Assembly (NCBI GenBank): GCA_017399965.1
Contig: JAFQAP010000030.1
Location: forward strand, 1 to 64,000
Source of the DNA: Clostridia bacterium
Lineage (GTDB): Bacteria > Bacillota > Clostridia > Oscillospirales > CAG-382
Length of the DNA stretch: 64,000 nt
Direction of reading: 5' to 3'
Part shown: piece after piece, positions 1-64,000 of the stretch
Numbering within the stretch: the stretch's first letter is position 1
How the letters are laid out: each line of letters opens with the position of its first letter
Program-made: the position numbers and the translations under genes
The notes under the pieces: model-generated
Seen by the model: the letters and a program-made list of their open reading frames with translations, nothing else
What the model was told of the DNA's origin: nothing
Database searches by the model: none

Positions 1-657
1 GAAGAACTTTTAAGGTTTGGATATGAAATAGGATTAAACGAAAAATCGAAAGTTTTGGACTTATGCTGCGGATATGGAACGGTTTTGAAAATCTGGAGCG
101 AAGCTTTCGGAATCTCCGGCGTGGGTGTGGATTTAGACAATACTTTTTTGTCGATAGGCAGAGAGCGATTGACGGAAAGCGGAATCGATAAAATAAAGTT
201 AATCTGCAACGACGTTTTAACTTATGAAGACAACAACAAATATGATGTCGTAATTTTAAGTGAAACATTTGAAAGTATTGAAAACACGTTATTACTTGGA
301 GATCGGTTCCTAAAACCCGACGGTATAATAGCATTTCAGAAATTATATTCAAAAACTCAAACTCCGCCTAAGGAATTGATAGACTTTGATGAAGAAGTAT
401 TACCGCTTTCAGAACTTAATTCGCGATTTAATGCTTTGGGATATTACATAACTTCAATGGCAAGCGACTCAGCAGGTAAATGGGAACACTACGTTATTAA
501 CTGGAGCGGAAACCGTGATTGGAAAGCTTTGAAGAATAATCCTGATAATTCTGAACTTAAAAAATGGATTGATTACTGGTATAATATTTATTTCGACTAT
601 CGCAGACCGTATGAAGGACAAGCGTTGTTTGGATTAAAGAGAATTAAAGGAGAATAA
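1..657 (+). CDS. class I SAM-dependent methyltransferase (5' truncated by window)
   Basis: The reading frame is open from the first base, so the true start lies before the window; the internal TTG at 55 is not the start. The glycine-rich SAM-binding motif I (VLDLCCGYG) is at the left end, followed by an acidic residue closing strand 2 (GVGVDLDN) and a motif IV-like segment (YDVVILSETF). This is the Rossmann fold of a class I methyltransferase. The substrate cannot be told from sequence. It ends 2 bases before the next methyltransferase, whose ribosome binding site lies in its last codons, so the two are probably co-transcribed. Base composition is AT-rich compared with the core genes further right. 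Confidence 0.8.
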   Translation, partial: EELLRFGYEIGLNEKSKVLDLCCGYGTVLKIWSEAFGISGVGVDLDNTFLSIGRERLTESGIDKIKLICNDVLTYEDNNKYDVVILSETFESIENTLLLGDRFLKPDGIIAFQKLYSKTQTPPKELIDFDEEVLPLSELNSRFNALGYYITSMASDSAGKWEHYVINWSGNRDWKALKNNPDNSELKKWIDYWYNIYFDYRRPYEGQALFGLKRIKGE

Positions 658-659
658 TT

Positions 660-1472
660 ATGGCGTATAATTGGATTGATTCAAAAGACTACACAATGGA
701 TTGCTTTTTGCTTTTTGACCGTTGGATATTAAGATGGATATTAAAAGAAAACGATTGGTATGACGGAGATTATGTAGTAGATATGTCAAAAGCTTTGTGG
801 CATTATCCCTATGTGAAAACATTTTGCGTTAACAAAGCTCCCGAAACCAAGTCGTTTATTGAAAAGATCGAACGAATTTCTCTTAATAACCAATGGGCTG
901 ACAAAGAGTTAAAAGATGCTGAAAACAAAATTCTTCAGGGTATTGAGACCTTTGTCGTATACGCATATCCGGAAATTATGGAGCAGGTAAACTATATTCG
1001 CAATTGGGACGAAAAATATCTGCACGAACTTGTTGATGTAGCAGATAAGGTCGTACTTGACATTGGTTCCGGAACAGGCAGACTTGCGTTTGCCGCCGCT
1101 AAAAAAGCAAAACGAGTTTATGCAAGCGAACCGTGCGATACCTTGCGGGAATATATGCGCGATAAAATCAAAGCGCAAGCTATTTTAAATATTAAGGTGT
1201 TGGACGGAGAAATAATGTGTTTACCTTACGAGGACAGCACATTTGACGTTGTATTAAGCGGTCATGTTGTAGGTGATTTCTATGATGCCGAGATTGCAGA
1301 AATGGAACGAGTAACAAAACCTAACGGATGGATTGTGATCTGCAACGGCGAGGATGAATTCAAAAGAACTGCTCCGAATGCTGAATTGACAAAACGAGGG
1401 TTTGAGTGGTTCTCACACGAAAGTGTAGAAGGCGGAATTATTTATAATTACCGCAAACACGTTGTTAAATAG
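660..1472 (+). CDS. class I SAM-dependent methyltransferase
   Basis: This 270-residue protein has a roughly 120-residue N-terminal part without a recognised domain, then a Methyltransf_11-type domain. Motif I is VLDIGSGTGRLAF, motif II ends in YASEPCD, and a motif IV-like strand reads FDVVLSGHVVGDF. The start ATG at 660 follows an AAAGGAGAA ribosome binding site inside the end of the upstream methyltransferase, pointing to translational coupling. A bidirectional terminator follows. The substrate is unknown; neither a small-molecule nor a nucleic-acid target motif (such as NPPY) is visible. AT-rich like its upstream partner. Confidence 0.8.
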   Translation: MAYNWIDSKDYTMDCFLLFDRWILRWILKENDWYDGDYVVDMSKALWHYPYVKTFCVNKAPETKSFIEKIERISLNNQWADKELKDAENKILQGIETFVVYAYPEIMEQVNYIRNWDEKYLHELVDVADKVVLDIGSGTGRLAFAAAKKAKRVYASEPCDTLREYMRDKIKAQAILNIKVLDGEIMCLPYEDSTFDVVLSGHVVGDFYDAEIAEMERVTKPNGWIVICNGEDEFKRTAPNAELTKRGFEWFSHESVEGGIIYNYRKHVVK

Positions 1473-1497
1473 CACTACGCATATTTCCAATGAAAAT

Positions 1498-1536
1498 ACC
1501 GCCGAGGAGATTAGTTTCTCTTCGGCGGTGTTTTTG
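1498..1536. terminator. bidirectional intrinsic terminator
   Basis: A 13-bp stem (ACCGCCGAGGAGA paired with TCTCTTCGGCGGT) with a short TTAGTT loop is followed by a T-run on the + strand and preceded by A residues. It sits between the convergent methyltransferase genes ending at 1472 and 1537 and can serve both. Confidence 0.85.
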
Positions 1537-2199
1537 TTATCTCTTAACGACTGCGTACATCATAACGGGAAAGTGGTTTTCTATGGAGGTATAGCCTTGC
1601 TCCATAATTTCAAAGCCTATATCTTTTAATTCTTTTTCAAAGGTTTGGGCGGTTACTATTCTGCAGGAGGTTTCGGCTACAAGCACGGTTTCCCCTTCGC
1701 AGACACGCTCGCCCAGATCAAAGGCTACCCCAATATCCGTTTTGCGTTCTGTTTTGCCGTCCCCCATAGTGCAGATAAGGGCGATGCCGTTTTCCGTAAG
1801 ATGTTCTTTTATAAAGCAATAAAATGCTTTTCTATCTTCATCCTCGACCAGCATGTGAATAACCGCAACGGAATAGATATAATCAAACTTTTTATCAAGA
1901 GTTCCGCTTACCGCATCCAGCAGGTCGAACCGATCCGAAAACTCTTTATACCGGGCTTTGCAGTAATTGACAGCTTCGGGGGAAACGTCCGTTGCCGACA
2001 AGTTATAACCCTTTTTAAGCAAATAAACAGCGTCCCTGCCCTCTCCGCATCCGATCTCCAAAACGGAGTTTTCCTTGGAGATGCCGTGCTTTTGTATGAT
2101 CTCGGTAACGATTGGGGAGCTTTCTTCCCCCACCCATCTTAAGTTCTTTTGATGTACCGCTTTATAGCGTTCATCGTATGCTTCGTAATATTTTCTCAT
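1537..2199 (-). CDS. class I SAM-dependent methyltransferase (Methyltransf_11/25 type)
   Basis: A 220-residue protein with motif I VLEIGCGEGRDAVYL, the acidic strand-2 end SATDVSPEAV and a motif IV region around FDYIYSVAVIHMLVED. This pattern is typical of small-molecule methyltransferases of the TehB/UbiE-like group. ATG at 2199 has an upstream AAAGGAA ribosome binding site. It is the last gene of a four-gene unit (ABC ATPase, two permeases, methyltransferase) with gaps of only 12 bases or less, so it may modify or protect against the compound that the transporter moves; that is inference from position. The terminator at 1498-1536 ends the unit. Confidence 0.82.
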   Translation of the reverse strand: MRKYYEAYDERYKAVHQKNLRWVGEESSPIVTEIIQKHGISKENSVLEIGCGEGRDAVYLLKKGYNLSATDVSPEAVNYCKARYKEFSDRFDLLDAVSGTLDKKFDYIYSVAVIHMLVEDEDRKAFYCFIKEHLTENGIALICTMGDGKTERKTDIGVAFDLGERVCEGETVLVAETSCRIVTAQTFEKELKDIGFEIMEQGYTSIENHFPVMMYAVVKR

Positions 2200-2211
2200 T
2201 TTACTTTTCCT

Positions 2212-2988
2212 TTAACTTCCCGTGGATTTATACTTTCTTAAACCGTATCTGAAAAAGGCATAGCACGGGATAATAAACGCAAATCCCAAAAGAGGGAGCA
2301 GCATATACCACATATTTTCGCTTTTTCCGATAAGATACAGGAACGGATAATACTGAAACAGTGCGATGGGAACTACAAAGGTATAGAATTTCAACATTCC
2401 CTCTCCGTATATGGACACGGGATATTTACCGAATTCACGGGAGCCATCGGTAAAGATATTCATAAACTCCAGCCCCTCTATGGTGAAAAAGCTGAACGCC
2501 GCAAAGAGCACGAACAGTCCCGTAAAAACGGCAACTCCGCCCAATATCATTAGCACTACGGTGATTATTTTGTATCCTGTCCAATGTATATCGCAGGTGA
2601 TAAATGCGTAAATAAGCATTACCACCGCCTGCAAAAGTCTGCCGATACGGGAAAGATCCATATCGGAAGCAAGGACCTGAAACATCTCGTTACGGGGACG
2701 CACAAGGATTCTGTCCAGTTCACCGCTTTTGATAAGACGGGGAAACACGTCAAAGCCTCTGAAAAAACATTCGGTAATGGAAAACGCCATTAACACCACG
2801 GAAAAGCAGATAAGAATTTCGGAAAATATAAAGCCCTTTACCGAATTAAAGCGAGAAAACATAAATACCATACTTAAAAAAGTGGTAAAGGAAATGAGAA
2901 ACTGCCCTACCGCCGTCATAAAAAACGACGCTTTATACTGCATCTGGGATCTTAACAGCATACCTACGTATTTAAAATACAGTTTCAT
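2212..2988 (-). CDS. ABC-2 type transporter permease (COG3694-like)
   Basis: A 258-residue integral membrane protein with about six hydrophobic segments, an N-terminal amphipathic stretch, and the charged loop with LIKSGELDRILVRPRN that is characteristic of the ABC-2 permeases of the COG3694/COG4587 (DUF990) group. The motif 'G-x-LD-x-LVRP' is a family hallmark. It starts 3 bases after the stop of the partner permease (2992), with a GGAGGT ribosome binding site. With the ATPase at 3792-4766 it would form a heterodimeric-permease exporter in the plasma membrane. Related systems are annotated as drug or viologen exporters, but the substrate here is unknown. Confidence 0.85.
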   Translation of the reverse strand: MKLYFKYVGMLLRSQMQYKASFFMTAVGQFLISFTTFLSMVFMFSRFNSVKGFIFSEILICFSVVLMAFSITECFFRGFDVFPRLIKSGELDRILVRPRNEMFQVLASDMDLSRIGRLLQAVVMLIYAFITCDIHWTGYKIITVVLMILGGVAVFTGLFVLFAAFSFFTIEGLEFMNIFTDGSREFGKYPVSIYGEGMLKFYTFVVPIALFQYYPFLYLIGKSENMWYMLLPLLGFAFIIPCYAFFRYGLRKYKSTGS

Positions 2989-2991
2989 ACC

Positions 2992-3795
2992 TTAACCTCC
3001 CTGCACCACGACTCGTTTGAGTGCGTATCGGAAGATAAGCTTTCCCACGCACCATAATACCAAAAGCCAGAGGATTTGTAAACCTATACTTTTTAACGCT
3101 TCTATACCGCTTAAATATCCGGTATATATTAAAAAAGGAGTATTTTGCATTGAAGCAAAAGGCAAAGCGTATATAACGGGCTGTATCCAATCCGGGAAAA
3201 AAGGTATGGGAATAAGTCCGCCGCTGAAAAATTCTATAACCGAAGTGGCAAGCACACGTATTCCCTTTGGGGATATGGTAAAGAACGCCGTGGCGTGCAC
3301 CAGCATAGAGAAAGCTACTATAACCAAAAATCCCAATATCATAGACAGCAAAAACAATAAAAACGCACCGATGCTGTGAGGTAAAGACATTCCGTAAGGG
3401 GACGGCAAAACCGCTGCAAAGATAAGTATTGGCAAACAGCGCAATACCGCTTTTGAAAGTCTTACCGCGGTGTTTTTGGTAAACCACATATTATAAATAT
3501 TTATCGGGCGGCAAAGCTCGTAGGCTATATTGCCGGAAACGATGCTATCGAATATCTCGGTATCAAAAAACCACGCCATAAACAGCGCCAAAAACGCCTG
3601 CTGAAGCCAGATATAGGTGGAAAGAGAATCAAAGGGCATGGGAAAAGCATTCGACCCTTCTTCATAAAAGGCGCGGAACATAAGTATGTTCATTCCGCCC
3701 CAGGCAAACTGGGTGGCTATTCCCGCCCAAGCGGCAGCACGGTACTGAAGTCCCGCGATAAACCGTATACGGAAAAAAGATATGTATTTTCTCAT
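2992..3795 (-). CDS. ABC-2 type transporter permease (COG4587-like)
   Basis: A 267-residue permease with roughly six membrane segments. The central loop carries IVSGNIAYELCRPINIYN, equivalent to the 'L-G-x-x-x-Y-x-L-x-RP' motif of the second ABC-2 permease class found beside COG4586 ATPases. Its ATG overlaps the stop codon of the ATPase gene (ATGA), which couples their translation. It pairs with the permease at 2212-2988. The segment EFFSGGLIPIPFFPDW is also typical of the family. Confidence 0.85.
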   Translation of the reverse strand: MRKYISFFRIRFIAGLQYRAAAWAGIATQFAWGGMNILMFRAFYEEGSNAFPMPFDSLSTYIWLQQAFLALFMAWFFDTEIFDSIVSGNIAYELCRPINIYNMWFTKNTAVRLSKAVLRCLPILIFAAVLPSPYGMSLPHSIGAFLLFLLSMILGFLVIVAFSMLVHATAFFTISPKGIRVLATSVIEFFSGGLIPIPFFPDWIQPVIYALPFASMQNTPFLIYTGYLSGIEALKSIGLQILWLLVLWCVGKLIFRYALKRVVVQGG

Positions 3796-4766
3796 ATGGC
3801 AAATTCCTTGTATAGAGAGACCACGGTTTCGTCTATGGTTTCTCCCGTAACGGATATATCCTTTATCTCTACGTGATCGGAAATAAACGATATTGCCTGA
3901 GAAGCGGTAATCACACGGGTATCGATTATAATTTCACCGCGACCGTCCCCGTCTTTTGTAACCTTATAATTCTCGCACGCAGGAAGCTTTTCTCCCGTAT
4001 AATCAACGGTAATGGTCTTGAAAGCTGAATGGCGTTTTTTCAGCTCTGCCAACGTGCCGTCCAAAAGTATGCGTCCCTTGCCGATAAGCAGAATTCTGTC
4101 CGTAAGCGCCTCTATATCCTGCATATCGTGGGTTGTAAGAATAACGGTGGTTTTGTTTTGTTTATTTATGCTCTTTATAAACTCTCTTACAGCTATTTTG
4201 GAAGATGCATCCAGACCGATGGTAGGCTCATCCAAAAACAGTATTTTGGGGTTATGTAAAAGAGAAGCGGCTATTTCACACCGCATTCTCTGACCCAAAG
4301 AAAGCTGGCGTGCAGGGGTTTTTAATATTTCCGAAAGATTAAGAAGCTCGGTAAGCGACGATAAGCTTTTCTTATAATCCTCGCGGGACACTTTATAAAT
4401 ATCTCTTATAAGCTCAAAGCTGTCTATAACCGGCACGTCCCACCAAAGCTGGGAACGCTGACCGAACACAACGCCGATATCTCTTACATGATCGACTCTG
4501 TCTTTCCAAGGCGTGCGGCCGTTTATTATACATTCACCGCTGTCGGGAGTCAAAATTCCGCTCATTATCTTTACGGTACTGGATTTTCCTGCGCCGTTGG
4601 GACCTATGTATCCTACCATTTCCCCGTCGTTAACCGTAAAGGATACGTCGTTTAAGGCTTGCACGTATGTGTAATCCCTGCAAAACAGCGATTTAACAGC
4701 TTCACCAAATCCTGCGTTGCGTTTTGCCACTTTAAAGGTTTTACAAACATTTTTAAGTTCGATCAT
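3792..4766 (-). CDS. ABC transporter ATP-binding protein (COG4586-like)
   Basis: A 324-residue ATPase. Walker A GPNGAGKSS is at about residues 55-63, the signature LSLGQRMR near 150, Walker B ILFLDEPTIGLD near 170, and the H-loop in LTTHD. A C-terminal extension of about 90 residues follows the nucleotide-binding domain, as in DrrA/COG4586 proteins. The start at 4766 is chosen because a strong AAAGGAGG site lies just upstream and because the promoter lies further upstream; a longer in-frame reading to 4826 would begin inside the promoter. It powers the two permeases encoded downstream. Confidence 0.9.
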   Translation of the reverse strand: MIELKNVCKTFKVAKRNAGFGEAVKSLFCRDYTYVQALNDVSFTVNDGEMVGYIGPNGAGKSSTVKIMSGILTPDSGECIINGRTPWKDRVDHVRDIGVVFGQRSQLWWDVPVIDSFELIRDIYKVSREDYKKSLSSLTELLNLSEILKTPARQLSLGQRMRCEIAASLLHNPKILFLDEPTIGLDASSKIAVREFIKSINKQNKTTVILTTHDMQDIEALTDRILLIGKGRILLDGTLAELKKRHSAFKTITVDYTGEKLPACENYKVTKDGDGRGEIIIDTRVITASQAISFISDHVEIKDISVTGETIDETVVSLYKEFAI

Positions 4767-4794
4767 TTTACCGCCTCCTTTGATAACCAAAATT

Positions 4795-4822
4795 ATTATA
4801 CCACCGTTTTTGCGTTTGGCAA
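4795..4822 (-). promoter_or_regulatory. sigma-A promoter of the ABC exporter operon
   Basis: On the minus strand: -35 TTGCCA, 16-bp spacer, -10 TATAAT preceded by GGTGG (extended -10, TGn). It lies about 30 bases upstream of the ATPase ribosome binding site. Confidence 0.75.
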
Positions 4823-4876
4823 TCAACCAAAAATTGTATCTCTACAATTATTCGGTGAATTTTCTCTTTCCGAAAA

Positions 4877-4912
4877 TCACCCCAAGAAGTCTGCGACTTC
4901 TTGGGGACCCCG
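4877..4912 (+). repeat. TCACCCC...GGGGACCCCG hairpin element, copy 1
   Basis: A perfect 12-bp stem (CCCCAAGAAGTC with GACTTCTTGGGG) and a 3-base loop, flanked by TCA on the left and ACCCCG on the right. The same ends occur at 15833-15869 and 15874-15910 and, inverted and with a different stem, at 57562-57635. It lies between the ABC operon promoter and the terminator of the 101-residue membrane protein. Confidence 0.8.
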
Positions 4913-4914
4913 AC

Positions 4915-4943
4915 AAACAAAAACGGACAGAGAGTCTGTCCGT
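4915..4943 (-). terminator. intrinsic terminator of the 101-residue membrane protein gene
   Basis: A 9-bp stem ACGGACAGA/TCTGTCCGT with a 3-base loop; on the minus strand it is followed by TTTTGTTTG. It stands 24 bases after the stop at 4967. Confidence 0.8.
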
Positions 4944-4966
4944 CTGTTGTGTCTTTGTTTCGCCGA

Positions 4967-5272
4967 TTAAAGAGCAGGCATAGGCTCCATATCCTCTTCG
5001 CCTTCAAAGGTGCAGAGAATGTCATCTTCGCAAACGTCGAAATCTTCGAAATCGTCTTCGAAGTCTTCAGCGTCGCTAAAGCAGCTTGCAAGCTTTTTCT
5101 GAACTCTGTCAGAGAGAAGGAAATAAGTTCCCGCAACGCCGCCCAAAGCGGATACAACTGCGAAAGTTCTTGCAAGAACCTTGTTTTTGTTCCAAAGAAT
5201 GATGCTGAGTACGAGGCAGGTTACCGCCTGTGCTACGAATGCAATTCCGAATACCTGTTTCTTGTTTTTCAT
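4967..5272 (-). CDS. small membrane protein with acidic tail, function unknown
   Basis: 101 residues with two hydrophobic segments (about residues 8-27 and 37-54), then a very acidic C-terminal tail rich in Asp, Glu and Phe (EDFEDDFEDFD) with two or three Cys. A GGAGGG ribosome binding site precedes ATG 5272. It is followed by its own terminator and lies 20 bases downstream of prfB, so it may be read from the prfB promoter. I do not recognise a family. The acidic tail could bind metal or a basic partner; this is speculation. Confidence 0.6.
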   Translation of the reverse strand: MKNKKQVFGIAFVAQAVTCLVLSIILWNKNKVLARTFAVVSALGGVAGTYFLLSDRVQKKLASCFSDAEDFEDDFEDFDVCEDDILCTFEGEEDMEPMPAL

Positions 5273-5292
5273 TTTTTACCCTCCGTTTATGG

Positions 5293-6402
5293 TTATTGTT
5301 GGCATTTATATTTTAAATATGCGTTGATAAATTCATCTATTTCCCCGTCCATAACAGCGGAAATATTGCCGGTTTCACAGCCCGTGCGGTTGTCTTTTAC
5401 CAAAGTATAAGGCATAAACACGTAGGAGCGTATCTGGGAGCCCCATTCGATATTCATCTTCGTTCCCACGATATCGTCTATCTTTTCAAGATGCTCGCGC
5501 TCTTTTATCTCCAGCAGTTTACTCTTGAGCATACGCATTGCGGTCTCGCGGTTTTGAATCTGGCTTCGCTCCGTCTGGCATCCTACCACGATACCCGTGG
5601 GAATGTGTGTTATACGTATAGCCGAATCGGTCTTGTTAACGTGCTGACCTCCCGTACCGGAAGCGCGGTGTGTGTCTATCTTAAGGTCCGCTTCGTTAAT
5701 TTCGATCTTTATTTCATCGTTAAATTCGGGCATAACTTCTACGGATGCAAAGGAAGTGTGCCGTCTTCCCGATGAATCAAAGGGAGAAACTCTTACCAAG
5801 CGGTGAACGCCGGATTCGCTCTTAAGATACCCGTATGCGTTTTCGCCGGATATGAGTATGGACACGCTTTTTATGCCTGCTTCGTCCCCGTCAAGATAAT
5901 CCAAAACCTTAACCTTGAACTTCTTGCGCTCACCGTAACGGCAATACATTCTGTAAAGCATTTCCGCCCAGTCCTGCGCCTCTGTTCCGCCTGCGCCCGG
6001 GTGAATGGAAAGGATGGCGTTGTTTCCGTCATATTCGCCGGAAAGGAGTATTTCTATTTTTTGTCTTTCATACTCTTCGGAAACGTCGGCAAGTTCGGAA
6101 AGTATTTCCTCTGCCATATCCTCGTCCTCTTCCTCGATAGCCATATCGACAAGCTGTGACACATTATCGAAAGACTTGACAAGGGAAAGATATTTATCCA
6201 AAAGACCTTTTTTCTGTTTCATCAAACGAAGGACCTTTTGGGAATTTTCTGCGTTTGACCAAAAATCGGGAGCGTTGACCTGTTCCTCAAGAGAAGCGAC
6301 TTCTGTTTTAAGTTCCTCTGCTTTTATGGAAACGCCAAGCTCTTTTATACCCGCTTGGAGTTCGCGGATAGATTGCTTTGATTGTTCAAGCTGTATGAGC
6401 AC
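5293..6402 (-). CDS. prfB: peptide chain release factor 2
   Basis: RF2 recognises UGA and UAA stop codons and triggers peptidyl-tRNA hydrolysis on the ribosome. The 369-residue length is normal for the family. The stop-codon recognition tripeptide SPF is at about residues 206-208 and the catalytic GGQ at 251-253 (GTGGQHVNKT). The start is taken as GTG 6402: a GAGAGGG site is upstream, and the promoter at 6433-6461 excludes the longer in-frame reading. The whole protein is in one frame. The programmed +1 frameshift that many bacterial prfB genes carry near codon 25 is absent. The next gene, a small membrane protein, follows after 20 bases. Confidence 0.95.
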   Translation of the reverse strand: MLIQLEQSKQSIRELQAGIKELGVSIKAEELKTEVASLEEQVNAPDFWSNAENSQKVLRLMKQKKGLLDKYLSLVKSFDNVSQLVDMAIEEEDEDMAEEILSELADVSEEYERQKIEILLSGEYDGNNAILSIHPGAGGTEAQDWAEMLYRMYCRYGERKKFKVKVLDYLDGDEAGIKSVSILISGENAYGYLKSESGVHRLVRVSPFDSSGRRHTSFASVEVMPEFNDEIKIEINEADLKIDTHRASGTGGQHVNKTDSAIRITHIPTGIVVGCQTERSQIQNRETAMRMLKSKLLEIKEREHLEKIDDIVGTKMNIEWGSQIRSYVFMPYTLVKDNRTGCETGNISAVMDGEIDEFINAYLKYKCQQ

Positions 6403-6432
6403 TCGTATACCCTCTCTGATTTTACTGTTATT

Positions 6433-6461
6433 ATTATATCCTATTACTTGCCCGTTGTCAA
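6433..6461 (-). promoter_or_regulatory. sigma-A promoter of prfB
   Basis: Minus strand: -35 TTGACA, 17-bp spacer, -10 TATAAT, about 30 bases before the GTG start of prfB. Confidence 0.85.
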
Positions 6462-6670
6462 CAAATTTCTTTTTTGTTAAAAACAAAAAGGCAGCTTCAC
6501 ATAAAGATATTAATAACCGAGAGAATTTAAAGTTCCGTCGGTTCTTCTATTATGCAAAAAGAGTTTTTGGGGAGTTAAGTGATATTCCGACTTTGTCGGA
6601 GTGATATTATTACCTTCGGTAATAGTGTTATTGAAACCTTGCGGTTTCAGTGATATTTTATTCGCCTTAA

Positions 6671-6700
6671 CAGGGTCCCCGCGAAACAACGTTTCGTGAG
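6671..6700 (-). repeat. divergent member of the TCAC...GGGGACCC hairpin family
   Basis: On the minus strand TCAC is followed by a GAAAC/GTTTC hairpin and then GCGGGGACCC. The ends match the hairpin elements at 4877, 15833 and 57562, but the stem is different and shorter. It forms the centre of the AGTGATATT array. Confidence 0.45.
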
Positions 6701-6785
6701 AAAATAACTGCCGAAGGCAATATCACTCGGCGTTAGCCGAATATCACTGCGAAGCAATACAACTCGTCGTTTGAGCAAAACGGCG

Positions 6786-6821
6786 AATAAAACTGCCCAA
6801 CTTCCTTACGGGAAGTTGGGC
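6786..6821 (-). terminator. intrinsic terminator of rnpB
   Basis: An 11-bp perfect stem (GCCCAACTTCC with GGAAGTTGGGC) with a 5-base loop, followed on the minus strand by AGTTTTATT. It begins at the 3' end of the RNase P RNA. Confidence 0.85.
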
Positions 6822-6822
6822 T

Positions 6823-7168
6823 CCGCAACCTTTTCTGTAAGCCGGGTTCTGTCGTGAACAATCATCTATCTGGGATGTGTGTTGCCACACACCTCTTGCC
6901 ACCCCGTGGGCTGCCGAGCAAGCATTAGCGCCCGGTGGGGTGTTGCTTCGGATAGGGTTTACATGGCTGTGCCGTCTCCGACACACCGGTGAGCTCTTAC
7001 CTCGCCTTTCCATCCTTACCTGAAATTTTCAGGCGGTTTATTTCTGTTGCACTTGCCCGGAAGTCGCCTTCGGCGGATGTTATCCGTTATCCTGCTCTGT
7101 GAAGCCCGGACTTTCCTCACGGTAAGACCTTTCGGTATGTTACCGCGCGATTGTTCAAAATGGTTGCA
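6823..7168 (-). ncRNA. rnpB: RNase P RNA, bacterial class A
   Basis: This is the catalytic RNA that removes 5' leaders from tRNA precursors. On the minus strand the conserved core GAGGAAAGTCCGGGCT lies near the 5' end and ACAGAACCCGGCTTA near the 3' end. P1 can form between GCAACC (7167-7162) and GGTTGC (6830-6825), and P2 between GAACAATC and GATTGTTC. The CACCGGTG and GGCACAGCCATG-type segments of the specificity domain are between them. The length of about 345 bases fits the class. The ends are set by P1 pairing, by the promoter 6 bases upstream and by the terminator immediately downstream. Confidence 0.93.
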
Positions 7169-7172
7169 GATA

Positions 7173-7201
7173 ATCATAACATATTAAAATATATTTGTCA
7201 A
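7173..7201 (-). promoter_or_regulatory. sigma-A promoter of rnpB
   Basis: Minus strand: consensus -35 TTGACA, 17-bp spacer, -10 TATGAT, with the predicted start 6-7 bases downstream at the 5' end of P1. Strong promoter, as expected for a stable RNA. Confidence 0.88.
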
Positions 7202-7205
7202 ACGG

Positions 7206-7234
7206 TTGAAATAAATTTTATTATATATTATAAT
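7206..7234 (+). promoter_or_regulatory. sigma-A promoter of murD
   Basis: -35 TTGAAA, 17-bp spacer, -10 TATAAT, 28 bases before the murD ATG. Its -35 lies only 4 bases from the -35 of the divergent rnpB promoter. Confidence 0.85.
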
Positions 7235-7262
7235 ATAAGTTACAGAAAGTGAGAGTTGACTT

Positions 7263-8603
7263 ATGCTTAATGAATATACAAGTAATTACCATGGCAAATC
7301 GGTTGGGTTTGTCGGTGTGGGAATAAGCAATATCCCCATTATAAAAGCGTTTTGCGGTGCGGGCGCTTTAGTCACCGTGCGGGATATGAAGGATAAAGAC
7401 AGAATATACGGTATTGAGCAGCTTGACGGACTTGATATACGTTTTTACACGGGTGAAAATTATCTTTCGGATATTGAGGAAGAATTACTGTTTCTTGCTC
7501 CTGCGGTACGTCCCGATAAACCCCAGCTTTTAAAAGCTGCCACAAACGGTACCCGTCTTACTACCGAGCTAAACGAGTTCCTTTCACTCTGCCCCTGCAA
7601 GACCTTCGGTATAACGGGCAGCGACGGCAAGACCACTACTACCACCCTTATTGCAAAAATTCTTGAAGCGGAGGGAAAAAAGGTCTGGCTGGGCGGAAAT
7701 ATCGGCAAAAACCTTTTCCAATGTCTTGATGAGATACAGTCCGAGGACTACGTGGTTATGGAATGCTCCAGCTTCCAGCTTATGAAGATGCACCATTCGC
7801 CCGACGTGGCTGTGTTTACCAATCTTTCACCAAACCATTTGGATTGGCATACGGGTATGGACGAATATTTTGATTCCAAGAAAAACATATACCGTTTTAA
7901 CCAAAACTGCAAGGTTATAGTTAACGCTGATAACGAATATACCGCTTCTGTGGAAAATGAACGGGAGGTTACTATGATCTCCTGCGAAAAGTCCCTTGAA
8001 AACGGCGTATATTATGACGGAACGGGAATCTATGCAGGCGGAAAGCAGATACTTGCGGAAGACGATATTATGCTTTTGGGTATCCACAACAGATATAATT
8101 ACTGCTGTGCCATTGCCGCAACCTTGGGCTTGGTAAGTGTTGACGCTGTGAAAAAGGTGGCAAACACCTTTGGCGGAGTGGAACACAGATGCGAATTTGT
8201 GCGGGAATACAAAGGCGTTAAGTATTACAACTCCTCTATAGATTCCAGCCCCACCAGAACGGAAGCGGCTTGCAATTCCTTCAAGGATAAGGTTATTATA
8301 ATCTGCGGCGGATACGATAAAAATATTCCGCTTGAACCCCTCGGTCCTTTGTTTAATAACAAGGTAAAAGCGTGTGTGCTTATGGGCGCAACAGCGGATA
8401 AGATTGAAGCCGTGCTTGAAAACTACGGTTTTGACGGAACGGTTTTGAGAGCATCCGATATGCAGGATGCCGTTTCCAAAGCCTCGTCCCTCGCAAAAGC
8501 GGGTGACAGCGTGCTTCTCTCCCCCGCCGCCGCCAGCTTCGATATGTTCAGAAACTTCGAAGAACGAGGCAATATATTCAAAAACTGCGTTAAGGAATTA
8601 TAG
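7263..8603 (+). CDS. murD: UDP-N-acetylmuramoyl-L-alanine--D-glutamate ligase
   Basis: MurD adds D-glutamate to UDP-MurNAc-L-Ala in the cytoplasm using ATP, the second amino-acid step of peptidoglycan precursor synthesis. The 446-residue length is normal. An N-terminal Rossmann-like domain (GFVGVGISN) is followed by the Mur ligase P-loop GSDGKTTT at about 119-126, the segment NLSPNHLDWH near 190 and the C-terminal domain with YNSSIDSSPTRTEA. It stands alone rather than in a division-cell-wall cluster. It has its own promoter, and the genes after it are unrelated accessory functions. Confidence 0.95.
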   Translation: MLNEYTSNYHGKSVGFVGVGISNIPIIKAFCGAGALVTVRDMKDKDRIYGIEQLDGLDIRFYTGENYLSDIEEELLFLAPAVRPDKPQLLKAATNGTRLTTELNEFLSLCPCKTFGITGSDGKTTTTTLIAKILEAEGKKVWLGGNIGKNLFQCLDEIQSEDYVVMECSSFQLMKMHHSPDVAVFTNLSPNHLDWHTGMDEYFDSKKNIYRFNQNCKVIVNADNEYTASVENEREVTMISCEKSLENGVYYDGTGIYAGGKQILAEDDIMLLGIHNRYNYCCAIAATLGLVSVDAVKKVANTFGGVEHRCEFVREYKGVKYYNSSIDSSPTRTEAACNSFKDKVIIICGGYDKNIPLEPLGPLFNNKVKACVLMGATADKIEAVLENYGFDGTVLRASDMQDAVSKASSLAKAGDSVLLSPAAASFDMFRNFEERGNIFKNCVKEL

Positions 8604-8627
8604 AATTAGTTATAAGGATGTGAAAAA

Positions 8628-9155
8628 ATGTTAAGTCCGAGAATAGAAACAGACAGATTGGTTTTAAGAAGATATAAAGAAAGCGATCTGGATGCAATTT
8701 ACGAAATAATAACCGACGACAGGTTATCAAAATACATTAAATTTCCGAATCTTACAAAGGAAGAAGAATTGGAACGTATTAAACAATGGATAGCCGATGC
8801 AGACGAATCCAAGTATGAAAGATGGGTTATAGAAATCAAAGAAACCGGTGAAATTGCAGGCAATATCGATGTTAATACAGTAGTTAAAAAGCACAATTAC
8901 TGCAACGTCGGTTATACGATCAGGTATAACTATTGGGGAAACGGCTATGCGGCAGAAGCTTTAAAAGCTGTTTCTGAGCATTTGTTAAATAACCGTGGGT
9001 ATTACTTGGTGGAGTGTTGTTGTAACGAACTCAACAGACAATCATACAGAGTAATGGAAAAAGCCGGATTCAAAAAAGACGGTTATATAGCAAACAGACG
9101 GTTAAATGACGACGGTACGTATACCGGTGTGGTTTATTACAGCAAAGGTAAATAA
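8628..9155 (+). CDS. GNAT family N-acetyltransferase (RimJ/RimL-like)
   Basis: 175 residues of the Acetyltransf_3 type. The N-terminal IETDRLVLRRYKESD motif, the beta-strand pair around EIAGNIDV, and the acetyl-CoA loop region YWGNGYAAEALKAV are those of RimJ/RimL and related N-acetyltransferases. C-terminal NRQSYRVMEKAGFKKDG completes motif A/B. The substrate (ribosomal protein N-terminus, drug or small amine) cannot be told. The gene is AT-rich relative to murD and starts an accessory block that interrupts the more GC-rich core genes. Confidence 0.85.
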   Translation: MLSPRIETDRLVLRRYKESDLDAIYEIITDDRLSKYIKFPNLTKEEELERIKQWIADADESKYERWVIEIKETGEIAGNIDVNTVVKKHNYCNVGYTIRYNYWGNGYAAEALKAVSEHLLNNRGYYLVECCCNELNRQSYRVMEKAGFKKDGYIANRRLNDDGTYTGVVYYSKGK

Positions 9156-9163
9156 TAGGATAA

Positions 9164-9916
9164 ATGAACACAAATAAATTTGACGAAAAGGGCAAGGTTT
9201 ATGCAAAGGCACGTCCCGATTATCCCAAAGTTTTATTTGAATTTTTGATTTCAGAACAGATGTTGGGCAAAGAAAAAACTGTGGCGGACGTTGGCTCGGG
9301 AACAGGGATTTTTACCGCCCAACTCTCCCCTTTTGTAAAATCAATTTTTGCTATCGAGCCGAATGACGATATGCGCAATAAAGCGGAAGACAAATTTAAG
9401 CTTTATCCGAATATTGCATCCGTAAACGCTACTGCGGAAAACACTACTCTTCCCAACACCTCTGTTGATCTTATTACGGTTGCGCAGGCTTTTCATTGGT
9501 TTGACAGAAAAGCCTTTAAAAATGAATGCAAAAGAATTTTAAAACCAAAGGGAAAGATTTTGCTTGTCTGGAACGACAGAGATACGGCGAGTGAAGTCAT
9601 TCGGGATAATTTTGCGGTAAATAAGACTTTTTGTCCGAATTTTAAAGGCTCTTCAAACGGAATGGATTTCGCAAAAGAAAGCTTTGCGGATTTCTTTGAC
9701 GGAGAATACGAGACAGTAGAGTTTGATAACAGTCTTGTTTACGATAAAGAAGCTTTTATCGCAAGAAGCCTTTCTTCCTCATACGCACCGAATGAAAATG
9801 ATCTTATGTTTGATGAATATGTAAAAGCGTTGGAAAGCGTATTTAATAAACACCAAACAAACGGAATTGTTAAATATCCCTATATAACACGTTGTTATAT
9901 AGGAACTGTAAGATAA
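9164..9916 (+). CDS. class I SAM-dependent methyltransferase
   Basis: 250 residues. An N-terminal FDEKGKVYAKARPDYP motif is typical of a family of UbiE/Methyltransf_11-type enzymes. Motif I reads VADVGSGTGIFTAQL, the acidic strand-2 residue is in FAIEPNDDM, and the post-motif segment AQAFHWFDRKAF is also typical. Substrate unknown. It starts 8 bases after the GNAT gene, whose end carries a weak ribosome binding site, so the two are likely co-transcribed. Confidence 0.85.
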   Translation: MNTNKFDEKGKVYAKARPDYPKVLFEFLISEQMLGKEKTVADVGSGTGIFTAQLSPFVKSIFAIEPNDDMRNKAEDKFKLYPNIASVNATAENTTLPNTSVDLITVAQAFHWFDRKAFKNECKRILKPKGKILLVWNDRDTASEVIRDNFAVNKTFCPNFKGSSNGMDFAKESFADFFDGEYETVEFDNSLVYDKEAFIARSLSSSYAPNENDLMFDEYVKALESVFNKHQTNGIVKYPYITRCYIGTVR

Positions 9917-9920
9917 ATTT

Positions 9921-9966
9921 GCGTTAGAACGCTTTAATTAGAACGCTTTAAATTATAAAAAGGAGT
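9921..9966 (+). repeat. direct repeat with GCGTTAGAACGC, copy 1
   Basis: GCGTTAGAACGCTT followed by an AT-rich stretch and AAAAGGAGT. It matches 11510-11540 almost base for base, apart from an extra internal TTAATTAGAACGCTT. It includes the ribosome binding site of the DUF3795 gene. Confidence 0.8.
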
Positions 9967-9972
9967 ACATAA

Positions 9973-10251
9973 ATGAAAAATATATCTGTATGCGGAATTG
10001 ACTGCGCAAAATGTCCTTTTATGCTTGATAAAAAATGCGAGGGTTGCAGAATTGTTGCACCGCAAGGCAAGTGTGTTTGGGGCGGCACTTGCGATACTCA
10101 CGATTGTGCAGTTAATCAAGGACTCAATCATTGCGGTCAGTGTAAGAATTTCCCCTGCGAACAGCTTATAAATATCGGAAAAAGTGAAAATCCCGAAGGT
10201 AACGGAATAGAAATTCAAAACCTCAGAGATTTGTTGGAAGAAGGCAAATAA
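9973..10251 (+). CDS. DUF3795 Cys-rich protein
   Basis: 92 residues with ten Cys. The order is CGIDCAKCPF near the N-terminus, CEGC, then C-x(5)-C, DC, and CGQCKNFPCEQL. This matches DUF3795, a small family of presumed metal-binding proteins common in anaerobes and archaea. The function is unknown. The ribosome binding site AAGGAGT is the end of the direct repeat just before it. The mini-ferredoxin gene starts 1 base after its stop. Confidence 0.8.
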   Translation: MKNISVCGIDCAKCPFMLDKKCEGCRIVAPQGKCVWGGTCDTHDCAVNQGLNHCGQCKNFPCEQLINIGKSENPEGNGIEIQNLRDLLEEGK

Positions 10252-10252
10252 A

Positions 10253-10435
10253 ATGAACAACATTACAAAAGTTGTCAAATCAGGTTTGTGCACCGGTTGT
10301 CGCGCTTGTAACTGTGAGCATATTACGTTTGAGAAAAATAATAACGGATTTCCTTCTCCTGTTGTCGATCAAAGCTGTACGAACTGCGGCGAGTGCTTAA
10401 AGCAATGTATATATTTTGACGAAAATGACGATTGA
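10253..10435 (+). CDS. mini-ferredoxin, 2x[4Fe-4S]-like, possibly an FrhB-family N-terminal fragment
   Basis: 60 residues. CTGCRACNC near residue 14 and CTNCGECLKQC near residue 42 provide Cys ligands for one or two iron-sulfur clusters, although the first motif lacks the usual fourth Cys-Pro. Spacing and the segment NGFPSPVVD between the motifs are like the N-terminus of the F420 hydrogenase/dehydrogenase beta-subunit family, so it may be a remnant of a longer gene rather than a true ferredoxin. It starts 1 base after DUF3795 and overlaps the beginning of the next gene. Confidence 0.6.
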   Translation: MNNITKVVKSGLCTGCRACNCEHITFEKNNNGFPSPVVDQSCTNCGECLKQCIYFDENDD

Positions 10436-11498
10436 TAATAATGGTGCAACTATGAACTCAAAAATAATTTCTCTCCGTATGGAGCGGCAATGCTTTGTTA
10501 ACAAGGCTGACGAAAGCGAATACATAAACCTTTACAGAGATATGCAACCGGGGCAGAACGTATATTGGAACGGTTTCGGTGAGCCGCCTACGCTTTCGTT
10601 CCGTGCAAATTTCAACGATGTTGAGTTTAACAAAGACAGACAATACGACAGGTTGTTAATAAAAGGCAGATTCGGCGGCGGAAATCTGGGCTGGATAATG
10701 CCTGAAGATATGGAGCTTTTTACCGCACTTTACCGTAAACCATTAAAAAATCCCACGTTGACACAGCTTCAGTTGCTCGAACTGATACAGTCAATAGGAC
10801 CTTTAAATATTCAGCAAATGAAAGAAGAAACCGGCCTGCTTGTTAAAGAGATAACACCCGCTTTACACCGTCTGCAGGAAGCGTTCCTTATATACGAAGA
10901 TCAGTATGACGGAGATTGGGACAGAGGCTGGTACAGATTTGACGAGATATTCCCTAATGTGAACATTGAAAAGCTCACTCGACACGAAGCGTTGAAAATA
11001 GTATTACAGCGTTTTGCTTATCGTCTTGTTTGGTTTGATACAGCAATGGCAAAATCGTTTTATAAACTGCCGGAAAAAGAAATAAAACTCGCCGTCGGTG
11101 AGTTAAGATCCGATGGAATATTGATTTCATCAGATAACGGTTTTATGCTCAAAAACGACTCGGAATTGCTCGGAAACTACGAACCGAAAGAAATGCATTT
11201 TGTATATGCGCTTCACAGAAACGACTTCCTCTATAAATCCCACGAGCACATTTTGAAGGATTATGCAAAGGAGCTGACCGACGGGCTTGAATATGACTGC
11301 GAGCCTTTGCAATATCTCCTTATCGACGGTGAGTTTCACGGCGCATCCGTGGGTCATTTCCGCAACGGACCTTATGATTTAAACGACATTGTGTGCGATT
11401 TGCCCGACGCCGAAGAACGCAAATCAGAAATTATAGACGCTGTTCAAGCAGTTAATTTCGGAAAACTGCCTTTCCGTTTTATGGGAAAAGAATTATAA
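10425..11498 (+). CDS. winged-helix protein, possibly AlkZ/YcaQ-related
   Basis: About 357 residues. The first 100 residues match nothing I know with certainty (GFGEPPTLSFRA, RFGGGNLGWIMPED). The middle (LTQLQLLELIQSIGPLNIQQMKEETG) reads like a winged-helix DNA-binding motif, and two further helical repeats follow. This arrangement resembles the HTH_42/AlkZ group of DNA glycosylase-like proteins, but a QxQ/QxD catalytic motif is not evident. No clear ribosome binding site is seen; the start at 10425 lies inside the ferredoxin gene (coupling), and ATG 10452 is an alternative. Confidence 0.5.
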   Translation: MTIDNNGATMNSKIISLRMERQCFVNKADESEYINLYRDMQPGQNVYWNGFGEPPTLSFRANFNDVEFNKDRQYDRLLIKGRFGGGNLGWIMPEDMELFTALYRKPLKNPTLTQLQLLELIQSIGPLNIQQMKEETGLLVKEITPALHRLQEAFLIYEDQYDGDWDRGWYRFDEIFPNVNIEKLTRHEALKIVLQRFAYRLVWFDTAMAKSFYKLPEKEIKLAVGELRSDGILISSDNGFMLKNDSELLGNYEPKEMHFVYALHRNDFLYKSHEHILKDYAKELTDGLEYDCEPLQYLLIDGEFHGASVGHFRNGPYDLNDIVCDLPDAEERKSEIIDAVQAVNFGKLPFRFMGKEL

Positions 11499-11509
11499 AT
11501 ACAAAATCT

Positions 11510-11540
11510 GCGTTAGAACGCTTAAAATTATAAAAGGAGT
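11510..11540 (+). repeat. direct repeat with GCGTTAGAACGC, copy 2
   Basis: GCGTTAGAACGCTTAAAATTATAAAAGGAGT; matches copy 1 at 9921-9966. It carries the ribosome binding site of the first M42 gene. The two copies bracket the DUF3795, ferredoxin and winged-helix genes. Confidence 0.8.
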
Positions 11541-11546
11541 GGTTAT

Positions 11547-12593
11547 ATGGAAAATATATACGGTCTTGCCTGCAGGCTTGCCGCTTTGCCCAGCGTTTCC
11601 GGTAACGAAGACATGGCGTTTGACGGACTTAAGGATATCTGCGGCGATATGTTTGACGAAATTGTTACCCTGCCCACGGGAAGTTTTATCGGTATAAAGA
11701 AATGCGGTAAGGAAAACGCCAAAAAGATCTTGCTTGATGCACATCTCGACCAGATTGGCTTTGTGGTTAACGGTTATGCGGGCGCGGGATTTTTGAAGGT
11801 GGCTGCCGTTGGCGGTATTGACACGAGAGTATTGTGCGCAAACAAAGTACATATTCATTGCCCCGACGGGACTATTGAAGGGGTTATTTCCTCTATTTCT
11901 CCCCATTTAAGACAAGGAAAAAACGCAAACGCCCCAATTAAACTTGAAAGTCTTTCTATAAGCACGTATCTTGACGAAGATGAATTAAAGAAAAAGGTGC
12001 CGATCGGTACTCCCGTTTCTTTTAATGCAACACCCGTTTTGCTTTTGAACAACAGAATGGCATCCCCCCAGATGGATGATAAGATATGCATAGCGTCCAT
12101 ACTACTTGCCGTAGAGATGCTTAAGGACTGCGAACTTAACGTGGATATTTACGCCCACTTTGCAGGAGGAGAAGAGATAGGATACATAGGCGCCCGCACG
12201 GGAGGCTGGTATATTGACCCCGATTACGCTATCGCGCTGGACGTTTGCAACGCGTACGGTCCCGATATGCCGGATTGGAGAAAAGACTGCCTTATGGGAG
12301 AGGGCTGTACCGTTTCTTATTCCGCTACGGCAGACAGAAAGTTTACAAAAAAGCTTATTCAGACCGCAAAAGATAATAACATAAAAATACAGTTATTAGG
12401 CGAGCCCAGCCACACGGGAACGGACACTCACGCTCTTGCTCTTGTAAGAGAGGGCGTGCCTGCCGCGCTTATTTCCATTCCACTTCGCAGTATGCACACC
12501 TACACGGAAGTCATCTCTCTGCGGGACGTGGAAGCCGCCGCACGCCTTTTGGCGGAGGTTATCAAAAATATGGAGGTAAAGGACAATGCTTGA
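11547..12593 (+). CDS. M42 family metallopeptidase (paralog 1)
   Basis: 348 residues. M42 enzymes are cytoplasmic dizinc or dicobalt aminopeptidases that form large tetrahedral shells and trim short peptides. Metal and catalytic motifs are visible: DAHLDQIGF (first His ligand and catalytic Asp), MDDK (bridging Asp), GGEEIGYIGA (catalytic Glu pair), ALDV (Asp ligand) and SMHTYTE (last His ligand). In most M42 proteins the bridging motif is DDR; here it is DDK. It overlaps the next paralog by 8 bases. The direct repeat just before it supplies the ribosome binding site AAGGAGT. Confidence 0.9.
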   Translation: MENIYGLACRLAALPSVSGNEDMAFDGLKDICGDMFDEIVTLPTGSFIGIKKCGKENAKKILLDAHLDQIGFVVNGYAGAGFLKVAAVGGIDTRVLCANKVHIHCPDGTIEGVISSISPHLRQGKNANAPIKLESLSISTYLDEDELKKKVPIGTPVSFNATPVLLLNNRMASPQMDDKICIASILLAVEMLKDCELNVDIYAHFAGGEEIGYIGARTGGWYIDPDYAIALDVCNAYGPDMPDWRKDCLMGEGCTVSYSATADRKFTKKLIQTAKDNNIKIQLLGEPSHTGTDTHALALVREGVPAALISIPLRSMHTYTEVISLRDVEAAARLLAEVIKNMEVKDNA

Positions 12594-13599
12594 AAGACTT
12601 GAAAAATATTGTAATACCTTCGGCCCTTCCGGAATGGAAGATGAAGTACGCAGAAATATTATTGCTGATATTGACGGATATTGCGAATACTCCACAGACA
12701 GAGTCGGAAACCTTATTTGCTTTAAAAAGGGCAGACAAACCCGTACAAACCGTGTTGTACTTTGCGCCCATATGGATGAAGTGGGAGTTATGGTGGATTA
12801 CGTTACTCCCGAGGGACTTTTGCATTTCGGCACTATCGGCGGTATTGAATCCAAGGATCTGTGCGGAAAATATATGGTTTTGGGCGAAAAACAGCTTCCC
12901 GCGGTGATCGGTTCAAAAGCCATACACAACCAAAAGCCGGAAGAAAGAGGAATGTGCCCTCCCGTAAACCAGCTTTATATGGATATCGGCGCTTACGATA
13001 AAGCGGACGCGCTCAGATATGCGGACGTAGGCGACTGCGCGGTTTTCCGTCCCAACTTTACAAAAGAAGGAGATTTTGTTTCCTCCAAGGCGTTGGATGA
13101 CAGATTCGGCTGTGCGGCACTTGTTGAAATTATAAGAGGCGAAATAGAATACGATACATATTTCGTATTTGCCACCGCTGAAGAAGTGGGAAGCAGAGGA
13201 GCGCAGACCGCCGCATACAGATTGGGTGCGGATTACGCTATAGTATGCGAAGCTACCGCCGCAGGAGAAGAAAAAATAACTCCTCCTCACCTTTCCCCCT
13301 GCACATTGGGCGAAGGCGCGGTAATTTCCGTAATGGACGGCGGCACCATATACGACAGAGAGTTTGTCGAAAAAGCAGAAGGTCTGGCAAAAGAAAACGG
13401 TATAAAATATCAGCTCAAACGCTTGCCTACGGGAAGCAACGATTCCAGAATGTTCCAGGTTTCTCTTACGGGAGCAAAGGTTTTGGCTGTTTCCGCCCCT
13501 GCAAGATATATTCATTCTCCCTGCAGTGTCTGCAGAACAGACGATATGGAGCAGGTTGTTAAACTGTTAAAAGTACTTACAGACAGGAGCTACGAATAA
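12586..13599 (+). CDS. M42 family metallopeptidase (paralog 2)
   Basis: 337 residues. Motifs in order: CAHMDEVGVM, LDDRFGCA, TAEEVGSRGA, VCEAT (Glu instead of the usual Asp metal ligand), and YIHSPCSV. All residues needed for the two metal sites are in place. It overlaps paralog 1 by 8 bases and shares one base with the start of paralog 3 (TAATG), so the three are translated from one message and could form a mixed shell complex or differ in specificity. Confidence 0.92.
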   Translation: MLERLEKYCNTFGPSGMEDEVRRNIIADIDGYCEYSTDRVGNLICFKKGRQTRTNRVVLCAHMDEVGVMVDYVTPEGLLHFGTIGGIESKDLCGKYMVLGEKQLPAVIGSKAIHNQKPEERGMCPPVNQLYMDIGAYDKADALRYADVGDCAVFRPNFTKEGDFVSSKALDDRFGCAALVEIIRGEIEYDTYFVFATAEEVGSRGAQTAAYRLGADYAIVCEATAAGEEKITPPHLSPCTLGEGAVISVMDGGTIYDREFVEKAEGLAKENGIKYQLKRLPTGSNDSRMFQVSLTGAKVLAVSAPARYIHSPCSVCRTDDMEQVVKLLKVLTDRSYE

Positions 13600-14591
13600 T
13601 GTATAATACAATAAAAAAATATATATCCGCTTTCTCGGTTTCGGGAAACGAAAATCCCCTTGCTAAAATTATCTGTGAAGATATCGCCCCTTATTGCGAC
13701 AGCGTTGAGATTGACGCAGTGGGAAACGTAATTGCGTTTAAAAAGGGTGCGGACAGCACAAAAAGACTTATGACCGCTTCCCATATGGATGAGATCGGAT
13801 TTATGGCCACCTACGTAGAGGAAAGCGGACTTATCCGCGTAACCAACATAGGCGGTATAAACGCCGTGGCATCCTCTTACGGCTCCGTTGTTTTTGCCAA
13901 CGGAACCAAAGGCATTATCGTTTTGGATATGGGTGCAAAAAAGGAAGATATTTCCGTAAAATCTATGGTTGTCGACATCGGCGCAAAGAACAAAGCACAA
14001 GCGGAAAAGAAGGTAAAGGTGGGCGACGTTTGCGCTCTTGAGCAAAGAATAACCCGTCTTATGAACAACCGTATTGCAGCAAAGGCTTTTGATGACCGCC
14101 TTGCATGCGCCATAACGCTTGAAGCCGCAAAGCTTATTGATACACCTGCATACGATACATACTATGTATTTACGGTCCAGGAAGAAGTGGGCTGCAGAGG
14201 AAGCAAGCCCGCCGCTTTCGGTATCGCTCCCACCTACGGTATCGCGCTTGACGTTACTCATACGGGAGATATGATTGGCGGTCCCAAGATGACGGTTAAA
14301 TTAGGCGAGGGCGCTGCTATAAAGATTAAGGATTCCTCCGTTATATGCTCCAGAAGCGTTATCAACCGTATGACCGAGCTTTCCGAAAAGCACGGCATCA
14401 AGCATCAGTACGAGGTGCTCACAGCGGGAGGAACGGATACTTCTTCCATGCAGACGGCTTGTGCAGGTGCGTTTACGGGCTGTATTTCCATTCCCACCCG
14501 TTATATCCATACCCCCGTTGAAACCGTTGATATGGCAGACGTTACCGCTTGCGTAAATCTGCTTGCCGCAATAATAAAAGAAGGATTTTAA
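13599..14591 (+). CDS. M42 family metallopeptidase (paralog 3)
   Basis: 330 residues. Motifs: ASHMDEIGFM, FDDRLACA, QEEVGCRGS, ALDVTHTGD and YIHTPVETVD. This is the closest of the three to canonical M42 aminopeptidase/endoglucanase-like proteins. It begins at the stop codon of paralog 2. The PLP enzyme gene follows after 5 bases, so peptide trimming and degradation of a sulfur amino acid may be expressed together. Confidence 0.92.
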   Translation: MYNTIKKYISAFSVSGNENPLAKIICEDIAPYCDSVEIDAVGNVIAFKKGADSTKRLMTASHMDEIGFMATYVEESGLIRVTNIGGINAVASSYGSVVFANGTKGIIVLDMGAKKEDISVKSMVVDIGAKNKAQAEKKVKVGDVCALEQRITRLMNNRIAAKAFDDRLACAITLEAAKLIDTPAYDTYYVFTVQEEVGCRGSKPAAFGIAPTYGIALDVTHTGDMIGGPKMTVKLGEGAAIKIKDSSVICSRSVINRMTELSEKHGIKHQYEVLTAGGTDTSSMQTACAGAFTGCISIPTRYIHTPVETVDMADVTACVNLLAAIIKEGF

Positions 14592-14596
14592 TAAAT

Positions 14597-15829
14597 ATGT
14601 TTTCCGAAAAGATTTTGGCGCTGGCTGCGGAATGCGAAAAGGACTGCAGAGAGCAATTTGAATATATAGACAGCATAGCTTTTAAAAACACCCAAAAGGT
14701 TATGAGCGTTTTTGCACAAAACCGCCTTTCAGACAGACATTTTGCTCCCACCAGTGGGTACGGCTATAATGACGACGGCAGAGATTTGTGCGACAAGCTG
14801 TTTGCAGACGCTTTCGGTGCAGAGGCAGGCTTTGCACGTCACAGCATAATAAACGGCACACACGCCCTTTCTATCGGCTTATACGCCCTTTTAAGACCGG
14901 GCGACACCTTGCTTTCCGTTGCAGGCAAGCCCTATGACACGTTGGACGAGGTCATAGGTATTTCCGGCAAAAGCGGAGACGGATCGCTGGCGGATTTTAA
15001 TATAGGCTACAAACAGATAGATCTGGATGAAAACGGTTATCCCCGTCTTGATAAAATTAAAGAAGCTCTCCTGCAGGACAAGAGCATAAAAGTGGTATTC
15101 GTACAGCGCAGTAAAGGCTATTCCGCAAGAAGGACACTTACCGTAAGCGATATAAACAGTATTTGCGATACGGTTCGTGAATACTCCGATGCTTATGTTA
15201 TGGTAGATAACTGCTACGGCGCGTTCACCGAAGAAAGCGAACCTTATGCCGACCTTTTGGTAGGTTCTCTTATTAAGAACGCGGGCGGCGGTATGGCGGA
15301 ATCCGGCGGATATCTGGTGGGAACCGCAAAGGCGGTTGAGCTTGCATCCTACAGATATTCTACCGTTGGTGTGGGCTTGGAATGCGGTGCTTCTTTGGGG
15401 CAGACAAAAAGTATGATAAAAGGCTTGTTTTATGCTCCCCACACCGTTGCACAGGCTGTAAAGACCGCGGTGTTTGCGGCAAGAATTTTTGAAAAGCTGG
15501 GCTTTACCGTTTCTCCCAAGTATAATGAAAAAAGGTCCGATATAATTCAGACCTTTACTTTGGGAAGCGAGGACGCTTTGGTTAAGTTTTGCTTGGGTAT
15601 TCAGGCGGGAAGCCCCGTGGATGCCCATGTAGCCCCTGTTCCCTGGGAAATGCCGGGATACAATGACAGAGTTATTATGGCGGCAGGCGCATTTACTCAG
15701 GGCTCTTCCATTGAGCTTTCCTGCGATGGTCCCGTGCGTCCACCTTATATTGCTTATCTGCAGGGCGGACTTACCTACGAAAGCGGAAAATACGGCATAC
15801 TGAAAGCAGCCCAAACCGTAACCGAATAA
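14597..15829 (+). CDS. PLP-dependent enzyme of the aluminium-resistance / methionine gamma-lyase-like family
   Basis: 410 residues, fold-type I PLP enzyme of the Alum_res (PF06838) family, annotated as aluminium resistance protein or methionine gamma-lyase-like. N-terminal APTSGYGYNDDGRD, the cofactor-contact segment INGTHALSIGL and the Schiff-base region GSLIKNAGGGMAESGGY (Lys in LIKN) are hallmarks. ATG 14597 has a GAAGGA site; the upstream in-frame reading from 14549 would lie within the preceding peptidase gene. It is the last gene of the M42 operon. The true substrate is not established; C-S lyase activity on a sulfur amino acid is the common guess. Confidence 0.88.
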   Translation: MFSEKILALAAECEKDCREQFEYIDSIAFKNTQKVMSVFAQNRLSDRHFAPTSGYGYNDDGRDLCDKLFADAFGAEAGFARHSIINGTHALSIGLYALLRPGDTLLSVAGKPYDTLDEVIGISGKSGDGSLADFNIGYKQIDLDENGYPRLDKIKEALLQDKSIKVVFVQRSKGYSARRTLTVSDINSICDTVREYSDAYVMVDNCYGAFTEESEPYADLLVGSLIKNAGGGMAESGGYLVGTAKAVELASYRYSTVGVGLECGASLGQTKSMIKGLFYAPHTVAQAVKTAVFAARIFEKLGFTVSPKYNEKRSDIIQTFTLGSEDALVKFCLGIQAGSPVDAHVAPVPWEMPGYNDRVIMAAGAFTQGSSIELSCDGPVRPPYIAYLQGGLTYESGKYGILKAAQTVTE

Positions 15830-15910
15830 CAATCACCCCAAGAAGCCTAACGGCTTCTCGGGGACCCCGTCAATCACCCCAAGAAGCCTAACGGCTTCTC
15901 GGGGACCCCG
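15830..15910 (+). repeat. tandem pair of TCACCCC...GGGGACCCCG hairpin elements (copies 2 and 3)
   Basis: Two identical 40-base units (15830-15869 and 15871-15910) separated by a single T. Each folds as CCCCAAGAAGCC/GGCTTCTCGGGG with a TAAC loop and one mismatch, and ends in ACCCCG. They lie between the stop of the PLP enzyme gene and its terminator. Confidence 0.85.
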
Positions 15911-15917
15911 ACAATAA

Positions 15918-15947
15918 AAAAATCCCGCAAAATGCGGGATTTTTTGT
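15918..15947. terminator. bidirectional intrinsic terminator
   Basis: An 8-bp stem AATCCCGC/GCGGGATT with an AAAAT loop, flanked by A-run and T-run. It serves the M42/PLP operon and the convergent membrane protein gene ending at 15955. Confidence 0.88.
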
Positions 15948-15954
15948 ATGTTTT

Positions 15955-16296
15955 TTAGAAAAGGAACATAAAGGGAATTGCCATTTCGGACATGCCGAGT
16001 ATACCAAGCAGGAATACGATGTAAACAACGTAGAAGATAGCGTATGCAACACCGACGATAAGAGTTATGAGGTTTATAATAAAACCGATGGTTGCAAGTA
16101 TTTTACCAACCTTTGTGATACCGGTAAGTTCGCCTTGCACTGCCAATTTCTTTGCCTTATTGCGTGCTACAAGTGCAAAAATAAATCCTACTATGGGGAC
16201 AGAAAGCACAAGCGAAAGAAGGCCGAAGACGAATATGCTGGGATCGGAAGGGGCCACTGCAGGTTTTACGGGAGTTGCGTTGTAGTTGTTGTCCAT
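15955..16296 (-). CDS. DUF4190-like small membrane protein
   Basis: 113 residues. A short Pro/Ala/Asn-rich N-terminus is followed by two or three hydrophobic segments (about 22-44 and 62-105) separated by a basic loop (ARNKAKKLAVQG) and GKILATIGF. This 'small-residue TM, basic loop, Gly-rich TM' pattern is that of DUF4190-type proteins, whose function is unknown. A paralog lies directly upstream (16333-16674). ATG 16296 has a GGAGGAT site. Confidence 0.6.
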   Translation of the reverse strand: MDNNYNATPVKPAVAPSDPSIFVFGLLSLVLSVPIVGFIFALVARNKAKKLAVQGELTGITKVGKILATIGFIINLITLIVGVAYAIFYVVYIVFLLGILGMSEMAIPFMFLF

Positions 16297-16332
16297 AATA
16301 AAATATATCCTCCAAAAAATTATTTATAAACT

Positions 16333-16674
16333 TTAGCGGAAAAAGGAAAAAAGATTGCCGAATAACATAAGAACGTAAAACGCAAAAAAAGAATACTGTA
16401 ACGCCACAATGCACAGATAATAGGTCCAAAAGATGCTGTATCCTATTCCCGCGTATATGCCTGACTTAGAGAGAATACTGCCAACCATAACCTTGGTACA
16501 GTTTACACCGTTGTTTTGCGCAAGATATGCTTTAACCTTTTTCTGAGCGATAATCCCCAAAATAATGCCGGGAAGTCCGTAAGAAGAAAGCGCCGCTGCA
16601 ACTATACCCAAAACAAGAACCGTTACGGGAGTAACTGTTTTTTGAGTGCTTTGTTCGGAAACTGTGCCGTTCAT
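16333..16674 (-). CDS. DUF4190-like small membrane protein (paralog)
   Basis: 113 residues, same length and layout as its downstream neighbour: Thr/Val-rich N-terminus, TM segment with GLPGIILGIIAQ, basic linker (KKVKAYLAQNN), then GSILSKSGIYAGIGYSIFW and a final hydrophobic segment. Sequence identity with the neighbour is low, but the order of features is shared, so they are probably an old duplication. A promoter precedes it and both genes are likely one transcript. Function unknown. Confidence 0.6.
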   Translation of the reverse strand: MNGTVSEQSTQKTVTPVTVLVLGIVAAALSSYGLPGIILGIIAQKKVKAYLAQNNGVNCTKVMVGSILSKSGIYAGIGYSIFWTYYLCIVALQYSFFAFYVLMLFGNLFSFFR

Positions 16675-16699
16675 ACATATTCCTCCTCAATTCGATACA

Positions 16700-16728
16700 A
16701 GTATATAATAAACTACTATCTTTTGCAA
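16700..16728 (-). promoter_or_regulatory. sigma-A promoter of the DUF4190-like pair
   Basis: Minus strand: -35 TTGCAA, 17-bp spacer, -10 TATACT, 25 bases before ATG 16674. Confidence 0.65.
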
Positions 16729-16815
16729 TATATTTTTAAAAAAATATGAACAAATATATTAATTACATATTATTCATATTGATTTTTATTTTAATTTATT
16801 GTAATATAGTAAAGA

Positions 16816-17790
16816 TTATGAAGCGAAAAATTCAAAAACCGTTTTTAAATAGCTTTCAAGCTTGGGAGAAGCGCATATAAAAGCGGAATGCTTTGCATCG
16901 GCTATGGTCATAAAACAGCAGCCCAGACGCTTTGCCAGTTTTTTCTGAGGCTTTGGACGTACCACCGTATCCGCGCCGGAGCTGATAACAAGCACCTTTG
17001 CTTTTATCTTGTTAAGATCTTTTGTACGCAGCATTCTTTTACCCACGCTTACCGCTTCGTACATCCAGCGGTTGGTGGATGCGGAAGTCTGGTAGCGTAC
17101 ATCGGAAAGGCGCACGTCCAGATTATGTCTGAAACGGGGATAGCTGGTATCGTGGCTTTTATCAAAAGGATGGTTAGGGTTAAATTCCGAAGCGTATTTA
17201 AACTTTGCCTCCCATCCGTATTTGGCTGCTTGCTGTTTTAACATAAGCTTTAGCACGGTTATGGGGCAATCACTGGTAAAAGGATACACCATAGGCGAAG
17301 AAAGCAGTGCACGTGAAATTCTGTTACCGCAACGCATAAGATAAAGAGTGGTAATACTTCCTCCCATTGAATGAGAGAAAATATTAATATTTTCCGTTCC
17401 GCCTTGTTTTACGACTACTTCTTCTATGAATATTTCAAGATCTTTTACGTAATCTTCAAAGCTGTTTACATGGGCAAGGATATATCCCTCCACCTGTCTG
17501 TCCGAAAGACCGTGACCTCTGTGGTCATAAGTGAACACGTTATATCCTTGGTTTATGAAATACCACGCAAGCTCGGTGTATTTTTTACAGTATTCCGTAA
17601 AGCCGTGAACTATTACGATACTGCCCACGGGATTTTCCACAAGATAATTTCTGTAAAATATATTCAGCCCGTCAAATGACGTGAAAGTGCCTTCCTCGGC
17701 GTGGGAAGACAAAATCTTCTCTATCTCGATAATATGCTGTGAATATTCCTCTTCTTTGATCACTTCTACTTTTTCAGGTGTATAAAGCAT
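16816..17790 (-). CDS. alpha/beta hydrolase (monoglyceride lipase / lysophospholipase-like)
   Basis: 324 residues of the serine aminopeptidase S33/Hydrolase_4 type. The oxyanion region VHGFTEYCKKY is at about 61-71, YDHRGHGLSD at 88-97, the nucleophile elbow SHSMGGS with Ser141, the acid in SSGADTVVRP, and the His in DAKHSAF. This is the pattern of monoacylglycerol lipases and lysophospholipases. No signal peptide is present with the ATG at 17790; the longer frame to 17913 overlaps the divergent gene and is rejected. A short AAAACGG/CCGTTTT hairpin overlaps its leader. Substrate unproven. Confidence 0.85.
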   Translation of the reverse strand: MLYTPEKVEVIKEEEYSQHIIEIEKILSSHAEEGTFTSFDGLNIFYRNYLVENPVGSIVIVHGFTEYCKKYTELAWYFINQGYNVFTYDHRGHGLSDRQVEGYILAHVNSFEDYVKDLEIFIEEVVVKQGGTENINIFSHSMGGSITTLYLMRCGNRISRALLSSPMVYPFTSDCPITVLKLMLKQQAAKYGWEAKFKYASEFNPNHPFDKSHDTSYPRFRHNLDVRLSDVRYQTSASTNRWMYEAVSVGKRMLRTKDLNKIKAKVLVISSGADTVVRPKPQKKLAKRLGCCFMTIADAKHSAFICASPKLESYLKTVFEFFAS

Positions 17791-17851
17791 TGTAAAACGG
17801 CTCCGTTTTGTGTTTTTTAAATTAATAATATTATAAAAGGCGGTGATAATA

Positions 17852-18814
17852 ATGGCAAACAAAACAAAAAGGATCTTCAAAAGAATTTTGCAATATACCG
17901 TTATTATCGCCATTACTTTTTTAATTGTTTCCGCAGGGGCGACAAAAGTTATTTACGATTTTTGCTTTCCCCGCTATGAAAGCCCCGAAACCGTCCTTAA
18001 CGAAGAGCTTGTAAAGCTGAACGAAGAAAGAGCCCAAGCAAGCTTTTATTCAGGCGAAAATCTGCTTGCGGGATATTTATATTCCCCGGCGGATGGGACA
18101 AAAGATAATCTTGTGGTTTTCGTTTTGGGAATGAACGCAGCGGTAAACGATTATCTGTGGCAGATAAAAAGCTTTACGGATAACGGCTACGGCGTGTTTA
18201 TATTCGATCCCACGGGATGCGGAAGCAGCGAAGGAAAAAGTGCTGTAGGTTTTTCCCAGATACTGCTTGACCTGAATGCCGCGCTGGAGCACGCAGAAAA
18301 CGAAGAAAACTTTGGGTTTGAACGCATATTTCTGTTCGGACACAGCAGAGGCGGATACGCGGCTTGCTGTGCTTTGCACTTCGGGCACGATATAACTGCG
18401 GTTGCTTCCGTAAACGGTATAAACAGCGCTATGGAGGGTATTATGATGCCCGCCGCAAAAGTTATAGGAGATATTGCATACACCAATTATCCTCTTTTAT
18501 GGCTGTACCAGGTAAGCCTTTTCGGAACAGAGGCGGTTAATATTTCAGCGGTTCAAGCGCTTGAAGAAAGCAAAATCCCTGCTTTGATAATACATTCCGC
18601 AGAGGATGAAGTTGTACCTGCGGACAGATTTTCTATTATTTCCCGCGTGGAAAGCACGGATTATATTACCGAAATACCCGGTTTTGACACAAAAAACAAG
18701 GATTCCCACACCGGAATACTTTTTGATAACGACGGTAAAGCAAACAAAGAATTGTTTGAAACCGTAATTCATTTTTTTGAAAAAGCTGCTGATGCGGCGG
18801 AAAACGGTGAATAA
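17852..18814 (+). CDS. membrane-anchored alpha/beta hydrolase
   Basis: 320 residues. A hydrophobic N-terminal segment (about 15-34) anchors or exports the protein. The catalytic part has FDPTGCGSSEG, the nucleophile elbow GHSRGGY with Ser165, the acid in HSAEDEVVP and the His in KDSHTG. It resembles the COG1073 dienelactone-hydrolase-like group. ATG 17852 is preferred over the upstream ATG 17843 because of GGCGGTG spacing. The stop overlaps the start of the glycosyltransferase gene (TAATG), suggesting a shared role in cell-envelope glycolipid metabolism; that is an inference. Confidence 0.8.
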   Translation: MANKTKRIFKRILQYTVIIAITFLIVSAGATKVIYDFCFPRYESPETVLNEELVKLNEERAQASFYSGENLLAGYLYSPADGTKDNLVVFVLGMNAAVNDYLWQIKSFTDNGYGVFIFDPTGCGSSEGKSAVGFSQILLDLNAALEHAENEENFGFERIFLFGHSRGGYAACCALHFGHDITAVASVNGINSAMEGIMMPAAKVIGDIAYTNYPLLWLYQVSLFGTEAVNISAVQALEESKIPALIIHSAEDEVVPADRFSIISRVESTDYITEIPGFDTKNKDSHTGILFDNDGKANKELFETVIHFFEKAADAAENGE

Positions 18815-19827
18815 TGAAGGAAATTGTCCTTATTCCGGCTTATAAGCCGGATGAAGAAATGTGCTTCCTTGCAAAGACTCTGCAACAGCAGGGCTTTGAC
18901 ATTTTGATAGTAAATGACGGAAGCGGAGCGGAATACAACGAAATATTTGAATCGGTGTCCCCATACGCAACCGTAATAAGCCATCTGCACAACAAAGGAA
19001 AAGGCAGGGCACTTAAAACGGGTATGGAATACATACGGGATAACTGCCCTGAATGCGAGTTTTTTATAACCGCAGACGCAGACGGACAGCACCGTGCCCA
19101 CGATATCGTGCGCGTGCGGGAAGAACTTAAAAACGGTTCTCCCTTTGTTTTGACGACTCGTCTGCTTGGCAGAAACATACCCAAACGAAGCAAGTTCGGA
19201 AACGATCTTTCAAGAGTAATATATACGCTTTCCACAGGAAGATATTTTAAGGATAATCAATCCGGACTCCGCGGCTTTTCCGCAGAAAATATTGATTGGC
19301 TTTTAAAGGTAAAGGGCGAAAAGTACGATTACGAAATGAATATGCTGTACTACGCTTCAAAGCAGGCTATACCGGTTACCACCCTTGATATTGAAGCGGT
19401 GTATATAGACGGAAACAGGTCCTCCCACTTTAACCCCGTAAAAGACACCGTACGTATTTACAGATTGCTGTTCAGTTCTGCAAAAGCCTCCATTATAACG
19501 GCAATTCTTGCCCAGATAGCTATATTTGTATGTGCACTTGTTACCGACGTTCCCTATGACAGCATTTACGTTGTCACAGCCGGACTGGGTGCCGCAATCA
19601 CCGCCTATGTTATAAACAAATTTTTCATTTTCAATAACGTAGACTTCCGCGATGGCGGCAGGACTATGCTTTTTACCTTTTTCCGCTATATTCTCTACGC
19701 CTTGGGAAGCGCGGTAATAACCTCGTTTTTCCCCTTCGTTCCTTTGTTTATCGCATTTAATTTCTGCGCTTTGCTGGGCTTACCTATACGTTATTTTGCC
19801 CATAAATACATAAGCGCTTTTAACTGA
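18814..19827 (+). CDS. GT2 glycosyltransferase fused to a GtrA-like membrane domain
   Basis: 337 residues. Residues 1-210 form a DPM1-type family 2 glycosyltransferase: VLIPAYKPDE, VNDGSG, the DAD motif at 88-90 (ADADGQH), and DNQSGLRGF. Residues about 220-337 contain four membrane helices of the GtrA type (GLGAAITAYVINKFFIFNN), a family thought to move polyprenyl-linked sugars across the membrane. A single protein may therefore charge a polyprenyl phosphate with a sugar and help flip it. It is translationally coupled to the hydrolase upstream and overlaps the convergent plsX by 8 bases. Confidence 0.88.
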   Translation: MKEIVLIPAYKPDEEMCFLAKTLQQQGFDILIVNDGSGAEYNEIFESVSPYATVISHLHNKGKGRALKTGMEYIRDNCPECEFFITADADGQHRAHDIVRVREELKNGSPFVLTTRLLGRNIPKRSKFGNDLSRVIYTLSTGRYFKDNQSGLRGFSAENIDWLLKVKGEKYDYEMNMLYYASKQAIPVTTLDIEAVYIDGNRSSHFNPVKDTVRIYRLLFSSAKASIITAILAQIAIFVCALVTDVPYDSIYVVTAGLGAAITAYVINKFFIFNNVDFRDGGRTMLFTFFRYILYALGSAVITSFFPFVPLFIAFNFCALLGLPIRYFAHKYISAFN

Positions 19828-20797
19828 GTGCATTTTCCACAGCGGTATCAAAGCCGCTTTCGGAAAGCTTTAACACCTGTTCAATACACGAAACTGCGGT
19901 GCTGCTGTTTGCGGCACCGTGCATTTTTACTACCGTCTTTTTTGTGCCAAGGAAGGTAGCTCCTCCGCGGGAATTAAAATCAAAATTCCTTTCAAGCTCT
20001 TTTGAGACCTTTTCAGCCGATTCGGGAGCAAGGGACGCAAGTATTCTTTTGCTCATTGCGGCTGCTATCTTTCCCGTTGCTTCGGTATCTTTTAAAACTA
20101 TATTGCCGGCGTATCCGTCGCAGGCGAGCACGTCCGCTTTTCCCAAAAGCACGTCGCTTCCCTCAAGGTTACCTGTAAAGTTAAGCCCCGAAGATTCCAA
20201 AAGCGCGTACGCTTCTTTTGTCGCCTTATTTCCCTTTCCCTTTTCTTTTCCGGTGGAAAGCAGAGCTACTCGGGGAGATTCTATACCGTACATACTTTTC
20301 ACAAAAGCGGTGCCCAATTTTGCAAATTCACAAAGATCCTTTGCGGTACAGTCTACGTTGGCTCCGCAATCCACAAGGCAAATATAACTGCCGTCCACAG
20401 CGGGAAGCGCAGAAGACAAAGCGGGACGCTTTAAGCCTTTGACAAGTCCCAGCCTGCATATAGTGCCGATAAGAAGAGCGCCCGTGTTGCCTGCAGATAT
20501 CATACCTGCACATTCGTTATCTCTTAAATATTCCAGTGCAAGCACCATAGAACTGTTATCGCATCCGCCGAAAACGCTCATAGGCGACTGAGAATTGGTT
20601 ATATATTCTTTCGTATTCAGAACGGTATAACGGTCTCGGGATATACTGTTATCCCCCATTATTTTATCGATCTCCTCTTTATCGCCGGAAAACACACAAA
20701 ACACGTCGCTGTGTTCTTTCATACAACGAGCAGAGCCGCAAAGAAGCGGCAACGCTCCGTTATCGCCGCCCAGAGTGTCTATAACTATCTTTTTCAT
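19820..20797 (-). CDS. plsX: phosphate acyltransferase PlsX
   Basis: PlsX interconverts acyl-ACP and acyl-phosphate, the acyl donor for PlsY in phosphatidic acid synthesis. The 325-residue length fits. Motifs include DTLGGDNG, SVFGGCDNSSM, SAGNTGALL, VDCGANVD and DGYAGNIVLK, all typical of the family. The usual MGGD at the N-terminus is LGGD here. It is the last gene of degV-degV-fakA-plsX, which puts the two sources of acyl-phosphate (PlsX from acyl-ACP, FakAB from free fatty acids) under one promoter. The 63-base gap to fakA contains a hairpin. Confidence 0.92.
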   Translation of the reverse strand: MKKIVIDTLGGDNGALPLLCGSARCMKEHSDVFCVFSGDKEEIDKIMGDNSISRDRYTVLNTKEYITNSQSPMSVFGGCDNSSMVLALEYLRDNECAGMISAGNTGALLIGTICRLGLVKGLKRPALSSALPAVDGSYICLVDCGANVDCTAKDLCEFAKLGTAFVKSMYGIESPRVALLSTGKEKGKGNKATKEAYALLESSGLNFTGNLEGSDVLLGKADVLACDGYAGNIVLKDTEATGKIAAAMSKRILASLAPESAEKVSKELERNFDFNSRGGATFLGTKKTVVKMHGAANSSTAVSCIEQVLKLSESGFDTAVENALS

Positions 20798-20823
20798 AAC
20801 TTTATATATCCTTATAAGGTATT

Positions 20824-20850
20824 ACGGGAATGAGCGCATCTCATTCCCGT
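20824..20850. other. strong hairpin between fakA and plsX
   Basis: A perfect 11-bp stem ACGGGAATGAG/CTCATTCCCGT with a CGCAT loop. It is followed by TTTTGTT on the + strand but by no T-run on the minus strand, which is the coding strand of both neighbours. It may act in mRNA processing or partial attenuation. Confidence 0.55.
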
Positions 20851-20860
20851 TTTGTTAAAA

Positions 20861-22486
20861 CTATTCGATTGCAAGAATAAAACTGTATACGTCCTGACCG
20901 CCCCGTACGTATCCGCACTCAATAAGGGGATAATCGGTTTCCAGCATAGCTTTAAGCTGAACAAGCTCGGAATGAGTTACGTCAGCTCCGTAAAAAACGG
21001 TAATGACCTGCTTATCGTCAATATCCTCAAGCTTTTGCAGAATACCGGAAACAGCAGACAGCTTGTTTTGGCAGGCGCAAAGAATATTATCGTCATTCAA
21101 TCCGATATAATCGCCTTTTTTAACATCTATACCGGACATTTTTGTATCCCTTGTAGCCACGGTTACGTATCCCGTGGTAACGTATTGCATACTGTCAAGC
21201 ATACTTTGGGATACTTCCTCCACGGTTTCGAGAGAAAGGTCCATCATAGAAAGGGCGGAATATCCTTCAGCAACAGAGCGGGAAGGAATTACGGTTACCG
21301 AAGCTCCGTCATACATTTCCGCAGCCTGCTTTGCGGTCAAAAATACGTTGGAATTGTTGGGTAAAACTATAATATTTTCCGCATTAAGCTTTTTAAAGGC
21401 TTTAATAAAATCATCTGCGGAGGGATTTTGTGTCTGTCCGCCGTCTACGATAGCGGAAACGCCTATTTCGCTGAAATAGGATTTTATTCCGTCCCCCGAG
21501 CAAGCGGCAACCACAGCGTATTTTACCTTTTCTGCCGCTTCCTTCTGAGTTTCGTTGTGCTGAACGGACATATTTTCTATCTTTACGTTTAAAAATTCAC
21601 CGTATTTAAGTCCCAATTCCAAAACCTTATTGGGTTCAAAGGTATGAATATGTACTTTTACTATTTCCCCGTCGCATACGGAAACGATGGATTCACCGAG
21701 AGCTTCCAAAACAGAAATAAACTCGTTGTGATCGAAGTTTTTTACATCTGTCTTTGAATTCAGAAGCAGTAATATAAACTCGGTGCAGTATCCGTATTCA
21801 AAAACGGAATCCGCATCAAAGGAATTATTTGAAGAAGGGGAAAACACCATTTCGGAAACGCTTACGGTATCTATAATCTCGCCTTTAATTGCAGAAAGCA
21901 TTCCCTCAAAAACGCACAATACCCCTGCTCCGCCGCTGTCGACCACACCCGCTTCCTTCAGCACAGACAAAAGGTTTGGGGTGTTTTCAAGAGAACGGCG
22001 GGTTTCCGCACAAAGATCTTCAAAGCATTCTTCAAAAGAAGCGTACTTTTCGCAGTTTGTGAGAATACGCTTGCCGCCGTCCTTAAGTACGGAAAGCATG
22101 GTTCCTTCAACAGGGTTTAAAACGGATTTATACGCATATTTCACGCCGGATCCAAAAGCCAACGCAAAATCGGAAATATATAGTTCTTTCTTTTCGTCGC
22201 ATCCGAAAGCGAAGCCACGTATAAACTGTGAGAAAATTACTCCCGAATTTCCTCTTGCAGACATAAGTGTGTTTTTGGAAAAGCCTGCCATATATTGGGA
22301 AACGTTTTCGCTTATCTGTGCGGAAAAGCCTCCTTCAAAAGTTTTTGCCATATTTGAACCCGTATCTCCGTCGGGAACGGGAAACACGTTGAGGTTGTTT
22401 ATTACATCTGAATTTAATCTTAAATTTTTAAAGCCGTTTTCCAACAGAAGTCTTATATCGCTTCCGTTAAGTCGGTTTGTCTGCAT
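20861..22486 (-). CDS. fakA: fatty acid kinase catalytic subunit (DAK2 domain, FakA)
   Basis: 541 residues. FakA phosphorylates a fatty acid held by FakB (DegV). The N-terminal DAK2/dihydroxyacetone-kinase-like domain has NNLNVFPVPDGDTGSNM, whose Asp residues hold Mg-ATP, plus SARGNSGVIFSQ and GTMLSVL. The C-terminal DegV-like/FakB-docking region (about 330-541) has CSGDGIKSYF and PNNSNVFLTAKQAAE. Two DegV partners lie immediately upstream, and plsX downstream, giving the complete incorporation route for exogenous fatty acids. Confidence 0.92.
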   Translation of the reverse strand: MQTNRLNGSDIRLLLENGFKNLRLNSDVINNLNVFPVPDGDTGSNMAKTFEGGFSAQISENVSQYMAGFSKNTLMSARGNSGVIFSQFIRGFAFGCDEKKELYISDFALAFGSGVKYAYKSVLNPVEGTMLSVLKDGGKRILTNCEKYASFEECFEDLCAETRRSLENTPNLLSVLKEAGVVDSGGAGVLCVFEGMLSAIKGEIIDTVSVSEMVFSPSSNNSFDADSVFEYGYCTEFILLLLNSKTDVKNFDHNEFISVLEALGESIVSVCDGEIVKVHIHTFEPNKVLELGLKYGEFLNVKIENMSVQHNETQKEAAEKVKYAVVAACSGDGIKSYFSEIGVSAIVDGGQTQNPSADDFIKAFKKLNAENIIVLPNNSNVFLTAKQAAEMYDGASVTVIPSRSVAEGYSALSMMDLSLETVEEVSQSMLDSMQYVTTGYVTVATRDTKMSGIDVKKGDYIGLNDDNILCACQNKLSAVSGILQKLEDIDDKQVITVFYGADVTHSELVQLKAMLETDYPLIECGYVRGGQDVYSFILAIE

Positions 22487-22492
22487 TTTTGT

Positions 22493-23383
22493 CTATTCTT
22501 TCCCTTCGATAGTTACGGGCTTGCCGTAAACGTATGTAATAAGAGTGCCGGGACCAACCGATGCACCCACTATAGGACCTATATTTGTAATGTATACCTG
22601 CTTGAATTTACGAAGTGCCAAAACCTCATCACGAAGCTTTTCAGCTTCTGCCAACGCATCGCCGTGGGAAATGCACAGAACACTGTTTTCCGCATCCTCG
22701 GCTGCCGCCACCGTATCCTTTGCCATTTCTTTGCGGGCATTAACGGCGCCTTTTACCTTTCTGTACGCATAATTATGACCGTTAATATCGGATATAATAA
22801 GCGGTTTTATGCCGAAAACGTTCCCCAAAAACGCGCTTGCGGCAGTAACTCTGCCTGCTCTGCGCAAATACTCAAGGCTGTCCACCGTACCGCATTGGTT
22901 TACTTTAAGTCTGTTTTCTTCCAGCCAGCAAACGATTTCGTCTATACTTTTTCCTTCGTTGCGCATCAGCGCCGCTTTCACTAAAAGCATACCCTGACCC
23001 AAAGAGCTGATAAGCGAATCCACACAGCATATCTTTGCATCCGCGTATTTTTCCGAAAGCTCGGCTGCCACCACGTTTGCCAGCCCCACCGAACCGGAAA
23101 GTCCCGAGGAGCAAGATACGTAAAGTATGTCCTTTCCCTGCTCCAGCCAATAAGTAAACACGTTCACAAACTCTTCACGGGGGACCTGGGTGGTTTTTAC
23201 GATTACGCCGTTACGCATAAGATCGTAAAACTCTTTTGGTGAATATTCCTCCCAATCAAGCGATGCGGCGTGCTCTTCGCCGTTTGCAACGAAATTCATT
23301 TTAAGATATTCAATATTGTATTTGCTGCGTATCTCTGAAGGCAGATCGCAGGTGGAATCTCCGATAATTACAAAATCTCTCAT
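22493..23383 (-). CDS. DegV family fatty-acid-binding protein (FakB-like, 1)
   Basis: 296 residues. The N-terminal GDSTCDLPSEI motif and KTTQVPREEF (Thr-Ser/Thr-Gln region) followed by SSGLSGSVGLA are FakB hallmarks that hold the fatty acid carboxylate. The second domain has the RRAGRVTAASAFLGN segment and a C-terminal GPIVGASVGPGTL motif. It presents a fatty acid to FakA, encoded 6 bases downstream. Its specificity (saturated or unsaturated chain) cannot be read with confidence. Confidence 0.9.
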   Translation of the reverse strand: MRDFVIIGDSTCDLPSEIRSKYNIEYLKMNFVANGEEHAASLDWEEYSPKEFYDLMRNGVIVKTTQVPREEFVNVFTYWLEQGKDILYVSCSSGLSGSVGLANVVAAELSEKYADAKICCVDSLISSLGQGMLLVKAALMRNEGKSIDEIVCWLEENRLKVNQCGTVDSLEYLRRAGRVTAASAFLGNVFGIKPLIISDINGHNYAYRKVKGAVNARKEMAKDTVAAAEDAENSVLCISHGDALAEAEKLRDEVLALRKFKQVYITNIGPIVGASVGPGTLITYVYGKPVTIEGKE

Positions 23384-23404
23384 AATACACCGATAAATAC
23401 GTTA

Positions 23405-24337
23405 TTATTTACCCGAAATTCTTTGCATTATTTCCTTTTCTTCGGCAAGTCCTTCGGAAATGGGCTTTCCGAGATAGAATGCTGCGCACAGACCGGGACC
23501 GATAGAAGGACCGCAAGCCATACCTACGTGTGTGATGATAACTTCTTTGGGAGCTATCTCGGTGCGTATCATATCAGCCAGCATTTCCGCCGCAGCGAGA
23601 CGGTTTGAATGGGCAACAAAAACTATATTGTTTTCAGGCTCCGCAATAGTTTCCTTCATATACTTGACAGTAGCGTCAAGAGCGGTGCGCTTGCCTTTAA
23701 ATTTAACGATAACTTCTGCAAGACCCTTGGAATTGAAATCTGCCATAGGATTAACACCTACAAGCGTTCCGAACAATGCCTTAAAATTGGAAATTCTGCC
23801 TGTTTTTACAAGGAAGAACAGATCGTCCATAGGTCCCATCTGGTGAACACAACCGCGGATATTATTGATATAATCTGCAGTTTCTTCTATTGTCGCGCCC
23901 TCGTCACGCTTTTGTGCCGCCAAAACGGTGAGAAGCGCCATAGAGGTTGAATAACGAAGAGAATCCACACAAATTATCTTTCTGCCGGGATATTTTTTCA
24001 TAAGATCCTCGGCAATTCGCATACAAAGGCTATAGGTGCCTGAAAGTGCGGAAGAAATGGATATGCTCAATATATCCTTTCCCTGCTTAAGATACTTTTC
24101 GTATACCTCGTAGCCCTCTTGCTCGGTAAAAGTAGACGTTTTGTATAAAACATTTCTGCCGCTCATGGATTTATAAAATTCCTCGGGTGAAATTATACCC
24201 CAATCCAGATCGGCGTTTTCCGTATGTCCATCGGGAAAATATACTGTGCCGTGAAGATAATCGGGAATATCAAAGCGTTCTCTCAGCTCTGCGGGAAGAT
24301 CACAAGCGCTATCGGGAATAATTACAAAATCGTTCAT
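23405..24337 (-). CDS. DegV family fatty-acid-binding protein (FakB-like, 2)
   Basis: 310 residues, paralog of the next gene: PDSACDLPAEL, KTSTFTEQEGY, ISSALSGTYSLC, KTGRISNFKALFGT and GMACGPSIGPGL. First gene of the fak-plsX unit. ATG 24337 is preferred; the longer in-frame reading to 24490 would run through the promoter at 24377-24405. Having two FakB proteins for one FakA is common in Firmicutes and usually means different chain preferences. Confidence 0.9.
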   Translation of the reverse strand: MNDFVIIPDSACDLPAELRERFDIPDYLHGTVYFPDGHTENADLDWGIISPEEFYKSMSGRNVLYKTSTFTEQEGYEVYEKYLKQGKDILSISISSALSGTYSLCMRIAEDLMKKYPGRKIICVDSLRYSTSMALLTVLAAQKRDEGATIEETADYINNIRGCVHQMGPMDDLFFLVKTGRISNFKALFGTLVGVNPMADFNSKGLAEVIVKFKGKRTALDATVKYMKETIAEPENNIVFVAHSNRLAAAEMLADMIRTEIAPKEVIITHVGMACGPSIGPGLCAAFYLGKPISEGLAEEKEIMQRISGK

Positions 24338-24376
24338 TGCAGCTTTACCTTTCAATAAAAAATTTTTATCGGTGCG

Positions 24377-24405
24377 ATTATAACACAAAATAATTGTTTT
24401 TTCAA
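24377..24405 (-). promoter_or_regulatory. sigma-A promoter of degV-degV-fakA-plsX
   Basis: Minus strand: -35 TTGAAA, 17-bp spacer, -10 TATAAT, about 40 bases before ATG 24337. No FapR-type inverted repeat was recognised with confidence. Confidence 0.82.
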
Positions 24406-24434
24406 CAAAAAAATAGTTTTTACAAAAATTTATA

Positions 24435-24463
24435 TTGGAAAATTTAAAATTATGTGGTATAAT
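24435..24463 (+). promoter_or_regulatory. extended -10 promoter of the alpha/beta hydrolase gene
   Basis: -35 TTGGAA, 17-bp spacer ending in TGTGG, -10 TATAAT (TRTGn extended -10). Confidence 0.8.
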
Positions 24464-24518
24464 TGCTTTGCGCTGTATTTGACAGTTCAAATATAATCCG
24501 CGCTGTGGAGGAAAAACT

Positions 24519-25472
24519 TTGCTTTATTTATACATCGCCTTGGGAGTAATCGTATTAAGCGCCGTAATAGGTGCGGCTGTAATGCTGAAAATTACCGTCC
24601 CGATTTCAAAAAAAGTTTATTATGACACCCTGGTGCGGAATTCACCCGATAAATGGAAAAGAGAATGCTCCTGCCCCGAAAACGAAGAGCAGCTTGAGAT
24701 GTGGAACACCGGTTGTGCCTGGGCACAAGAAAACAAAGACCGCATGCGGGAGGTAACGATCACCAACGACGGCTTGAAGCTGGTTGGCGAACTGTATGAT
24801 TTCGGCTCGGATAAATGCGTTATAATTCTTCCCGGCAGATGCGAAAGTCTTATGTATTCCTATTACTATGCCCGTCCTTACGGAGAAATGGGCATAAACG
24901 TATTCCTTCCCGACCCCAGAAGCCACGGTAACAGCGAAGGTACTTACAGCACGCTGGGCGTATGTGAAGGCAAGGATACTAACGCTTGGGCAAGATATCT
25001 TAACGAAAAAGAAGGAATTAACCAAATTTATCTTCACGGCGTATGTGTCGGCGCAAGTACAGCTATATTTGCCGCTGTGGATGAAGATATGCCGAAGTGC
25101 ATTAAGGGTATGGTTAACGAAGGCTGTTACGTTAATTTCTATGAAACATTTAAAAACCATATGATAGTGGACGGACATCCCGTTTTCCCCGTTTGCGGTA
25201 TGGTAATGCGTCAGGTTAAAAAACACACCGGCGTGGATATTATGAAAAAGTGTCCTTTGAATTATGTGGGCAAGGTGAAAATTCCCGTTTTGTTTATTTT
25301 CGGCGAAAAGGATATTTATACCGTACCCGAAAAGAGCAAGATACTTTTTGCAGCCTGCGGAAGCAAGGATAAAAAGCTGGTTTGGTTCCCCAAGGGCGGT
25401 CACAGCCATCTGCGTATAAACAACACCGAAGATTATGATAACGCGGTAAAGGAATTTATATCCGCTCATTAA
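24519..25472 (+). CDS. alpha/beta hydrolase with Cys at the nucleophile position
   Basis: 317 residues. One N-terminal membrane helix (about 3-26) anchors the protein outside or at the membrane. The hydrolase core has PDPRSHGNSEG, an elbow reading HGVCVGAS where the usual Ser is Cys176, the acid in FGEKDIYTVP, and the His in KGGHSHLR. Related COG1073 proteins carry GxSxG at this place. The start is TTG 24519, with a GTGGAGGAAA site 8-9 bases upstream; no ATG fits. Single gene with its own promoter and terminator. Whether the Cys supports hydrolysis (as in dienelactone hydrolase) is open. Confidence 0.82.
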   Translation: MLYLYIALGVIVLSAVIGAAVMLKITVPISKKVYYDTLVRNSPDKWKRECSCPENEEQLEMWNTGCAWAQENKDRMREVTITNDGLKLVGELYDFGSDKCVIILPGRCESLMYSYYYARPYGEMGINVFLPDPRSHGNSEGTYSTLGVCEGKDTNAWARYLNEKEGINQIYLHGVCVGASTAIFAAVDEDMPKCIKGMVNEGCYVNFYETFKNHMIVDGHPVFPVCGMVMRQVKKHTGVDIMKKCPLNYVGKVKIPVLFIFGEKDIYTVPEKSKILFAACGSKDKKLVWFPKGGHSHLRINNTEDYDNAVKEFISAH

Positions 25473-25483
25473 TTAAAAAAGAA

Positions 25484-25527
25484 AAACATCCGATAATCTC
25501 TTTGTTTTATCGGATGTTTATTTTTTT
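25484..25527. terminator. bidirectional intrinsic terminator
   Basis: A 13-bp stem AAACATCCGATAA/TTATCGGATGTTT with a 10-base loop, followed by a T-run on the + strand and by TTTTCTTTTTT on the minus strand. Lies between convergent genes ending at 25472 and 25518. Confidence 0.88.
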
Positions 25528-25898
25528 GTAAATTTGTCAAAAAAGGAATGTTCTTTCCCGAAAGCGCAATCGTAAACGAAGTGTTCACAGTTGTTTTCAA
25601 GGATATTGTATCCCGTTTCTCCCAGCCTGCTTTTTGCACGGGCAACTGTTTTTTCGGGAGAAAAGCGCTTTTTCTTTTCCTGCTTTTCGCATACTCCCGT
25701 TTCACACAGGTTTCCGCAGGAAAAGGTAAGCACATCTGTTGCCAAAACAGCGATTTCTTCAGGCTTTACGCCGGTATTATCGGGATATCCGAACTGAATA
25801 ACGGTATCATCATCCACGTATATTCCGTAGTGGTAATAAAATGAAACCTTGACACGGATAATATCTCCGTATGACGGTAAAACGGTTTTCCAGATCAT
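25518..25898 (-). CDS. LRAT-domain (NlpC/P60-fold) protein
   Basis: 126 residues. The N-terminal strand-His motif YYHYGIYVDDDTVIQF (His23) and the C-terminal helix NNCEHFVYDC (Cys104) match LRAT, a circularly permuted NlpC/P60 fold. LRAT/PLAAT enzymes move acyl chains through a Cys-thioester in eukaryotes; bacterial roles are mostly unknown. The second family His, normally in a VIH segment, is Gln35 here. A middle insertion has paired Cys residues (FSCGNLCETGVC). It overlaps the ACP gene by 4 bases and closes the acyl-lipid operon. Confidence 0.8.
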   Translation of the reverse strand: MIWKTVLPSYGDIIRVKVSFYYHYGIYVDDDTVIQFGYPDNTGVKPEEIAVLATDVLTFSCGNLCETGVCEKQEKKKRFSPEKTVARAKSRLGETGYNILENNCEHFVYDCAFGKEHSFFDKFTKK

Positions 25899-26134
25899 TT
25901 TTGATTTTCTTCCACCTTGCGGATAAGGTCTCCTACGGTGATAAGTTCGGGAAGATCTGCATTTGTAAGTCTTACACCGAATTCCTGTTCTATACCCATT
26001 GCCATATAGAGCATACCGATGGAATTCATCCCAACGTCATCTGAAAGGGAGGATGCTTCGGTTAGGGAAGAAGAATCTATTTCCCCTTCAAAAACATTAT
26101 CCAAAACTTTTTTAAGACGTTCTAAAGTGTTCAT
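25895..26134 (-). CDS. acyl carrier protein
   Basis: 79 residues, an acidic four-helix protein. The phosphopantetheine Ser38 lies in GMNSIGML; Asn replaces the Asp of the common DSL motif, as in specialised ACPs. ATG 26134 has an AAAGGAGAA site; an in-frame extension to 26176 lies within the upstream acyltransferase gene. Overlaps both neighbours by 4 bases (ATGA). It is probably a dedicated carrier between the ligase and the acyltransferases of this operon and not the main fatty-acid-synthesis ACP. Confidence 0.88.
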   Translation of the reverse strand: MNTLERLKKVLDNVFEGEIDSSSLTEASSLSDDVGMNSIGMLYMAMGIEQEFGVRLTNADLPELITVGDLIRKVEENQK

Positions 26135-26796
26135 TTTTGTTCTCCTTTGGTAATCTTTTCGTATACTGTGCGGCATTCGTTTATCTTTTCCAAAAGAATT
26201 CCCGAAATATTGTTTATATCCGAAACAGAAGGAAACTTCTTTTTACAATATTCACTTGCGTAAAAGGGATCCCCGATAACGTACAGACGCCTTTCGCTCT
26301 TTTTAAAAGGCGGTCTGGAATAGACGGGTATTATGGGTGCCCCGCTTTGAAGGGCGATAAGCACGGCGCCGGATTTAATGTCCGAAACTCCGTCCTCTTT
26401 TTCTATTCTGCCCTGGGGGAAAACAGCCAAAGTATGTCCGTCTTTTATAACAGACACTGCTTTTCGCACGGCGTCAATATCAGATATACCTCTGTCTATT
26501 TTTATACAGCCCATAAGCTTTAAGAAAAAAGCGCGGACAGATTTCGCCATTACTTCTTCCGAAGCGAGAAAGAAAACTCTTCTGTACCAAAAACTGCTGC
26601 CCAGCAGCACTGCATCGGAAAAGCCAGTGTGGTTTGCGGCAATAAGTGCGCCGCCCTTGAAGCCGCGCTTGTATTTTTTTCCGTCAAGTCCGACAGAACG
26701 GACTTTAAAAAGACGGAACACAAAATAATGCGCTCTTCCGTAGTCCATGGGTAAGAATTTGGGATTAAAAATAGAAGTAAACTTATTTTTTGCCAT
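26131..26796 (-). CDS. PlsC-like 1-acylglycerol-3-phosphate acyltransferase (2)
   Basis: 221 residues. PlsC-family acyltransferase with NHTGFSD (NHxxxxD, catalytic His-Asp) and FPQGRIEKED (usually FPEGT, substrate binding); the Glu of motif III is Gln. IIPVYSRPPF is motif IV. It starts inside the end of the preceding acyltransferase gene (overlap 14 bases) and couples to the ACP gene. The natural acceptor may be a lysolipid other than lysophosphatidic acid, given the company. Confidence 0.85.
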   Translation of the reverse strand: MAKNKFTSIFNPKFLPMDYGRAHYFVFRLFKVRSVGLDGKKYKRGFKGGALIAANHTGFSDAVLLGSSFWYRRVFFLASEEVMAKSVRAFFLKLMGCIKIDRGISDIDAVRKAVSVIKDGHTLAVFPQGRIEKEDGVSDIKSGAVLIALQSGAPIIPVYSRPPFKKSERRLYVIGDPFYASEYCKKKFPSVSDINNISGILLEKINECRTVYEKITKGEQK

Positions 26797-27445
26797 TTTC
26801 CGTTTCCACACGTTTTTTTAATTCCTCACCCAAAGCGAAGGTCTTATCCTCGAGAATTTTTGTAAGACGTGTTATTTCTTCGGGAGAAGGATTTTCGTCC
26901 GCACAATAATCACGGAGATATATTTTTTCGCCGATCATCACACGTGTGCGCTTTTTCAGAGAATACGCTCCGTCGGTATACATAGGCACTATAGGCGCAT
27001 CTGTGCGGAGTGCTATAAAAACTATACTGGGCTTAAAGGGCCATGGCTTACCGTTAACGGGAAGACGGCTTTCGGGAAAAATACCCACGGTGCCGCCGTT
27101 ATCCAGCACCTTTAAGGATTCCGCAACAAAGGAGAAATCTCTTGCATCGCGGTTTACGAAAATACCGCCGATACCAAACAGAAATTTTGCAAACAGCTTA
27201 CCCTTGTTGAACATTACCTCTGCAATGAGAAAACGCAAGGTGCGAAAAGGATACATATTCATATACAGCACGAAATCCATTAAGGATTTGTGGTTTGACA
27301 TCAGAATACAAGGCTTGGGAAGCTTTTTTCCTTGGGATTCCTTATTTATATAATAAACCTTGGGACGAAGAAAAATTCTTGTGGGAATAAAGCCGGTTAT
27401 CTGCACGAATGCGCGGACAAAACGGCTGGGTTTACCTTGGCGCAT
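26783..27445 (-). CDS. PlsC-like 1-acylglycerol-3-phosphate acyltransferase (1)
   Basis: 220 residues. NHKSLMDFVLY (NHxxxxD), GIFVNRDARD (motif II-like), FPESRLPVNG (motif III) and IVPMYTDGAY (motif IV) are present, with hydrophobic N-terminal segments suggesting membrane association. Starts 3 bases after the ligase gene. Together with acyltransferase 2, two acyl transfers by the same operon are possible. Confidence 0.87.
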   Translation of the reverse strand: MRQGKPSRFVRAFVQITGFIPTRIFLRPKVYYINKESQGKKLPKPCILMSNHKSLMDFVLYMNMYPFRTLRFLIAEVMFNKGKLFAKFLFGIGGIFVNRDARDFSFVAESLKVLDNGGTVGIFPESRLPVNGKPWPFKPSIVFIALRTDAPIVPMYTDGAYSLKKRTRVMIGEKIYLRDYCADENPSPEEITRLTKILEDKTFALGEELKKRVETENGKK

Positions 27446-27448
27446 AGA

Positions 27449-29371
27449 TCATATCTGCCTTTCGATATATTCACAGAATTCGCGTAAAGTATAAAAATAG
27501 TTGTTTGAATCGGAATAATCAATGGGGAATTCCTTTGAAAGCTCGGTGAGCAAGGTGAAGTACTGCAGAGAAGAAGCACCCAGCTCGTGCATTACGTGAG
27601 TATCGGGCCCTATATCCTCTTTTTCCACACCGAGTATAGGCGCGGCAATAGTACGAACTTTGTCGGCAAGAGGAGAATTAACGTCGAATTCCTCCGCTTC
27701 CTTGATCTCGACTTCACTAAACGGTATAAGCTTTACTCTGCCGTCGGCAAGAGCGTTCTTAAGGTACTGTCTGCCTACCTTTATGGCAGTTTCGGAAGCG
27801 ATGGGATCGTAGGTCATATAGAACTCCCTTACCTGCATAGGCAGAGGAAGAGTCCGGTTGGTCTTATAAATATTGTCGATCATAGCGGAAAGCTTGGGTC
27901 CGCTCAAATAGGGATTTATACGGACGATCATAGTGAGCTTTTCTTCCGTTCCCTCTCCGAGACCGATAACGGAATACATCATCGCTTCGGGAATATCAAA
28001 TGCTTGCTCTATGGTATCGGGATTGATATTTTCACCGTTTTCGCCGATAACGGAATCTCCTTTTCTGCCGCGGATATAGTAATATCCGTCTACGCAGTCA
28101 ACGATATCGCCGGTGTTATACCAGCCTTCGTTAATCTTTTCAACACCGTTTATGAGCATACGCTTACAGGTGGAATTGCCCTTTACGAGCAGTACACCGT
28201 CTTCGTCTATTTTATATTCAATAGACGCGAAGGGCTTGCCCACGCTGTTTTGCATAAGCTCCGAAGGCTTGTTACGAAGTTCGGTGGATGTGATGCCCAC
28301 CTCGCTCATACCGTAACCGTTGTGCAAAGGATATCCAAGCGCGGAAAACAATTGAAGCGTGGATTCTTTTATATAACTTCCGCCGGAAATGCAGTAGCGT
28401 ACCGTGGGACCGAAAAGCTTATCGGTAACCTCGGTCATAAGCTTGCGGGAAAGCAGATTGCCCAAAGCGGGACTGAAGTTTTGAACCTTAAGGCAAAGAG
28501 CCGTTCCTTTTTCAAAGCGCTTTCTTGTTTTTTCATCTTTATTATTTATTTCACGCATTACCTGCTTTTCGATGGTATGCCAAAGGAGAGGCACCGCAAA
28601 AACGTGGGTAACCTCATGAGCACGGCAGGTCTTCATAAGAGTTTCACCGGACATATCCTTGGGGAAGACCATGGTGTTCCAATAAAAAGCGTGCCAGAAA
28701 TACACGGCAATAAGTCCGAAAACGTGGTAGAAGGGCAAAAAGCATATCTGCTTTAATCTGCCGTTTACGTGTACGGCAATAGCCATATTTTCCTCAAACA
28801 TAGGTCCTGCGTTAAGCACTTGTTCGCTTATCTCGTTTCCTGTGTAGAAGCAAACTACCTGCTTGAGAGTTGTAGCTGAGGTAGACAAAGCGATCTCATC
28901 CTCAAAGCATTCTTCAAAAGCGTTTCCCTGAGGGAGAGTCCCGATATCTATAAATTCTCCGGGAAGAGCGGTTTCTTTTTTGCCGATTATGTATTTTATA
29001 CCGAGAGTTTCAATAAGACCTGTGGACAATTTAAGAGGATGGCGGCGGTTGACGAGATAAGGCTTATTTCCGCTGCGGAGGATAGCCCAAAATGCAACTA
29101 TCCACTCGAGGCAGTTATCCATATCCAAAGCAACATAGCCGTGAGTAGCGCCGATACGTGCATACAGAGCTTCGGAGGCAGACTCGATCAGCTTCTTTAC
29201 TTCACCGTAAGAATGCTCGCGTATACGAAAACCGTCGCCGGTCTCTGCGGCAATGGCATCCGGATTGCTGAACATAATTTCATAAACGGATCTGAAGCTC
29301 TTATCGGAATTATTAAGAGCGTTAATATTTGTTTTTACAAGTTTAAGATAATCTCTCAGGTATTTTTTCAT
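27449..29371 (-). CDS. acyl-AMP ligase fused to a C-terminal acyl carrier domain
   Basis: 640 residues. ANL-superfamily adenylating domain (about 20-545): LSTSATTLKQ at the A3 position (usually TSGTTGxxK), GYGMSEVG (A5), GWYNTGDIVD (A7), RGRKGDSVIGENGENINP (A8) and AIKVGRQYLKN with the A10 Lys. Residues about 560-640 are an ACP-like domain with the phosphopantetheine Ser in HELGASSLQYF. Such a protein would activate a fatty acid as acyl-AMP and load its own or the separate carrier. ATG 29371 has a GGAG site. First gene of a five-gene unit with two acyltransferases, ACP and LRAT protein. Confidence 0.85.
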   Translation of the reverse strand: MKKYLRDYLKLVKTNINALNNSDKSFRSVYEIMFSNPDAIAAETGDGFRIREHSYGEVKKLIESASEALYARIGATHGYVALDMDNCLEWIVAFWAILRSGNKPYLVNRRHPLKLSTGLIETLGIKYIIGKKETALPGEFIDIGTLPQGNAFEECFEDEIALSTSATTLKQVVCFYTGNEISEQVLNAGPMFEENMAIAVHVNGRLKQICFLPFYHVFGLIAVYFWHAFYWNTMVFPKDMSGETLMKTCRAHEVTHVFAVPLLWHTIEKQVMREINNKDEKTRKRFEKGTALCLKVQNFSPALGNLLSRKLMTEVTDKLFGPTVRYCISGGSYIKESTLQLFSALGYPLHNGYGMSEVGITSTELRNKPSELMQNSVGKPFASIEYKIDEDGVLLVKGNSTCKRMLINGVEKINEGWYNTGDIVDCVDGYYYIRGRKGDSVIGENGENINPDTIEQAFDIPEAMMYSVIGLGEGTEEKLTMIVRINPYLSGPKLSAMIDNIYKTNRTLPLPMQVREFYMTYDPIASETAIKVGRQYLKNALADGRVKLIPFSEVEIKEAEEFDVNSPLADKVRTIAAPILGVEKEDIGPDTHVMHELGASSLQYFTLLTELSKEFPIDYSDSNNYFYTLREFCEYIERQI

Positions 29372-29404
29372 GTTACACACTCCAAAAGACAATATGACCG
29401 TCTT

Positions 29405-29433
29405 ATTTTATACAAAACTCAAATAGTTGTCAA
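29405..29433 (-). promoter_or_regulatory. sigma-A promoter of the acyl-lipid operon
   Basis: Minus strand: consensus -35 TTGACA, 17-bp spacer, -10 TAAAAT (TATAAA also possible with a 15-bp spacer), 34 bases before ATG 29371. Confidence 0.75.
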
Positions 29434-29465
29434 TAGATATTCAAATGTAAAATTTATAAAACTCA

Positions 29466-29494
29466 TTGATTTTGCAACAATAATGTGTTATTAT
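29466..29494 (+). promoter_or_regulatory. sigma-A promoter of the CBM9-like lipoprotein
   Basis: -35 TTGATT, 17-bp spacer ending in TGTGT, -10 TATTAT, about 30 bases before the ribosome binding site. Confidence 0.75.
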
Positions 29495-29536
29495 ACGATA
29501 TAGCAAATAAAATTTTAAACACAGGAGAACAAGTTT

Positions 29537-30901
29537 ATGAAAAAAATCCTTGCCGTACTGCTTGTTGCAGTACTTGCACTTTCTATCGCGGCTTGCGGTG
29601 ATGACGAAACATCCAAACCCGCCAACTCTGCGCCCGATAACAGCGAGACCGTGAACAACGAGTCCGCTCCCGAGGAATCTGTTCCCGCAGAATCCCAGCC
29701 CGCCGAAGGCAGCGATGACGTTTCCGTTCCCGAGGAATCTAAACCCGAAGAATCCGTACCCGATGAAAATTCCGGCGAAGATACCTCCGAACCCGAAGAT
29801 ACCAACACCATTCCCGCCTTTGTTTCCAACTTTGTAACCTGGGCAAAGCTCGGTGTCGGCCTCCGCGCTACCGACAGCACTTCCATTCAGCTTACCGGCG
29901 TTAATAAGGAAGCAGGCTACGGCGACGTTGTTATTTATACCTACGATTACGCACAGGATAAAGTAACCGTAAAGGACGGCAACTACGCTGATTACGCTTT
30001 CCTTGTTGCAGAATACGATGCATCCCTTTTCGGTGTTAAGAAGACCTCCGTACATACTGTCGGCTCCGTTTCCGATAACGCTTCTCTCACCATTCCCGAA
30101 GTAGGATTTATTATTGCCGCACACAAGGATCAGACCGTTATGGTTTCCAGACTCAGCGAATGTCCCGGTGACGTCACCCTTTTTGCGGCAGGCGTACAGG
30201 TTTGCGATGTTAACTACTCCATTACCAAGACCGGTTCCGCAATTGCTGTTGACGGCAAGATAGAAAACGCTTGGAATTCCCACAAGATCGACTCCATTAA
30301 CGAATCCAACAACAAGTGGGCGTATTGGAGCTTTGTGGAAAATGAATACTATTCCACCGCAGAGTACTACGTAACCTATGACAACGACAACATTTACCTT
30401 GCAGTAGTAGTTGATTCTCCTTATCACCACTGTCCCATCTCCCCCAGCGAACCCAACGGAATGTATGCTTATGAATGTATACAGGTAAAGATCACTACAG
30501 TAAGCCCCAAATCCGATTACATTATGGAGAATTACGATCACGTTATTAACAACAAGGCTAATACCGAAGGATATGTACGCGCTTACGGTTTTGCCGTTAA
30601 CAACGACGGTGAGACCTGCTACTACGAAAACAGCGGCGTAAGCAAGGAATTCCAGGGTGTTGCGGCATGTACCAGAGACGACGTTGCTCAGCTTACCGTA
30701 TACGAAGTATCCATTCCCTGGTCTTCTCTCGGCCTCAACGCAGACGAAGTTGATAAGTTCGGTCTTACCTTCTCTATCAACTCCACCAACGAAGAAGATG
30801 AAAAGAACGGCACATGGAGAAACCTTGTACTGTTTGACGGCGGCGGAGTTATCAACCGTAACGACTGGGCAAAGATCCCCGAAGTTACCGTAGTTCATTA
30901 A
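29537..30901 (+). CDS. lipoprotein with CBM9-like carbohydrate-binding domain
   Basis: 454 residues. Signal peptide with lipobox LSIAAC (Cys20), so the mature protein is anchored by lipid on the outer face. Residues about 22-92 are a Pro/Glu/Ser-rich linker with repeated PEES-like units. A middle beta-rich part of unknown type follows, and from about 235 to the end a family 9 carbohydrate-binding-like domain (AIAVDGKIENAWN ... YVTYDNDNIYLAVVV ... YEVSIPWSSLGL). Likely binds glycans at the cell surface. It stands alone between a promoter and a terminator; codon use looks strongly biased, as in highly expressed genes. Confidence 0.8.
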   Translation: MKKILAVLLVAVLALSIAACGDDETSKPANSAPDNSETVNNESAPEESVPAESQPAEGSDDVSVPEESKPEESVPDENSGEDTSEPEDTNTIPAFVSNFVTWAKLGVGLRATDSTSIQLTGVNKEAGYGDVVIYTYDYAQDKVTVKDGNYADYAFLVAEYDASLFGVKKTSVHTVGSVSDNASLTIPEVGFIIAAHKDQTVMVSRLSECPGDVTLFAAGVQVCDVNYSITKTGSAIAVDGKIENAWNSHKIDSINESNNKWAYWSFVENEYYSTAEYYVTYDNDNIYLAVVVDSPYHHCPISPSEPNGMYAYECIQVKITTVSPKSDYIMENYDHVINNKANTEGYVRAYGFAVNNDGETCYYENSGVSKEFQGVAACTRDDVAQLTVYEVSIPWSSLGLNADEVDKFGLTFSINSTNEEDEKNGTWRNLVLFDGGGVINRNDWAKIPEVTVVH

Positions 30902-30918
30902 TTACCCCTATATAAAAA

Positions 30919-30948
30919 AATGCCCTGCATCGCAGGGCATTTTGATTT
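30919..30948. terminator. bidirectional intrinsic terminator
   Basis: A 10-bp stem AATGCCCTGC/GCAGGGCATT with a 3-base loop, A-run before and TTTGATTTG after. Lies between convergent genes. Confidence 0.88.
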
Positions 30949-30954
30949 GTCTGT

Positions 30955-32253
30955 TTATTTTACGTCGGATTCGTTGAATATATCTCCGCATTCGGGGCAG
31001 AACTTGGGAGGTTTTGCGGGGTCTTCCGGTTCCCATCCGCATTTATCGCATTTGTAAAGCAATGCGCCCGCAGGCTTTTTGCTGCCGCACTCGGAACAGA
31101 ATTTTCCCTTGTTCACAGCACCGCAGGAACATTTCCAACCGTCCGTATCCGGCTTTTTGCTGCCGCATTCCGTGCAAAATCTGCCTGTTGCAATGTTTCC
31201 GCAAGAGCATTTCCAACCGTTCGCCGCAGGCTGCTCCTTGGGAGCATTCCCCATTGCGTAAAGGTTTGCGGGGTTAACTGCAGAACCGTTGTTCATAGCC
31301 ATTCCCATACCCATAAAACCCGTCATTGCGCCGGCGGAATTGTTTGCCGCCGCTTCCATTGCGGATGCCTGCGCGCTTACAAGGGTCGCTGCAGCCATAG
31401 TGGGATCTCTGAGTATTGCGGCACGCTGTGCATCGGTAATAAGCTTTGCCTGTTCTTCGGGAAGGTCGATGGGGTTGAGCGCTATGCTCTTTATTTCAAT
31501 TCCTCTGCCTTCTTTCCATTCTGCGGAAAGCTGGTTGCGAAGCTCGTCTTCGATCTCGTTGGTATGAGCGGTTATAGCGGAGGGACGGACACCGAGCGCG
31601 GAAAGCTTGCCTACGGAAGGGGTGAGCGCAGACACGAATTCGCGGCGCATTTGGGAATCCAACTCGTCCTTGGTATATTCATCCGCAACATTTCCGGCAA
31701 TTTTCGAATAAAATACGATGGGGTCGCAAATCACATAAGAATAAGTTCCCGAACATCTTATGGAAACGTCGATATCAAGTCCGATATTCGCATCAACCAC
31801 TCTGAAGGGAATAGGATTTACGGTGCCGAATTTATTATCCAGTATTTCCTTGGTATTGAAATAGTAAACGCGCTGATCCTTGCCGGTATCTCCGCCATAG
31901 GTAAAGCGCTTGCCCATAGTCCTGAATGTGTTTAAAAGGCTTTCGCCGAACTTACCGCTGAACACACTGGGTTCGGTGGATTTATCGTAGGTATATTCGC
32001 CGGGCTCGGCGCAAATATCCACAACCTTGCCCTGCTCAACGATTATCATACACTGTCCGTCGGCAACGGCAATACCCGAACCGTTTGAAATTATATTATC
32101 GCTTGCTTTTGTGTTGGAAGATCTTTTACCGACACGCTTTGTGCCCTTGCGCAAAAGCACATCGTTTTCCAAAGAATCGCAGTAGAAAAACTCTTTCCAC
32201 TGGTCTGCCAAAGTTCCTCCCAATGTACCTAAACCTGCTTTAATAAGTCCCAT
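30955..32253 (-). CDS. SPFH-domain protein with three C-terminal zinc ribbons (YdjI-like)
   Basis: 432 residues. The N-terminal MGLIKAG-like helix and SPFH/band 7 domain (about 30-290) resemble Bacillus YdjI and the so-called virion core protein-like family. A Met/Ala/Gly/Asn-rich linker follows. The C-terminus has three zinc-ribbon units: CSCGNIATGRFCTECG, CSCGAVNKGKFCSECG and CDKCGWE ... FCPECG. The protein may organise a membrane-associated oligomer. ATG 32253 has an AAAGGAGAT site. YdjI-like proteins often sit with PspA/YdjG-like stress genes; none is next to it here. Confidence 0.82.
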   Translation of the reverse strand: MGLIKAGLGTLGGTLADQWKEFFYCDSLENDVLLRKGTKRVGKRSSNTKASDNIISNGSGIAVADGQCMIIVEQGKVVDICAEPGEYTYDKSTEPSVFSGKFGESLLNTFRTMGKRFTYGGDTGKDQRVYYFNTKEILDNKFGTVNPIPFRVVDANIGLDIDVSIRCSGTYSYVICDPIVFYSKIAGNVADEYTKDELDSQMRREFVSALTPSVGKLSALGVRPSAITAHTNEIEDELRNQLSAEWKEGRGIEIKSIALNPIDLPEEQAKLITDAQRAAILRDPTMAAATLVSAQASAMEAAANNSAGAMTGFMGMGMAMNNGSAVNPANLYAMGNAPKEQPAANGWKCSCGNIATGRFCTECGSKKPDTDGWKCSCGAVNKGKFCSECGSKKPAGALLYKCDKCGWEPEDPAKPPKFCPECGDIFNESDVK

Positions 32254-32466
32254 ATTTGCAATCTCCTTTCACGAAAGAAATACAGTTTTTTGTTTAAAAT
32301 TGACATGTTTTTTTCATTTTTCTTAATTATAACATATTTTTTTGTAAATTGCACCGTTTAATAAGGAAATTTTTTATTTTTTTAAGGGAAAAATGCACTA
32401 TTTTTTTGTTTTTGTGTCTGAATTTTTGTCACATTGGAAGAAACGATACATTATTAAAATTTATTA

Positions 32467-32494
32467 TTTACAAATTTTGATTTTATGGTATAAT
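32467..32494 (+). promoter_or_regulatory. extended -10 promoter of the mdh-fum-hdr-flx-frd operon
   Basis: -35 TTTACA, 16-bp spacer ending in TATGG, -10 TATAAT (TRTGn). About 37 bases of leader precede the AAGGAG site of the first gene. It is the only convincing promoter before the 12-gene run. Confidence 0.75.
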
Positions 32495-32541
32495 TTAATC
32501 AGCTATGCAATGACGAATTTTATTATTAAGGAGAGTCTCTT

Positions 32542-33486
32542 ATGAACAAAATCACAATCGTTGGAACCGGCAGTGTTGGTTCTACAATCGCTTACACGCT
32601 TACGGTATCCGGTCTTGCATCCGAAATCGTTATGATCGACATAAACGGAGAAAAAGCAATGGGCGAAGCTCTTGATATTCGCCAAGGCACTCCCTTCTGC
32701 AGCTCTTGCTCTCTTTATGCAGGCAGCTATGCAGATGCGGTTAATTCAAACATCGTTATTATTACCTCCGGCGTTGGCAGAAAGCCCGGTCAGTCAAGAC
32801 TTGACCTTGCTCAGATCAACGTAAATATTACAAAGAGCATTATTCCGGAAATTACCAAATACGCTCCCGACGCAACTTATATCATTGTCAGCAACCCTGT
32901 TGATATACTTACTTACACATTCTGCAAATATTCCGGTCTGCCTCAGGAACGCATTATCGGTTCCGGTACCATTCTCGATACCGCACGTCTTCGTTCCAGA
33001 CTTTCCGAGTACTATTCCATTAACCAGCAGAACGTACACGCATACGTACTGGGTGAGCACGGCGATTCCTGCTTTATCCCTTGGTCTATAGCAAATATTT
33101 CCAACATTCCCATTCAGGATTACGGCAAATCCGTTAAGCTCAAGGATTTCCAGTTCCCCCAGCTCAACTACGAAGAAGTTGAAGAATACGTTAAAAAATC
33201 CGGCGCACGTATCATAAGCCGTAAAGGCGCAACCTTCTATGCGGTTTCCATTTCCGTATGCCACATAGTTAAGTGCCTGCTCAGCGGTATGGATACCACT
33301 CTCACCGTTTCCACCATGCTTGACGGCGAATACGGCATCAGCGACGTATGCTTGAGCCTTCTCAACGTTGTAGGTCAAAAGGGCGCACACAACAAGGTCA
33401 TTATTCCTCTTAATGATACCGAGCTTAAAGCACTTCACCACAGCGCCGATACACTTAAGGGCATTATCAACAGTATAGATCTGTAA
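32542..33486 (+). CDS. mdh: malate dehydrogenase (LDH/MDH family)
   Basis: 314 residues, NAD-linked L-2-hydroxyacid dehydrogenase. GTGSVGST starts the Rossmann fold, and Asp33 (MIDING) favours NAD. The catalytic His173 is in GEHGDS, with Asp146 and Arg149 in ILDTARLR. The specificity loop reads GVGRKPGQSR: the residue before KPG is Arg80, the position that is Gln102 in lactate and Arg in malate dehydrogenases. I therefore call malate dehydrogenase, although overall it could be annotated as L-lactate dehydrogenase. Context agrees: fumarase follows after 25 bases, then a fumarate-reductase-type pair. Confidence 0.75.
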   Translation: MNKITIVGTGSVGSTIAYTLTVSGLASEIVMIDINGEKAMGEALDIRQGTPFCSSCSLYAGSYADAVNSNIVIITSGVGRKPGQSRLDLAQINVNITKSIIPEITKYAPDATYIIVSNPVDILTYTFCKYSGLPQERIIGSGTILDTARLRSRLSEYYSINQQNVHAYVLGEHGDSCFIPWSIANISNIPIQDYGKSVKLKDFQFPQLNYEEVEEYVKKSGARIISRKGATFYAVSISVCHIVKCLLSGMDTTLTVSTMLDGEYGISDVCLSLLNVVGQKGAHNKVIIPLNDTELKALHHSADTLKGIINSIDL

Positions 33487-33511
33487 CATTTTGAGATAAA
33501 GGAAAAACGCC

Positions 33512-34888
33512 ATGGAATACCGTATTGAACATGATTCAATGGGCGAGGTAAAAGTACCTGCCGACAAACTTTGGGGCGCACAGACCGAAAGAAGCCACGA
33601 AAACTTCGAGATCGGTGTGAATATTGAAACTATGCCCCGTGAGATCACACACGCATTCGGAATACTTAAAAAGGCTGCCGCTATGACCAATGCCGTTTTA
33701 AGACCCGAAAAGATGACCGAAGAAAAGCTTAATGCCATCTCTCTCGCTTGCGACGAGGTTATAAGCGGTTCTTTAAACGATCATTTCCCTCTCGTTGTTT
33801 GGCAGACCGGTTCCGGCACCCAATCCAATATGAACGTGAACGAAGTTGTTGCCAACCGCGGTAACATTATCGCAGGTAAAAAGCTTCTTCACCCCAATGA
33901 TGATATTAATATGAGCCAGTCCTCCAACGATACCTTCCCCACCGCAATGCACATTGCAGCGGTTTCGGTTATCGAGGACAAGCTTATTCCCGCAGCAGAA
34001 ACTCTTATTTCCACGTTCGTACGTCTTGAAAAAGAAAACGAAGGTATCGTAAAGAGCGGACGCACACATCTTCAGGATGCAACTCCCATCACCTTCAGCC
34101 AGGAGATAAGCGGTTGGAGAAGCAGTCTTGAAAGAGATGTAGAGCTTCTTAAGGTTGCTGTTAAGCCCCTTTACGAATTGGCATTGGGCGGAACCGCAGT
34201 AGGTACCGGTCTTAACGCGCCCAAAGGCTTTTCCGAACTGGTTGCGGAAAATGTAGGCAAGCTTACCGGCAAGCCTTTCGTTACCGCGGCAAACAAGTTC
34301 CACGCTCTTACATCCAAGGATGAATTGGTATTCGCTCACGGCGCTATCAAGGCTCTCGCTTGCGATATGATGAAGATCGCAAACGATATCCGTTGGCTGG
34401 CAAGCGGACCCAGAGACGGTTTGGGAGAAATTTATATTCCCGAAAACGAACCCGGCTCCTCTATAATGCCCGGCAAGGTCAATCCCACCCAGTGCGAAGC
34501 CGTTACTATGGTAGCCGTTCAGGTTATGGGTAATGATGTTGCTGTCGGTATGGCTGCTTCTCAGGGCAACTTCGAGCTTAACGTATTTATGCCCGTTTGC
34601 ATTTACAATTTCCTTCAGTCCGGCAGATTGCTGGCGGAAGCTATTCTTTCCTTCAACAAGAACTGTGCTGTGGGAATTAAAGCGAACAAGGAAAAAATGC
34701 ACCACAACCTTCACAACTCTCTTATGCTGGTTACCGCGCTTAACCCCTATATCGGTTACGAGAATGCGGCAAAGACAGCAAAGAAGGCGTTTAAGGATAA
34801 CATCACTCTTAAAGAAGCCTGCGTAGAGCTTGGCTTCCTTACCCCTGAAAAATTTGACGAGGTATTCCACCCCGAAAAAATGGTTTAA
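33512..34888 (+). CDS. fumC: fumarate hydratase class II
   Basis: 458 residues. FumC interconverts malate and fumarate in the cytoplasm without an iron-sulfur cluster. Family motifs are [25 protein letters not shown] (fumarase-type THLQDA rather than the aspartase form), [10 protein letters not shown] and the signature [11 protein letters not shown] with the catalytic Ser loop. Second gene of the redox operon. In a fermenting anaerobe the net direction would be malate to fumarate, feeding the reductase encoded further down. Confidence 0.92.
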
Positions 34889-34901
34889 CGGAGGTTTGCT
34901 G

Positions 34902-35690
34902 ATGAAAGTAAGTTACTTCCCCGGCTGTACCTTGAAGAACAAGGCAAAACAGCTTGATATTTACGCCCGCAAGTGTGCGGAAGTGCTGGGAATCACCCTT
35001 GAGGAAATTGAAGCCTGGCAGTGCTGCGGCGGCGTGTTTACCACGTCCCGCGATGAGGTTGCCACAAAGCTTTCCTCCGTACGCGCATTGCAGGCAGCAA
35101 AAGAAAAAGAGCAGGTTCTGGTATCCGTTTGCTCCGCTTGCCACAACGTGATAAAGCAGACAAACCACGCGATGCAAAATGATACCGAATTTGCAGACAG
35201 AGTCAACCGCTACAACGATGTTGAGTACGACGGAAGCACAAAGGTATATCATTACCTCGAGATGCTCCGCGATCTCGTTGGTATGGATAAAATCAAAGAA
35301 AAGGTCGTTAATCCCCTGAACGGTGAAAAGATCGCAGCATATTACGGATGTCTGTTGCTCCGTCCCAATTCCGTTATGCAGATGGATGACCCTGAAAATC
35401 CCACTATTATCGAAGATATTATAAAAGCTTTGGGCGGCGTACCCGTTATCTACCCCTACCGCAACGAATGCTGCGGCGGATATGTGACTATGGACGACCC
35501 CGAGTTTTCACGGAAGAAGAGCGAAAACGTTGTCGTGAGTGCGAAAAACGGCGGCGCTTCCAGAATTATAACCGCTTGCCCTTTGTGCAAATACAATCTT
35601 GATAAGCAAGCACCCGATATTCCCGTAGTATATCTTACCGAGCTTCTGGCAGAAGCTTTAGGTGTAAAGGAGGATGGGGATGAACGATAA
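34902..35690 (+). CDS. hdrB: heterodisulfide reductase subunit B-like protein
   Basis: 262 residues with two complete CCG domains: Cys9, Cys41-Cys42, Cys77 and Cys80, then Cys150, Cys190-Cys191, Cys226 and Cys229. In methanogen HdrB these bind two noncubane [4Fe-4S] clusters at which the disulfide is cleaved. Here all ligands are kept, so a comparable active site is likely, but no CoM-CoB chemistry is expected in this organism. ATG 34902 has a GGAGG site 13 bases after fumC. It overlaps hdrC. Confidence 0.88.
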   Translation: MKVSYFPGCTLKNKAKQLDIYARKCAEVLGITLEEIEAWQCCGGVFTTSRDEVATKLSSVRALQAAKEKEQVLVSVCSACHNVIKQTNHAMQNDTEFADRVNRYNDVEYDGSTKVYHYLEMLRDLVGMDKIKEKVVNPLNGEKIAAYYGCLLLRPNSVMQMDDPENPTIIEDIIKALGGVPVIYPYRNECCGGYVTMDDPEFSRKKSENVVVSAKNGGASRIITACPLCKYNLDKQAPDIPVVYLTELLAEALGVKEDGDER

Positions 35691-36072
35691 ACTTAAAAAC
35701 ACCCGCGATGAGATCGTTCGCATAAGCGGTGTTAACCCTAAAAAGTGTATGAAGTGCGGTAAGTGTACCGCAACTTGCCCCGCTTTTGATGAGATGGAAT
35801 ACCATCCTCATCAGTTCGTGGCTATGGTTGAGAACGGCGATATCCAACCTTTGCTGGAATCCGAATCTCTTTACCGCTGTCTTTCCTGCTTTGCCTGCGT
35901 AGACAGATGCCCCAGAGGTGTTGAGCCCGCAAAGCTTGTTGAGGCAGTAAGACTCACCGTTATACGCAAAAAAGGCGGCAACCGTTTAAAGACAGACGAT
36001 ATTCCCGCTCTTTTGGATGAGAATATTCCTCAGCAGGCGTTGGTAAGCGCCCTGAGAAAATACGCCAAGTAA
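35680..36072 (+). CDS. hdrC: heterodisulfide reductase subunit C-like protein
   Basis: 130 residues. Two full ferredoxin motifs, CMKCGKCTATCP and CLSCFACVDRCP, bind two [4Fe-4S] clusters that relay electrons from HdrA to HdrB. The size and the helical C-terminus fit HdrC. ATG 35680 is chosen over 35674 for its better distance from AAAGGAGG. The gene overlaps hdrB by 11 bases. Confidence 0.9.
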   Translation: MNDKLKNTRDEIVRISGVNPKKCMKCGKCTATCPAFDEMEYHPHQFVAMVENGDIQPLLESESLYRCLSCFACVDRCPRGVEPAKLVEAVRLTVIRKKGGNRLKTDDIPALLDENIPQQALVSALRKYAK

Positions 36073-36089
36073 AGGAGGACAACAATACT

Positions 36090-38084
36090 ATGCAAAGAAT
36101 CGGTGTTTTTGTATGCTGGTGCGGAAGCAATATTGCAGGAACGGTTGATGTTCAGGCAGTTTCCGAAGCATTGAAGAACGAACCCGGCGTTGTTTTCTCC
36201 GCCAATTATCAATATATGTGTTCTCAGGCAGGTCAGAATATGATCATCGAAGCCGTAAAGGAACACAACCTTACCGGTATCGTAGTTTGCTCCTGCTCTC
36301 CCAGAATGCACGAAGCTACTTTCCGTAAGACCGCAGCTGCCGCAGGTCTTAACCCTTATATGGTAGAGATCGCAAATATCCGTGAGCAGTGCTCTTGGGT
36401 ACATAAGGATATGCTGACCGGTACGGAAAAGGCTATCATTCTCGGAAAAGCGGCAGTTGCAAAGGTTAACCTTAATACTCCTCTCGTTGCCGGCGAAACT
36501 CCCGTTACAAAGCGTGCTCTGGTTATAGGCGGCGGTATCGCCGGTATCCAGACAGCACTTGATATTGCCGAAGCAGGCTTCCCCGTTGATATCGTGGAGA
36601 CCAAGCCCACTATCGGCGGAAAAATGGCCCAGTTGGATAAGACCTTCCCCACTCTTGACTGTGCTGCTTGTATTCTCACCCCCAAAATGGTTGATGTTGC
36701 ACAGAACGAGAATATCCGTATCTTCTCTTACAGCGAAGTAACCGAGGTTAAGGGCTTTGTAGGTAACTTTGACGTTACCGTTAAGAAAAAGGCAAGATAC
36801 GTAAACGAGGATATCTGTACCGGATGCGGCGCTTGCGTTGAAAAGTGCCCCATGAAGAAGGTTCCCAACGAGTTCAACCTTAATATGGATAACAGATCCG
36901 CAATATACATTCCTTTTGCTCAGGCAGTACCCAAGGTAGCCACTATCGACCCCAACCACTGCAATATGCTTAAAAACGGCAGATGCGGTGTTTGTTCAAA
37001 GGTATGTGCCGCAGGCGCTATCGACTACAAGCAGAAGGATGAGTATATTCAGGAAAAATACGGCGCTATCGTTGTAGCAACCGGATTTAATCCTATCAGT
37101 ATGGATAAGTTCGATGAATATGCCTACAACCAGTCCAAGGACGTTATTACTTCCCTTGAATTTGAGCGTCTTACAAACGCCGCAGGTCCTACCGCGGGCA
37201 AACTGCTCCGTCCTTCCGACCTTAAGCATCCACACACCATCGTTTTTGTACAGTGTGTCGGCTCCCGTTGCGCAGCCTGCGCAGAAAAGGGCAAGGAATA
37301 CTGTTCCAAGATCTGCTGTATGTATACCGCAAAGCACGCTATGCTTACCCGCGATAAATATCCCGATACAGAAGTTTACGTTTTCTATATCGACGTAAGA
37401 ACTCCCGGTAAGAGCTTTGACGAATTCTACCGCCGAGCTGTTGAAGAATACGGCGTACATTATATTAAAGGCATGGTAGGTAAGGTATTCCCCGAAGGTG
37501 ATAAACTTAAAGTTCAGGCTTCCGACCTGCTCAACAACAAGCAGCTTCATATAGATGCGGACCTTGTAGTACTTGCCGCAGCTATCGAGCCCGATAAATC
37601 CGCACGTCCTCTTGCAACTATGCTTACCGCAAGTATGGACACCAACGATTTCTTTACCGAAGCACATCCCAAGCTCCGTCCTGTAGAAAGCCCCACAGCA
37701 GGCGTATTCCTTTCCGGTACCTGCCAGGGTCCCAAGGATATTCCCGAAACGGTTTCTCAGGCAAGCGCTGCAGCCGCAAAGGTTATTTCTCTGCTTGTCA
37801 AGGATAAGCTTAAGGGCAATCCCTGCGTCGCAAGCTCCGATGAGCTTATGTGTAACGGCTGTTCTTCCTGCGAAAGAGTATGTCCTTACGGCGCTATCAC
37901 TTACGAAGACAAAGAATTCCGTATGCCCGACAGAACCGTGGCTATACGCAGAGTTGCAAAGGTCAACCCCGCTGTATGTCAGGGATGCGGTTGCTGTACT
38001 GTTGTTTGTCCTTCCGGCGCAATGGATCTGCGCGGATTTGCCAACAGACAAATTATTGCGGAGGTGGATGCAATATGCAAGTAA
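36090..38084 (+). CDS. hdrA: heterodisulfide reductase subunit A-like flavoprotein
   Basis: 664 residues. HdrA carries the bifurcating FAD. The N-terminal domain (VFVCWCGSNIAGTV ... YMCSQAGQ) is typical. It is followed by the FAD Rossmann motif VIGGGIAGIQTALD and the Cys cluster LDCAACILTPKM, then ferredoxin motifs CTGCGACVEKCP, CGVCSKVC, CNGCSSCERVCP and CQGCGCCTVVCP. All parts of a standard short HdrA are present. The order hdrB-hdrC-hdrA-mvhD here matches the path HdrB, HdrC, HdrA, FlxD. SD AAAGGAGG precedes ATG 36090. Confidence 0.93.
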   Translation: MQRIGVFVCWCGSNIAGTVDVQAVSEALKNEPGVVFSANYQYMCSQAGQNMIIEAVKEHNLTGIVVCSCSPRMHEATFRKTAAAAGLNPYMVEIANIREQCSWVHKDMLTGTEKAIILGKAAVAKVNLNTPLVAGETPVTKRALVIGGGIAGIQTALDIAEAGFPVDIVETKPTIGGKMAQLDKTFPTLDCAACILTPKMVDVAQNENIRIFSYSEVTEVKGFVGNFDVTVKKKARYVNEDICTGCGACVEKCPMKKVPNEFNLNMDNRSAIYIPFAQAVPKVATIDPNHCNMLKNGRCGVCSKVCAAGAIDYKQKDEYIQEKYGAIVVATGFNPISMDKFDEYAYNQSKDVITSLEFERLTNAAGPTAGKLLRPSDLKHPHTIVFVQCVGSRCAACAEKGKEYCSKICCMYTAKHAMLTRDKYPDTEVYVFYIDVRTPGKSFDEFYRRAVEEYGVHYIKGMVGKVFPEGDKLKVQASDLLNNKQLHIDADLVVLAAAIEPDKSARPLATMLTASMDTNDFFTEAHPKLRPVESPTAGVFLSGTCQGPKDIPETVSQASAAAAKVISLLVKDKLKGNPCVASSDELMCNGCSSCERVCPYGAITYEDKEFRMPDRTVAIRRVAKVNPAVCQGCGCCTVVCPSGAMDLRGFANRQIIAEVDAICK

Positions 38085-38509
38085 ATGAACGCAAACCTCT
38101 TATCGTGGCATTTTGCTGTAACTGGTGTTCCTATGCGGGCGCTGACCTTGCAGGTAACAACCGTTTAAGCTACCCTGCCGACGTTAAAATTATAAAAGTA
38201 CCCTGCTCCTGCAGAGTTAACCCTATGTTTATACTCCGTGCATTCCAGAGAGGCGCAGACGGCGTTATTCTTTGCGGATGCCACCCCGGCGATTGCCATT
38301 ATACCTCGGGTAACTACTACACCCGCAGAAGAATGGCTCTGCTGTTCTCTATGCTGGATTATCTGGGCATAGAAAAAGAACGTACCCGCGTTGAGTGGGT
38401 TTCTGCGGCAGAAGGCGCAAAGTTTGCCGCTACTATGAATGATTTTGCTCAGACCGTTGCGGCTTTGGGCGAAAACAAGAGATTGGAGGATCTGCGATGC
38501 AAAAAATAA
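38075..38509 (+). CDS. MvhD/FlxD-like [2Fe-2S] electron-transfer subunit
   Basis: 144 residues of the methyl-viologen-reducing hydrogenase delta subunit family. Conserved Cys are in FCCNWCSYAGAD, VPCSCRV and CGCHPGDCHY. In MvhD and FlxD the subunit passes electrons from the electron-input module to HdrA. No hydrogenase genes are present, so FlxD, working with the NAD(P)H module encoded downstream, is the better model. ATG 38075 lies within the end of hdrA (10-base overlap) and has a GGAGGT site. It overlaps the next gene by 13 bases. Confidence 0.9.
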   Translation: MQVNERKPLIVAFCCNWCSYAGADLAGNNRLSYPADVKIIKVPCSCRVNPMFILRAFQRGADGVILCGCHPGDCHYTSGNYYTRRRMALLFSMLDYLGIEKERTRVEWVSAAEGAKFAATMNDFAQTVAALGENKRLEDLRCKK

Positions 38510-39474
38510 CTCGTGACCTTTTGGTCGAAAAGGCAGTTTCTCTCCTTGAAAACGGCACCGTAGATATGGTTTTGGGCTGGAAGAAGGGCGAATTCGATTA
38601 CGATATTACCCCCGCTGTTTTTGCAAACGCAGAAAGCCTTAAGGATTTTGTGTTTGACGATTTTTGCGGAGCCAATTTTTCCAAATACCTTATCGCAAAC
38701 ACCAAAAAGACCGCAAGCAAGGTGCTTGTATTCCTCAAGCCCTGCGATACTTACAGCTTTAACCAGCTTCTCACCGAGCACCGCTTCGACAGAGAAAAGG
38801 TATACGCTGTCAGTATTCCCTGCGACGGAATGGTTGATATCCACAAGATAAGAGCTGTTTCCGGCGAAGGTATTGCAAAAATAGAATGCGGTGAAAAGAT
38901 CACCGTTTCCACCATTTACGACGAAACCGTAAATATTGAAAAAGCAGACGTTCTTGCAGAGCGCTGTGTAAACTGCAAGAGCAAAAAGCACGTAGCATAC
39001 GACGAGCTTTTGGGCGAGGACGGAGAAGTGCTTGAATCCGCACGCTTTGACGAGGTTGAAAAGCTTGAGAGCATGACCGCGGACGAAAGATTTGAGTTCT
39101 GGCAAGGCGAGCTTTCCCGTTGCATCCGCTGCAACGCTTGCCGCGACGTATGCCCTGCTTGCACCTGCGAAAAGTGCGTGTTTGATAACCCTGCTTCTCC
39201 CGTAGAAAACAAGGCTGCCGCAAACAGCTTTGAAGAAAAAATGTTCCATATTATACGTGCATTCCACGTTGCGGGACGTTGCACCGACTGCGGTGAGTGC
39301 TCCAGAGTTTGCCCTCAGCACATTCCTTTGCACCTGCTCAACAGAAAATTCATCAAGGATATAGATAATTTCTACGGTGAATATCAGGCGGGCGAAGAAG
39401 TGGGCACCAGAGCACCCCTGGTCAACTACACCACCGAGGATCTCGAACCCGGCGAAGCTGTGGAAGGAAGGTAA
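38497..39474 (+). CDS. Fe-S protein of the Flx/HydB-like electron-input module
   Basis: 325 residues. An N-terminal LUD/FrhB-like part (FLKPCDTYSFNQLL, SIPCDGMVD) is followed by CVNCKSKK, CIRCNACRDVCPACTCEKC and CTDCGECSRVCP, giving three cluster sites. Proteins of this type (Fer4 dicluster, FlxB/FlxC-like) sit beside FlxA in FlxABCD-HdrABC loci. It would relay electrons from the flavin reductase to the MvhD-like subunit. It overlaps that gene by 13 bases. Confidence 0.78.
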   Translation: MQKITRDLLVEKAVSLLENGTVDMVLGWKKGEFDYDITPAVFANAESLKDFVFDDFCGANFSKYLIANTKKTASKVLVFLKPCDTYSFNQLLTEHRFDREKVYAVSIPCDGMVDIHKIRAVSGEGIAKIECGEKITVSTIYDETVNIEKADVLAERCVNCKSKKHVAYDELLGEDGEVLESARFDEVEKLESMTADERFEFWQGELSRCIRCNACRDVCPACTCEKCVFDNPASPVENKAAANSFEEKMFHIIRAFHVAGRCTDCGECSRVCPQHIPLHLLNRKFIKDIDNFYGEYQAGEEVGTRAPLVNYTTEDLEPGEAVEGR

Positions 39475-39479
39475 AGAAT

Positions 39480-40508
39480 ATGTACAGAATATCTACACAA
39501 TCTTTAAACAGCCTTTTTGAAGAGATCTCCCGTGTCTGCACGCTGTATATCCCTTCCGAAAACAAAAAAGGCGATTCGGTTTACACCCGCTATGAAGCCG
39601 GCGTGGAATATTCAAACAAGCTTAATACCGTAAGAAGCCCCAAAGACTTTTTCTTTCCCCAGATGGAAAATCTGATGGAGTTCAAGACCGAAGGCAAAAC
39701 GGTTCAGCTTGTTGACATCCGCGAAGAAAACGAAGATTTTATAGTTTTCGGAGTCCGCCCCTGCGACGTAAAAAGCTTTGAAGTTCTCGATAACGTGTTC
39801 CTTAACGAGCCTGTGGATACATATTATAAAAACCGCAGAGAACACGGCGTTATTATCTCTCTCGCTTGCAACCGCCCCGCCGAAACCTGCTTCTGCGGTA
39901 CCTTCGGTATTGACGCGGCAAAGCCCGAGGGCGACGTTTCCGCTTGGATGACAGAGGGTTATCTCTATCTTAACCCCAACACCGAAAAGGGCGAAAAGCT
40001 TGTAAATGCAGTTAGCGGAATTCTTGAAGAATGCGATGACGCGGCAGTTACCAAGCTTCAGGAAAGCATTAATAATATAATGAAGAAACTTCCTCTTGCA
40101 AACGTTACCACCGAAAAATTCGGCGGCGGCAAGACCGAAGAATTCTTTAACGCACCTCAGTGGGCAACACTTTCCGAATCCTGCTTGGGATGCGGAACCT
40201 GCACCTTTGTGTGCCCCACCTGTCAGTGCTACGATATTAAGGATTTTAATACCGGAAAAGGCGTTATAAGATATCGCTGCTGGGATTCCTGTATGTATTC
40301 CGAGTTTACCAAAATGGCGCACGGTAACAACAGACTTTCCCAGAAGGAAAGATTCAGACAACGCTTTATGCACAAGCTTGTATATTACCCCGAAAACAAT
40401 AATGGCTTGTTCAGCTGTGTGGGCTGCGGCAGATGTCTTGCAAAATGCCCCATCTCTATGAACATTGTTAAGGTTATGAAGACTTTGGGAGGTAAAGATA
40501 ATGGCTGA
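39480..40508 (+). CDS. 4Fe-4S dicluster protein (Fer4_22; AsrA/FlxC-like)
   Basis: 342 residues. An N-terminal domain with FGVRPCDVKSFEVLD and a CNRPAETCFCGTFG segment is typical of anaerobic sulfite reductase A and NiFe-hydrogenase beta-like proteins. The C-terminus has CLGCGTCTFVCPTCQC and CVGCGRCLAKCPI. AsrA-like subunits form the electron-input path with an AsrB-like flavin reductase, and exactly such a gene follows with an 8-base overlap. Two [4Fe-4S] clusters at least are expected. Confidence 0.85.
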   Translation: MYRISTQSLNSLFEEISRVCTLYIPSENKKGDSVYTRYEAGVEYSNKLNTVRSPKDFFFPQMENLMEFKTEGKTVQLVDIREENEDFIVFGVRPCDVKSFEVLDNVFLNEPVDTYYKNRREHGVIISLACNRPAETCFCGTFGIDAAKPEGDVSAWMTEGYLYLNPNTEKGEKLVNAVSGILEECDDAAVTKLQESINNIMKKLPLANVTTEKFGGGKTEEFFNAPQWATLSESCLGCGTCTFVCPTCQCYDIKDFNTGKGVIRYRCWDSCMYSEFTKMAHGNNRLSQKERFRQRFMHKLVYYPENNNGLFSCVGCGRCLAKCPISMNIVKVMKTLGGKDNG

Positions 40509-41334
40509 AATTAGAGATCCTCTGATGCCGGTCATCGGCGTGATAACGGACGTACGTATAGACACACCCGATATCAAAACTTTCCGCGTGGTCACTCCCG
40601 ACGGAAAAAAAGCTTTTGACCACCGTCCCGGACAGTGCGCAATGCTTTCAATTCCCGGTGTCGGCGAAGCTATGTTTTCTATAACATCTTCCCCTACAAA
40701 CACCGAATATATGGAGTTTTCCATTAAAAAGTGCGGTTGCGTTACCGAGTGGCTGCACCAGGCGGAGGTAGGACAGCAGCTTACCATACGCGGTCCTTAC
40801 GGAAAGCCCTTTCCCGTTGACGATGTATTTGCAGGCAACAACCTTCTGTTTATCGCCGGCGGCGTTGGTCTTGCTCCTCTCCGTTCCGTTATAAACTATT
40901 GCCGTCATTACCGTGACCGTTACGGTAAGATCGATATAGTTTACGGTTCCAGAAGCAAGGACGATCTTTTGGATTATCAGGAGATCATTAACGAATGGGC
41001 GACGGACGCAGGCGTAAATGTGCATCTGACCATTGACCGTGAGCAAGAAGGCTGGGACGGACACGTTGGATTTGTACCCAACTACGTAAAAGAGCTCGGC
41101 TTTACCACGGATAAGATCGCTGTGCTTTGCGGTCCTCCCATAATGATCAAATTTACATTGAACGGTCTTTACGAATTAGGTTTTGATAAAACTCAGATTT
41201 ACACTACTCTCGAGCTTCGTATGAAGTGCGGTATCGGCAAATGCGGCAGATGCAACGTAGGCAGCAAATACGTTTGCAAAGACGGACCCGTGTTCAGATT
41301 TGACGAGCTGGACGAACTGCCCGATGAGTATTGA
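40501..41334 (+). CDS. FAD/NAD(P)-binding oxidoreductase with C-terminal [2Fe-2S] (AsrB/FlxA-like)
   Basis: 277 residues. A ferredoxin-NADP reductase-like fold: FAD domain with FDHRPGQCAML and FSITSSP, then the NAD(P) domain with GGVGLAPLRSV and VLCGPPIMIK. At the C-terminus are CGIGKCGRC and VC, the four-Cys [2Fe-2S] site of the dihydroorotate dehydrogenase electron-transfer/AsrB family. It is the likely entry point for NADH (or NADPH) electrons into the Hdr-Flx complex. Confidence 0.9.
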   Translation: MAEIRDPLMPVIGVITDVRIDTPDIKTFRVVTPDGKKAFDHRPGQCAMLSIPGVGEAMFSITSSPTNTEYMEFSIKKCGCVTEWLHQAEVGQQLTIRGPYGKPFPVDDVFAGNNLLFIAGGVGLAPLRSVINYCRHYRDRYGKIDIVYGSRSKDDLLDYQEIINEWATDAGVNVHLTIDREQEGWDGHVGFVPNYVKELGFTTDKIAVLCGPPIMIKFTLNGLYELGFDKTQIYTTLELRMKCGIGKCGRCNVGSKYVCKDGPVFRFDELDELPDEY

Positions 41335-41348
41335 TAAGGAGCAATAAT

Positions 41349-42023
41349 ATGGAGAATATGGTTAATATTTACCTGTTTGGTAAAAAATATTCGGTTCCCG
41401 AAAACCTCACCATTATGTGCGCTATGGAATATGCGGGATACCAGCTTGTTCGCGGTTGCGGATGCAGAAACGGTTTCTGCGGCGCCTGCGCAACAATATA
41501 TCGTATAAAGGGCGAAACTGAGCTTAAATCCTGCCTCGCTTGCCAGACCAAAGTTGAAGAAGGTATGTATATTGCTACACTTCCCTTCTTCCCTCTGGTA
41601 AAACAGGTTTATGATCTTAATAAGGTTACCCCCTCTGAAACTATAATGATGCAGCTTTACCCCGAAATCTACGCTTGCGTAGGTTGTAATGCCTGCACAA
41701 AGAGCTGTACTCAGGATCTTAACGTTATGCAGTATATCGCATACGCCCAGAGAGGCGATTTCGAAAAATGCGCAGAAGAATCCTTTGACTGCGTAATGTG
41801 CGGTGTATGTTCTTCCCGTTGCCCTGCCGGCATTTCTCATCCTCAGGTTGCAATGCTTGCAAGAAGAATTAACGGAAAATACCTTGCTCCCAAGTGCGGT
41901 CATCTTGAAGACCGCGTTCAGGAAATAAACAACGGTACCTTTACCGAACTTATAGAAGCGTTAATGCAAAAGCCCATTGAAGAGATCAAAGAGCTTTACA
42001 ACAACCGCGATATTGAAAAGTAA
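41349..42023 (+). CDS. fumarate reductase/succinate dehydrogenase-type Fe-S subunit
   Basis: 224 residues. The N-terminal [2Fe-2S] domain has CGCRNGFCGAC and a final CLAC. The C-terminal helical part has CVGCNACTKSC and CVMCGVCSSRCP, each with four Cys, so it should hold two [4Fe-4S] clusters, unlike classical FrdB/SdhB, where one site is [3Fe-4S]. No quinone-binding subunit is encoded nearby. The start at 41349 follows AAGGAGC. It would pass electrons to the flavoprotein encoded 12 bases downstream. Confidence 0.82.
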   Translation: MENMVNIYLFGKKYSVPENLTIMCAMEYAGYQLVRGCGCRNGFCGACATIYRIKGETELKSCLACQTKVEEGMYIATLPFFPLVKQVYDLNKVTPSETIMMQLYPEIYACVGCNACTKSCTQDLNVMQYIAYAQRGDFEKCAEESFDCVMCGVCSSRCPAGISHPQVAMLARRINGKYLAPKCGHLEDRVQEINNGTFTELIEALMQKPIEEIKELYNNRDIEK

Positions 42024-42035
42024 GGAGGAACCGTG

Positions 42036-43640
42036 ATGTATTCTGAAAAATTCCAAAAATCTCTGGCTGCAGTAGAAGCGGCAAGAGAGGCTAATATCGC
42101 TCTTGAGCCCCGTCGTATGACCGCTCAGGAAAAGACCGACCTTTTGGCGGCTTACCACCCCGACTACAAGCAGGACGAATTCGAAGTTTTGCAGATCGGT
42201 CCCAATAAGGGAGATAAGGTTCCCAAGGAGCTTGCAAAGACTCTGCAGGCACACAGCCGTATCACTCCCGAAAGTGTTGACCTCAACTCTCCCGATTACG
42301 ACGTAGACGTTCTGGTTATCGGCGGCGGCGGTGCAGGCGCTTCTGCGGCGATCGAAGCTGATGAAGCAGGCGCAAACGTTATGATCGTTACCAAGCTTCG
42401 TATCGGCGATGCCAACACTATGATGGCAGAAGGCGGTATTCAGGCGGCTGATAAACCCAACGATTCCCCCGCTATTCACTTTGTGGACGCTTTCGGCGGC
42501 GGACATTTCGCTGCAAAGCGCGAGCTTTTGCAAAGACTTGTTTGCGAAGCACCCGAAGCTATACAGTGGCTTTCCGAGCTTGGTGTTGAATTCGATAAAA
42601 CCGAAGACGGCACTATGGTAACCACTCACGGCGGCGGCACTTCCAGAAAGCGTATGCACGCAGCAAAAGACTATTCCGGCGCAGAGATCATGCGTACTCT
42701 CAGAGACGAAGTTCTTAACAGAGGCATCCCCGTTGTTGATTTTACTGCCGCAATAGAGCTTATTCTTGATGAAAACGGAAATGCCGCAGGCGCAGTTCTT
42801 ATGAATATGGAAACCAAAGAACTGCTCGTTGCAAGAGCGAAGACCGTAATTATCGCAACCGGCGGTGCGGGAAGAATGCATTATCAAGGCTTCCCTACCT
42901 CCAATCACTACGGCGCAACCGCAGACGGACTTGTTCTCGGTTACCGCGCAGGCGCAAAGCTTCTTTACGCAGAGACTCTTCAGTACCATCCTACCGGTGC
43001 GGCTTATCCCGAACAGATCTTTGGCGCGCTTGTTACCGAAAAAGTTCGTTCTCTCGGTGCAAAGCTTATAAACGTAAACGGCGAAGCATTTATGCATCCC
43101 CTTGAAACCCGTGACGTATCTGCGGCATCCATTATCCGCGAATGCAGCACCAGAGGAAACGGCGTAGAAACCGATAACGGCACAGCTGTATGGCTCGATA
43201 CTCCCATGATCGAAAAGATCGGCGGCGAAGGCACTATCGAAAAGAGAATTCCCGCTATGATGCGTATGTTCGGCAAATACGGTATCGATATCCGCAAAGA
43301 GCCCATTCTCGTTTACCCCACTCTCCACTATCAGAACGGCGGTCTGGACATTACCCGCGACGGTATGACAACCAACGTAAAGAACCTGTTTGTTGCAGGT
43401 GAGGCTGTGGGCGGTATTCACGGTAAGAACCGTCTTATGGGTAACTCTCTGCTTGATATCATCGTATTCGGCAGAATTGCGGGCAAGAGCGCAGGCGAAA
43501 CCTGCAAGAACGTAACCGTTGGCAAGCTTACTCTTGATCATATCAACGCTTTTGAGAAAGAGATCGTTGATGCGGGCATCGAAACCGACGCTGTATCTCC
43601 CAAGCTTCTGCCCGATTACACAAGAAAAGTCAATGCTTAA
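42036..43640 (+). CDS. fumarate reductase-type flavoprotein subunit
   Basis: 534 residues. FAD Rossmann motif VLVIGGGGAGASAA begins only near residue 92, so there is an unusual N-terminal extension of about 90 residues. Catalytic-site motifs of the FrdA/SdhA family are present: QYHPTGA, RECSTRGNG and LHYQNGG, and the FAD-closing GEAVGGIHGKNRLMGNSLLD. The residue matching the His that binds FAD covalently in FrdA is Asn (DANTMMAEGG), so FAD is probably not covalently bound, as in soluble enzymes such as L-aspartate oxidase. ATG 42036 is preferred over the GTG at 42033. Most likely role: fumarate to succinate. Confidence 0.85.
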   Translation: MYSEKFQKSLAAVEAAREANIALEPRRMTAQEKTDLLAAYHPDYKQDEFEVLQIGPNKGDKVPKELAKTLQAHSRITPESVDLNSPDYDVDVLVIGGGGAGASAAIEADEAGANVMIVTKLRIGDANTMMAEGGIQAADKPNDSPAIHFVDAFGGGHFAAKRELLQRLVCEAPEAIQWLSELGVEFDKTEDGTMVTTHGGGTSRKRMHAAKDYSGAEIMRTLRDEVLNRGIPVVDFTAAIELILDENGNAAGAVLMNMETKELLVARAKTVIIATGGAGRMHYQGFPTSNHYGATADGLVLGYRAGAKLLYAETLQYHPTGAAYPEQIFGALVTEKVRSLGAKLINVNGEAFMHPLETRDVSAASIIRECSTRGNGVETDNGTAVWLDTPMIEKIGGEGTIEKRIPAMMRMFGKYGIDIRKEPILVYPTLHYQNGGLDITRDGMTTNVKNLFVAGEAVGGIHGKNRLMGNSLLDIIVFGRIAGKSAGETCKNVTVGKLTLDHINAFEKEIVDAGIETDAVSPKLLPDYTRKVNA

Positions 43641-43655
43641 AGGAGACGTATAAAA

Positions 43656-44921
43656 ATGGAGCTTTTAGGCGGTGTTATAAACTTAAAAAACCTCCCCACC
43701 CTGCTTCTTGTAGTGTTCGGAGTTCTTATGCTGGGATATCTCCTTGGCAGAATTACCGTTAAAGGTGTTTCTCTGGGCGATGCGGGCGTGTTTATTATCG
43801 CTCTTCTTTGCGGTGCATTACTTTTTAAAGTAATGCCTGAAGGCGGCGAGCTTGTTTTCAGCGGCTCAAAAGCGGCATACGATTTCGGAGACGCCCTTTC
43901 CCTTATAGAAAGTCTGGGGCTTATCCTTTTCGTAACCTCCGTTGGCTTTATTGCAGGACCCAAGTTTTTCGGCAACTTTAAGAAAAACTTCAAATCCTAC
44001 GTATTGCTCGGCGTGGTTATTATCCTTGCAGGCGGTCTTTCCGCTGTCGGCTGTATCTATATGGGCAAAGCGATCGGTTACGGCTCCACCATCGAATCAC
44101 AGGACGGCTTCGTTGCAATGATCGTTGGTCTGCTTTCCGGTTCTCTTACCTCCACTCCCGCATTCTCTGCGGCAAAAGCAACTGTTGATGCATCCCTTCA
44201 GGGTCTTGTATCCGTCGGACACGGTATCGCATATATCTTCGGCGTTATCGGCGTTGTTCTTTTCGTTCAGCTCATTCCCAAGCTTACCAAAGCCAATATG
44301 GATGAAGAAAGAGCAAAGCTTATAATTAAAGAAGATAAAGCAAAGGCAAAAAAGGCGGTAAAGCTTTTCCATATCGACCATATGGGAATTGCAGCGTTCT
44401 CCTTTGCGGCGATCATCGGTACCCTTGTAGGTGCTGTTAAGATCCCCCTTTCCGGCGACGGACTTTCCGGCACCTGCTTTGCACTTACCACTACCGGCGG
44501 ATGTCTGCTTACTGCTCTTTTGATGGGACACTTCGGCAGAATCGGCGTGATCAACATTATGCCTTCCGATTCCACCCTTAAGCTGTTCCGCGAGCTGGGA
44601 CTTGTTCTCTTCCTCGTTGGCGCAGGTATCCCCGGCGGCGCAGAATTTGTTGAGAATTTCGACCCCATGTATTTCGTATACGGAATAATTATGACCATTG
44701 TTCCTATGGTTATCGGATTCCTCTTTGCAAAATATGTGCTTAAGCTCAGCCTTCTCAACAACCTTGGTTCTCTTACCGGAGGTATGACCTCCACTCCTGC
44801 GCTGGGCACCCTTATCAGCACTGCAGGAACCGAGGACGTTGCTGCTGCATACGCCGCAACATATCCTATTGCTCTTATTGCAGTAGTGCTGGTTTCCCAG
44901 TTTATTATAATTCTTTTCTAA
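43656..44921 (+). CDS. AspT/YidE-YbjL family transporter, possible succinate exporter
   Basis: 421 residues with about ten membrane segments in two repeats. The signature GSLTSTPAFSAAK in the first and GGMTSTPALG in the second repeat identify the AspT (aspartate:alanine exchanger) family, with a short charged loop between them. Members include AspT itself and the SucE succinate exporter of Corynebacterium. As last gene of an operon that makes succinate, export of succinate or a dicarboxylate exchange is the natural guess. Compared with typical AspT proteins it lacks the large cytosolic TrkA_C-type domains. Confidence 0.85.
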   Translation: MELLGGVINLKNLPTLLLVVFGVLMLGYLLGRITVKGVSLGDAGVFIIALLCGALLFKVMPEGGELVFSGSKAAYDFGDALSLIESLGLILFVTSVGFIAGPKFFGNFKKNFKSYVLLGVVIILAGGLSAVGCIYMGKAIGYGSTIESQDGFVAMIVGLLSGSLTSTPAFSAAKATVDASLQGLVSVGHGIAYIFGVIGVVLFVQLIPKLTKANMDEERAKLIIKEDKAKAKKAVKLFHIDHMGIAAFSFAAIIGTLVGAVKIPLSGDGLSGTCFALTTTGGCLLTALLMGHFGRIGVINIMPSDSTLKLFRELGLVLFLVGAGIPGGAEFVENFDPMYFVYGIIMTIVPMVIGFLFAKYVLKLSLLNNLGSLTGGMTSTPALGTLISTAGTEDVAAAYAATYPIALIAVVLVSQFIIILF

Positions 44922-44933
44922 AATATCACGTAT

Positions 44934-44976
44934 AAATGTCCCAAGATGCCAAACTGTTTCTTGGGACATTTTTGTA
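44934..44976 (+). terminator. intrinsic terminator of the redox operon
   Basis: A 13-bp stem AAATGTCCCAAGA/TCTTGGGACATTT with a 12-base loop, then TTTTGTATT. 12 bases after the transporter stop codon. Confidence 0.88.
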
Positions 44977-44991
44977 TTATACTGTTTACGG

Positions 44992-45020
44992 TTGACAAAA
45001 GCTCGTATTTGTGGTAAAAA
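44992..45020 (+). promoter_or_regulatory. promoter of the SPFH protein gene
   Basis: Consensus -35 TTGACA, 17-bp spacer ending TGTGG, -10 TAAAAA. The same layout occurs at 46177-46205. Confidence 0.72.
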
Positions 45021-45056
45021 TATGTTAGTAAAATCCATTAAGGAAGGTAGATTGAT

Positions 45057-46130
45057 ATGGCTATAAGTATTATTTCCGGAATTGCCATCGTTGTGCTGAT
45101 AGCGGCAATGGCGGCATTGTGTGTTTATTTTTACAAAAAAAGCAGCAAGACGATGCTTACGGTAACCGCAATCGCCGCAGTTGTTCTGTTGGCTGCAATG
45201 GCGATAGTTCCTATGAGCTTCCATACCGTTGAAACGGGTGAAGTTGTCGTTGTAAAGCATTTGGGTGAAGCAAAATACGTCCGCAATGCAGGTACATATT
45301 TTGACCTTTGGATAACCAACAAATGCGAAAAGTATGATGCAAAGGTTCAGAACGTAGAAATAACCACGTCTGCATACTCCAGCGACGCACAGACTATGGA
45401 TATTGCTATGACACTGCAATACCAGATAATGACCGATAAGGTTATTAACATTGCACAGCAGTACGGTTCATTGGACGTACTCCAGAGCCGTATTCAGTCT
45501 ATTGCCATTGAAAAGACAAAGTCTGTTCTCTCCTCTTACAAGGCTATGGATATTATATCCGACCGTGCTTCTATGTCTCCAAGGGTTGAAGAAGCTATAA
45601 AGAGCGCCATTGCAGAGGATTATCATGTTACCATTGCAACCGTGGTGCTTACAAACATTGATTTTTCCGATGCTTTTGAGACCGCTGTCGAGGATAAGAT
45701 GATCGCCGAGCAAAAACAGCTTCAGGCTGAATACGAGAATATGACAAAGGTAGCCGCCGCAGAAGCCGAAGCAAAAGCCGCTGTTCAGAAGGCAGAAGGC
45801 GAGGCGCAGGCAAAACTTATTGCCGCGCAGGCAGACCGTGCAGCTCAAGTAGAATTGGCGCGTGCCGAAGCACAGGCTATTCAGCTTAAATCAGTTGAAA
45901 TTGCAAAAGCGCTCGGATTTACCGTAAACGAAAACACCGTAACCGATGAAGAGGGCGTTGAAGTGATCGAATACGTTATAGATTTTTCCGGTAAGAGCGC
46001 CGAAGAGATCGCCCTTATAACCGATTATCTCAAGTATGCCGAATATCTTGCAAAGTGGGACGGTAAGCTTCCCGAAGTAATGACCGGCGAAAGCGCAACA
46101 ATAATGATACCTGCCCAAGACAATAATTAA
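45057..46130 (+). CDS. SPFH/band 7 (prohibitin-like) membrane protein
   Basis: 357 residues. Two N-terminal membrane segments (about 5-25 and 32-52), a band 7/prohibitin domain (VETGEVVVVKHLGEAKYV ... NIDFSDAFETAVEDKMIAEQ), and an Ala/Glu-rich coiled coil (about 225-290). Prohibitin-like proteins form ring-shaped membrane scaffolds. It differs from the zinc-ribbon SPFH protein at 30955. Single gene with promoter and terminator. Confidence 0.88.
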   Translation: MAISIISGIAIVVLIAAMAALCVYFYKKSSKTMLTVTAIAAVVLLAAMAIVPMSFHTVETGEVVVVKHLGEAKYVRNAGTYFDLWITNKCEKYDAKVQNVEITTSAYSSDAQTMDIAMTLQYQIMTDKVINIAQQYGSLDVLQSRIQSIAIEKTKSVLSSYKAMDIISDRASMSPRVEEAIKSAIAEDYHVTIATVVLTNIDFSDAFETAVEDKMIAEQKQLQAEYENMTKVAAAEAEAKAAVQKAEGEAQAKLIAAQADRAAQVELARAEAQAIQLKSVEIAKALGFTVNENTVTDEEGVEVIEYVIDFSGKSAEEIALITDYLKYAEYLAKWDGKLPEVMTGESATIMIPAQDNN

Positions 46131-46137
46131 ATTTATT

Positions 46138-46166
46138 ACTCCCTGTTTCATACAGGGAGTTTTTTA
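46138..46166 (+). terminator. intrinsic terminator of the SPFH gene
   Basis: 9-bp stem ACTCCCTGT/ACAGGGAGT with a TTCAT loop and a T-run. Confidence 0.88.
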
Positions 46167-46176
46167 TCGTATCCCG

Positions 46177-46205
46177 TTGACAAATCGGCATATATGTGGT
46201 AAAAA
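46177..46205 (+). promoter_or_regulatory. promoter of the patatin gene
   Basis: -35 TTGACA, 17-bp spacer ending TGTGG, -10 TAAAAA, nearly the same arrangement as at 44992-45020. Confidence 0.72.
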
Positions 46206-46244
46206 TAAATATGTGTATTTATGTTTTTGAGAGGTGAAGGCGTT

Positions 46245-47090
46245 ATGAATATCGGTTTGGTTTTATCCGGCGGAATGTCAAAGGGCGCGTATCAGTTGGG
46301 AGCGCTCCGAGCTATACGCGAATATATCGACCCAAAGGACGTAAGATTTATAAGCGCGGCATCTATCGGCGCTCTTAACGCTTATGCTTATTCTTCCGAT
46401 AATCTGGACGTGGGAAGCTTTATGTGGCATTCCATCAACCTGACTCATTCAAGAGTTTTGGTTACCACCATTCTCCGCAGCGAATTTCTTACGGAAGTAA
46501 TACGCCGTCTTTCCAAAAAAGAAGTACAGTGCGAAAAAATGTACGTGCCTTATATAAATTTAAAAACAAGAAGTATTTTTTATACCGATATTGCAGAAAA
46601 AGAGGAAGAAGAGCTAAAAGAACACCTTGCCGCCGCTGTTGCAATGCCCGGTATAAACCACCCCGTGCTTATTAACGAGCTTAATCTTTATGACGGTGCT
46701 ACTGTGGACAATATTCCCGTGTATCCTTTGATGCAGTATAATCTGGATTACATTATCTGTATTCATTTTGATGATTATAACTACACCTTTGAATCCCGCT
46801 ATTTTGATAACAAGATAGTAAAGATCAACTTCACGGGTGACAGCAAGCACTCCATATGGTTTAACAGAAGCGACGTTAAGGATATGGAAATACAAGGCTA
46901 TAAAAAAGCAAAGGCGATAATGGATTTTGTGTTTGCAGACGGTCCCGAAAACACCGAGGCAATATACAGTAAGATCGAGGCTTTGAACGCTATGAACTCC
47001 CACAAGGTGCGCCGCACGACTGCTGATATCATTAACGATAATTATGATAAGCTTAAAAAGCGCCTTGCAAAAAGACAAATCGTTGAATGA
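46245..47090 (+). CDS. patatin-like phospholipase
   Basis: 281 residues. SGGMSKGAYQLGAL is the oxyanion loop, the catalytic Ser40 lies in SAASIGALNA (Ala instead of Gly before the Ser box), and the Asp150 of the dyad is in YDGATVDN. The enzyme would hydrolyse acyl chains of membrane lipids from the cytoplasmic side; no signal peptide. ATG 46245 follows GAGGTGAAG; the upstream in-frame ATG at 46221 has no site. The next two genes follow within 11 and 1 bases. Confidence 0.87.
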   Translation: MNIGLVLSGGMSKGAYQLGALRAIREYIDPKDVRFISAASIGALNAYAYSSDNLDVGSFMWHSINLTHSRVLVTTILRSEFLTEVIRRLSKKEVQCEKMYVPYINLKTRSIFYTDIAEKEEEELKEHLAAAVAMPGINHPVLINELNLYDGATVDNIPVYPLMQYNLDYIICIHFDDYNYTFESRYFDNKIVKINFTGDSKHSIWFNRSDVKDMEIQGYKKAKAIMDFVFADGPENTEAIYSKIEALNAMNSHKVRRTTADIINDNYDKLKKRLAKRQIVE

Positions 47091-47101
47091 GAGGAAAAAA
47101 T

Positions 47102-47290
47102 ATGAAGATAACCAAACGTATTAAAACCATTGCTGTTTGCGCTACTCTCGCTTGCGGTGCCATCGCAGGTGCGGCTATCGGTATTTTGGTATACCAGACC
47201 GTTAAAGCGGTTGAGGAAAAAATAAAAAAGACAATTAATATTAAAAATATTTTAAGCAAAATTCCTTTTTTAAAGCGCAAGGTAAAATAA
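47102..47290 (+). CDS. small membrane protein, function unknown
   Basis: 62 residues: basic N-terminus (MKITKRIKT), one hydrophobic Ala/Gly-rich helix (about 9-31), and a Lys-rich tail. GAGGAAAAAA site upstream. It lies between the patatin and EEP genes and 1 base before the latter. Could be a membrane anchor or regulator; no family recognised. Confidence 0.6.
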   Translation: MKITKRIKTIAVCATLACGAIAGAAIGILVYQTVKAVEEKIKKTINIKNILSKIPFLKRKVK

Positions 47291-47291
47291 A

Positions 47292-47999
47292 ATGGAACTG
47301 AATATATTAAGCTTTAATACACAGCACTGCATGAACTATATCACCCGAAAGATCGATTATGAATCTGTGGTGAATTTAATAAAAGAGCTTGATGCGGATA
47401 TTGTCGGTCTTAACGAGATACGCGGCGAAGGCGATTTGTTTGAATACGAAGCCCAAATGGAAAAGCTGGCTTCTCTTACGGGCTATTATTATTACTTTGG
47501 TCAGGCTATAATGGTGTGCGGCACCGGTCCTTACGGCAACGGAATACTTTCCAAATACCCCATCAAAAACGTGGAAAAAATAATGATTCCCGACCCGGAA
47601 ACAAAAAGCGGAAAACAGCACTACGAAACCAGATGTATTATTAAAGCTACCATAGACGCGGGAACGGACATTACCGTTATGGTATCTCACTTCGGCTTGA
47701 ATCTTGAAGAGCGTATGAACGCCGTACAGACTCTTGTACCCGCTTTGGAAAGAGAGAAATGTATTTTTATGGGCGATCTTAACACCACTCCCGAAGAACC
47801 CGTGCTGGAGGGTATACGCGCCCGTATGACAGATGCAGACGATTACTTAAGCGGCAAGCTTCTTTCCTACCCTTCCGATATACCGGAGATAAAAATAGAT
47901 TATATTTTTGTTTCTCCCGATATAAAGATAAAGTATGCCGATATACCTGCAAAGGTAGTTTCCGACCACCGTCCTTATATTGCTAAAATTGAAATTTAA
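47292..47999 (+). CDS. endonuclease/exonuclease/phosphatase family protein
   Basis: 235 residues, metal-dependent EEP superfamily. NTQHC near the start, LNEIRG (Glu metal ligand), VMVSHFGLN, MGDLNTTPEE (Asp-x-Asn) and SDHRPY at the end (catalytic Asp-His) are visible. Members include exonuclease III-like enzymes, sphingomyelinases and lipid or nucleotide phosphatases. Its position after a patatin suggests lipid phosphodiester hydrolysis, but this is only a hint. No signal peptide. Confidence 0.87.
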   Translation: MELNILSFNTQHCMNYITRKIDYESVVNLIKELDADIVGLNEIRGEGDLFEYEAQMEKLASLTGYYYYFGQAIMVCGTGPYGNGILSKYPIKNVEKIMIPDPETKSGKQHYETRCIIKATIDAGTDITVMVSHFGLNLEERMNAVQTLVPALEREKCIFMGDLNTTPEEPVLEGIRARMTDADDYLSGKLLSYPSDIPEIKIDYIFVSPDIKIKYADIPAKVVSDHRPYIAKIEI

Positions 48000-48010
48000 A
48001 ACCTTATACA

Positions 48011-48045
48011 AAAACGGCTTTGGTTTAACCCAAAGCCGTTTTTGC
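48011..48045. terminator. bidirectional intrinsic terminator
   Basis: 13-bp stem AAAACGGCTTTGG/CCAAAGCCGTTTT with a short loop and flanking A and T residues, between convergent genes ending at 47999 and 48093. Confidence 0.88.
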
Positions 48046-48092
48046 TTACTCGGGAGTGGTTACCCGCAGATTCAAAAAGGAGTCAAGATCGT

Positions 48093-49394
48093 TTAGTTCT
48101 GTGCAAGTCTGTCTTTAAGGATAGCGTTAACGTAATCGGAAATAGCCTGCGAACCGCTGAGCTGGCAAGGCTCGGAAATTTCATCGAATCCGCCGCCGAA
48201 GTGTGTCTGGCAGTTATCCTGATACGTATCTGCTCCGAAGCGGAGAGCGGAAACACGGTTTGTTCCGTGAAGTCCTTCCATACCCATAAAGAATACTGCT
48301 ACGCGGTAATCGGAAACGGCTTCGGTAAATTCTTCGCCGGAAACGTGGCGGTAATCTTCGCTGTGAAGATATACCTTGAATTCCTCCCAAAGCTGTTCAA
48401 GATCCGCAACTTCCTTTGCATCGGTATCGCCTTCAAGGCGGAGGCGAGCTACCAACTGCTCCGCATTCATATCCCATACTTCAATAACAACGGATTTTCC
48501 GTCGGTATCATACTTTACGTTGTTAAGGTTTTCGGGGATAAGTCCATCGGGATAAAGCTGAACGGAAGCATTTCTGTCGCCGCAATCGAGAGCTTCAATG
48601 TAGTTGATGTGAACCTGTCCGCTGAATACAAATACGCCTGTGGAATGCTTGGAAAGACGGGTATTGCTCTCGTCAACAGACCATTGATTTTCGCCGGGAA
48701 TTTCTTCGCGGAAGAAATATTGTACGTCTTTTGCAAGCACCCAAAGCTCGTATTCGTCAATGGGCGCAGTCATATCCGCAAATACAGTTTTGACACCGTG
48801 ACGGCCATATACCGCAGAATTGAGAACTGCTACGCGGGTGTAAATTACGTTCCAGATATCCTTTTCAACGTTAAAGGAATATTCGTTGGTGCCGACCTCC
48901 AAGCCGCCGAAGCAATTTTTGTATTCTTCGGAAGAATAGAAGCTTATGCCCGGATAACTTGCGGTAACGCCATCAAGTCCCGTTACGTTGATAACATCGT
49001 ATTGGCTGAACAGCTTAAGAGTATCATCGATCATAAAGAGAATATCCTCTGCGGAAAGGGAGAACCACTCGCCGTTTTCTCTTCTTGCGACAAAGTCGCT
49101 GATCTGCTCTGCGGAATAGATGTTTACGACCGATTTGCCATCAACTTCGGAAGTGAATAAATACTGACCGAACTTGCCCGAAAGCTGTTCCTGAGGAACG
49201 GGAACGGTGGTATCGGTAATAATATTCTCTTCATCGGGAAGCAATCCGCTTACATCGGGTGCGTAAGACTCCGTATCCACTGCTTCGTCTTTTGTTTCTG
49301 CCATACCCATAAGCATAAGTCCGCCGGTGAGTACGCATACCGCCAAAACAAGAGACAGCGCGGAACGGAAAAATAGACGTTTGCTGAATTTCAT
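48093..49394 (-). CDS. secreted or membrane-anchored protein of unknown function
   Basis: 433 residues. Hydrophobic segment at about 10-31 (signal anchor or signal peptide with MAETKDEA after it), then a mostly polar, acidic, aromatic-rich extracellular part. No domain recognised; short patterns such as GISFYSSEEY and HFGGGFDEI were not assignable. Its gene lies 71 bases downstream of a histidine kinase with a possible own promoter overlapped by an inverted repeat, so it may be the output or a co-sensor of that two-component system. Confidence 0.65.
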   Translation of the reverse strand: MKFSKRLFFRSALSLVLAVCVLTGGLMLMGMAETKDEAVDTESYAPDVSGLLPDEENIITDTTVPVPQEQLSGKFGQYLFTSEVDGKSVVNIYSAEQISDFVARRENGEWFSLSAEDILFMIDDTLKLFSQYDVINVTGLDGVTASYPGISFYSSEEYKNCFGGLEVGTNEYSFNVEKDIWNVIYTRVAVLNSAVYGRHGVKTVFADMTAPIDEYELWVLAKDVQYFFREEIPGENQWSVDESNTRLSKHSTGVFVFSGQVHINYIEALDCGDRNASVQLYPDGLIPENLNNVKYDTDGKSVVIEVWDMNAEQLVARLRLEGDTDAKEVADLEQLWEEFKVYLHSEDYRHVSGEEFTEAVSDYRVAVFFMGMEGLHGTNRVSALRFGADTYQDNCQTHFGGGFDEISEPCQLSGSQAISDYVNAILKDRLAQN

Positions 49395-49409
49395 ACTTTT
49401 ACCTTCTTT

Positions 49410-49443
49410 CTGTATTTTAGTATGGCTTTATTATAAAATACAG
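49410..49443 (-). promoter_or_regulatory. 10-bp inverted repeat overlapping a -10 element
   Basis: CTGTATTTTA (49410-49419) and TAAAATACAG (49434-49443) are perfect inverted repeats with a 14-base gap. A minus-strand TATAAT (49430-49435) sits between and overlaps the second arm. It could be an operator or a leader hairpin for the secreted protein gene starting at 49394. Confidence 0.5.
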
Positions 49444-49465
49444 ATGTTTTGAATTTGTAATGGTT

Positions 49466-50851
49466 TTAACCCTGAGTTGTAAGGTTTTGGTAAAGTCTTG
49501 TAAAGGTTATGGAAGCCACTGTGCCTTTTCCCTCTTCCGAAACGAATTCAAGGTTCGTTCCGTGGGCTTGTGCAATACGTTTGCATAAAGCAAGTCCCAA
49601 TCCTGTGCCCCCGTCTGCACGGGAGCGGGATTTATCTGTTCGGTAAAAAGGCTCGGTAATATGCAAAAGCTGTTCTTCTGTCATACCGATACCCGTATCT
49701 TTTACGTAGAGACTCACAGTATCTTCCGTTAATTCCGTACCGACAGTTACTTCTCCCCCGCCTTTGCAGGCTTTAACGGCGTTTTCTATAAGATTGGATA
49801 GGAGTATATCCAATAGGTACTCGTCTGCGGAAATAAATACATCCTCAGCCACACAGAAAATGGACACTCCTCTGTTGACAGCGTCTTTATCAAGACGGTT
49901 GCAGGTGCGGTATGCAAGACCGCGCAAAGAAATATCCTTTGCTTTTATGCCGTTTTCACGGATAAAAGCTGAATCAAGCAAAACTTCGCTTATATCCTTA
50001 AGACGCATTGATTCGGACATTATATATTTTGCTGCATCCACCCGCTCTTCATCGGGTATTCTCGCACCGCAGATGTATTCGGCGTAACCGTGTATTGCGG
50101 TAAGAGGTGTGCGCATTTCATGGGCAAGGTTATCCAACATATTCTGTTTGCGGTCCGCCGTGTCCTTAAGCTGGGTTATCTGGCGTGATACCTTGTCCGC
50201 CATAATATTAAAATCCCTTGCCAGAGCGGAAACCTCGTCATCCCCCTTATCCTCGGCACGTACGTTAAAATTGCCGTTGGCGATATCACCGGTGGCGTTT
50301 CTTAATTTGATAAGAGGTACATACAGCTTTCTTAAAACAAAATACAGTATTACACCCAAAAGGAGAGACGCTGCCAGCGAGCCTGCCACAAAAACGATAC
50401 AAAGCCGTGTGAACTCCTTATCCAGATAAGATACATCTTTGGAATAAACCAAGGTAAAGGTGTTATCACATATACTGCGGCTTATTACCACGTACCGCTT
50501 TCCTGCGTTACGGGTGACTGAAAGAGTGTTTAAAGCAGGTACGGGGATCTCTTCCGAAATACCGGAATATCCCACGTTTCCTTCATTTATGAATTTTAAA
50601 AAAATGTTTCTTTCTTTATAAAATTTTCCGTAGGCAGCCTGCAAAATTCCCGCGCTTTGTGCGCCGGAGTATTCGTAATCTTTTTCAAAGGCATCCGCAA
50701 TACTTGAAATCTCTGTAAGACACACACTTTTTGCAGCTTCCGTACTGTTGTGAAAGGTATACATCGCCAAAGCGAACACCGCCACGTTAAGAAATACCAA
50801 AAACAGCACGAAAGTAATGAGGTATGTACGTTCAAAAAACTTCATTCTCAT
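49466..50851 (-). CDS. sensor histidine kinase
   Basis: 461 residues. TM1 about 10-31, extracellular sensor region about 32-150, TM2 about 151-173, HAMP (about 173-225), HisKA with the phosphorylated His244 in LAHEMRTPLTA, then the HATPase_c domain with NLIENAVKAC (N box), DTGIGM (G1) and GGTGLGLALC (G2). The signal is unknown. It overlaps the response regulator gene by 4 bases. Confidence 0.95.
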   Translation of the reverse strand: MRMKFFERTYLITFVLFLVFLNVAVFALAMYTFHNSTEAAKSVCLTEISSIADAFEKDYEYSGAQSAGILQAAYGKFYKERNIFLKFINEGNVGYSGISEEIPVPALNTLSVTRNAGKRYVVISRSICDNTFTLVYSKDVSYLDKEFTRLCIVFVAGSLAASLLLGVILYFVLRKLYVPLIKLRNATGDIANGNFNVRAEDKGDDEVSALARDFNIMADKVSRQITQLKDTADRKQNMLDNLAHEMRTPLTAIHGYAEYICGARIPDEERVDAAKYIMSESMRLKDISEVLLDSAFIRENGIKAKDISLRGLAYRTCNRLDKDAVNRGVSIFCVAEDVFISADEYLLDILLSNLIENAVKACKGGGEVTVGTELTEDTVSLYVKDTGIGMTEEQLLHITEPFYRTDKSRSRADGGTGLGLALCKRIAQAHGTNLEFVSEEGKGTVASITFTRLYQNLTTQG

Positions 50852-51495
50852 ATTTCAAAACGGTAACCGACTTTAAACACGGTTTTTATCCTGTCCTTTA
50901 TTCCCAGCTTGTGGCGAAGCTGTTGTACGTGTACGTCTACCGTGCGGGTATCTCCGCAGTAATCATACTCCCATACCTTTTCAAGTATTTTTTCTCTGCT
51001 TAAAGCAAGATTCCTATTATTTATGAGCAGTTCGAGCAGGGAAAATTCCTTTGGTGTAAGAACGGCGAGAGAACCGCTTTTGTATACGTTTCTGCTGCTG
51101 AAATCTACGGTAATATCATCAAAAGAAAAAGTATCTGCGCCTCTTTTGGTGCGGCGCAAAACAGCCTGAACACGGGCTGTAAGCTCTGCCATTTCAAAGG
51201 GCTTGACAATATAATCGTCCGCACCCAGAGCAAGTCCTTTGATACGGTCATCAAGTCCTGTTTTTGCGGTAACGAATATTACGGGAACGCTGTTCAGCAG
51301 CTTCATTATTTCAAATCCCGATATTCCCGGAAGCATAACATCGAGAATAATAAGATCCGGCTGTTCGCTTTTGATAAGAGTCAACGCCTGCACCCCGTCG
51401 TATGCGGGAATACATTCATGGCCTACAAGGGTAAGATTTTTGCAAACCAGACGGTTTATGGGAAGTTCATCGTCAACAATAAGCAGTTTTGCCAC
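50848..51495 (-). CDS. OmpR/PhoB family response regulator
   Basis: 215 residues. Receiver domain with Asp8-Asp9 (VDDE), the phosphorylated Asp52 (ILDVMLPG) and the Lys in VTAKTG, then a C-terminal winged helix (LTPKEFSLLELLINN ... RTVDVHVQQLRHKLG). The start is GTG 51495 with an AAGGAG site. A minus-strand TATAAT at about 51530 marks its promoter; no good -35 is evident, which fits activation by its own product. Partner of the kinase downstream. Confidence 0.93.
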   Translation of the reverse strand: MAKLLIVDDELPINRLVCKNLTLVGHECIPAYDGVQALTLIKSEQPDLIILDVMLPGISGFEIMKLLNSVPVIFVTAKTGLDDRIKGLALGADDYIVKPFEMAELTARVQAVLRRTKRGADTFSFDDITVDFSSRNVYKSGSLAVLTPKEFSLLELLINNRNLALSREKILEKVWEYDYCGDTRTVDVHVQQLRHKLGIKDRIKTVFKVGYRFEI

Positions 51496-51591
51496 CGTTT
51501 ATACACTCCTTGAATTTTAGTAATTACATTATAACAGACGGATGTTAAGAAGTTGTAATGAAAATTAAATTTATTTTAAATAAAATGCATA

Positions 51592-51620
51592 TTGAAAAAC
51601 TGTGTTTTCCGTGGTAAAAT
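51592..51620 (+). promoter_or_regulatory. promoter of the ArsB-like transporter gene
   Basis: -35 TTGAAA, 17-bp spacer ending CGTGG, -10 TAAAAT. Confidence 0.75.
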
Positions 51621-51659
51621 CCCTTTTTGGAAAATATATACCAAAAGGGATTATGATAT

Positions 51660-52943
51660 ATGATTACCGCAATAATTATTGCCCTGCTTACCTGCTTGGC
51701 GTTTATATGCAATATACTGATAAAGCCTTCGGTTATTATTAAAGGCAAAAGCTACGGAATATACTGGATATTCCCGCTCGTTGGTGCGGTTTCCCTGCTT
51801 TTTGCAAAGGTCATAACACCTAAACAGCTTTTCGAAGGACTTACCGCTGACAGCGATATAAACCCTTTAAAGATACTTGCTTTGTTTTTATCCCTTACCC
51901 TTATGTCCGTACTTCTTGACAGCGCAGGCTTTTTCCGTATGCTGGCGGCAAAAACGCTGTCTTTTGCAAAGCACAGTCAATGGGCATTGTTTATATGTCT
52001 GTATCTTACGGTATCCTTGCTTACGGTATTTACATCCAACGATATTATAGTTCTTACCTTCACACCTTTTATATGCTATTTCGCCCATAACGCAAAAATA
52101 GACCCTATTCCCTATCTTGTGGGAGAATTTATTGCCGCAAACACATGGAGTATGGCGTTGGTTATAGGAAATCCCACCAATATTTATCTGGCGGGAACGG
52201 CAGGAATAAATTTCGGCGAATACTTATCCGTAATGGCGCTCCCCACCTTATTTACCGGTGTTACAGCTTTCGGCGTTTTATGTCTTATATTCCGCAAAAA
52301 GCTGTCCCTGCCTATGACGGCAGATAAAAACGAAAAGCCGGAATCTGATATTCCCCTTATGATCATCGGCGGTATACATCTGGGTGCGTGCATTTTACTT
52401 ATGGCAGTTTCCTCTTTGCTGAGCATACCTATGTGGATAGTTTCGGTAATATGCTTTTTCAGCCAGTATTTATGCTCTTTTATATACTGCGTGTTTACAA
52501 AAAAGCTTATGTACATACTCGAATCTCTGCGCAGAGCGCCGATAATAACCGTGCCTTTCGTACTGTCTATGTTTACCATAGTGCTTTCTTTGGTAAACAC
52601 GGGAGCAACTCAAGCGGTAAGCAAATATCTGCTTGAAGGGCAAAGTATTTTAAAATGCGGTATCACATCCTTCCTCGCTTCAAATCTTATTAACAACATT
52701 CCCATGAGCGTGCTGTTTTCCGCATTGGTGGGCGAAGATAAGGCGGCGGTTTACGCTTCCGTTGTGGGCTCAAACCTTGGCGCCTTCTTGACCCCTGTAG
52801 GCGCACTTGCGGGAATTATGTGGACGGGACTTTTAAAAAACCACGGAGTTAAGCTTTCCTTTGCAAAGTTTTCTTTTTACGGAATATTGGTTTCCGTCCC
52901 CGCGCTTGCGGCGGCAATATTTGGACTTTATATAATGATGTAA
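51660..52943 (+). CDS. ArsB/NhaD-type ion transporter superfamily permease
   Basis: 427 residues with about 11 membrane helices. Repeat hallmarks TSNDIIVLTFTPFI in the first half and SNLINNIPMSVLFSAL in the second are those of the ArsB/CitM/NhaD (IT superfamily) carriers. The substrate may be arsenite, sodium or a dicarboxylate. No arsR or arsC lies nearby, so the name arsB is not given. It is preceded by its own promoter and followed by a terminator. Confidence 0.85.
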   Translation: MITAIIIALLTCLAFICNILIKPSVIIKGKSYGIYWIFPLVGAVSLLFAKVITPKQLFEGLTADSDINPLKILALFLSLTLMSVLLDSAGFFRMLAAKTLSFAKHSQWALFICLYLTVSLLTVFTSNDIIVLTFTPFICYFAHNAKIDPIPYLVGEFIAANTWSMALVIGNPTNIYLAGTAGINFGEYLSVMALPTLFTGVTAFGVLCLIFRKKLSLPMTADKNEKPESDIPLMIIGGIHLGACILLMAVSSLLSIPMWIVSVICFFSQYLCSFIYCVFTKKLMYILESLRRAPIITVPFVLSMFTIVLSLVNTGATQAVSKYLLEGQSILKCGITSFLASNLINNIPMSVLFSALVGEDKAAVYASVVGSNLGAFLTPVGALAGIMWTGLLKNHGVKLSFAKFSFYGILVSVPALAAAIFGLYIMM

Positions 52944-52945
52944 AA

Positions 52946-52975
52946 AAATCACCTCTTAACAAGGTGATTTTCATT
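52946..52975. terminator. bidirectional intrinsic terminator
   Basis: 9-bp stem AAATCACCT/AGGTGATTT with A-run before and TTCATTTT after, between convergent genes ending at 52943 and 52986. Confidence 0.82.
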
Positions 52976-52985
52976 TTACATTGTA

Positions 52986-53747
52986 TTATTTACAATATTC
53001 CGCTTTTCCGGTCATATATACTCTGCGGTCGGAGCAAACGCGAATAACAAGATCGCCTTTGGCAAGAGTAACCGTAATATCCGTATCCGCATCGCAGTAT
53101 CCCTTTGCCACAGCGACGGCAACAAGTGCGCAAGCGCCCGTACCGCAGGCGGCGGTTTCACCGCTGCCTCTCTCCCACACACGCATTTCAAGGTGTGTAC
53201 GGGAATGTACCTTGGCAAATTCGGTATTCACACGGTTGGGGAAACAACGGCTGTGCTCGATCACGGGACCGATCTCCTCCAAGCAAAGCTCCTTGGGTGA
53301 ATCGCAAAAGACCACAAAATGGGGATTGCCCATAGATGCGGCGGTACCGTGCCACACCTTTCCGCAGGCGGAAACGGATATATCGTCCAAAACTTCGGAT
53401 ATGCCCATATCCACACGGACAGCGGTAACTTCACCGTTTTCGATAACGGGGTACAGTTTTTTTACCCCCGCACCCGTTTCAAGGGTTATGCAGGGCTTAT
53501 TGACTATCCCCTTGTCCACAACATAGCGTGCAACACATCGGGCACCGTTTCCGCACATTTCCGCTTCACTGCCGTCTGCGTTAAAGATACGCATTTTAAC
53601 ATCGCAGGTTTCGGATGGCAAAACGAGGATTATACCGTCTGTTTTATATTTTGACGCAAGTATAACGCTTTGTTTTTCCGGCTCGTTTATCTCTCCGCCT
53701 ATCATAACGTAGGCGTTCCCGATACCGTGCATGGGGGTATATTCCAT
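52986..53747 (-). CDS. dapF: diaminopimelate epimerase
   Basis: 253 residues. DapF turns LL- into meso-diaminopimelate for lysine and peptidoglycan. The two catalytic Cys are Cys65 (EMCGNGARC) and Cys201 (AACGTGAC); NADGSEAEM and GETAACGTG form the substrate pocket. The N-terminal family motif HGxGNDF reads HGIGNAY here, an Asp-to-Ala change. It is shorter than the E. coli enzyme (274). Last gene after GH27 and a zinc-binding protein in a tight minus-strand unit. Confidence 0.88.
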   Translation of the reverse strand: MEYTPMHGIGNAYVMIGGEINEPEKQSVILASKYKTDGIILVLPSETCDVKMRIFNADGSEAEMCGNGARCVARYVVDKGIVNKPCITLETGAGVKKLYPVIENGEVTAVRVDMGISEVLDDISVSACGKVWHGTAASMGNPHFVVFCDSPKELCLEEIGPVIEHSRCFPNRVNTEFAKVHSRTHLEMRVWERGSGETAACGTGACALVAVAVAKGYCDADTDITVTLAKGDLVIRVCSDRRVYMTGKAEYCK

Positions 53748-53750
53748 CTT

Positions 53751-53951
53751 TTACTCCTTTTTGGCAAACAAGGTGCATCCGTAAGCTCTGTATTCTTCGA
53801 TAAGCTCTCTTACGCGGGCTTCTGTTGCGCCGAAATGCTTTGCAAGACAAGGTATACACATAAATTCCTCTGCGCCTCTGTTGATCATTTTTTTATGACA
53901 TCCGATATCATCAGCCGTTAAAGAGGCGCCGCAACGAATACATTTATGCAT
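53751..53951 (-). CDS. small zinc-ribbon-like protein
   Basis: 66 residues. Two CxxC pairs (CIRC near the N-terminus and CIPC near residue 32) with an extra Cys and His between (GCHKK), then a charged helix. Probably one bound zinc. It overlaps the end of the GH27 gene by 8 bases and ends 3 bases before dapF. Function unknown; similar small proteins are common in Clostridia. Confidence 0.7.
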   Translation of the reverse strand: MHKCIRCGASLTADDIGCHKKMINRGAEEFMCIPCLAKHFGATEARVRELIEEYRAYGCTLFAKKE

Positions 53952-55077
53952 CTACTACCTTACATCTGAACAGACGGCAGCCGTGGGCGGGAAGCTTGGG
54001 GAAGCGCATAACGTCCACTGCTTCGCCGGTTTCGCCCGTCCAAAGCTCTCTCCACATAAGCTTCTTTCCCGTTGCAAAGCCAAGCCCCATACTGTCAAGC
54101 TGGAAGTTGGGCCATTCCTCGCTGTCGCCAAGGTTGAAAGCACCGATAGCAACATCACCGTTATCAAGCTGTTTTGCGATCATATATACTCTGCCGGACC
54201 ACCAGTTATCACCCTCGATAAGATATGCCTGACGGCAAGCGGGATCTTGGTTTATGGCAATAACATCTTTATTTAAAAGAATAGTTTTGGTTTCCTCTGT
54301 CATATTCCTTACGTCACAGCCGATCATAAGAGGAGAATTGAACAGCGCCCAAACGGAAAAGTGAGTCTTATATTCTTCAAAGGTGCAACCGGTAAGTCCG
54401 ACATTGCCCTTTCCGTTCATACCCACTACCAGCATATCCATATCGTTAAAGCAGCCTGCGCCGTTGTAATCCCAGATATTTATCTGATGCATAGTAAGAT
54501 CGCGGATGGATGCCCAGCTATCCACAATATCACCGGTGGAACGCCACATATGTGCGCCCGTTGTCTTTATCCATTTATGGGTTTCCTGACTTCCCCATGA
54601 GCAGGCGGAAAACAGAATATCCCTTCCGCTGTTTGCAAGAGCTGTACCCATTTTTTTATAAAGCAAATGTCCGGGAACAAAATTGGGACGGTAGCAAAAA
54701 TCGTATTTAAGAAAATCCACGCCCCACTCCGCAAAAGTCTTTGCATCAACGTATTCGTGGTCAAAGGAGCCGGGGTAATCTGCGCACGTGCGGGTGCCGG
54801 CACAGGAATACATACCGAATTTCAAGCCCTTCGAATGAACGTAATCTGCAACATCCTTCATTCCGTGGGGAAACTTAACGGGGTCGGGAACAAGCTTGCC
54901 TTCAGCATCGCGTTCCTTCAAAGACCAGCAATCGTCTATAACCAGATAATTATAACCTGCTTCAAGCAGACCGTTTTCAACCATAGCGTCTGCGGTGGTG
55001 CGTATAAGCTCATCATTTATGTTGGGACCGAAGGTATTCCATGAATTCCAGCCCATAGGGGGTGTTTTAACTACCAT
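53944..55077 (-). CDS. GH27 alpha-galactosidase
   Basis: 377 residues, family 27 glycoside hydrolase (clan GH-D). PPMGWNSWNTF at the N-terminus, VIDDCW, the nucleophile Asp126 in FLKYDFC and the acid/base Asp183 in RSTGDI are all conserved. A C-terminal beta domain follows. No signal peptide, so it should act in the cytoplasm on imported alpha-galactosides. GGAGGA site before ATG 55077. Beta-L-arabinopyranosidase activity occurs in the same family. Confidence 0.9.
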   Translation of the reverse strand: MVVKTPPMGWNSWNTFGPNINDELIRTTADAMVENGLLEAGYNYLVIDDCWSLKERDAEGKLVPDPVKFPHGMKDVADYVHSKGLKFGMYSCAGTRTCADYPGSFDHEYVDAKTFAEWGVDFLKYDFCYRPNFVPGHLLYKKMGTALANSGRDILFSACSWGSQETHKWIKTTGAHMWRSTGDIVDSWASIRDLTMHQINIWDYNGAGCFNDMDMLVVGMNGKGNVGLTGCTFEEYKTHFSVWALFNSPLMIGCDVRNMTEETKTILLNKDVIAINQDPACRQAYLIEGDNWWSGRVYMIAKQLDNGDVAIGAFNLGDSEEWPNFQLDSMGLGFATGKKLMWRELWTGETGEAVDVMRFPKLPAHGCRLFRCKVVDA

Positions 55078-55109
55078 ATTTTTAAATCCTCCTTGTATTT
55101 TGTGAATAA

Positions 55110-55138
55110 ATTATATGTTATTTAATGTAAAAAGTCAA
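55110..55138 (-). promoter_or_regulatory. sigma-A promoter of the GH27 unit
   Basis: Minus strand: -35 TTGACT, 17-bp spacer, -10 TATAAT, about 33 bases before ATG 55077. Confidence 0.8.
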
Positions 55139-55157
55139 TCACTTTAAACAAAAGTTA

Positions 55158-55186
55158 TTGAAAGAACGTATAATCCGTGATATAAT
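55158..55186 (+). promoter_or_regulatory. sigma-A promoter of the small lipoprotein gene
   Basis: -35 TTGAAA, 17-bp spacer, -10 TATAAT, divergent from the GH27 promoter with 19 bases between the -35 elements. Confidence 0.8.
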
Positions 55187-55249
55187 GAAAAAAATAAATG
55201 CAGTTTAACCGACTACTATAACGCGTTAAATAAGAGAAGGAGAAACTGC

Positions 55250-55570
55250 ATGAAAAAATCATTTTTTGTTTTGCTGGCAATATGCGTTATTTCTTTGGCG
55301 GCACTTACCGCCTGCGCCAGCGGCTGCGAAGATCAGACAAACACATCCAACACATCTTCCACATCCAAGCCTTCCACTTCCAAAGATGAAGGCTCAAAGG
55401 GAGATACTTCCAAAAACAACACATCTTCGCCCGTTTCCATTCCCGACGTATCTATGGATATGTCCGATATGAGCATCATACCCGACACCAGCGATATGTT
55501 CAAGGATGAAAGCACTATCGGTGATTATTCCGACGGTGTGCTTCAAGAATCCGGAGACGGTTCAAAGTAG
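55250..55570 (+). CDS. small Ser/Thr-rich lipoprotein
   Basis: 106 residues. Signal peptide with lipobox LTAC (Cys22), then a low-complexity Ser/Thr/Asn/Lys-rich stretch and an Asp/Met-rich region (MDMSDMSII). No domain is recognised; the mature part is probably disordered. AGAAGGAGAA site. The dockerin-bearing protein gene starts 52 bases later without a clear terminator between, so the two may share a transcript. Confidence 0.7.
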   Translation: MKKSFFVLLAICVISLAALTACASGCEDQTNTSNTSSTSKPSTSKDEGSKGDTSKNNTSSPVSIPDVSMDMSDMSIIPDTSDMFKDESTIGDYSDGVLQESGDGSK

Positions 55571-55622
55571 CAAAAAGCGGCTTTAACGCCGCTACATATA
55601 CAGCGTTCGGGAGGTACATATT

Positions 55623-57509
55623 TTGAAACGAATTATTTGTTTTGCTTTGGTTGCGGTTATGCTTTGCATAGCCTTGCTGCCTATTACTGCAAATGCGGTA
55701 ACCCTTTATGATTACACGCTTATTTCCAAGGGTAAATCATACGAACATACCAAGTGTTATACCACTCCGGGTCTTGGATACACTTCTGTTGACGGCAAGG
55801 AGCTTACCGACGGAAAATTGCCCACAGACGATTACGGCACTGAATGGATAGCTTTGGATTACCGTCTTGAAGCGCCTATGTCCGCTGTGATAGATCTGGG
55901 TAAAAACTACGATGATCTGGGAAAATTCAGAGTATATCTTACTGCCGCTGCCCATTCCGGCATAGACAGACCTGCCGAATGTTCATTTTACGTTTCCGCA
56001 GACGGTAAAGAATTCACCAAAGTAGGCGAAGGTAAATACGAGGACGAATCCGCAAAGAACACTTGGTGCACCCTTGAGCTTGACGGCAAGGTAAGCGGTC
56101 GTTACGTAAAGGTTTCTATGGGTGACAACCCTGTTTCCGGCGTGTTTGTTTTTTGCGGTGAATTTGAAGTTTACACCATTCAAGGCAGCGATATTCCCGC
56201 CGCATCCATACCGGGACTTGAGATAGTCGGCGGTTCATATTTAAAGCTTGACGGTGATTATATAACCAAGCTTCATCTTAACCACACCGTTGAATACGTG
56301 CTTGAAAACCTTGACAGTACGGAAAAGGTGTTTGCTTTTGATGCAAAGGGAAACAAGCTTTCCGAAAAAGACGTTTTAAAAACCGGAGATTACTTTGCAA
56401 AAATTGTAAGCGATACCGAAATAGACAGGATTTACGCAGTGGTTGAAGGTGATATCAACGGTGACGGTAAGATAAACTTATCCGATTACCTTTACAGCCT
56501 GCGTATAGAGAAAAACAATGTTAAGGTTTCTGATGCGGGAAAGAAAGCAAATTCCGGCAAAGCACGCATTAAAAACCATATTTTGGGGGTTGAAAATATG
56601 TTCGCCGCTTATCCTCACCATCCCGTTGCTCCCGACGTTCATGTAACGGAATATGTAAAGCATTCTATGACTCTTACCAAAACAAACGACGGTATGTATA
56701 CCCTTTCCACCACCGCTTCCAACGGAAAGTCTTTGACACAGACCTTCTACAGAACAAACTGGGGTACCTGGAATATCGGCGCTTTGAATATCGGAAACGT
56801 ACATCTTGCAGGGGGCAGTACCGACTGGGAATACGTTTTCCGTGCAAAGGGCGCAAAGGACGGTTTTTCCGGCGGTAACCACGCCAACGAAATTCTGGTG
56901 GAATTAAAGATATACGACGGTGTTTCCGGCAAGGAAATAAAGCTTGCAAACGGACAAAAAGCACAGAATCTTGAAAAAATAAAGATAGTTGAAAAAACCA
57001 AGCTTCATCTTGGAGATTCCTCCAAATGCTACGCCGCGGTTACACGTAACTATATGTTCTACGGCGAAACTATTACGCTGGATTGCGACTATGAATTCCT
57101 TACAGATATGGAATTCTCCCTCTCCTACACCTGCATGTTCCCCGTAAATAAAACCGTGGGATTATATTGCCTGTTCAGAAACCAGGACGGAACGGAAAAC
57201 TATGTTGAAACCATGGAAGTGGGACTTGCGGATTACAGCGGTCCTATGTACAAGGGCAACGCGGCAACAGAATGTGTTATCTGGGGTAAAAAGAACACCG
57301 ATTACGCTTTTGTTGTCAAGGTTGACACAGTTAAAGATTCCCTGGATAACTTCAGTAACGGCGCAAAGACCTTCTATTGGGATATGAACACCACTTCCAA
57401 CAAGCTGTATTTCTCCCGTTTTCCCGATTCTACATACGAAAAAGTGCAAAAGGGTACCGAATGGCATACCTCCTGTTCATGGACGGTATTCTGTCTTGAA
57501 GACAAATAA
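55623..57509 (+). CDS. secreted protein with F5/8C-like domain and an internal dockerin-like EF-hand
   Basis: 628 residues. Signal peptide (about 1-25, ANA cleavage). Residues about 28-190 look like a discoidin/F5-8 type C domain (SAVIDLGKNYDDLGKFRVYL, GRYVKVSMGD). At about 276-326 comes a type I dockerin-like unit: GDINGDGKINLSDYLYS keeps all calcium ligands of the first loop, while the second half (SGKARIKNHILG) lacks them. The C-terminal 300 residues are beta-rich and unassigned (TNWGTWNIGALNIGNV). Start is TTG 55623 with a GGGAGG site. Could be an extracellular glycan-binding protein. A terminator follows. Confidence 0.75.
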   Translation: MKRIICFALVAVMLCIALLPITANAVTLYDYTLISKGKSYEHTKCYTTPGLGYTSVDGKELTDGKLPTDDYGTEWIALDYRLEAPMSAVIDLGKNYDDLGKFRVYLTAAAHSGIDRPAECSFYVSADGKEFTKVGEGKYEDESAKNTWCTLELDGKVSGRYVKVSMGDNPVSGVFVFCGEFEVYTIQGSDIPAASIPGLEIVGGSYLKLDGDYITKLHLNHTVEYVLENLDSTEKVFAFDAKGNKLSEKDVLKTGDYFAKIVSDTEIDRIYAVVEGDINGDGKINLSDYLYSLRIEKNNVKVSDAGKKANSGKARIKNHILGVENMFAAYPHHPVAPDVHVTEYVKHSMTLTKTNDGMYTLSTTASNGKSLTQTFYRTNWGTWNIGALNIGNVHLAGGSTDWEYVFRAKGAKDGFSGGNHANEILVELKIYDGVSGKEIKLANGQKAQNLEKIKIVEKTKLHLGDSSKCYAAVTRNYMFYGETITLDCDYEFLTDMEFSLSYTCMFPVNKTVGLYCLFRNQDGTENYVETMEVGLADYSGPMYKGNAATECVIWGKKNTDYAFVVKVDTVKDSLDNFSNGAKTFYWDMNTTSNKLYFSRFPDSTYEKVQKGTEWHTSCSWTVFCLEDK

Positions 57510-57528
57510 ATACATAAACATATATTTT

Positions 57529-57557
57529 CCCGTAGTGATCTTCACTACGGGATTTTT
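57529..57557 (+). terminator. intrinsic terminator
   Basis: 10-bp perfect stem CCCGTAGTGA/TCACTACGGG with a 3-base loop, followed by ATTTTTC. Confidence 0.9.
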
Positions 57558-57561
57558 CATT

Positions 57562-57635
57562 GGGCCCCAAAAATGCGTAAGCATTTTAGGGGTGTTTTCA
57601 TGGGGTCCCAAAAATGCGTAAGCGTTTTTGGGGTG
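57562..57635 (-). repeat. two inverted copies of the CACCCC...GGG(G)ACCCC hairpin element (copies 4 and 5)
   Basis: On the minus strand both units (57594-57562 and 57635-57602) begin CACCCC and end with GGGGCCC or GGGACCCC. The stem is AAAAACGC/GCATTTTT-like with a TTAC loop, different from the stem at 4877 and 15833 although the ends are the same. They follow the terminator of the dockerin protein gene. Confidence 0.75.
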
Positions 57636-57671
57636 TTTCTACATATAATGTAATAAAAAGGAGTGATAAAT

Positions 57672-57899
57672 TTGGACACTGTTATAGTGCTAACGTCTAT
57701 GACCTATGCATACAAAGCGCAGGAAATACTGAACAGACAGGGAATAAAAAATTCCCTTACCAGAAATGCTCAAACTGCACGTATACGCGGTTGCGGATAC
57801 GGCTTGAAGATAGATGCCTGCCAAAGCGGTTACGTTCAAAAGCTGCTTTTGGACAGCGGAATAAAAATAGCGGGAGTTACGGAGGCGGGCAAAAGATGA
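57672..57899 (+). CDS. DUF3343 protein, putative S/Se carrier
   Basis: 75 residues, DUF3343. A beta-alpha core with the Cys-containing segment IRGCGYGLKI near residue 40 and a second Cys in KIDACQSG. The family is found beside YedF/TusA-like and desulfurase genes and is proposed to carry sulfur or selenium. The start is probably TTG 57672, 8 bases after GGAG; a GTG at 57663 would overlap the ribosome binding site. It overlaps the desulfurase-like gene by 4 bases, and the pair probably works together. Confidence 0.8.
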   Translation: MDTVIVLTSMTYAYKAQEILNRQGIKNSLTRNAQTARIRGCGYGLKIDACQSGYVQKLLLDSGIKIAGVTEAGKR

Positions 57900-59041
57900 T
57901 ATATTTTGACCACGCCGCAACGGGAATGCCCAAAAGCGAAGGTGTTATAAACGCGGTGGCTTCTGCAATGAGATTTTGCGGTAATCCCGGCAGAGGCAGC
58001 TATGAACTGGCATCTGCAGGGGACAGAGCGCTTTTTGATTGCAGAAATGAGCTGGCGCGTGAATTTGGTTCCCAACCCGAAAACTGCGTGCTTACAAAAA
58101 ACACCACCGAAGCGTTGAATATGGCGATAAAGGGTTATGTTTTTTCCCAAAAAGAGCCTGTGCACGCGCTCGTTTCGGATTTTGACCACAACGCCGTTTC
58201 CCGTATAATATACGACCTTAAACAAAAAGAAAGAATTAAATTAACGGTTTTTGAATCCGACCTGTTTGACGATAAAAAGACCGTACAAAACTTTGAAAAC
58301 AGCATAACCGAAAAGACTTCCCTTGCGGTATTCACCCACGCTTCCAACGTGTGCGGAAGAATATTTCCCGTAAAGGAAATGAAAAAAATTGCAAAATGCC
58401 ACGGTATAACAGTTATTACGGATATTGCCCAGACAGCGGGACTTTTGGATATAAAGGCCGATGATTACGGTGACATTATATGCTTGCCGGGTCATAAGGG
58501 GTTATACGGTCCCGCAGGCACGGGGGCGATGATAGTAAGCAAGGATTTTGATATTGAAATGCATCCCCTTCTCCACGGCGGCACCGGTATATTGTCTGCG
58601 GATATGAAAATGCCCGCATTTTTACCCGAAAGATTTGAAGCAGGAAGTCTTAATGCCCCCGCATACGCAGGGCTGCGTACCGCTTTGCGGGAAAAGCATA
58701 CAAAAGATATAAAGCTCGCCCAAAAGATATATAAATACCTCTTAAGCGAGCTGAAAAATATGAGGGGTGTAACCGTAATTGGCGCACCCGAAAAAAACCG
58801 TGAGGATGACTGGGTGCCGATAATTCTTATAAATCTGTGGGGATATAACAGTGAAGAAGCCGCAGAAATACTGGCAAAAGAAAATATTGCGGTAAGAGGA
58901 GGTCTGCACTGTGCATACAAAGCCCACAAAAAACTTGGCACATTAAAGACGGGAGGAGTGCGTATAAGTATCGGCAGAGGGAACACAATGGTTCACGCAA
59001 AGGCGTTAATAGACACTCTCGCCCGCAAGATGACCTGTTGA
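57896..59041 (+). CDS. cysteine desulfurase-like PLP enzyme (SufS/CsdB family)
   Basis: 381 residues, class V aminotransferase fold. FDHAATGMPK at the start, the cofactor contact in VITDIAQTAG, the Schiff-base Lys201 in PGHKGLYGP and the active-site Cys339 in VRGGLHCAYKAHK. These are features of desulfurases that release S or Se from (seleno)cysteine. It overlaps the DUF3343 gene by 4 bases (ATGA) and no suf or isc genes are near, so it likely serves a special trafficking path. ATG 57896 replaces a much longer upstream reading. Its 3' end overlaps the convergent yhiN-like gene by 36 bases. Confidence 0.88.
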   Translation: MIYFDHAATGMPKSEGVINAVASAMRFCGNPGRGSYELASAGDRALFDCRNELAREFGSQPENCVLTKNTTEALNMAIKGYVFSQKEPVHALVSDFDHNAVSRIIYDLKQKERIKLTVFESDLFDDKKTVQNFENSITEKTSLAVFTHASNVCGRIFPVKEMKKIAKCHGITVITDIAQTAGLLDIKADDYGDIICLPGHKGLYGPAGTGAMIVSKDFDIEMHPLLHGGTGILSADMKMPAFLPERFEAGSLNAPAYAGLRTALREKHTKDIKLAQKIYKYLLSELKNMRGVTVIGAPEKNREDDWVPIILINLWGYNSEEAAEILAKENIAVRGGLHCAYKAHKKLGTLKTGGVRISIGRGNTMVHAKALIDTLARKMTC

Positions 59042-60217
59042 AAATGCGATCTGCAAATTATACCCGCCGGTATATGCATCCACATCTATGACCTCCCCTG
59101 CGAAATACAGCCCTTTGACAATACGGGATTCCATTGTTGAAGGGTTTATTTCTTTTACGTTTATTCCGCCGGAGGTAACTATGGCTTCTTCCACAGGGCG
59201 CGTGCCCGTTACAGTGAAAGACATATCTTTAAGAAGATCGCAAATGCGTTTTCGCTCTTCCTTTGTAATTTCGTTAACACGCTTTTCCGAAGGAATACCC
59301 GAAAGATTTACAAGCACGGGAATAAGCTTGGAAGGAAGCAAGCCGGAAAGCACGTTTGAATATATTTTGTTTTTGTTATCGGAAAAATCACGCAGCAAGC
59401 GTTTGTTAAGTGTTTCTTTATCCAAAGCAGGCTTAAGGTCGATCGACATTTTAACAGGATAATTTTTGCCGATGACTGCAGAAGCGGAAAGAATGGTGGG
59501 GCCGCTTACGCCGAAATGAGTGAAAAGAAGCTCTCCTTCATCGGAATACAAGGTTTTTTCGTCTTTTAAAAACTTTACAGCCACGTTACGGAGAGAAAGT
59601 CCCATAAGTGAAGGGCATATCTTACCTTCGCAAACCAAGGGAACAAGAGACCCGCGGGGAGTAACAACGGTATGTCCTACCGAGGAGGCAAGACGGTATC
59701 CGTCCCCTGTAGAGCCGGTCTTGGGGTAGGACATTCCTCCCGTGGCGATAATTACGCTTGGAGCGTTATAGGTTTTTGAAACTCCTTTAACACCCACAAC
59801 TTCTCCGTTTTCCGCCAGTAATTGTTTAACGGTATCTTTTACACACTCGCAGTTTTTTTCAGTTTCATAGCGAAGACAGCGGCGGATATCCTGAGCGCTG
59901 TCGCTTTCGGGGAAAACACGTCTGCCTCTTTCGGTCTTCAAAGGAATACCGCGGGAAGTAAAAAACTCCATAGTATCCTCCGGAGAAAAATCCGTAACCG
60001 CACGGTAAAGAAAACGGGGGTTTGTAGGCACGTTTTCAAGGAATTCGTTAAGGGTACAGTTATTGGTAAGGTTGCATCTGCCTTTACCCGTAATACCGAT
60101 CTTTAAGCCGAACTCTTTGTTTTTTTCTATAACCAAAACCTTTGCGCCCTTTTGAGAAGCGGTTATAGCCGCCATCATTCCCGCGGCACCTGCGCCGATA
60201 ACTATAACGTCGTACAT
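59006..60217 (-). CDS. YhiN/HI0933 family flavoprotein
   Basis: 403 residues. N-terminal FAD motif VIGAGAAGMMAAITA, then IGITGKGRCNLTN, TGGMSYPKTGSTGDGY, and C-terminal GEVIDVDAYTGGYNLQIAFSTG. These are fixed landmarks of the HI0933-like (BaiN/YhiN) family. Members reduce C=C bonds in some gut bacteria (BaiN), but most have unknown substrates. ATG 60217 has a GGAGGTAG site and lies 15 bases inside the end of the pseudouridine synthase gene. Confidence 0.9.
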   Translation of the reverse strand: MYDVIVIGAGAAGMMAAITASQKGAKVLVIEKNKEFGLKIGITGKGRCNLTNNCTLNEFLENVPTNPRFLYRAVTDFSPEDTMEFFTSRGIPLKTERGRRVFPESDSAQDIRRCLRYETEKNCECVKDTVKQLLAENGEVVGVKGVSKTYNAPSVIIATGGMSYPKTGSTGDGYRLASSVGHTVVTPRGSLVPLVCEGKICPSLMGLSLRNVAVKFLKDEKTLYSDEGELLFTHFGVSGPTILSASAVIGKNYPVKMSIDLKPALDKETLNKRLLRDFSDNKNKIYSNVLSGLLPSKLIPVLVNLSGIPSEKRVNEITKEERKRICDLLKDMSFTVTGTRPVEEAIVTSGGINVKEINPSTMESRIVKGLYFAGEVIDVDAYTGGYNLQIAFSTGHLAGESVY

Positions 60218-60840
60218 TGGTTTTCTACCTCCTCTCCGAAAACACTCCAAGGATACTGCAAAACGGGAGGCTTGGAAATTACCGTATGCTCTTTCCCGCC
60301 CGATGTGAATTTAAGCTTATACGACCACAGGGCGGTTTTATCACCCGTACCGCCGTAACGCTTATCTCCGTAAAGAGGCGTTTTGCGGGATGAAAACTGC
60401 AAGCGTATCTGGTGTGTCCTGCCGGTTATCATCTTTGCTTTTACAAGGGCGTAGCCTTCTTTTTCCGAAAGCACGGTATATTCCAGAGCGGCTTCCCTTA
60501 CACCCCTTCTCATACGCTTTACAACGTAAGATTTGTTCTTTTGGGTATCGTGAAACATATAGTCGGAAAGAACGCCGCTTTTTTCCGGCAACGAACCTAC
60601 GGTTATAAACAGATATTCTTTATCAAAGCCCAAAGCACGCAGCTTTTCTGCGTATTGGGGAGAATTGCCCAGCAGTACTGCGCCGCCTGCCACCTTATCT
60701 ATGCGGTGAACGGGGTATGCTTCTCCTCCGCAGGCTTCTCTTACTAACGCGGGCAGTGAGTTTGTTCCCGTATCCTCGCACACTATACCTATATCCTTTT
60801 GAGCTACCGTGCAGAATTTATCCCTATAAAGAATATCCAT
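60202..60840 (-). CDS. RluA family pseudouridine synthase
   Basis: 212 residues. The catalytic Asp48 is in PVHRIDKVAGGAVL (usual HRLDxxTSG), and GRTHQIRLQFSS and PLYGDKRYGG are family motifs. No S4 domain is present, so it is one of the short forms. The modified RNA (rRNA or tRNA) is not known. Upstream of, and overlapping, the YhiN-like gene. Confidence 0.88.
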   Translation of the reverse strand: MDILYRDKFCTVAQKDIGIVCEDTGTNSLPALVREACGGEAYPVHRIDKVAGGAVLLGNSPQYAEKLRALGFDKEYLFITVGSLPEKSGVLSDYMFHDTQKNKSYVVKRMRRGVREAALEYTVLSEKEGYALVKAKMITGRTHQIRLQFSSRKTPLYGDKRYGGTGDKTALWSYKLKFTSGGKEHTVISKPPVLQYPWSVFGEEVENQCTTL

Positions 60841-60911
60841 TTTGTTTCACCTGCCTTTTAACTGATTTTACCACACCCACCGCCGTTTAGCAAGGAAAAT
60901 AAACAAAATAC

Positions 60912-60940
60912 TTTACTTTTGCCGAAGGGAATAGTATAAT
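60912..60940 (+). promoter_or_regulatory. sigma-A promoter of the DUF4127-dockerin gene
   Basis: -35 TTTACT, 17-bp spacer, -10 TATAAT; 20 bases later an AAAAGGAG site. Confidence 0.75.
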
Positions 60941-60972
60941 AAACACGGCATTTTTTAAAAGGAGACCGTTTT

Positions 60973-62754
60973 ATGAAAAGATTTGTTTGCTTTGCTCTCG
61001 CCGTTATTATGTTAACCGCACTTTTCCCCTGCTTTGTGACCGATACGGCATACGCTTTGGAAAAAAGGGATTATAACGGCTTGCAGGTTGCGTATATTCC
61101 CATCGATAACCGCCCCGTTAATTATGACAGAGTGAAGATGCTGGCAAAAAGCGTGGGATTTGAGCTTCTTATGCCGGAGGAAGACACCTTCCGTACAGCG
61201 CTTGATAACATGAAACCAAATAAAAACGGCTCTACCTACGGGGACAGAGAAAAACTGCTTAACTGGTTAAAGGAAACGGACAAGACCTGCGATTATTTCG
61301 TGCTTTCTCTTGACCAGCTCTTGAGCGGCGGATTGGTCGCTTCCCGCTGGCTCGATAATACCGACCTTACTTTTGAGTTTGAAGTTGCGGATTATATTAT
61401 AAATCTTGCGAAAAACAATACGGTGGTGCTGTTTGATACGGTTATGCGTCTTGCATCGACGGTGAATTACCAAGGGTATCAAATGCCGGAATATAACAAT
61501 CTCCGTTCTTACGGCTCCGTGGCAAGATTAACATTAACGGGCAGCGAGCTTACCGTTGACAACATTATCGCCGGATACAAATACGGCGAAAACGGCAAAA
61601 AAATATCCACTCCCCTTTCGGACAAGGCTGTGGATAAATATCTTGCTTCCAGAACAAGAAAATTAAAGCTTATTGATTATATTCTTTCAAAATCACTTGA
61701 AGATCTTGAATACTGCTACATAGGCGTTGACGATTCTTCCACCACCACAAACATACAGACCAACGAAATAAACCTTATTTCAAATAAACTCGGAGACAAC
61801 GGCGTTATTTATGCCGGCACCGACGAATTGGGACTTATGGGAATAACACGAATTGTAACAAAGCTGTACGGCAGCCCCGAGGTCGGAGTTACATATTTCG
61901 GAAACAGTAAAGACCAGATCGCCGATGAATTTGATTTTGCGTCCCTCGAATACGAGATAAACAACCACATAAGATCCTTAGGATGTACGGTAGTTGACGG
62001 AGGGAAAGGCGATGTTGAGGTTTTGGTCATTACCAAAAATTCGGGAAATGACCAAGCAATCAAGCTTGTAGATAAAGCCTTTGATCTTGTTGAGAATAAA
62101 AAGCCGGTTATAATTATCGACCCTAATTCCAAAAATGCGGACTTCCTGCAAAAGCAGTTGCTCACACGGGAATTCCCTCTTTCCATGCTGTTGGGATATT
62201 CAAACTGGAACACTGCGGCAAACGCTATGGGCATTGCGCTTTCCAACGGAATATCAAGATACACCTACCTTGCAAACTGCAGTAATATAACCCGCCAGAG
62301 CCACCGCGGTTTTCTTGAGGCGAGCACTTTCGGTTTCCTTAAAGACATATCCTATAAATACTACGGTTTTTCCATTGAAAATCCCGGTGTTTCCGCTTAC
62401 GGAAGCTATGCTTATATAGTTAAACAGATAAACGGTTCAGAGATGATCACCTCCCTTTCTCCTTATACCGTAAGCAAGCACGAAACGGTTTCTGTGAGCA
62501 ACTTCAGATATCCTTGGGAAAGAACCTTTGAAATGACCTTCGATGTTAAAGTTGCCGTTACCGACAGCGGTATTAAGGGTGACGTAAACGACGACGGTAG
62601 GATAATTTTAAACGATTATCTTATGTCCAAAAGAATTGAAGCGGGAACCAAAACCGCTGATATAGATATGCTTGCACGGGCAGATATAAACGGCGACGGA
62701 AAGATAAACAAAGCCGATTACGTTCAAATAAAAAAGCGTATTTTGGGCGATTAG
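60973..62754 (+). CDS. secreted DUF4127 protein with C-terminal type I dockerin
   Basis: 593 residues. Signal peptide (about 1-29). Residues about 35-510 belong to DUF4127 (YIPIDNRPVNYDRV, SLDQLLSGGL, YIGVDDSSTT, NGISRYTYLANC), a family of unknown function in Firmicutes, with a fold suggesting metal or sugar handling. Residues 536-593 are a full dockerin: DVNDDGRIILND and DINGDGKINKAD loops, 37 residues apart. It should attach to a cohesin elsewhere in the genome or at the surface. Strong GGAG site, own promoter and terminator. Confidence 0.85.
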   Translation: MKRFVCFALAVIMLTALFPCFVTDTAYALEKRDYNGLQVAYIPIDNRPVNYDRVKMLAKSVGFELLMPEEDTFRTALDNMKPNKNGSTYGDREKLLNWLKETDKTCDYFVLSLDQLLSGGLVASRWLDNTDLTFEFEVADYIINLAKNNTVVLFDTVMRLASTVNYQGYQMPEYNNLRSYGSVARLTLTGSELTVDNIIAGYKYGENGKKISTPLSDKAVDKYLASRTRKLKLIDYILSKSLEDLEYCYIGVDDSSTTTNIQTNEINLISNKLGDNGVIYAGTDELGLMGITRIVTKLYGSPEVGVTYFGNSKDQIADEFDFASLEYEINNHIRSLGCTVVDGGKGDVEVLVITKNSGNDQAIKLVDKAFDLVENKKPVIIIDPNSKNADFLQKQLLTREFPLSMLLGYSNWNTAANAMGIALSNGISRYTYLANCSNITRQSHRGFLEASTFGFLKDISYKYYGFSIENPGVSAYGSYAYIVKQINGSEMITSLSPYTVSKHETVSVSNFRYPWERTFEMTFDVKVAVTDSGIKGDVNDDGRIILNDYLMSKRIEAGTKTADIDMLARADINGDGKINKADYVQIKKRILGD

Positions 62755-62763
62755 ACTATACTA

Positions 62764-62797
62764 AAAAGCGTTACAGAAAATCTGTAACGCTTTTACA
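62764..62797. terminator. bidirectional intrinsic terminator
   Basis: 14-bp perfect stem AAAAGCGTTACAGA/TCTGTAACGCTTTT with a 3-base loop, between convergent genes ending at 62754 and 62799. Confidence 0.9.
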
Positions 62798-62798
62798 T

Positions 62799-63830
62799 TT
62801 ATATACCTTCCGCTATTTCGTATATAAGCTTTTCTGTCTTTTCCCAGCCGATGCAGGGGTCGGTTATGGATTTGCCGTAGACGGGAGTATCCGTTATCTT
62901 TTGGCAGCCGTCTTCTATGTAGCTTTCGATCATAAGTCCCTTTACCATTTTACGAAGGTCCGCGGAACAGCGGCGGGTATGCATTACGTCCTTGGAAATT
63001 CGTATCTGCTCAAGATACTGTTTTCCCGAATTGGAATGGTTTGTATCTATGATAACAGCAGGGTTTTTAAGGTCTGAAGCGGAATACAGTTCAAACAAGC
63101 GGATAAGGTCTTCATAGTGATAATTGGGCATAGACTGTCCGTGCTTGTTTACGCTGCCGCGTAAAATCGCGTGGGTATATGGGTTTCCTTTGGAAGTGAC
63201 CTCCCAGCCGCGGTAAATAAAAGTGTGTCCGTGCTGTGCGGCGTAAATGGCGTTCATCATAACCGAAAGATCGCCGCTGGTGGGATTTTTCATACCTACG
63301 GGAATATCAAGCCCCGAGGAGGTAAGACGGTGGTTTTGGTTTTCCACACTTCGTGCGCCTACCGCTACGTATGAAAGCAGATCGGAAAGATAGCGGTAAT
63401 TTTCGGGGTAAAGCATTTCGTCTGCACAGCCGAAGCCCGTTTCCGCCAAAGCGCGCATATGAAGCTGACGGATGGCTATAACACCCTTTATCATATCCGG
63501 CTTTTCGTGAGGGTCGGGCTGGTGAAGCATTCCTTTGTAACCTGCGCCGGTGGTGCGGGGCTTGTTTGTGTATATACGGGGAATTATGATTATCCTGTCA
63601 GAAACCTTGTCCTGCACCACGCGGAGACGGTGAATATAATCTATGACCGCGTCCTCTCTGTCTGCGGAGCAAGGACCGATAACCAAAATAAACTTTTCGC
63701 TTTCCCCTGCAAACACTTTACGTATCTCTTCATCGGTATGAGCTTTTACTTTTGCCATTTCCTCTGTTACGGGGTACTGCTCTTTTATTTCCTTTGGAAT
63801 GGGGAGTTTACGGTAAAATTCCATATTCAT
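62799..63830 (-). CDS. 3-deoxy-7-phosphoheptulonate synthase (class I)
   Basis: 343 residues. First enzyme of the shikimate pathway: phosphoenolpyruvate plus erythrose 4-phosphate. GPCSADRED, the PRIYTNKPRTTGAGYKGM region and DTNHSNSGK (metal and PEP ligands) are those of the AroF/G/H type. ATG 63830 has an AAGGATG site; an upstream in-frame reading to 63857 would lie within the neighbouring gene. Which aromatic amino acid inhibits it cannot be read here. It follows a probable prephenate dehydrogenase gene. Confidence 0.93.
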   Translation of the reverse strand: MNMEFYRKLPIPKEIKEQYPVTEEMAKVKAHTDEEIRKVFAGESEKFILVIGPCSADREDAVIDYIHRLRVVQDKVSDRIIIIPRIYTNKPRTTGAGYKGMLHQPDPHEKPDMIKGVIAIRQLHMRALAETGFGCADEMLYPENYRYLSDLLSYVAVGARSVENQNHRLTSSGLDIPVGMKNPTSGDLSVMMNAIYAAQHGHTFIYRGWEVTSKGNPYTHAILRGSVNKHGQSMPNYHYEDLIRLFELYSASDLKNPAVIIDTNHSNSGKQYLEQIRISKDVMHTRRCSADLRKMVKGLMIESYIEDGCQKITDTPVYGKSITDPCIGWEKTEKLIYEIAEGI

Positions 63831-63843
63831 AAAAATTACATCC

Positions 63844-64000
63844 TTACTTTTTATCAAATTTTGTTCTGCGTTCTCCTGCTTTGCGCATCACTGCCCGCAT
63901 TTCATCCCGCTGACCGTTGGCAATATATTCCCTGAAACGGGAAAATTCAGCAGAAAACGCATCCATCTGCTTCAAGAGCGCATCTCGGTTCATCAAAAAC
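63844..64000 (-). CDS. tyrA: probable prephenate dehydrogenase, C-terminal fragment
   Basis: The minus strand reads open from the window edge to a TAA at 63846-63844, giving the last 51 or so residues. The tail has a helical MDAFSAEFSRFREYI and ends in RKAGERRTKFDKK, which is like the C-terminus of TyrA-type prephenate dehydrogenases. DAHP synthase follows 13 bases after the stop, which supports an aromatic amino acid unit. The 5' part lies outside the window. Confidence 0.65.
   Translation of the reverse strand, partial: FLMNRDALLKQMDAFSAEFSRFREYIANGQRDEMRAVMRKAGERRTKFDKK

Follow-up and report, generated by a model that had tools for sequence, protein, structure and literature searches.

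The window, a stretch of 64,000 nucleotides from a Clostridia bacterium, carries on its minus strand five translationally coupled genes (29371..25518) encoding, in order, an acyl ligase fused to an acyl carrier protein (ACP), two PlsC-like acyltransferases, a free ACP and an LRAT protein (Table 1). Positions, overlaps or tiny gaps, and the families predicted by the initial annotation were all borne out, with two starts corrected; in domain searches the ligase part of lig1 matched AMP-binding (2e-30) and its carrier part PP-binding (1.4e-7), both PlsC-like proteins matched PF01553 (5e-18 each), the free ACP matched PF00550 (1.7e-7) and the LRAT protein matched PF04970 (2.9e-21, 76 bits against a curated cut-off of 24.3). 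The most likely start of lig1 is ATG 29371, with GGAG 8 nt upstream, rather than TTG 29392, and that of the free ACP is ATG 26134 (79 aa), which shares ATGA with the end of PlsC2; an ATGA overlap also joins the LRAT start to the ACP end. Transcription of the five genes from a single promoter, as initially proposed, is plausible given the strong sigma-70-like site ahead of lig1, although the promoter scan as a whole gave 8 sites against 8.5 in shuffles, with no excess. The five-gene order is syntenic across the sampled members of the host genus.

Table 1. Features of the operon and its surroundings in the window (counts refer to the 80 related LRAT loci described in the text).
Feature	Position	Strand	Remarks
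Sigma-70-like promoter candidate TTGACA-17-TAAAAT	29405..29433	-	11/12 matches
lig1, acyl ligase (AMP-binding) with C-terminal ACP domain, 640 aa	27449..29371	-	P-loop degenerate (LSTSATTLKQVVC); catalytic Lys and fused-ACP Ser kept
PlsC-like acyltransferase 1	26783..27445	-	NHX4D box; motif III FPESR
PlsC-like acyltransferase 2	26131..26811	-	NHX4D box; motif III FPQGR; likely start ATG 26796
Free acyl carrier protein, 79 aa	25895..26134	-	Ser in GMNSIGM; longer reading frame from 26176
LRAT/PLAAT-fold cysteine acyltransferase-like protein, 126 aa	25518..25898	-	His23 and Cys104 invariant; third residue Gln35
Alpha/beta hydrolase, convergent	24519..25472	+	Conserved neighbour: homologue within 10 kb in 42/80 loci
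FakB/DegV fatty-acid-binding protein	23405..24337	-	Frame opens at 24490; likely start 24337
FakB/DegV protein, second copy	22493..23383	-	
FakA-like fatty acid kinase (DAK2/YloV)	20861..22486	-	Within 10 kb in 39/80 loci
PlsX	19820..20797	-	
Family 2 glycosyltransferase	18814..19827	+	Similar proteins near operon in 20/80 loci
Lipase-like alpha/beta hydrolase	16816..17913	-	Lysophospholipase L2-like proteins near operon in 35/80 loci

The fak-plsX locus that had been placed downstream on the same strand is indeed found there as fakB-fakB-fakA-plsX, with one opposite-strand alpha/beta hydrolase in between. Its products carry the expected domains (PF13684/PF02734/PF21645 for FakA, PF02645 for FakB and PF02504 for PlsX), and the equivalog cut-offs for FakB1 and FakA were not reached. 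The lipase-like and Fak neighbours would also suit a remodelling or a salvage role. A defence system was rejected as PADLOC gave zero matches.

Outside this setting, LRAT-fold enzymes are known chiefly for their part in the lipid metabolism of animals. Human PLAAT3/HRASLS, which are Cys acyltransferases, are the nearest solved relatives of the LRAT protein: its profile matched the human PLAAT3 structure 4dot (E 6e-12), and human PLAAT3 was also the best Foldseek match of its AF2 predicted structure (pLDDT 86.5, E 5e-7). With mammalian PLAAT/HRASLS and LRAT (PF04970), it shares the fold, the sequence family, the permuted NlpC/P60 topology and the catalytic His and Cys in NCEHF; His23, Cys104, Glu105, His106 and Phe107 were retained in 80/80 related LRAT loci. 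Unlike them, it has Gln in place of the third His, has no membrane helix and is encoded in an operon with an ACP, and its relatives show fusion to a phosphopantetheinyl transferase (PPTase). At the third catalytic position, His in the CHH triad, Gln35 was found in 73/80 loci, Glu in 4 and Ala in 3; the relative L112 has His. Since this residue varies across the wider superfamily, Gln35 is taken to mark a divergent subfamily and not a separate family.

The domain search showed that the BtrH_N domain (PF14399) is absent from the five operon proteins and that the LRAT protein matches PF04970 alone. BtrH is a papain-fold ACP:aminoglycoside acyltransferase (PMC10318531); the two would be alike as papain-like enzymes with an ACP-bound acyl donor, an analogy of mechanism only, yet BtrH belongs to another Pfam family and makes an antibiotic. 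A bacterial permuted NlpC/P60 (LRAT-like) fold acting in acyl transfer is represented by staphylococcal LnsA, which resembles HRASLS and is required for lipoprotein N-acylation (PMC7387801), and the operon protein could be imagined to act in the same way. However, LnsA is secreted, with a predicted signal peptide, and works without an ACP and with a CPBP-like partner, LnsB (PMC7387801), whereas the LRAT protein lacks any hydrophobic segment (hydropathy over 19 residues peaks at 1.15) and no CPBP-like LnsB partner was conserved near the operon in the neighbourhoods searched. Lipoprotein N-acylation is thus very improbable and was rejected on topology and on the lack of that partner near the operon.

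Among 80 related LRAT loci, gathered by LRAT sequence alone, an ACP gene lies directly upstream of LRAT in 79, an acyl ligase gene was found at 78 and PlsC genes at 74. In most loci the ACP stop and the LRAT start overlap or are at most 3 nt apart, the commonest arrangement being a 4-nt overlap. In contrast, neither ACP nor PlsC was found within 1.5 kb of LRAT in any of 25 other (non-operon) Bacillota LRAT loci. Chance adjacency, which the initial annotation had named as the refuting case, is therefore rejected, and LRAT stands as a true operon member within a gene set widely conserved in uncultured gut Clostridia, mostly of ruminant origin. Moreover, fusions of LRAT to an Sfp-type PPTase are frequent (PF01648 matched 15 of the 20 proteins scanned, and 30 of 38 long LRAT forms have the active-site motifs), and one natural PlsC-LRAT fusion (L113) is located after a ligase-ACP end; at the level of sequence, both kinds of fusion tie LRAT to ACP chemistry. 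No free ACP adjoins LRAT in L112 and L113. The pairwise identities of LRAT and ACP correlated poorly (0.25), perhaps due to the mixing of fused and unfused LRAT rows; they give co-evolution no support and are left out of the argument.

These neighbourhoods also bear on a Lands-type phospholipid remodelling role similar to that of E. coli LplT-Aas, a lysophospholipid remodelling system made of an acyl-ACP synthetase and a PlsC-type transferase (PMC11416262). LRAT would then be a PLAAT-type phospholipase/acyltransferase, with ACP ligases and PlsC re-acylating lysolipids that either enter from outside or arise through the lysophospholipase-like hydrolase nearby. This would fit with phospholipase A/acyltransferases being the nearest solved relatives, with the lysophospholipase L2-like hydrolase near the operon in 35/80 loci and with sub-threshold matches of the PlsC proteins to NCBIfam Aas models. 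An MFS_2 protein is, in addition, encoded within 10 kb in 31/80 relatives and inside the operon in a second operon type; its model is about as similar to MelB as to the lysophosphatidylcholine carrier MFSD2A, so that fold comparison does not separate the two, and a sequence search of the PDB with it gave nothing useful. However, this transporter is of a different MFS family from LplT and is absent from the operon in the window. In addition, PlsC and ligase are separate genes instead of a single Aas polypeptide, Aas models scored far below cut-off, and the ligase-ACP fusion, the second PlsC and the LRAT have no counterpart in LplT-Aas. Fusion of LRAT to PPTase and the almost constant presence of an ACP gene beside LRAT suit ACP chemistry better than phospholipid hydrolysis. 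Remodelling is considered unlikely.

The PlsC HX4D box is conserved, as is the Ser of both the free and the fused ACP. The initial annotation also credited the ligase with loading an acyl carrier; this became uncertain for the clade of the window because the ATP-binding P-loop of lig1 is degenerate (LSTSATTLK). Its catalytic Lys and fused-ACP Ser are retained. The degenerate P-loop is shared by most of the clade having no second ligase.

FabF and FabH are both absent from the host genus, which, judging from gene content, must therefore depend on exogenous fatty acids. Separate genes outside the operon encode housekeeping PlsY and PlsC, and a relative lacking FabF, FabH and the operon (G019) keeps one PlsC and PlsY; from this gene content, the operon is considered accessory and dispensable for phosphatidic acid synthesis. 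A second genome, G012, likewise lacks FabF, FabH and the operon. FabF was missing in 37/50 operon-bearing genomes compared to 172/394 in the order sample (Fisher p 7e-5), a significant enrichment that nevertheless carries little weight, as these genomes share ancestry and no completeness values were given for the 50. A strict replacement of FASII by the operon was rejected, in view of G019 and G012 and of the ketoacyl-synthase match in 13/50 operon genomes.

LRAT could instead be a housekeeping transacylase or thioesterase that shuttles acyl groups between fused and free ACP, or clears misloaded ACP, with no new lipid made and the operon feeding ordinary phospholipid synthesis from exogenous fatty acids. 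The physical linkage between LRAT, PPTase and ACP and the frequent absence of FabF would agree with such a role; nonetheless, G019 and G012 live without FabF and without the operon, FabF is retained in some of the Lachnospiraceae and Ruminococcus genomes that have the operon, transfer to lipids is the general activity of PLAAT-type enzymes, and the PlsC-LRAT fusion points to an acceptor common to both enzymes. We consider this role improbable.

It is about an even call that the operon constitutes an accessory ACP-based lipid acylation pathway in fatty-acid-scavenging Clostridia, in which an acceptor receives acyl groups from ACP through LRAT. Free fatty acids would be imported, or freed by neighbouring lipases, then activated and carried on the ligase-fused and free ACP; activation may proceed via the operon ligases where these are intact, and in the clade of the window perhaps via FakAB/PlsX or another ligase. 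Acyl chains would be put on an acceptor by the two PlsC-like enzymes. LRAT would accept an acyl group from the phosphopantetheine arm of ACP on its catalytic Cys and use it to acylate the same lipid, or a related one, at an amine or hydroxyl. Acyl-ACP as donor, the direction of transfer, the acceptor and the product are what we infer. Of the dedicated lipid pathway suggested initially, an acyl-ACP-based path is well supported by the LRAT-ACP linkage, whereas the N-acylated or diacyl aminolipid is only one possible product among several, as the sequence singles out no acceptor.

Aminolipid pathways such as OlsB/OlsA and GlsB combine ACP-dependent N-acylation with subsequent PlsC-type O-acylation (PMC11631085), and the operon similarly has PlsC-type (PF01553) enzymes and ACP. 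Their N-acyltransferase belongs, however, to Pfam 13444, a domain absent from the five operon proteins in the domain search, which leaves LRAT as the sole candidate, and no amine-making or amino-acid gene was conserved in the operon among the neighbours of the 80 loci. The missing amine or amino-acid gene, the degenerate lig1 P-loop, the Gln for the third His, the lack of free ACP by LRAT in L112 and L113 and the fit of the lipase-like and Fak neighbours to remodelling or salvage are observations that speak against the main reading.

No report of the LRAT-ACP gene set, or of biochemistry on this LRAT group, was found in the open-licence literature, an absence that is not proof; the LRAT-ACP-ligase-PlsC set is apparently undescribed so far. 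Tentatively, and at somewhat less than even odds, it may contain a PLAAT/LRAT-fold enzyme that uses ACP and not phospholipid as acyl source and, with two PlsC-like enzymes, forms a pathway not described before, by which uncultured Clostridia of the ruminant gut, many of them without fatty acid synthesis, would make a membrane lipid acylated at N or O.

To our knowledge, almost no functions have been assigned to bacterial LRAT/PLAAT-like proteins. Here, operon order, 4-nt overlaps and PPTase-LRAT and PlsC-LRAT fusions tie a bacterial LRAT subfamily to acyl carrier chemistry, which offers a testable substrate for LRAT, its own acyl-ACP. The set probably has a part in making or remodelling an acylated lipid, with scavenged fatty acids as the starting material; with hosts that are uncultured gut Clostridia mostly lacking fatty acid synthesis, it bears on how auxotrophs build their membranes and on unusual gut lipids. 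In animals, the acylation of retinol and of phosphatidylethanolamine relies on enzymes with this fold, and the operon LRAT may represent a branch of it that uses ACP.

All five genes proposed in the initial annotation are present, and family searches agree with the families it named. With the likely starts, they are separated by +3, -14 (or -29), -4 and -4 nt and are therefore translationally coupled. The promoter scan as a whole was no better than shuffled sequence, despite one sigma-70-like site (Table). On the other side of the intergenic region that holds the putative promoter is a divergent lipoprotein-like gene, which is kept in the genus; its 454-aa product matches no Pfam family.

Table. 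Features of the operon region and of other loci
Feature	Position	Strand	Remark
Five-gene operon	29371 to 25518	-	
Ligase start	ATG 29371	-	most likely; GGAG ribosome site upstream
Sigma-70-like site	29433..29405	-	11/12 positions match
Alpha/beta hydrolase	24519-25472	convergent to operon	next after operon
fakB, fakB, fakA, plsX	beyond hydrolase	same as operon	
Lipoprotein-like gene	29537-30901	divergent from operon	
PlsC-LRAT fusion	L113:331-1308	+	325 aa
PPTase-like gene	L112:818-1651	-	genome G168
LRAT-amidohydrolase	L017:8291-10624	-	777 aa
Ligase and ACP pair	L192:2768-4711	+	569 and 73 aa

The operon order, together with the hydrolase and fak-plsX, is kept in four congeners (long stretches of G001, G002 and G003, a short contig of G004) and in G007, of another genus. 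Eight operon LRATs were aligned as the query for a scan of 84,980 species genomes, which yielded 80 loci; every one belongs to uncultured Clostridia, and most come from the ruminant gut. These were chosen independently of their neighbours; the query was made from operon members, so they stand for this LRAT subfamily, not LRATs at large. In 79/80 the gene immediately upstream of LRAT encodes an ACP, and its stop usually overlaps the LRAT start by 4 nt. Acyl ligases occur in 78 loci and PlsC in 74 (two copies in 69); FakA and an MFS_2 transporter are found within 10 kb in 39 and 31, respectively. As control, 21 LRAT genes from other Bacillota and four non-operon loci or stretches of the order, two of which are longer versions of the other two (hence 23 distinct genes), were searched with operon-protein profiles, and neither ACP nor PlsC was found within 1.5 kb of any LRAT. 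The gene set is thus conserved in relatives, where the LRAT is no chance neighbour.

Two operon types were distinguished. Type I, that of the window, runs ligase-ACP, PlsC1, PlsC2, ACP, LRAT and has no second ligase. Type II has a second full ligase inserted between PlsC2 and ACP and, in many cases, an MFS_2 transporter between ligase-ACP and PlsC1. The type II LRAT frequently carries a C-terminal phosphopantetheinyl transferase (PPTase), with PF01648 matching 15 of 20 long LRATs scanned and active-site motifs intact in 30/38 long forms. The window LRAT falls among standalone proteins, in a clade of 26 rows with support 95/92, and several type I loci have a PPTase gene next door. Rarer forms are a PlsC-LRAT fusion directly after the C-terminal ACP domain of a ligase (L113), with a FakB-like gene and the alpha/beta hydrolase next to it, and, in L112, two fused PlsC proteins with LRAT as the next gene. 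The divergent PPTase-like gene after the L112 LRAT has weak NCBIfam matches to Npt and AusB and no Pfam match, and a PF01648 search of its genome finds no PPTase. In L044 and L048 (Ruminococcus and an uncultured Clostridia MAG) the fused PPTase domain is truncated and degenerate in appearance, as if decaying. G007 also has a second LRAT domain, fused to an amidohydrolase (Amidohydro_3, D-aminoacylase-like), with no ACP near this gene.

The window LRAT groups with human PLAAT3/HRASLS2/PLAAT4 in profile searches (E 6e-12), and these are also the nearest structural neighbours of its AlphaFold model (pLDDT 86.5). His23 and Cys104 are invariant (80/80), whereas the third catalytic residue, His in the animal enzymes, is Gln in 73/80. 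Animal PLAATs are membrane-anchored; no hydrophobic segment was found in the operon LRAT, which should therefore be cytosolic, unlike LnsA, which is secreted (PMC7387801). One main rival reading, lysophospholipid remodelling, draws on this PLAAT homology, a lysophospholipase-like neighbour gene and the MelB/MFSD2A-like transporter.

The simplest account of the gene content would be an accessory acylation pathway, for which the OlsB/OlsA pair (PMC11631085) is a known analogy. Fatty acids would be kept on dedicated ACPs, two PlsC-type acyl transfers would take place, and the LRAT would perform a Cys-dependent transfer from ACP onto an amine or hydroxyl. We infer ACP as the donor because of the neighbouring ACP and the PPTase fusions, and BtrH, a papain-fold enzyme using an ACP donor (PMC10318531), offers an analogy; the other main rival is that the LRAT clears or shuttles acyl groups of ACP. 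In their commonest forms, both ACPs retain the Ser, the PlsC proteins the HX4D box and the ligase its catalytic Lys. The P-loop of the type I ligase, however, is degenerate (SATS replaces SGTT), and the second ligase of type II has a textbook one. The type I ligase may have weak or changed activity; alternatively, acyl groups may be loaded by other means, for example by FakAB/PlsX or by the second pair of AMP-ligase and small ACP in the host genome (L192), which is on a different contig, apart from the operon. The gene set was described nowhere in the open papers searched; the folds are already known, and what is new is their combination and an LRAT that probably uses ACP.

Profile searches found both FabF (PF00109) and FabH (PF08545) absent from the window's genome (G000), G001-G003, G007, G019, G012 and G255. 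Since neither was detectable in G000 and three further genus members, fatty acid synthesis has apparently been lost from the genus, as already reported for uncultured gut bacteria of the Bacilli order RF39 (PMC6784871). FabF absence is commoner among operon genomes (37/50) than in the order sample (172/394), these samples not being independent. PlsY and a PlsC that neighbours an ispH-like gene are sited apart from the operon, and G019, which has no operon, keeps PlsY and one PlsC. The operon is therefore an accessory one, and phosphatidic acid is basically made by another route. Given the absence of FabF and FabH, the host genus is expected to rely on exogenous fatty acids.
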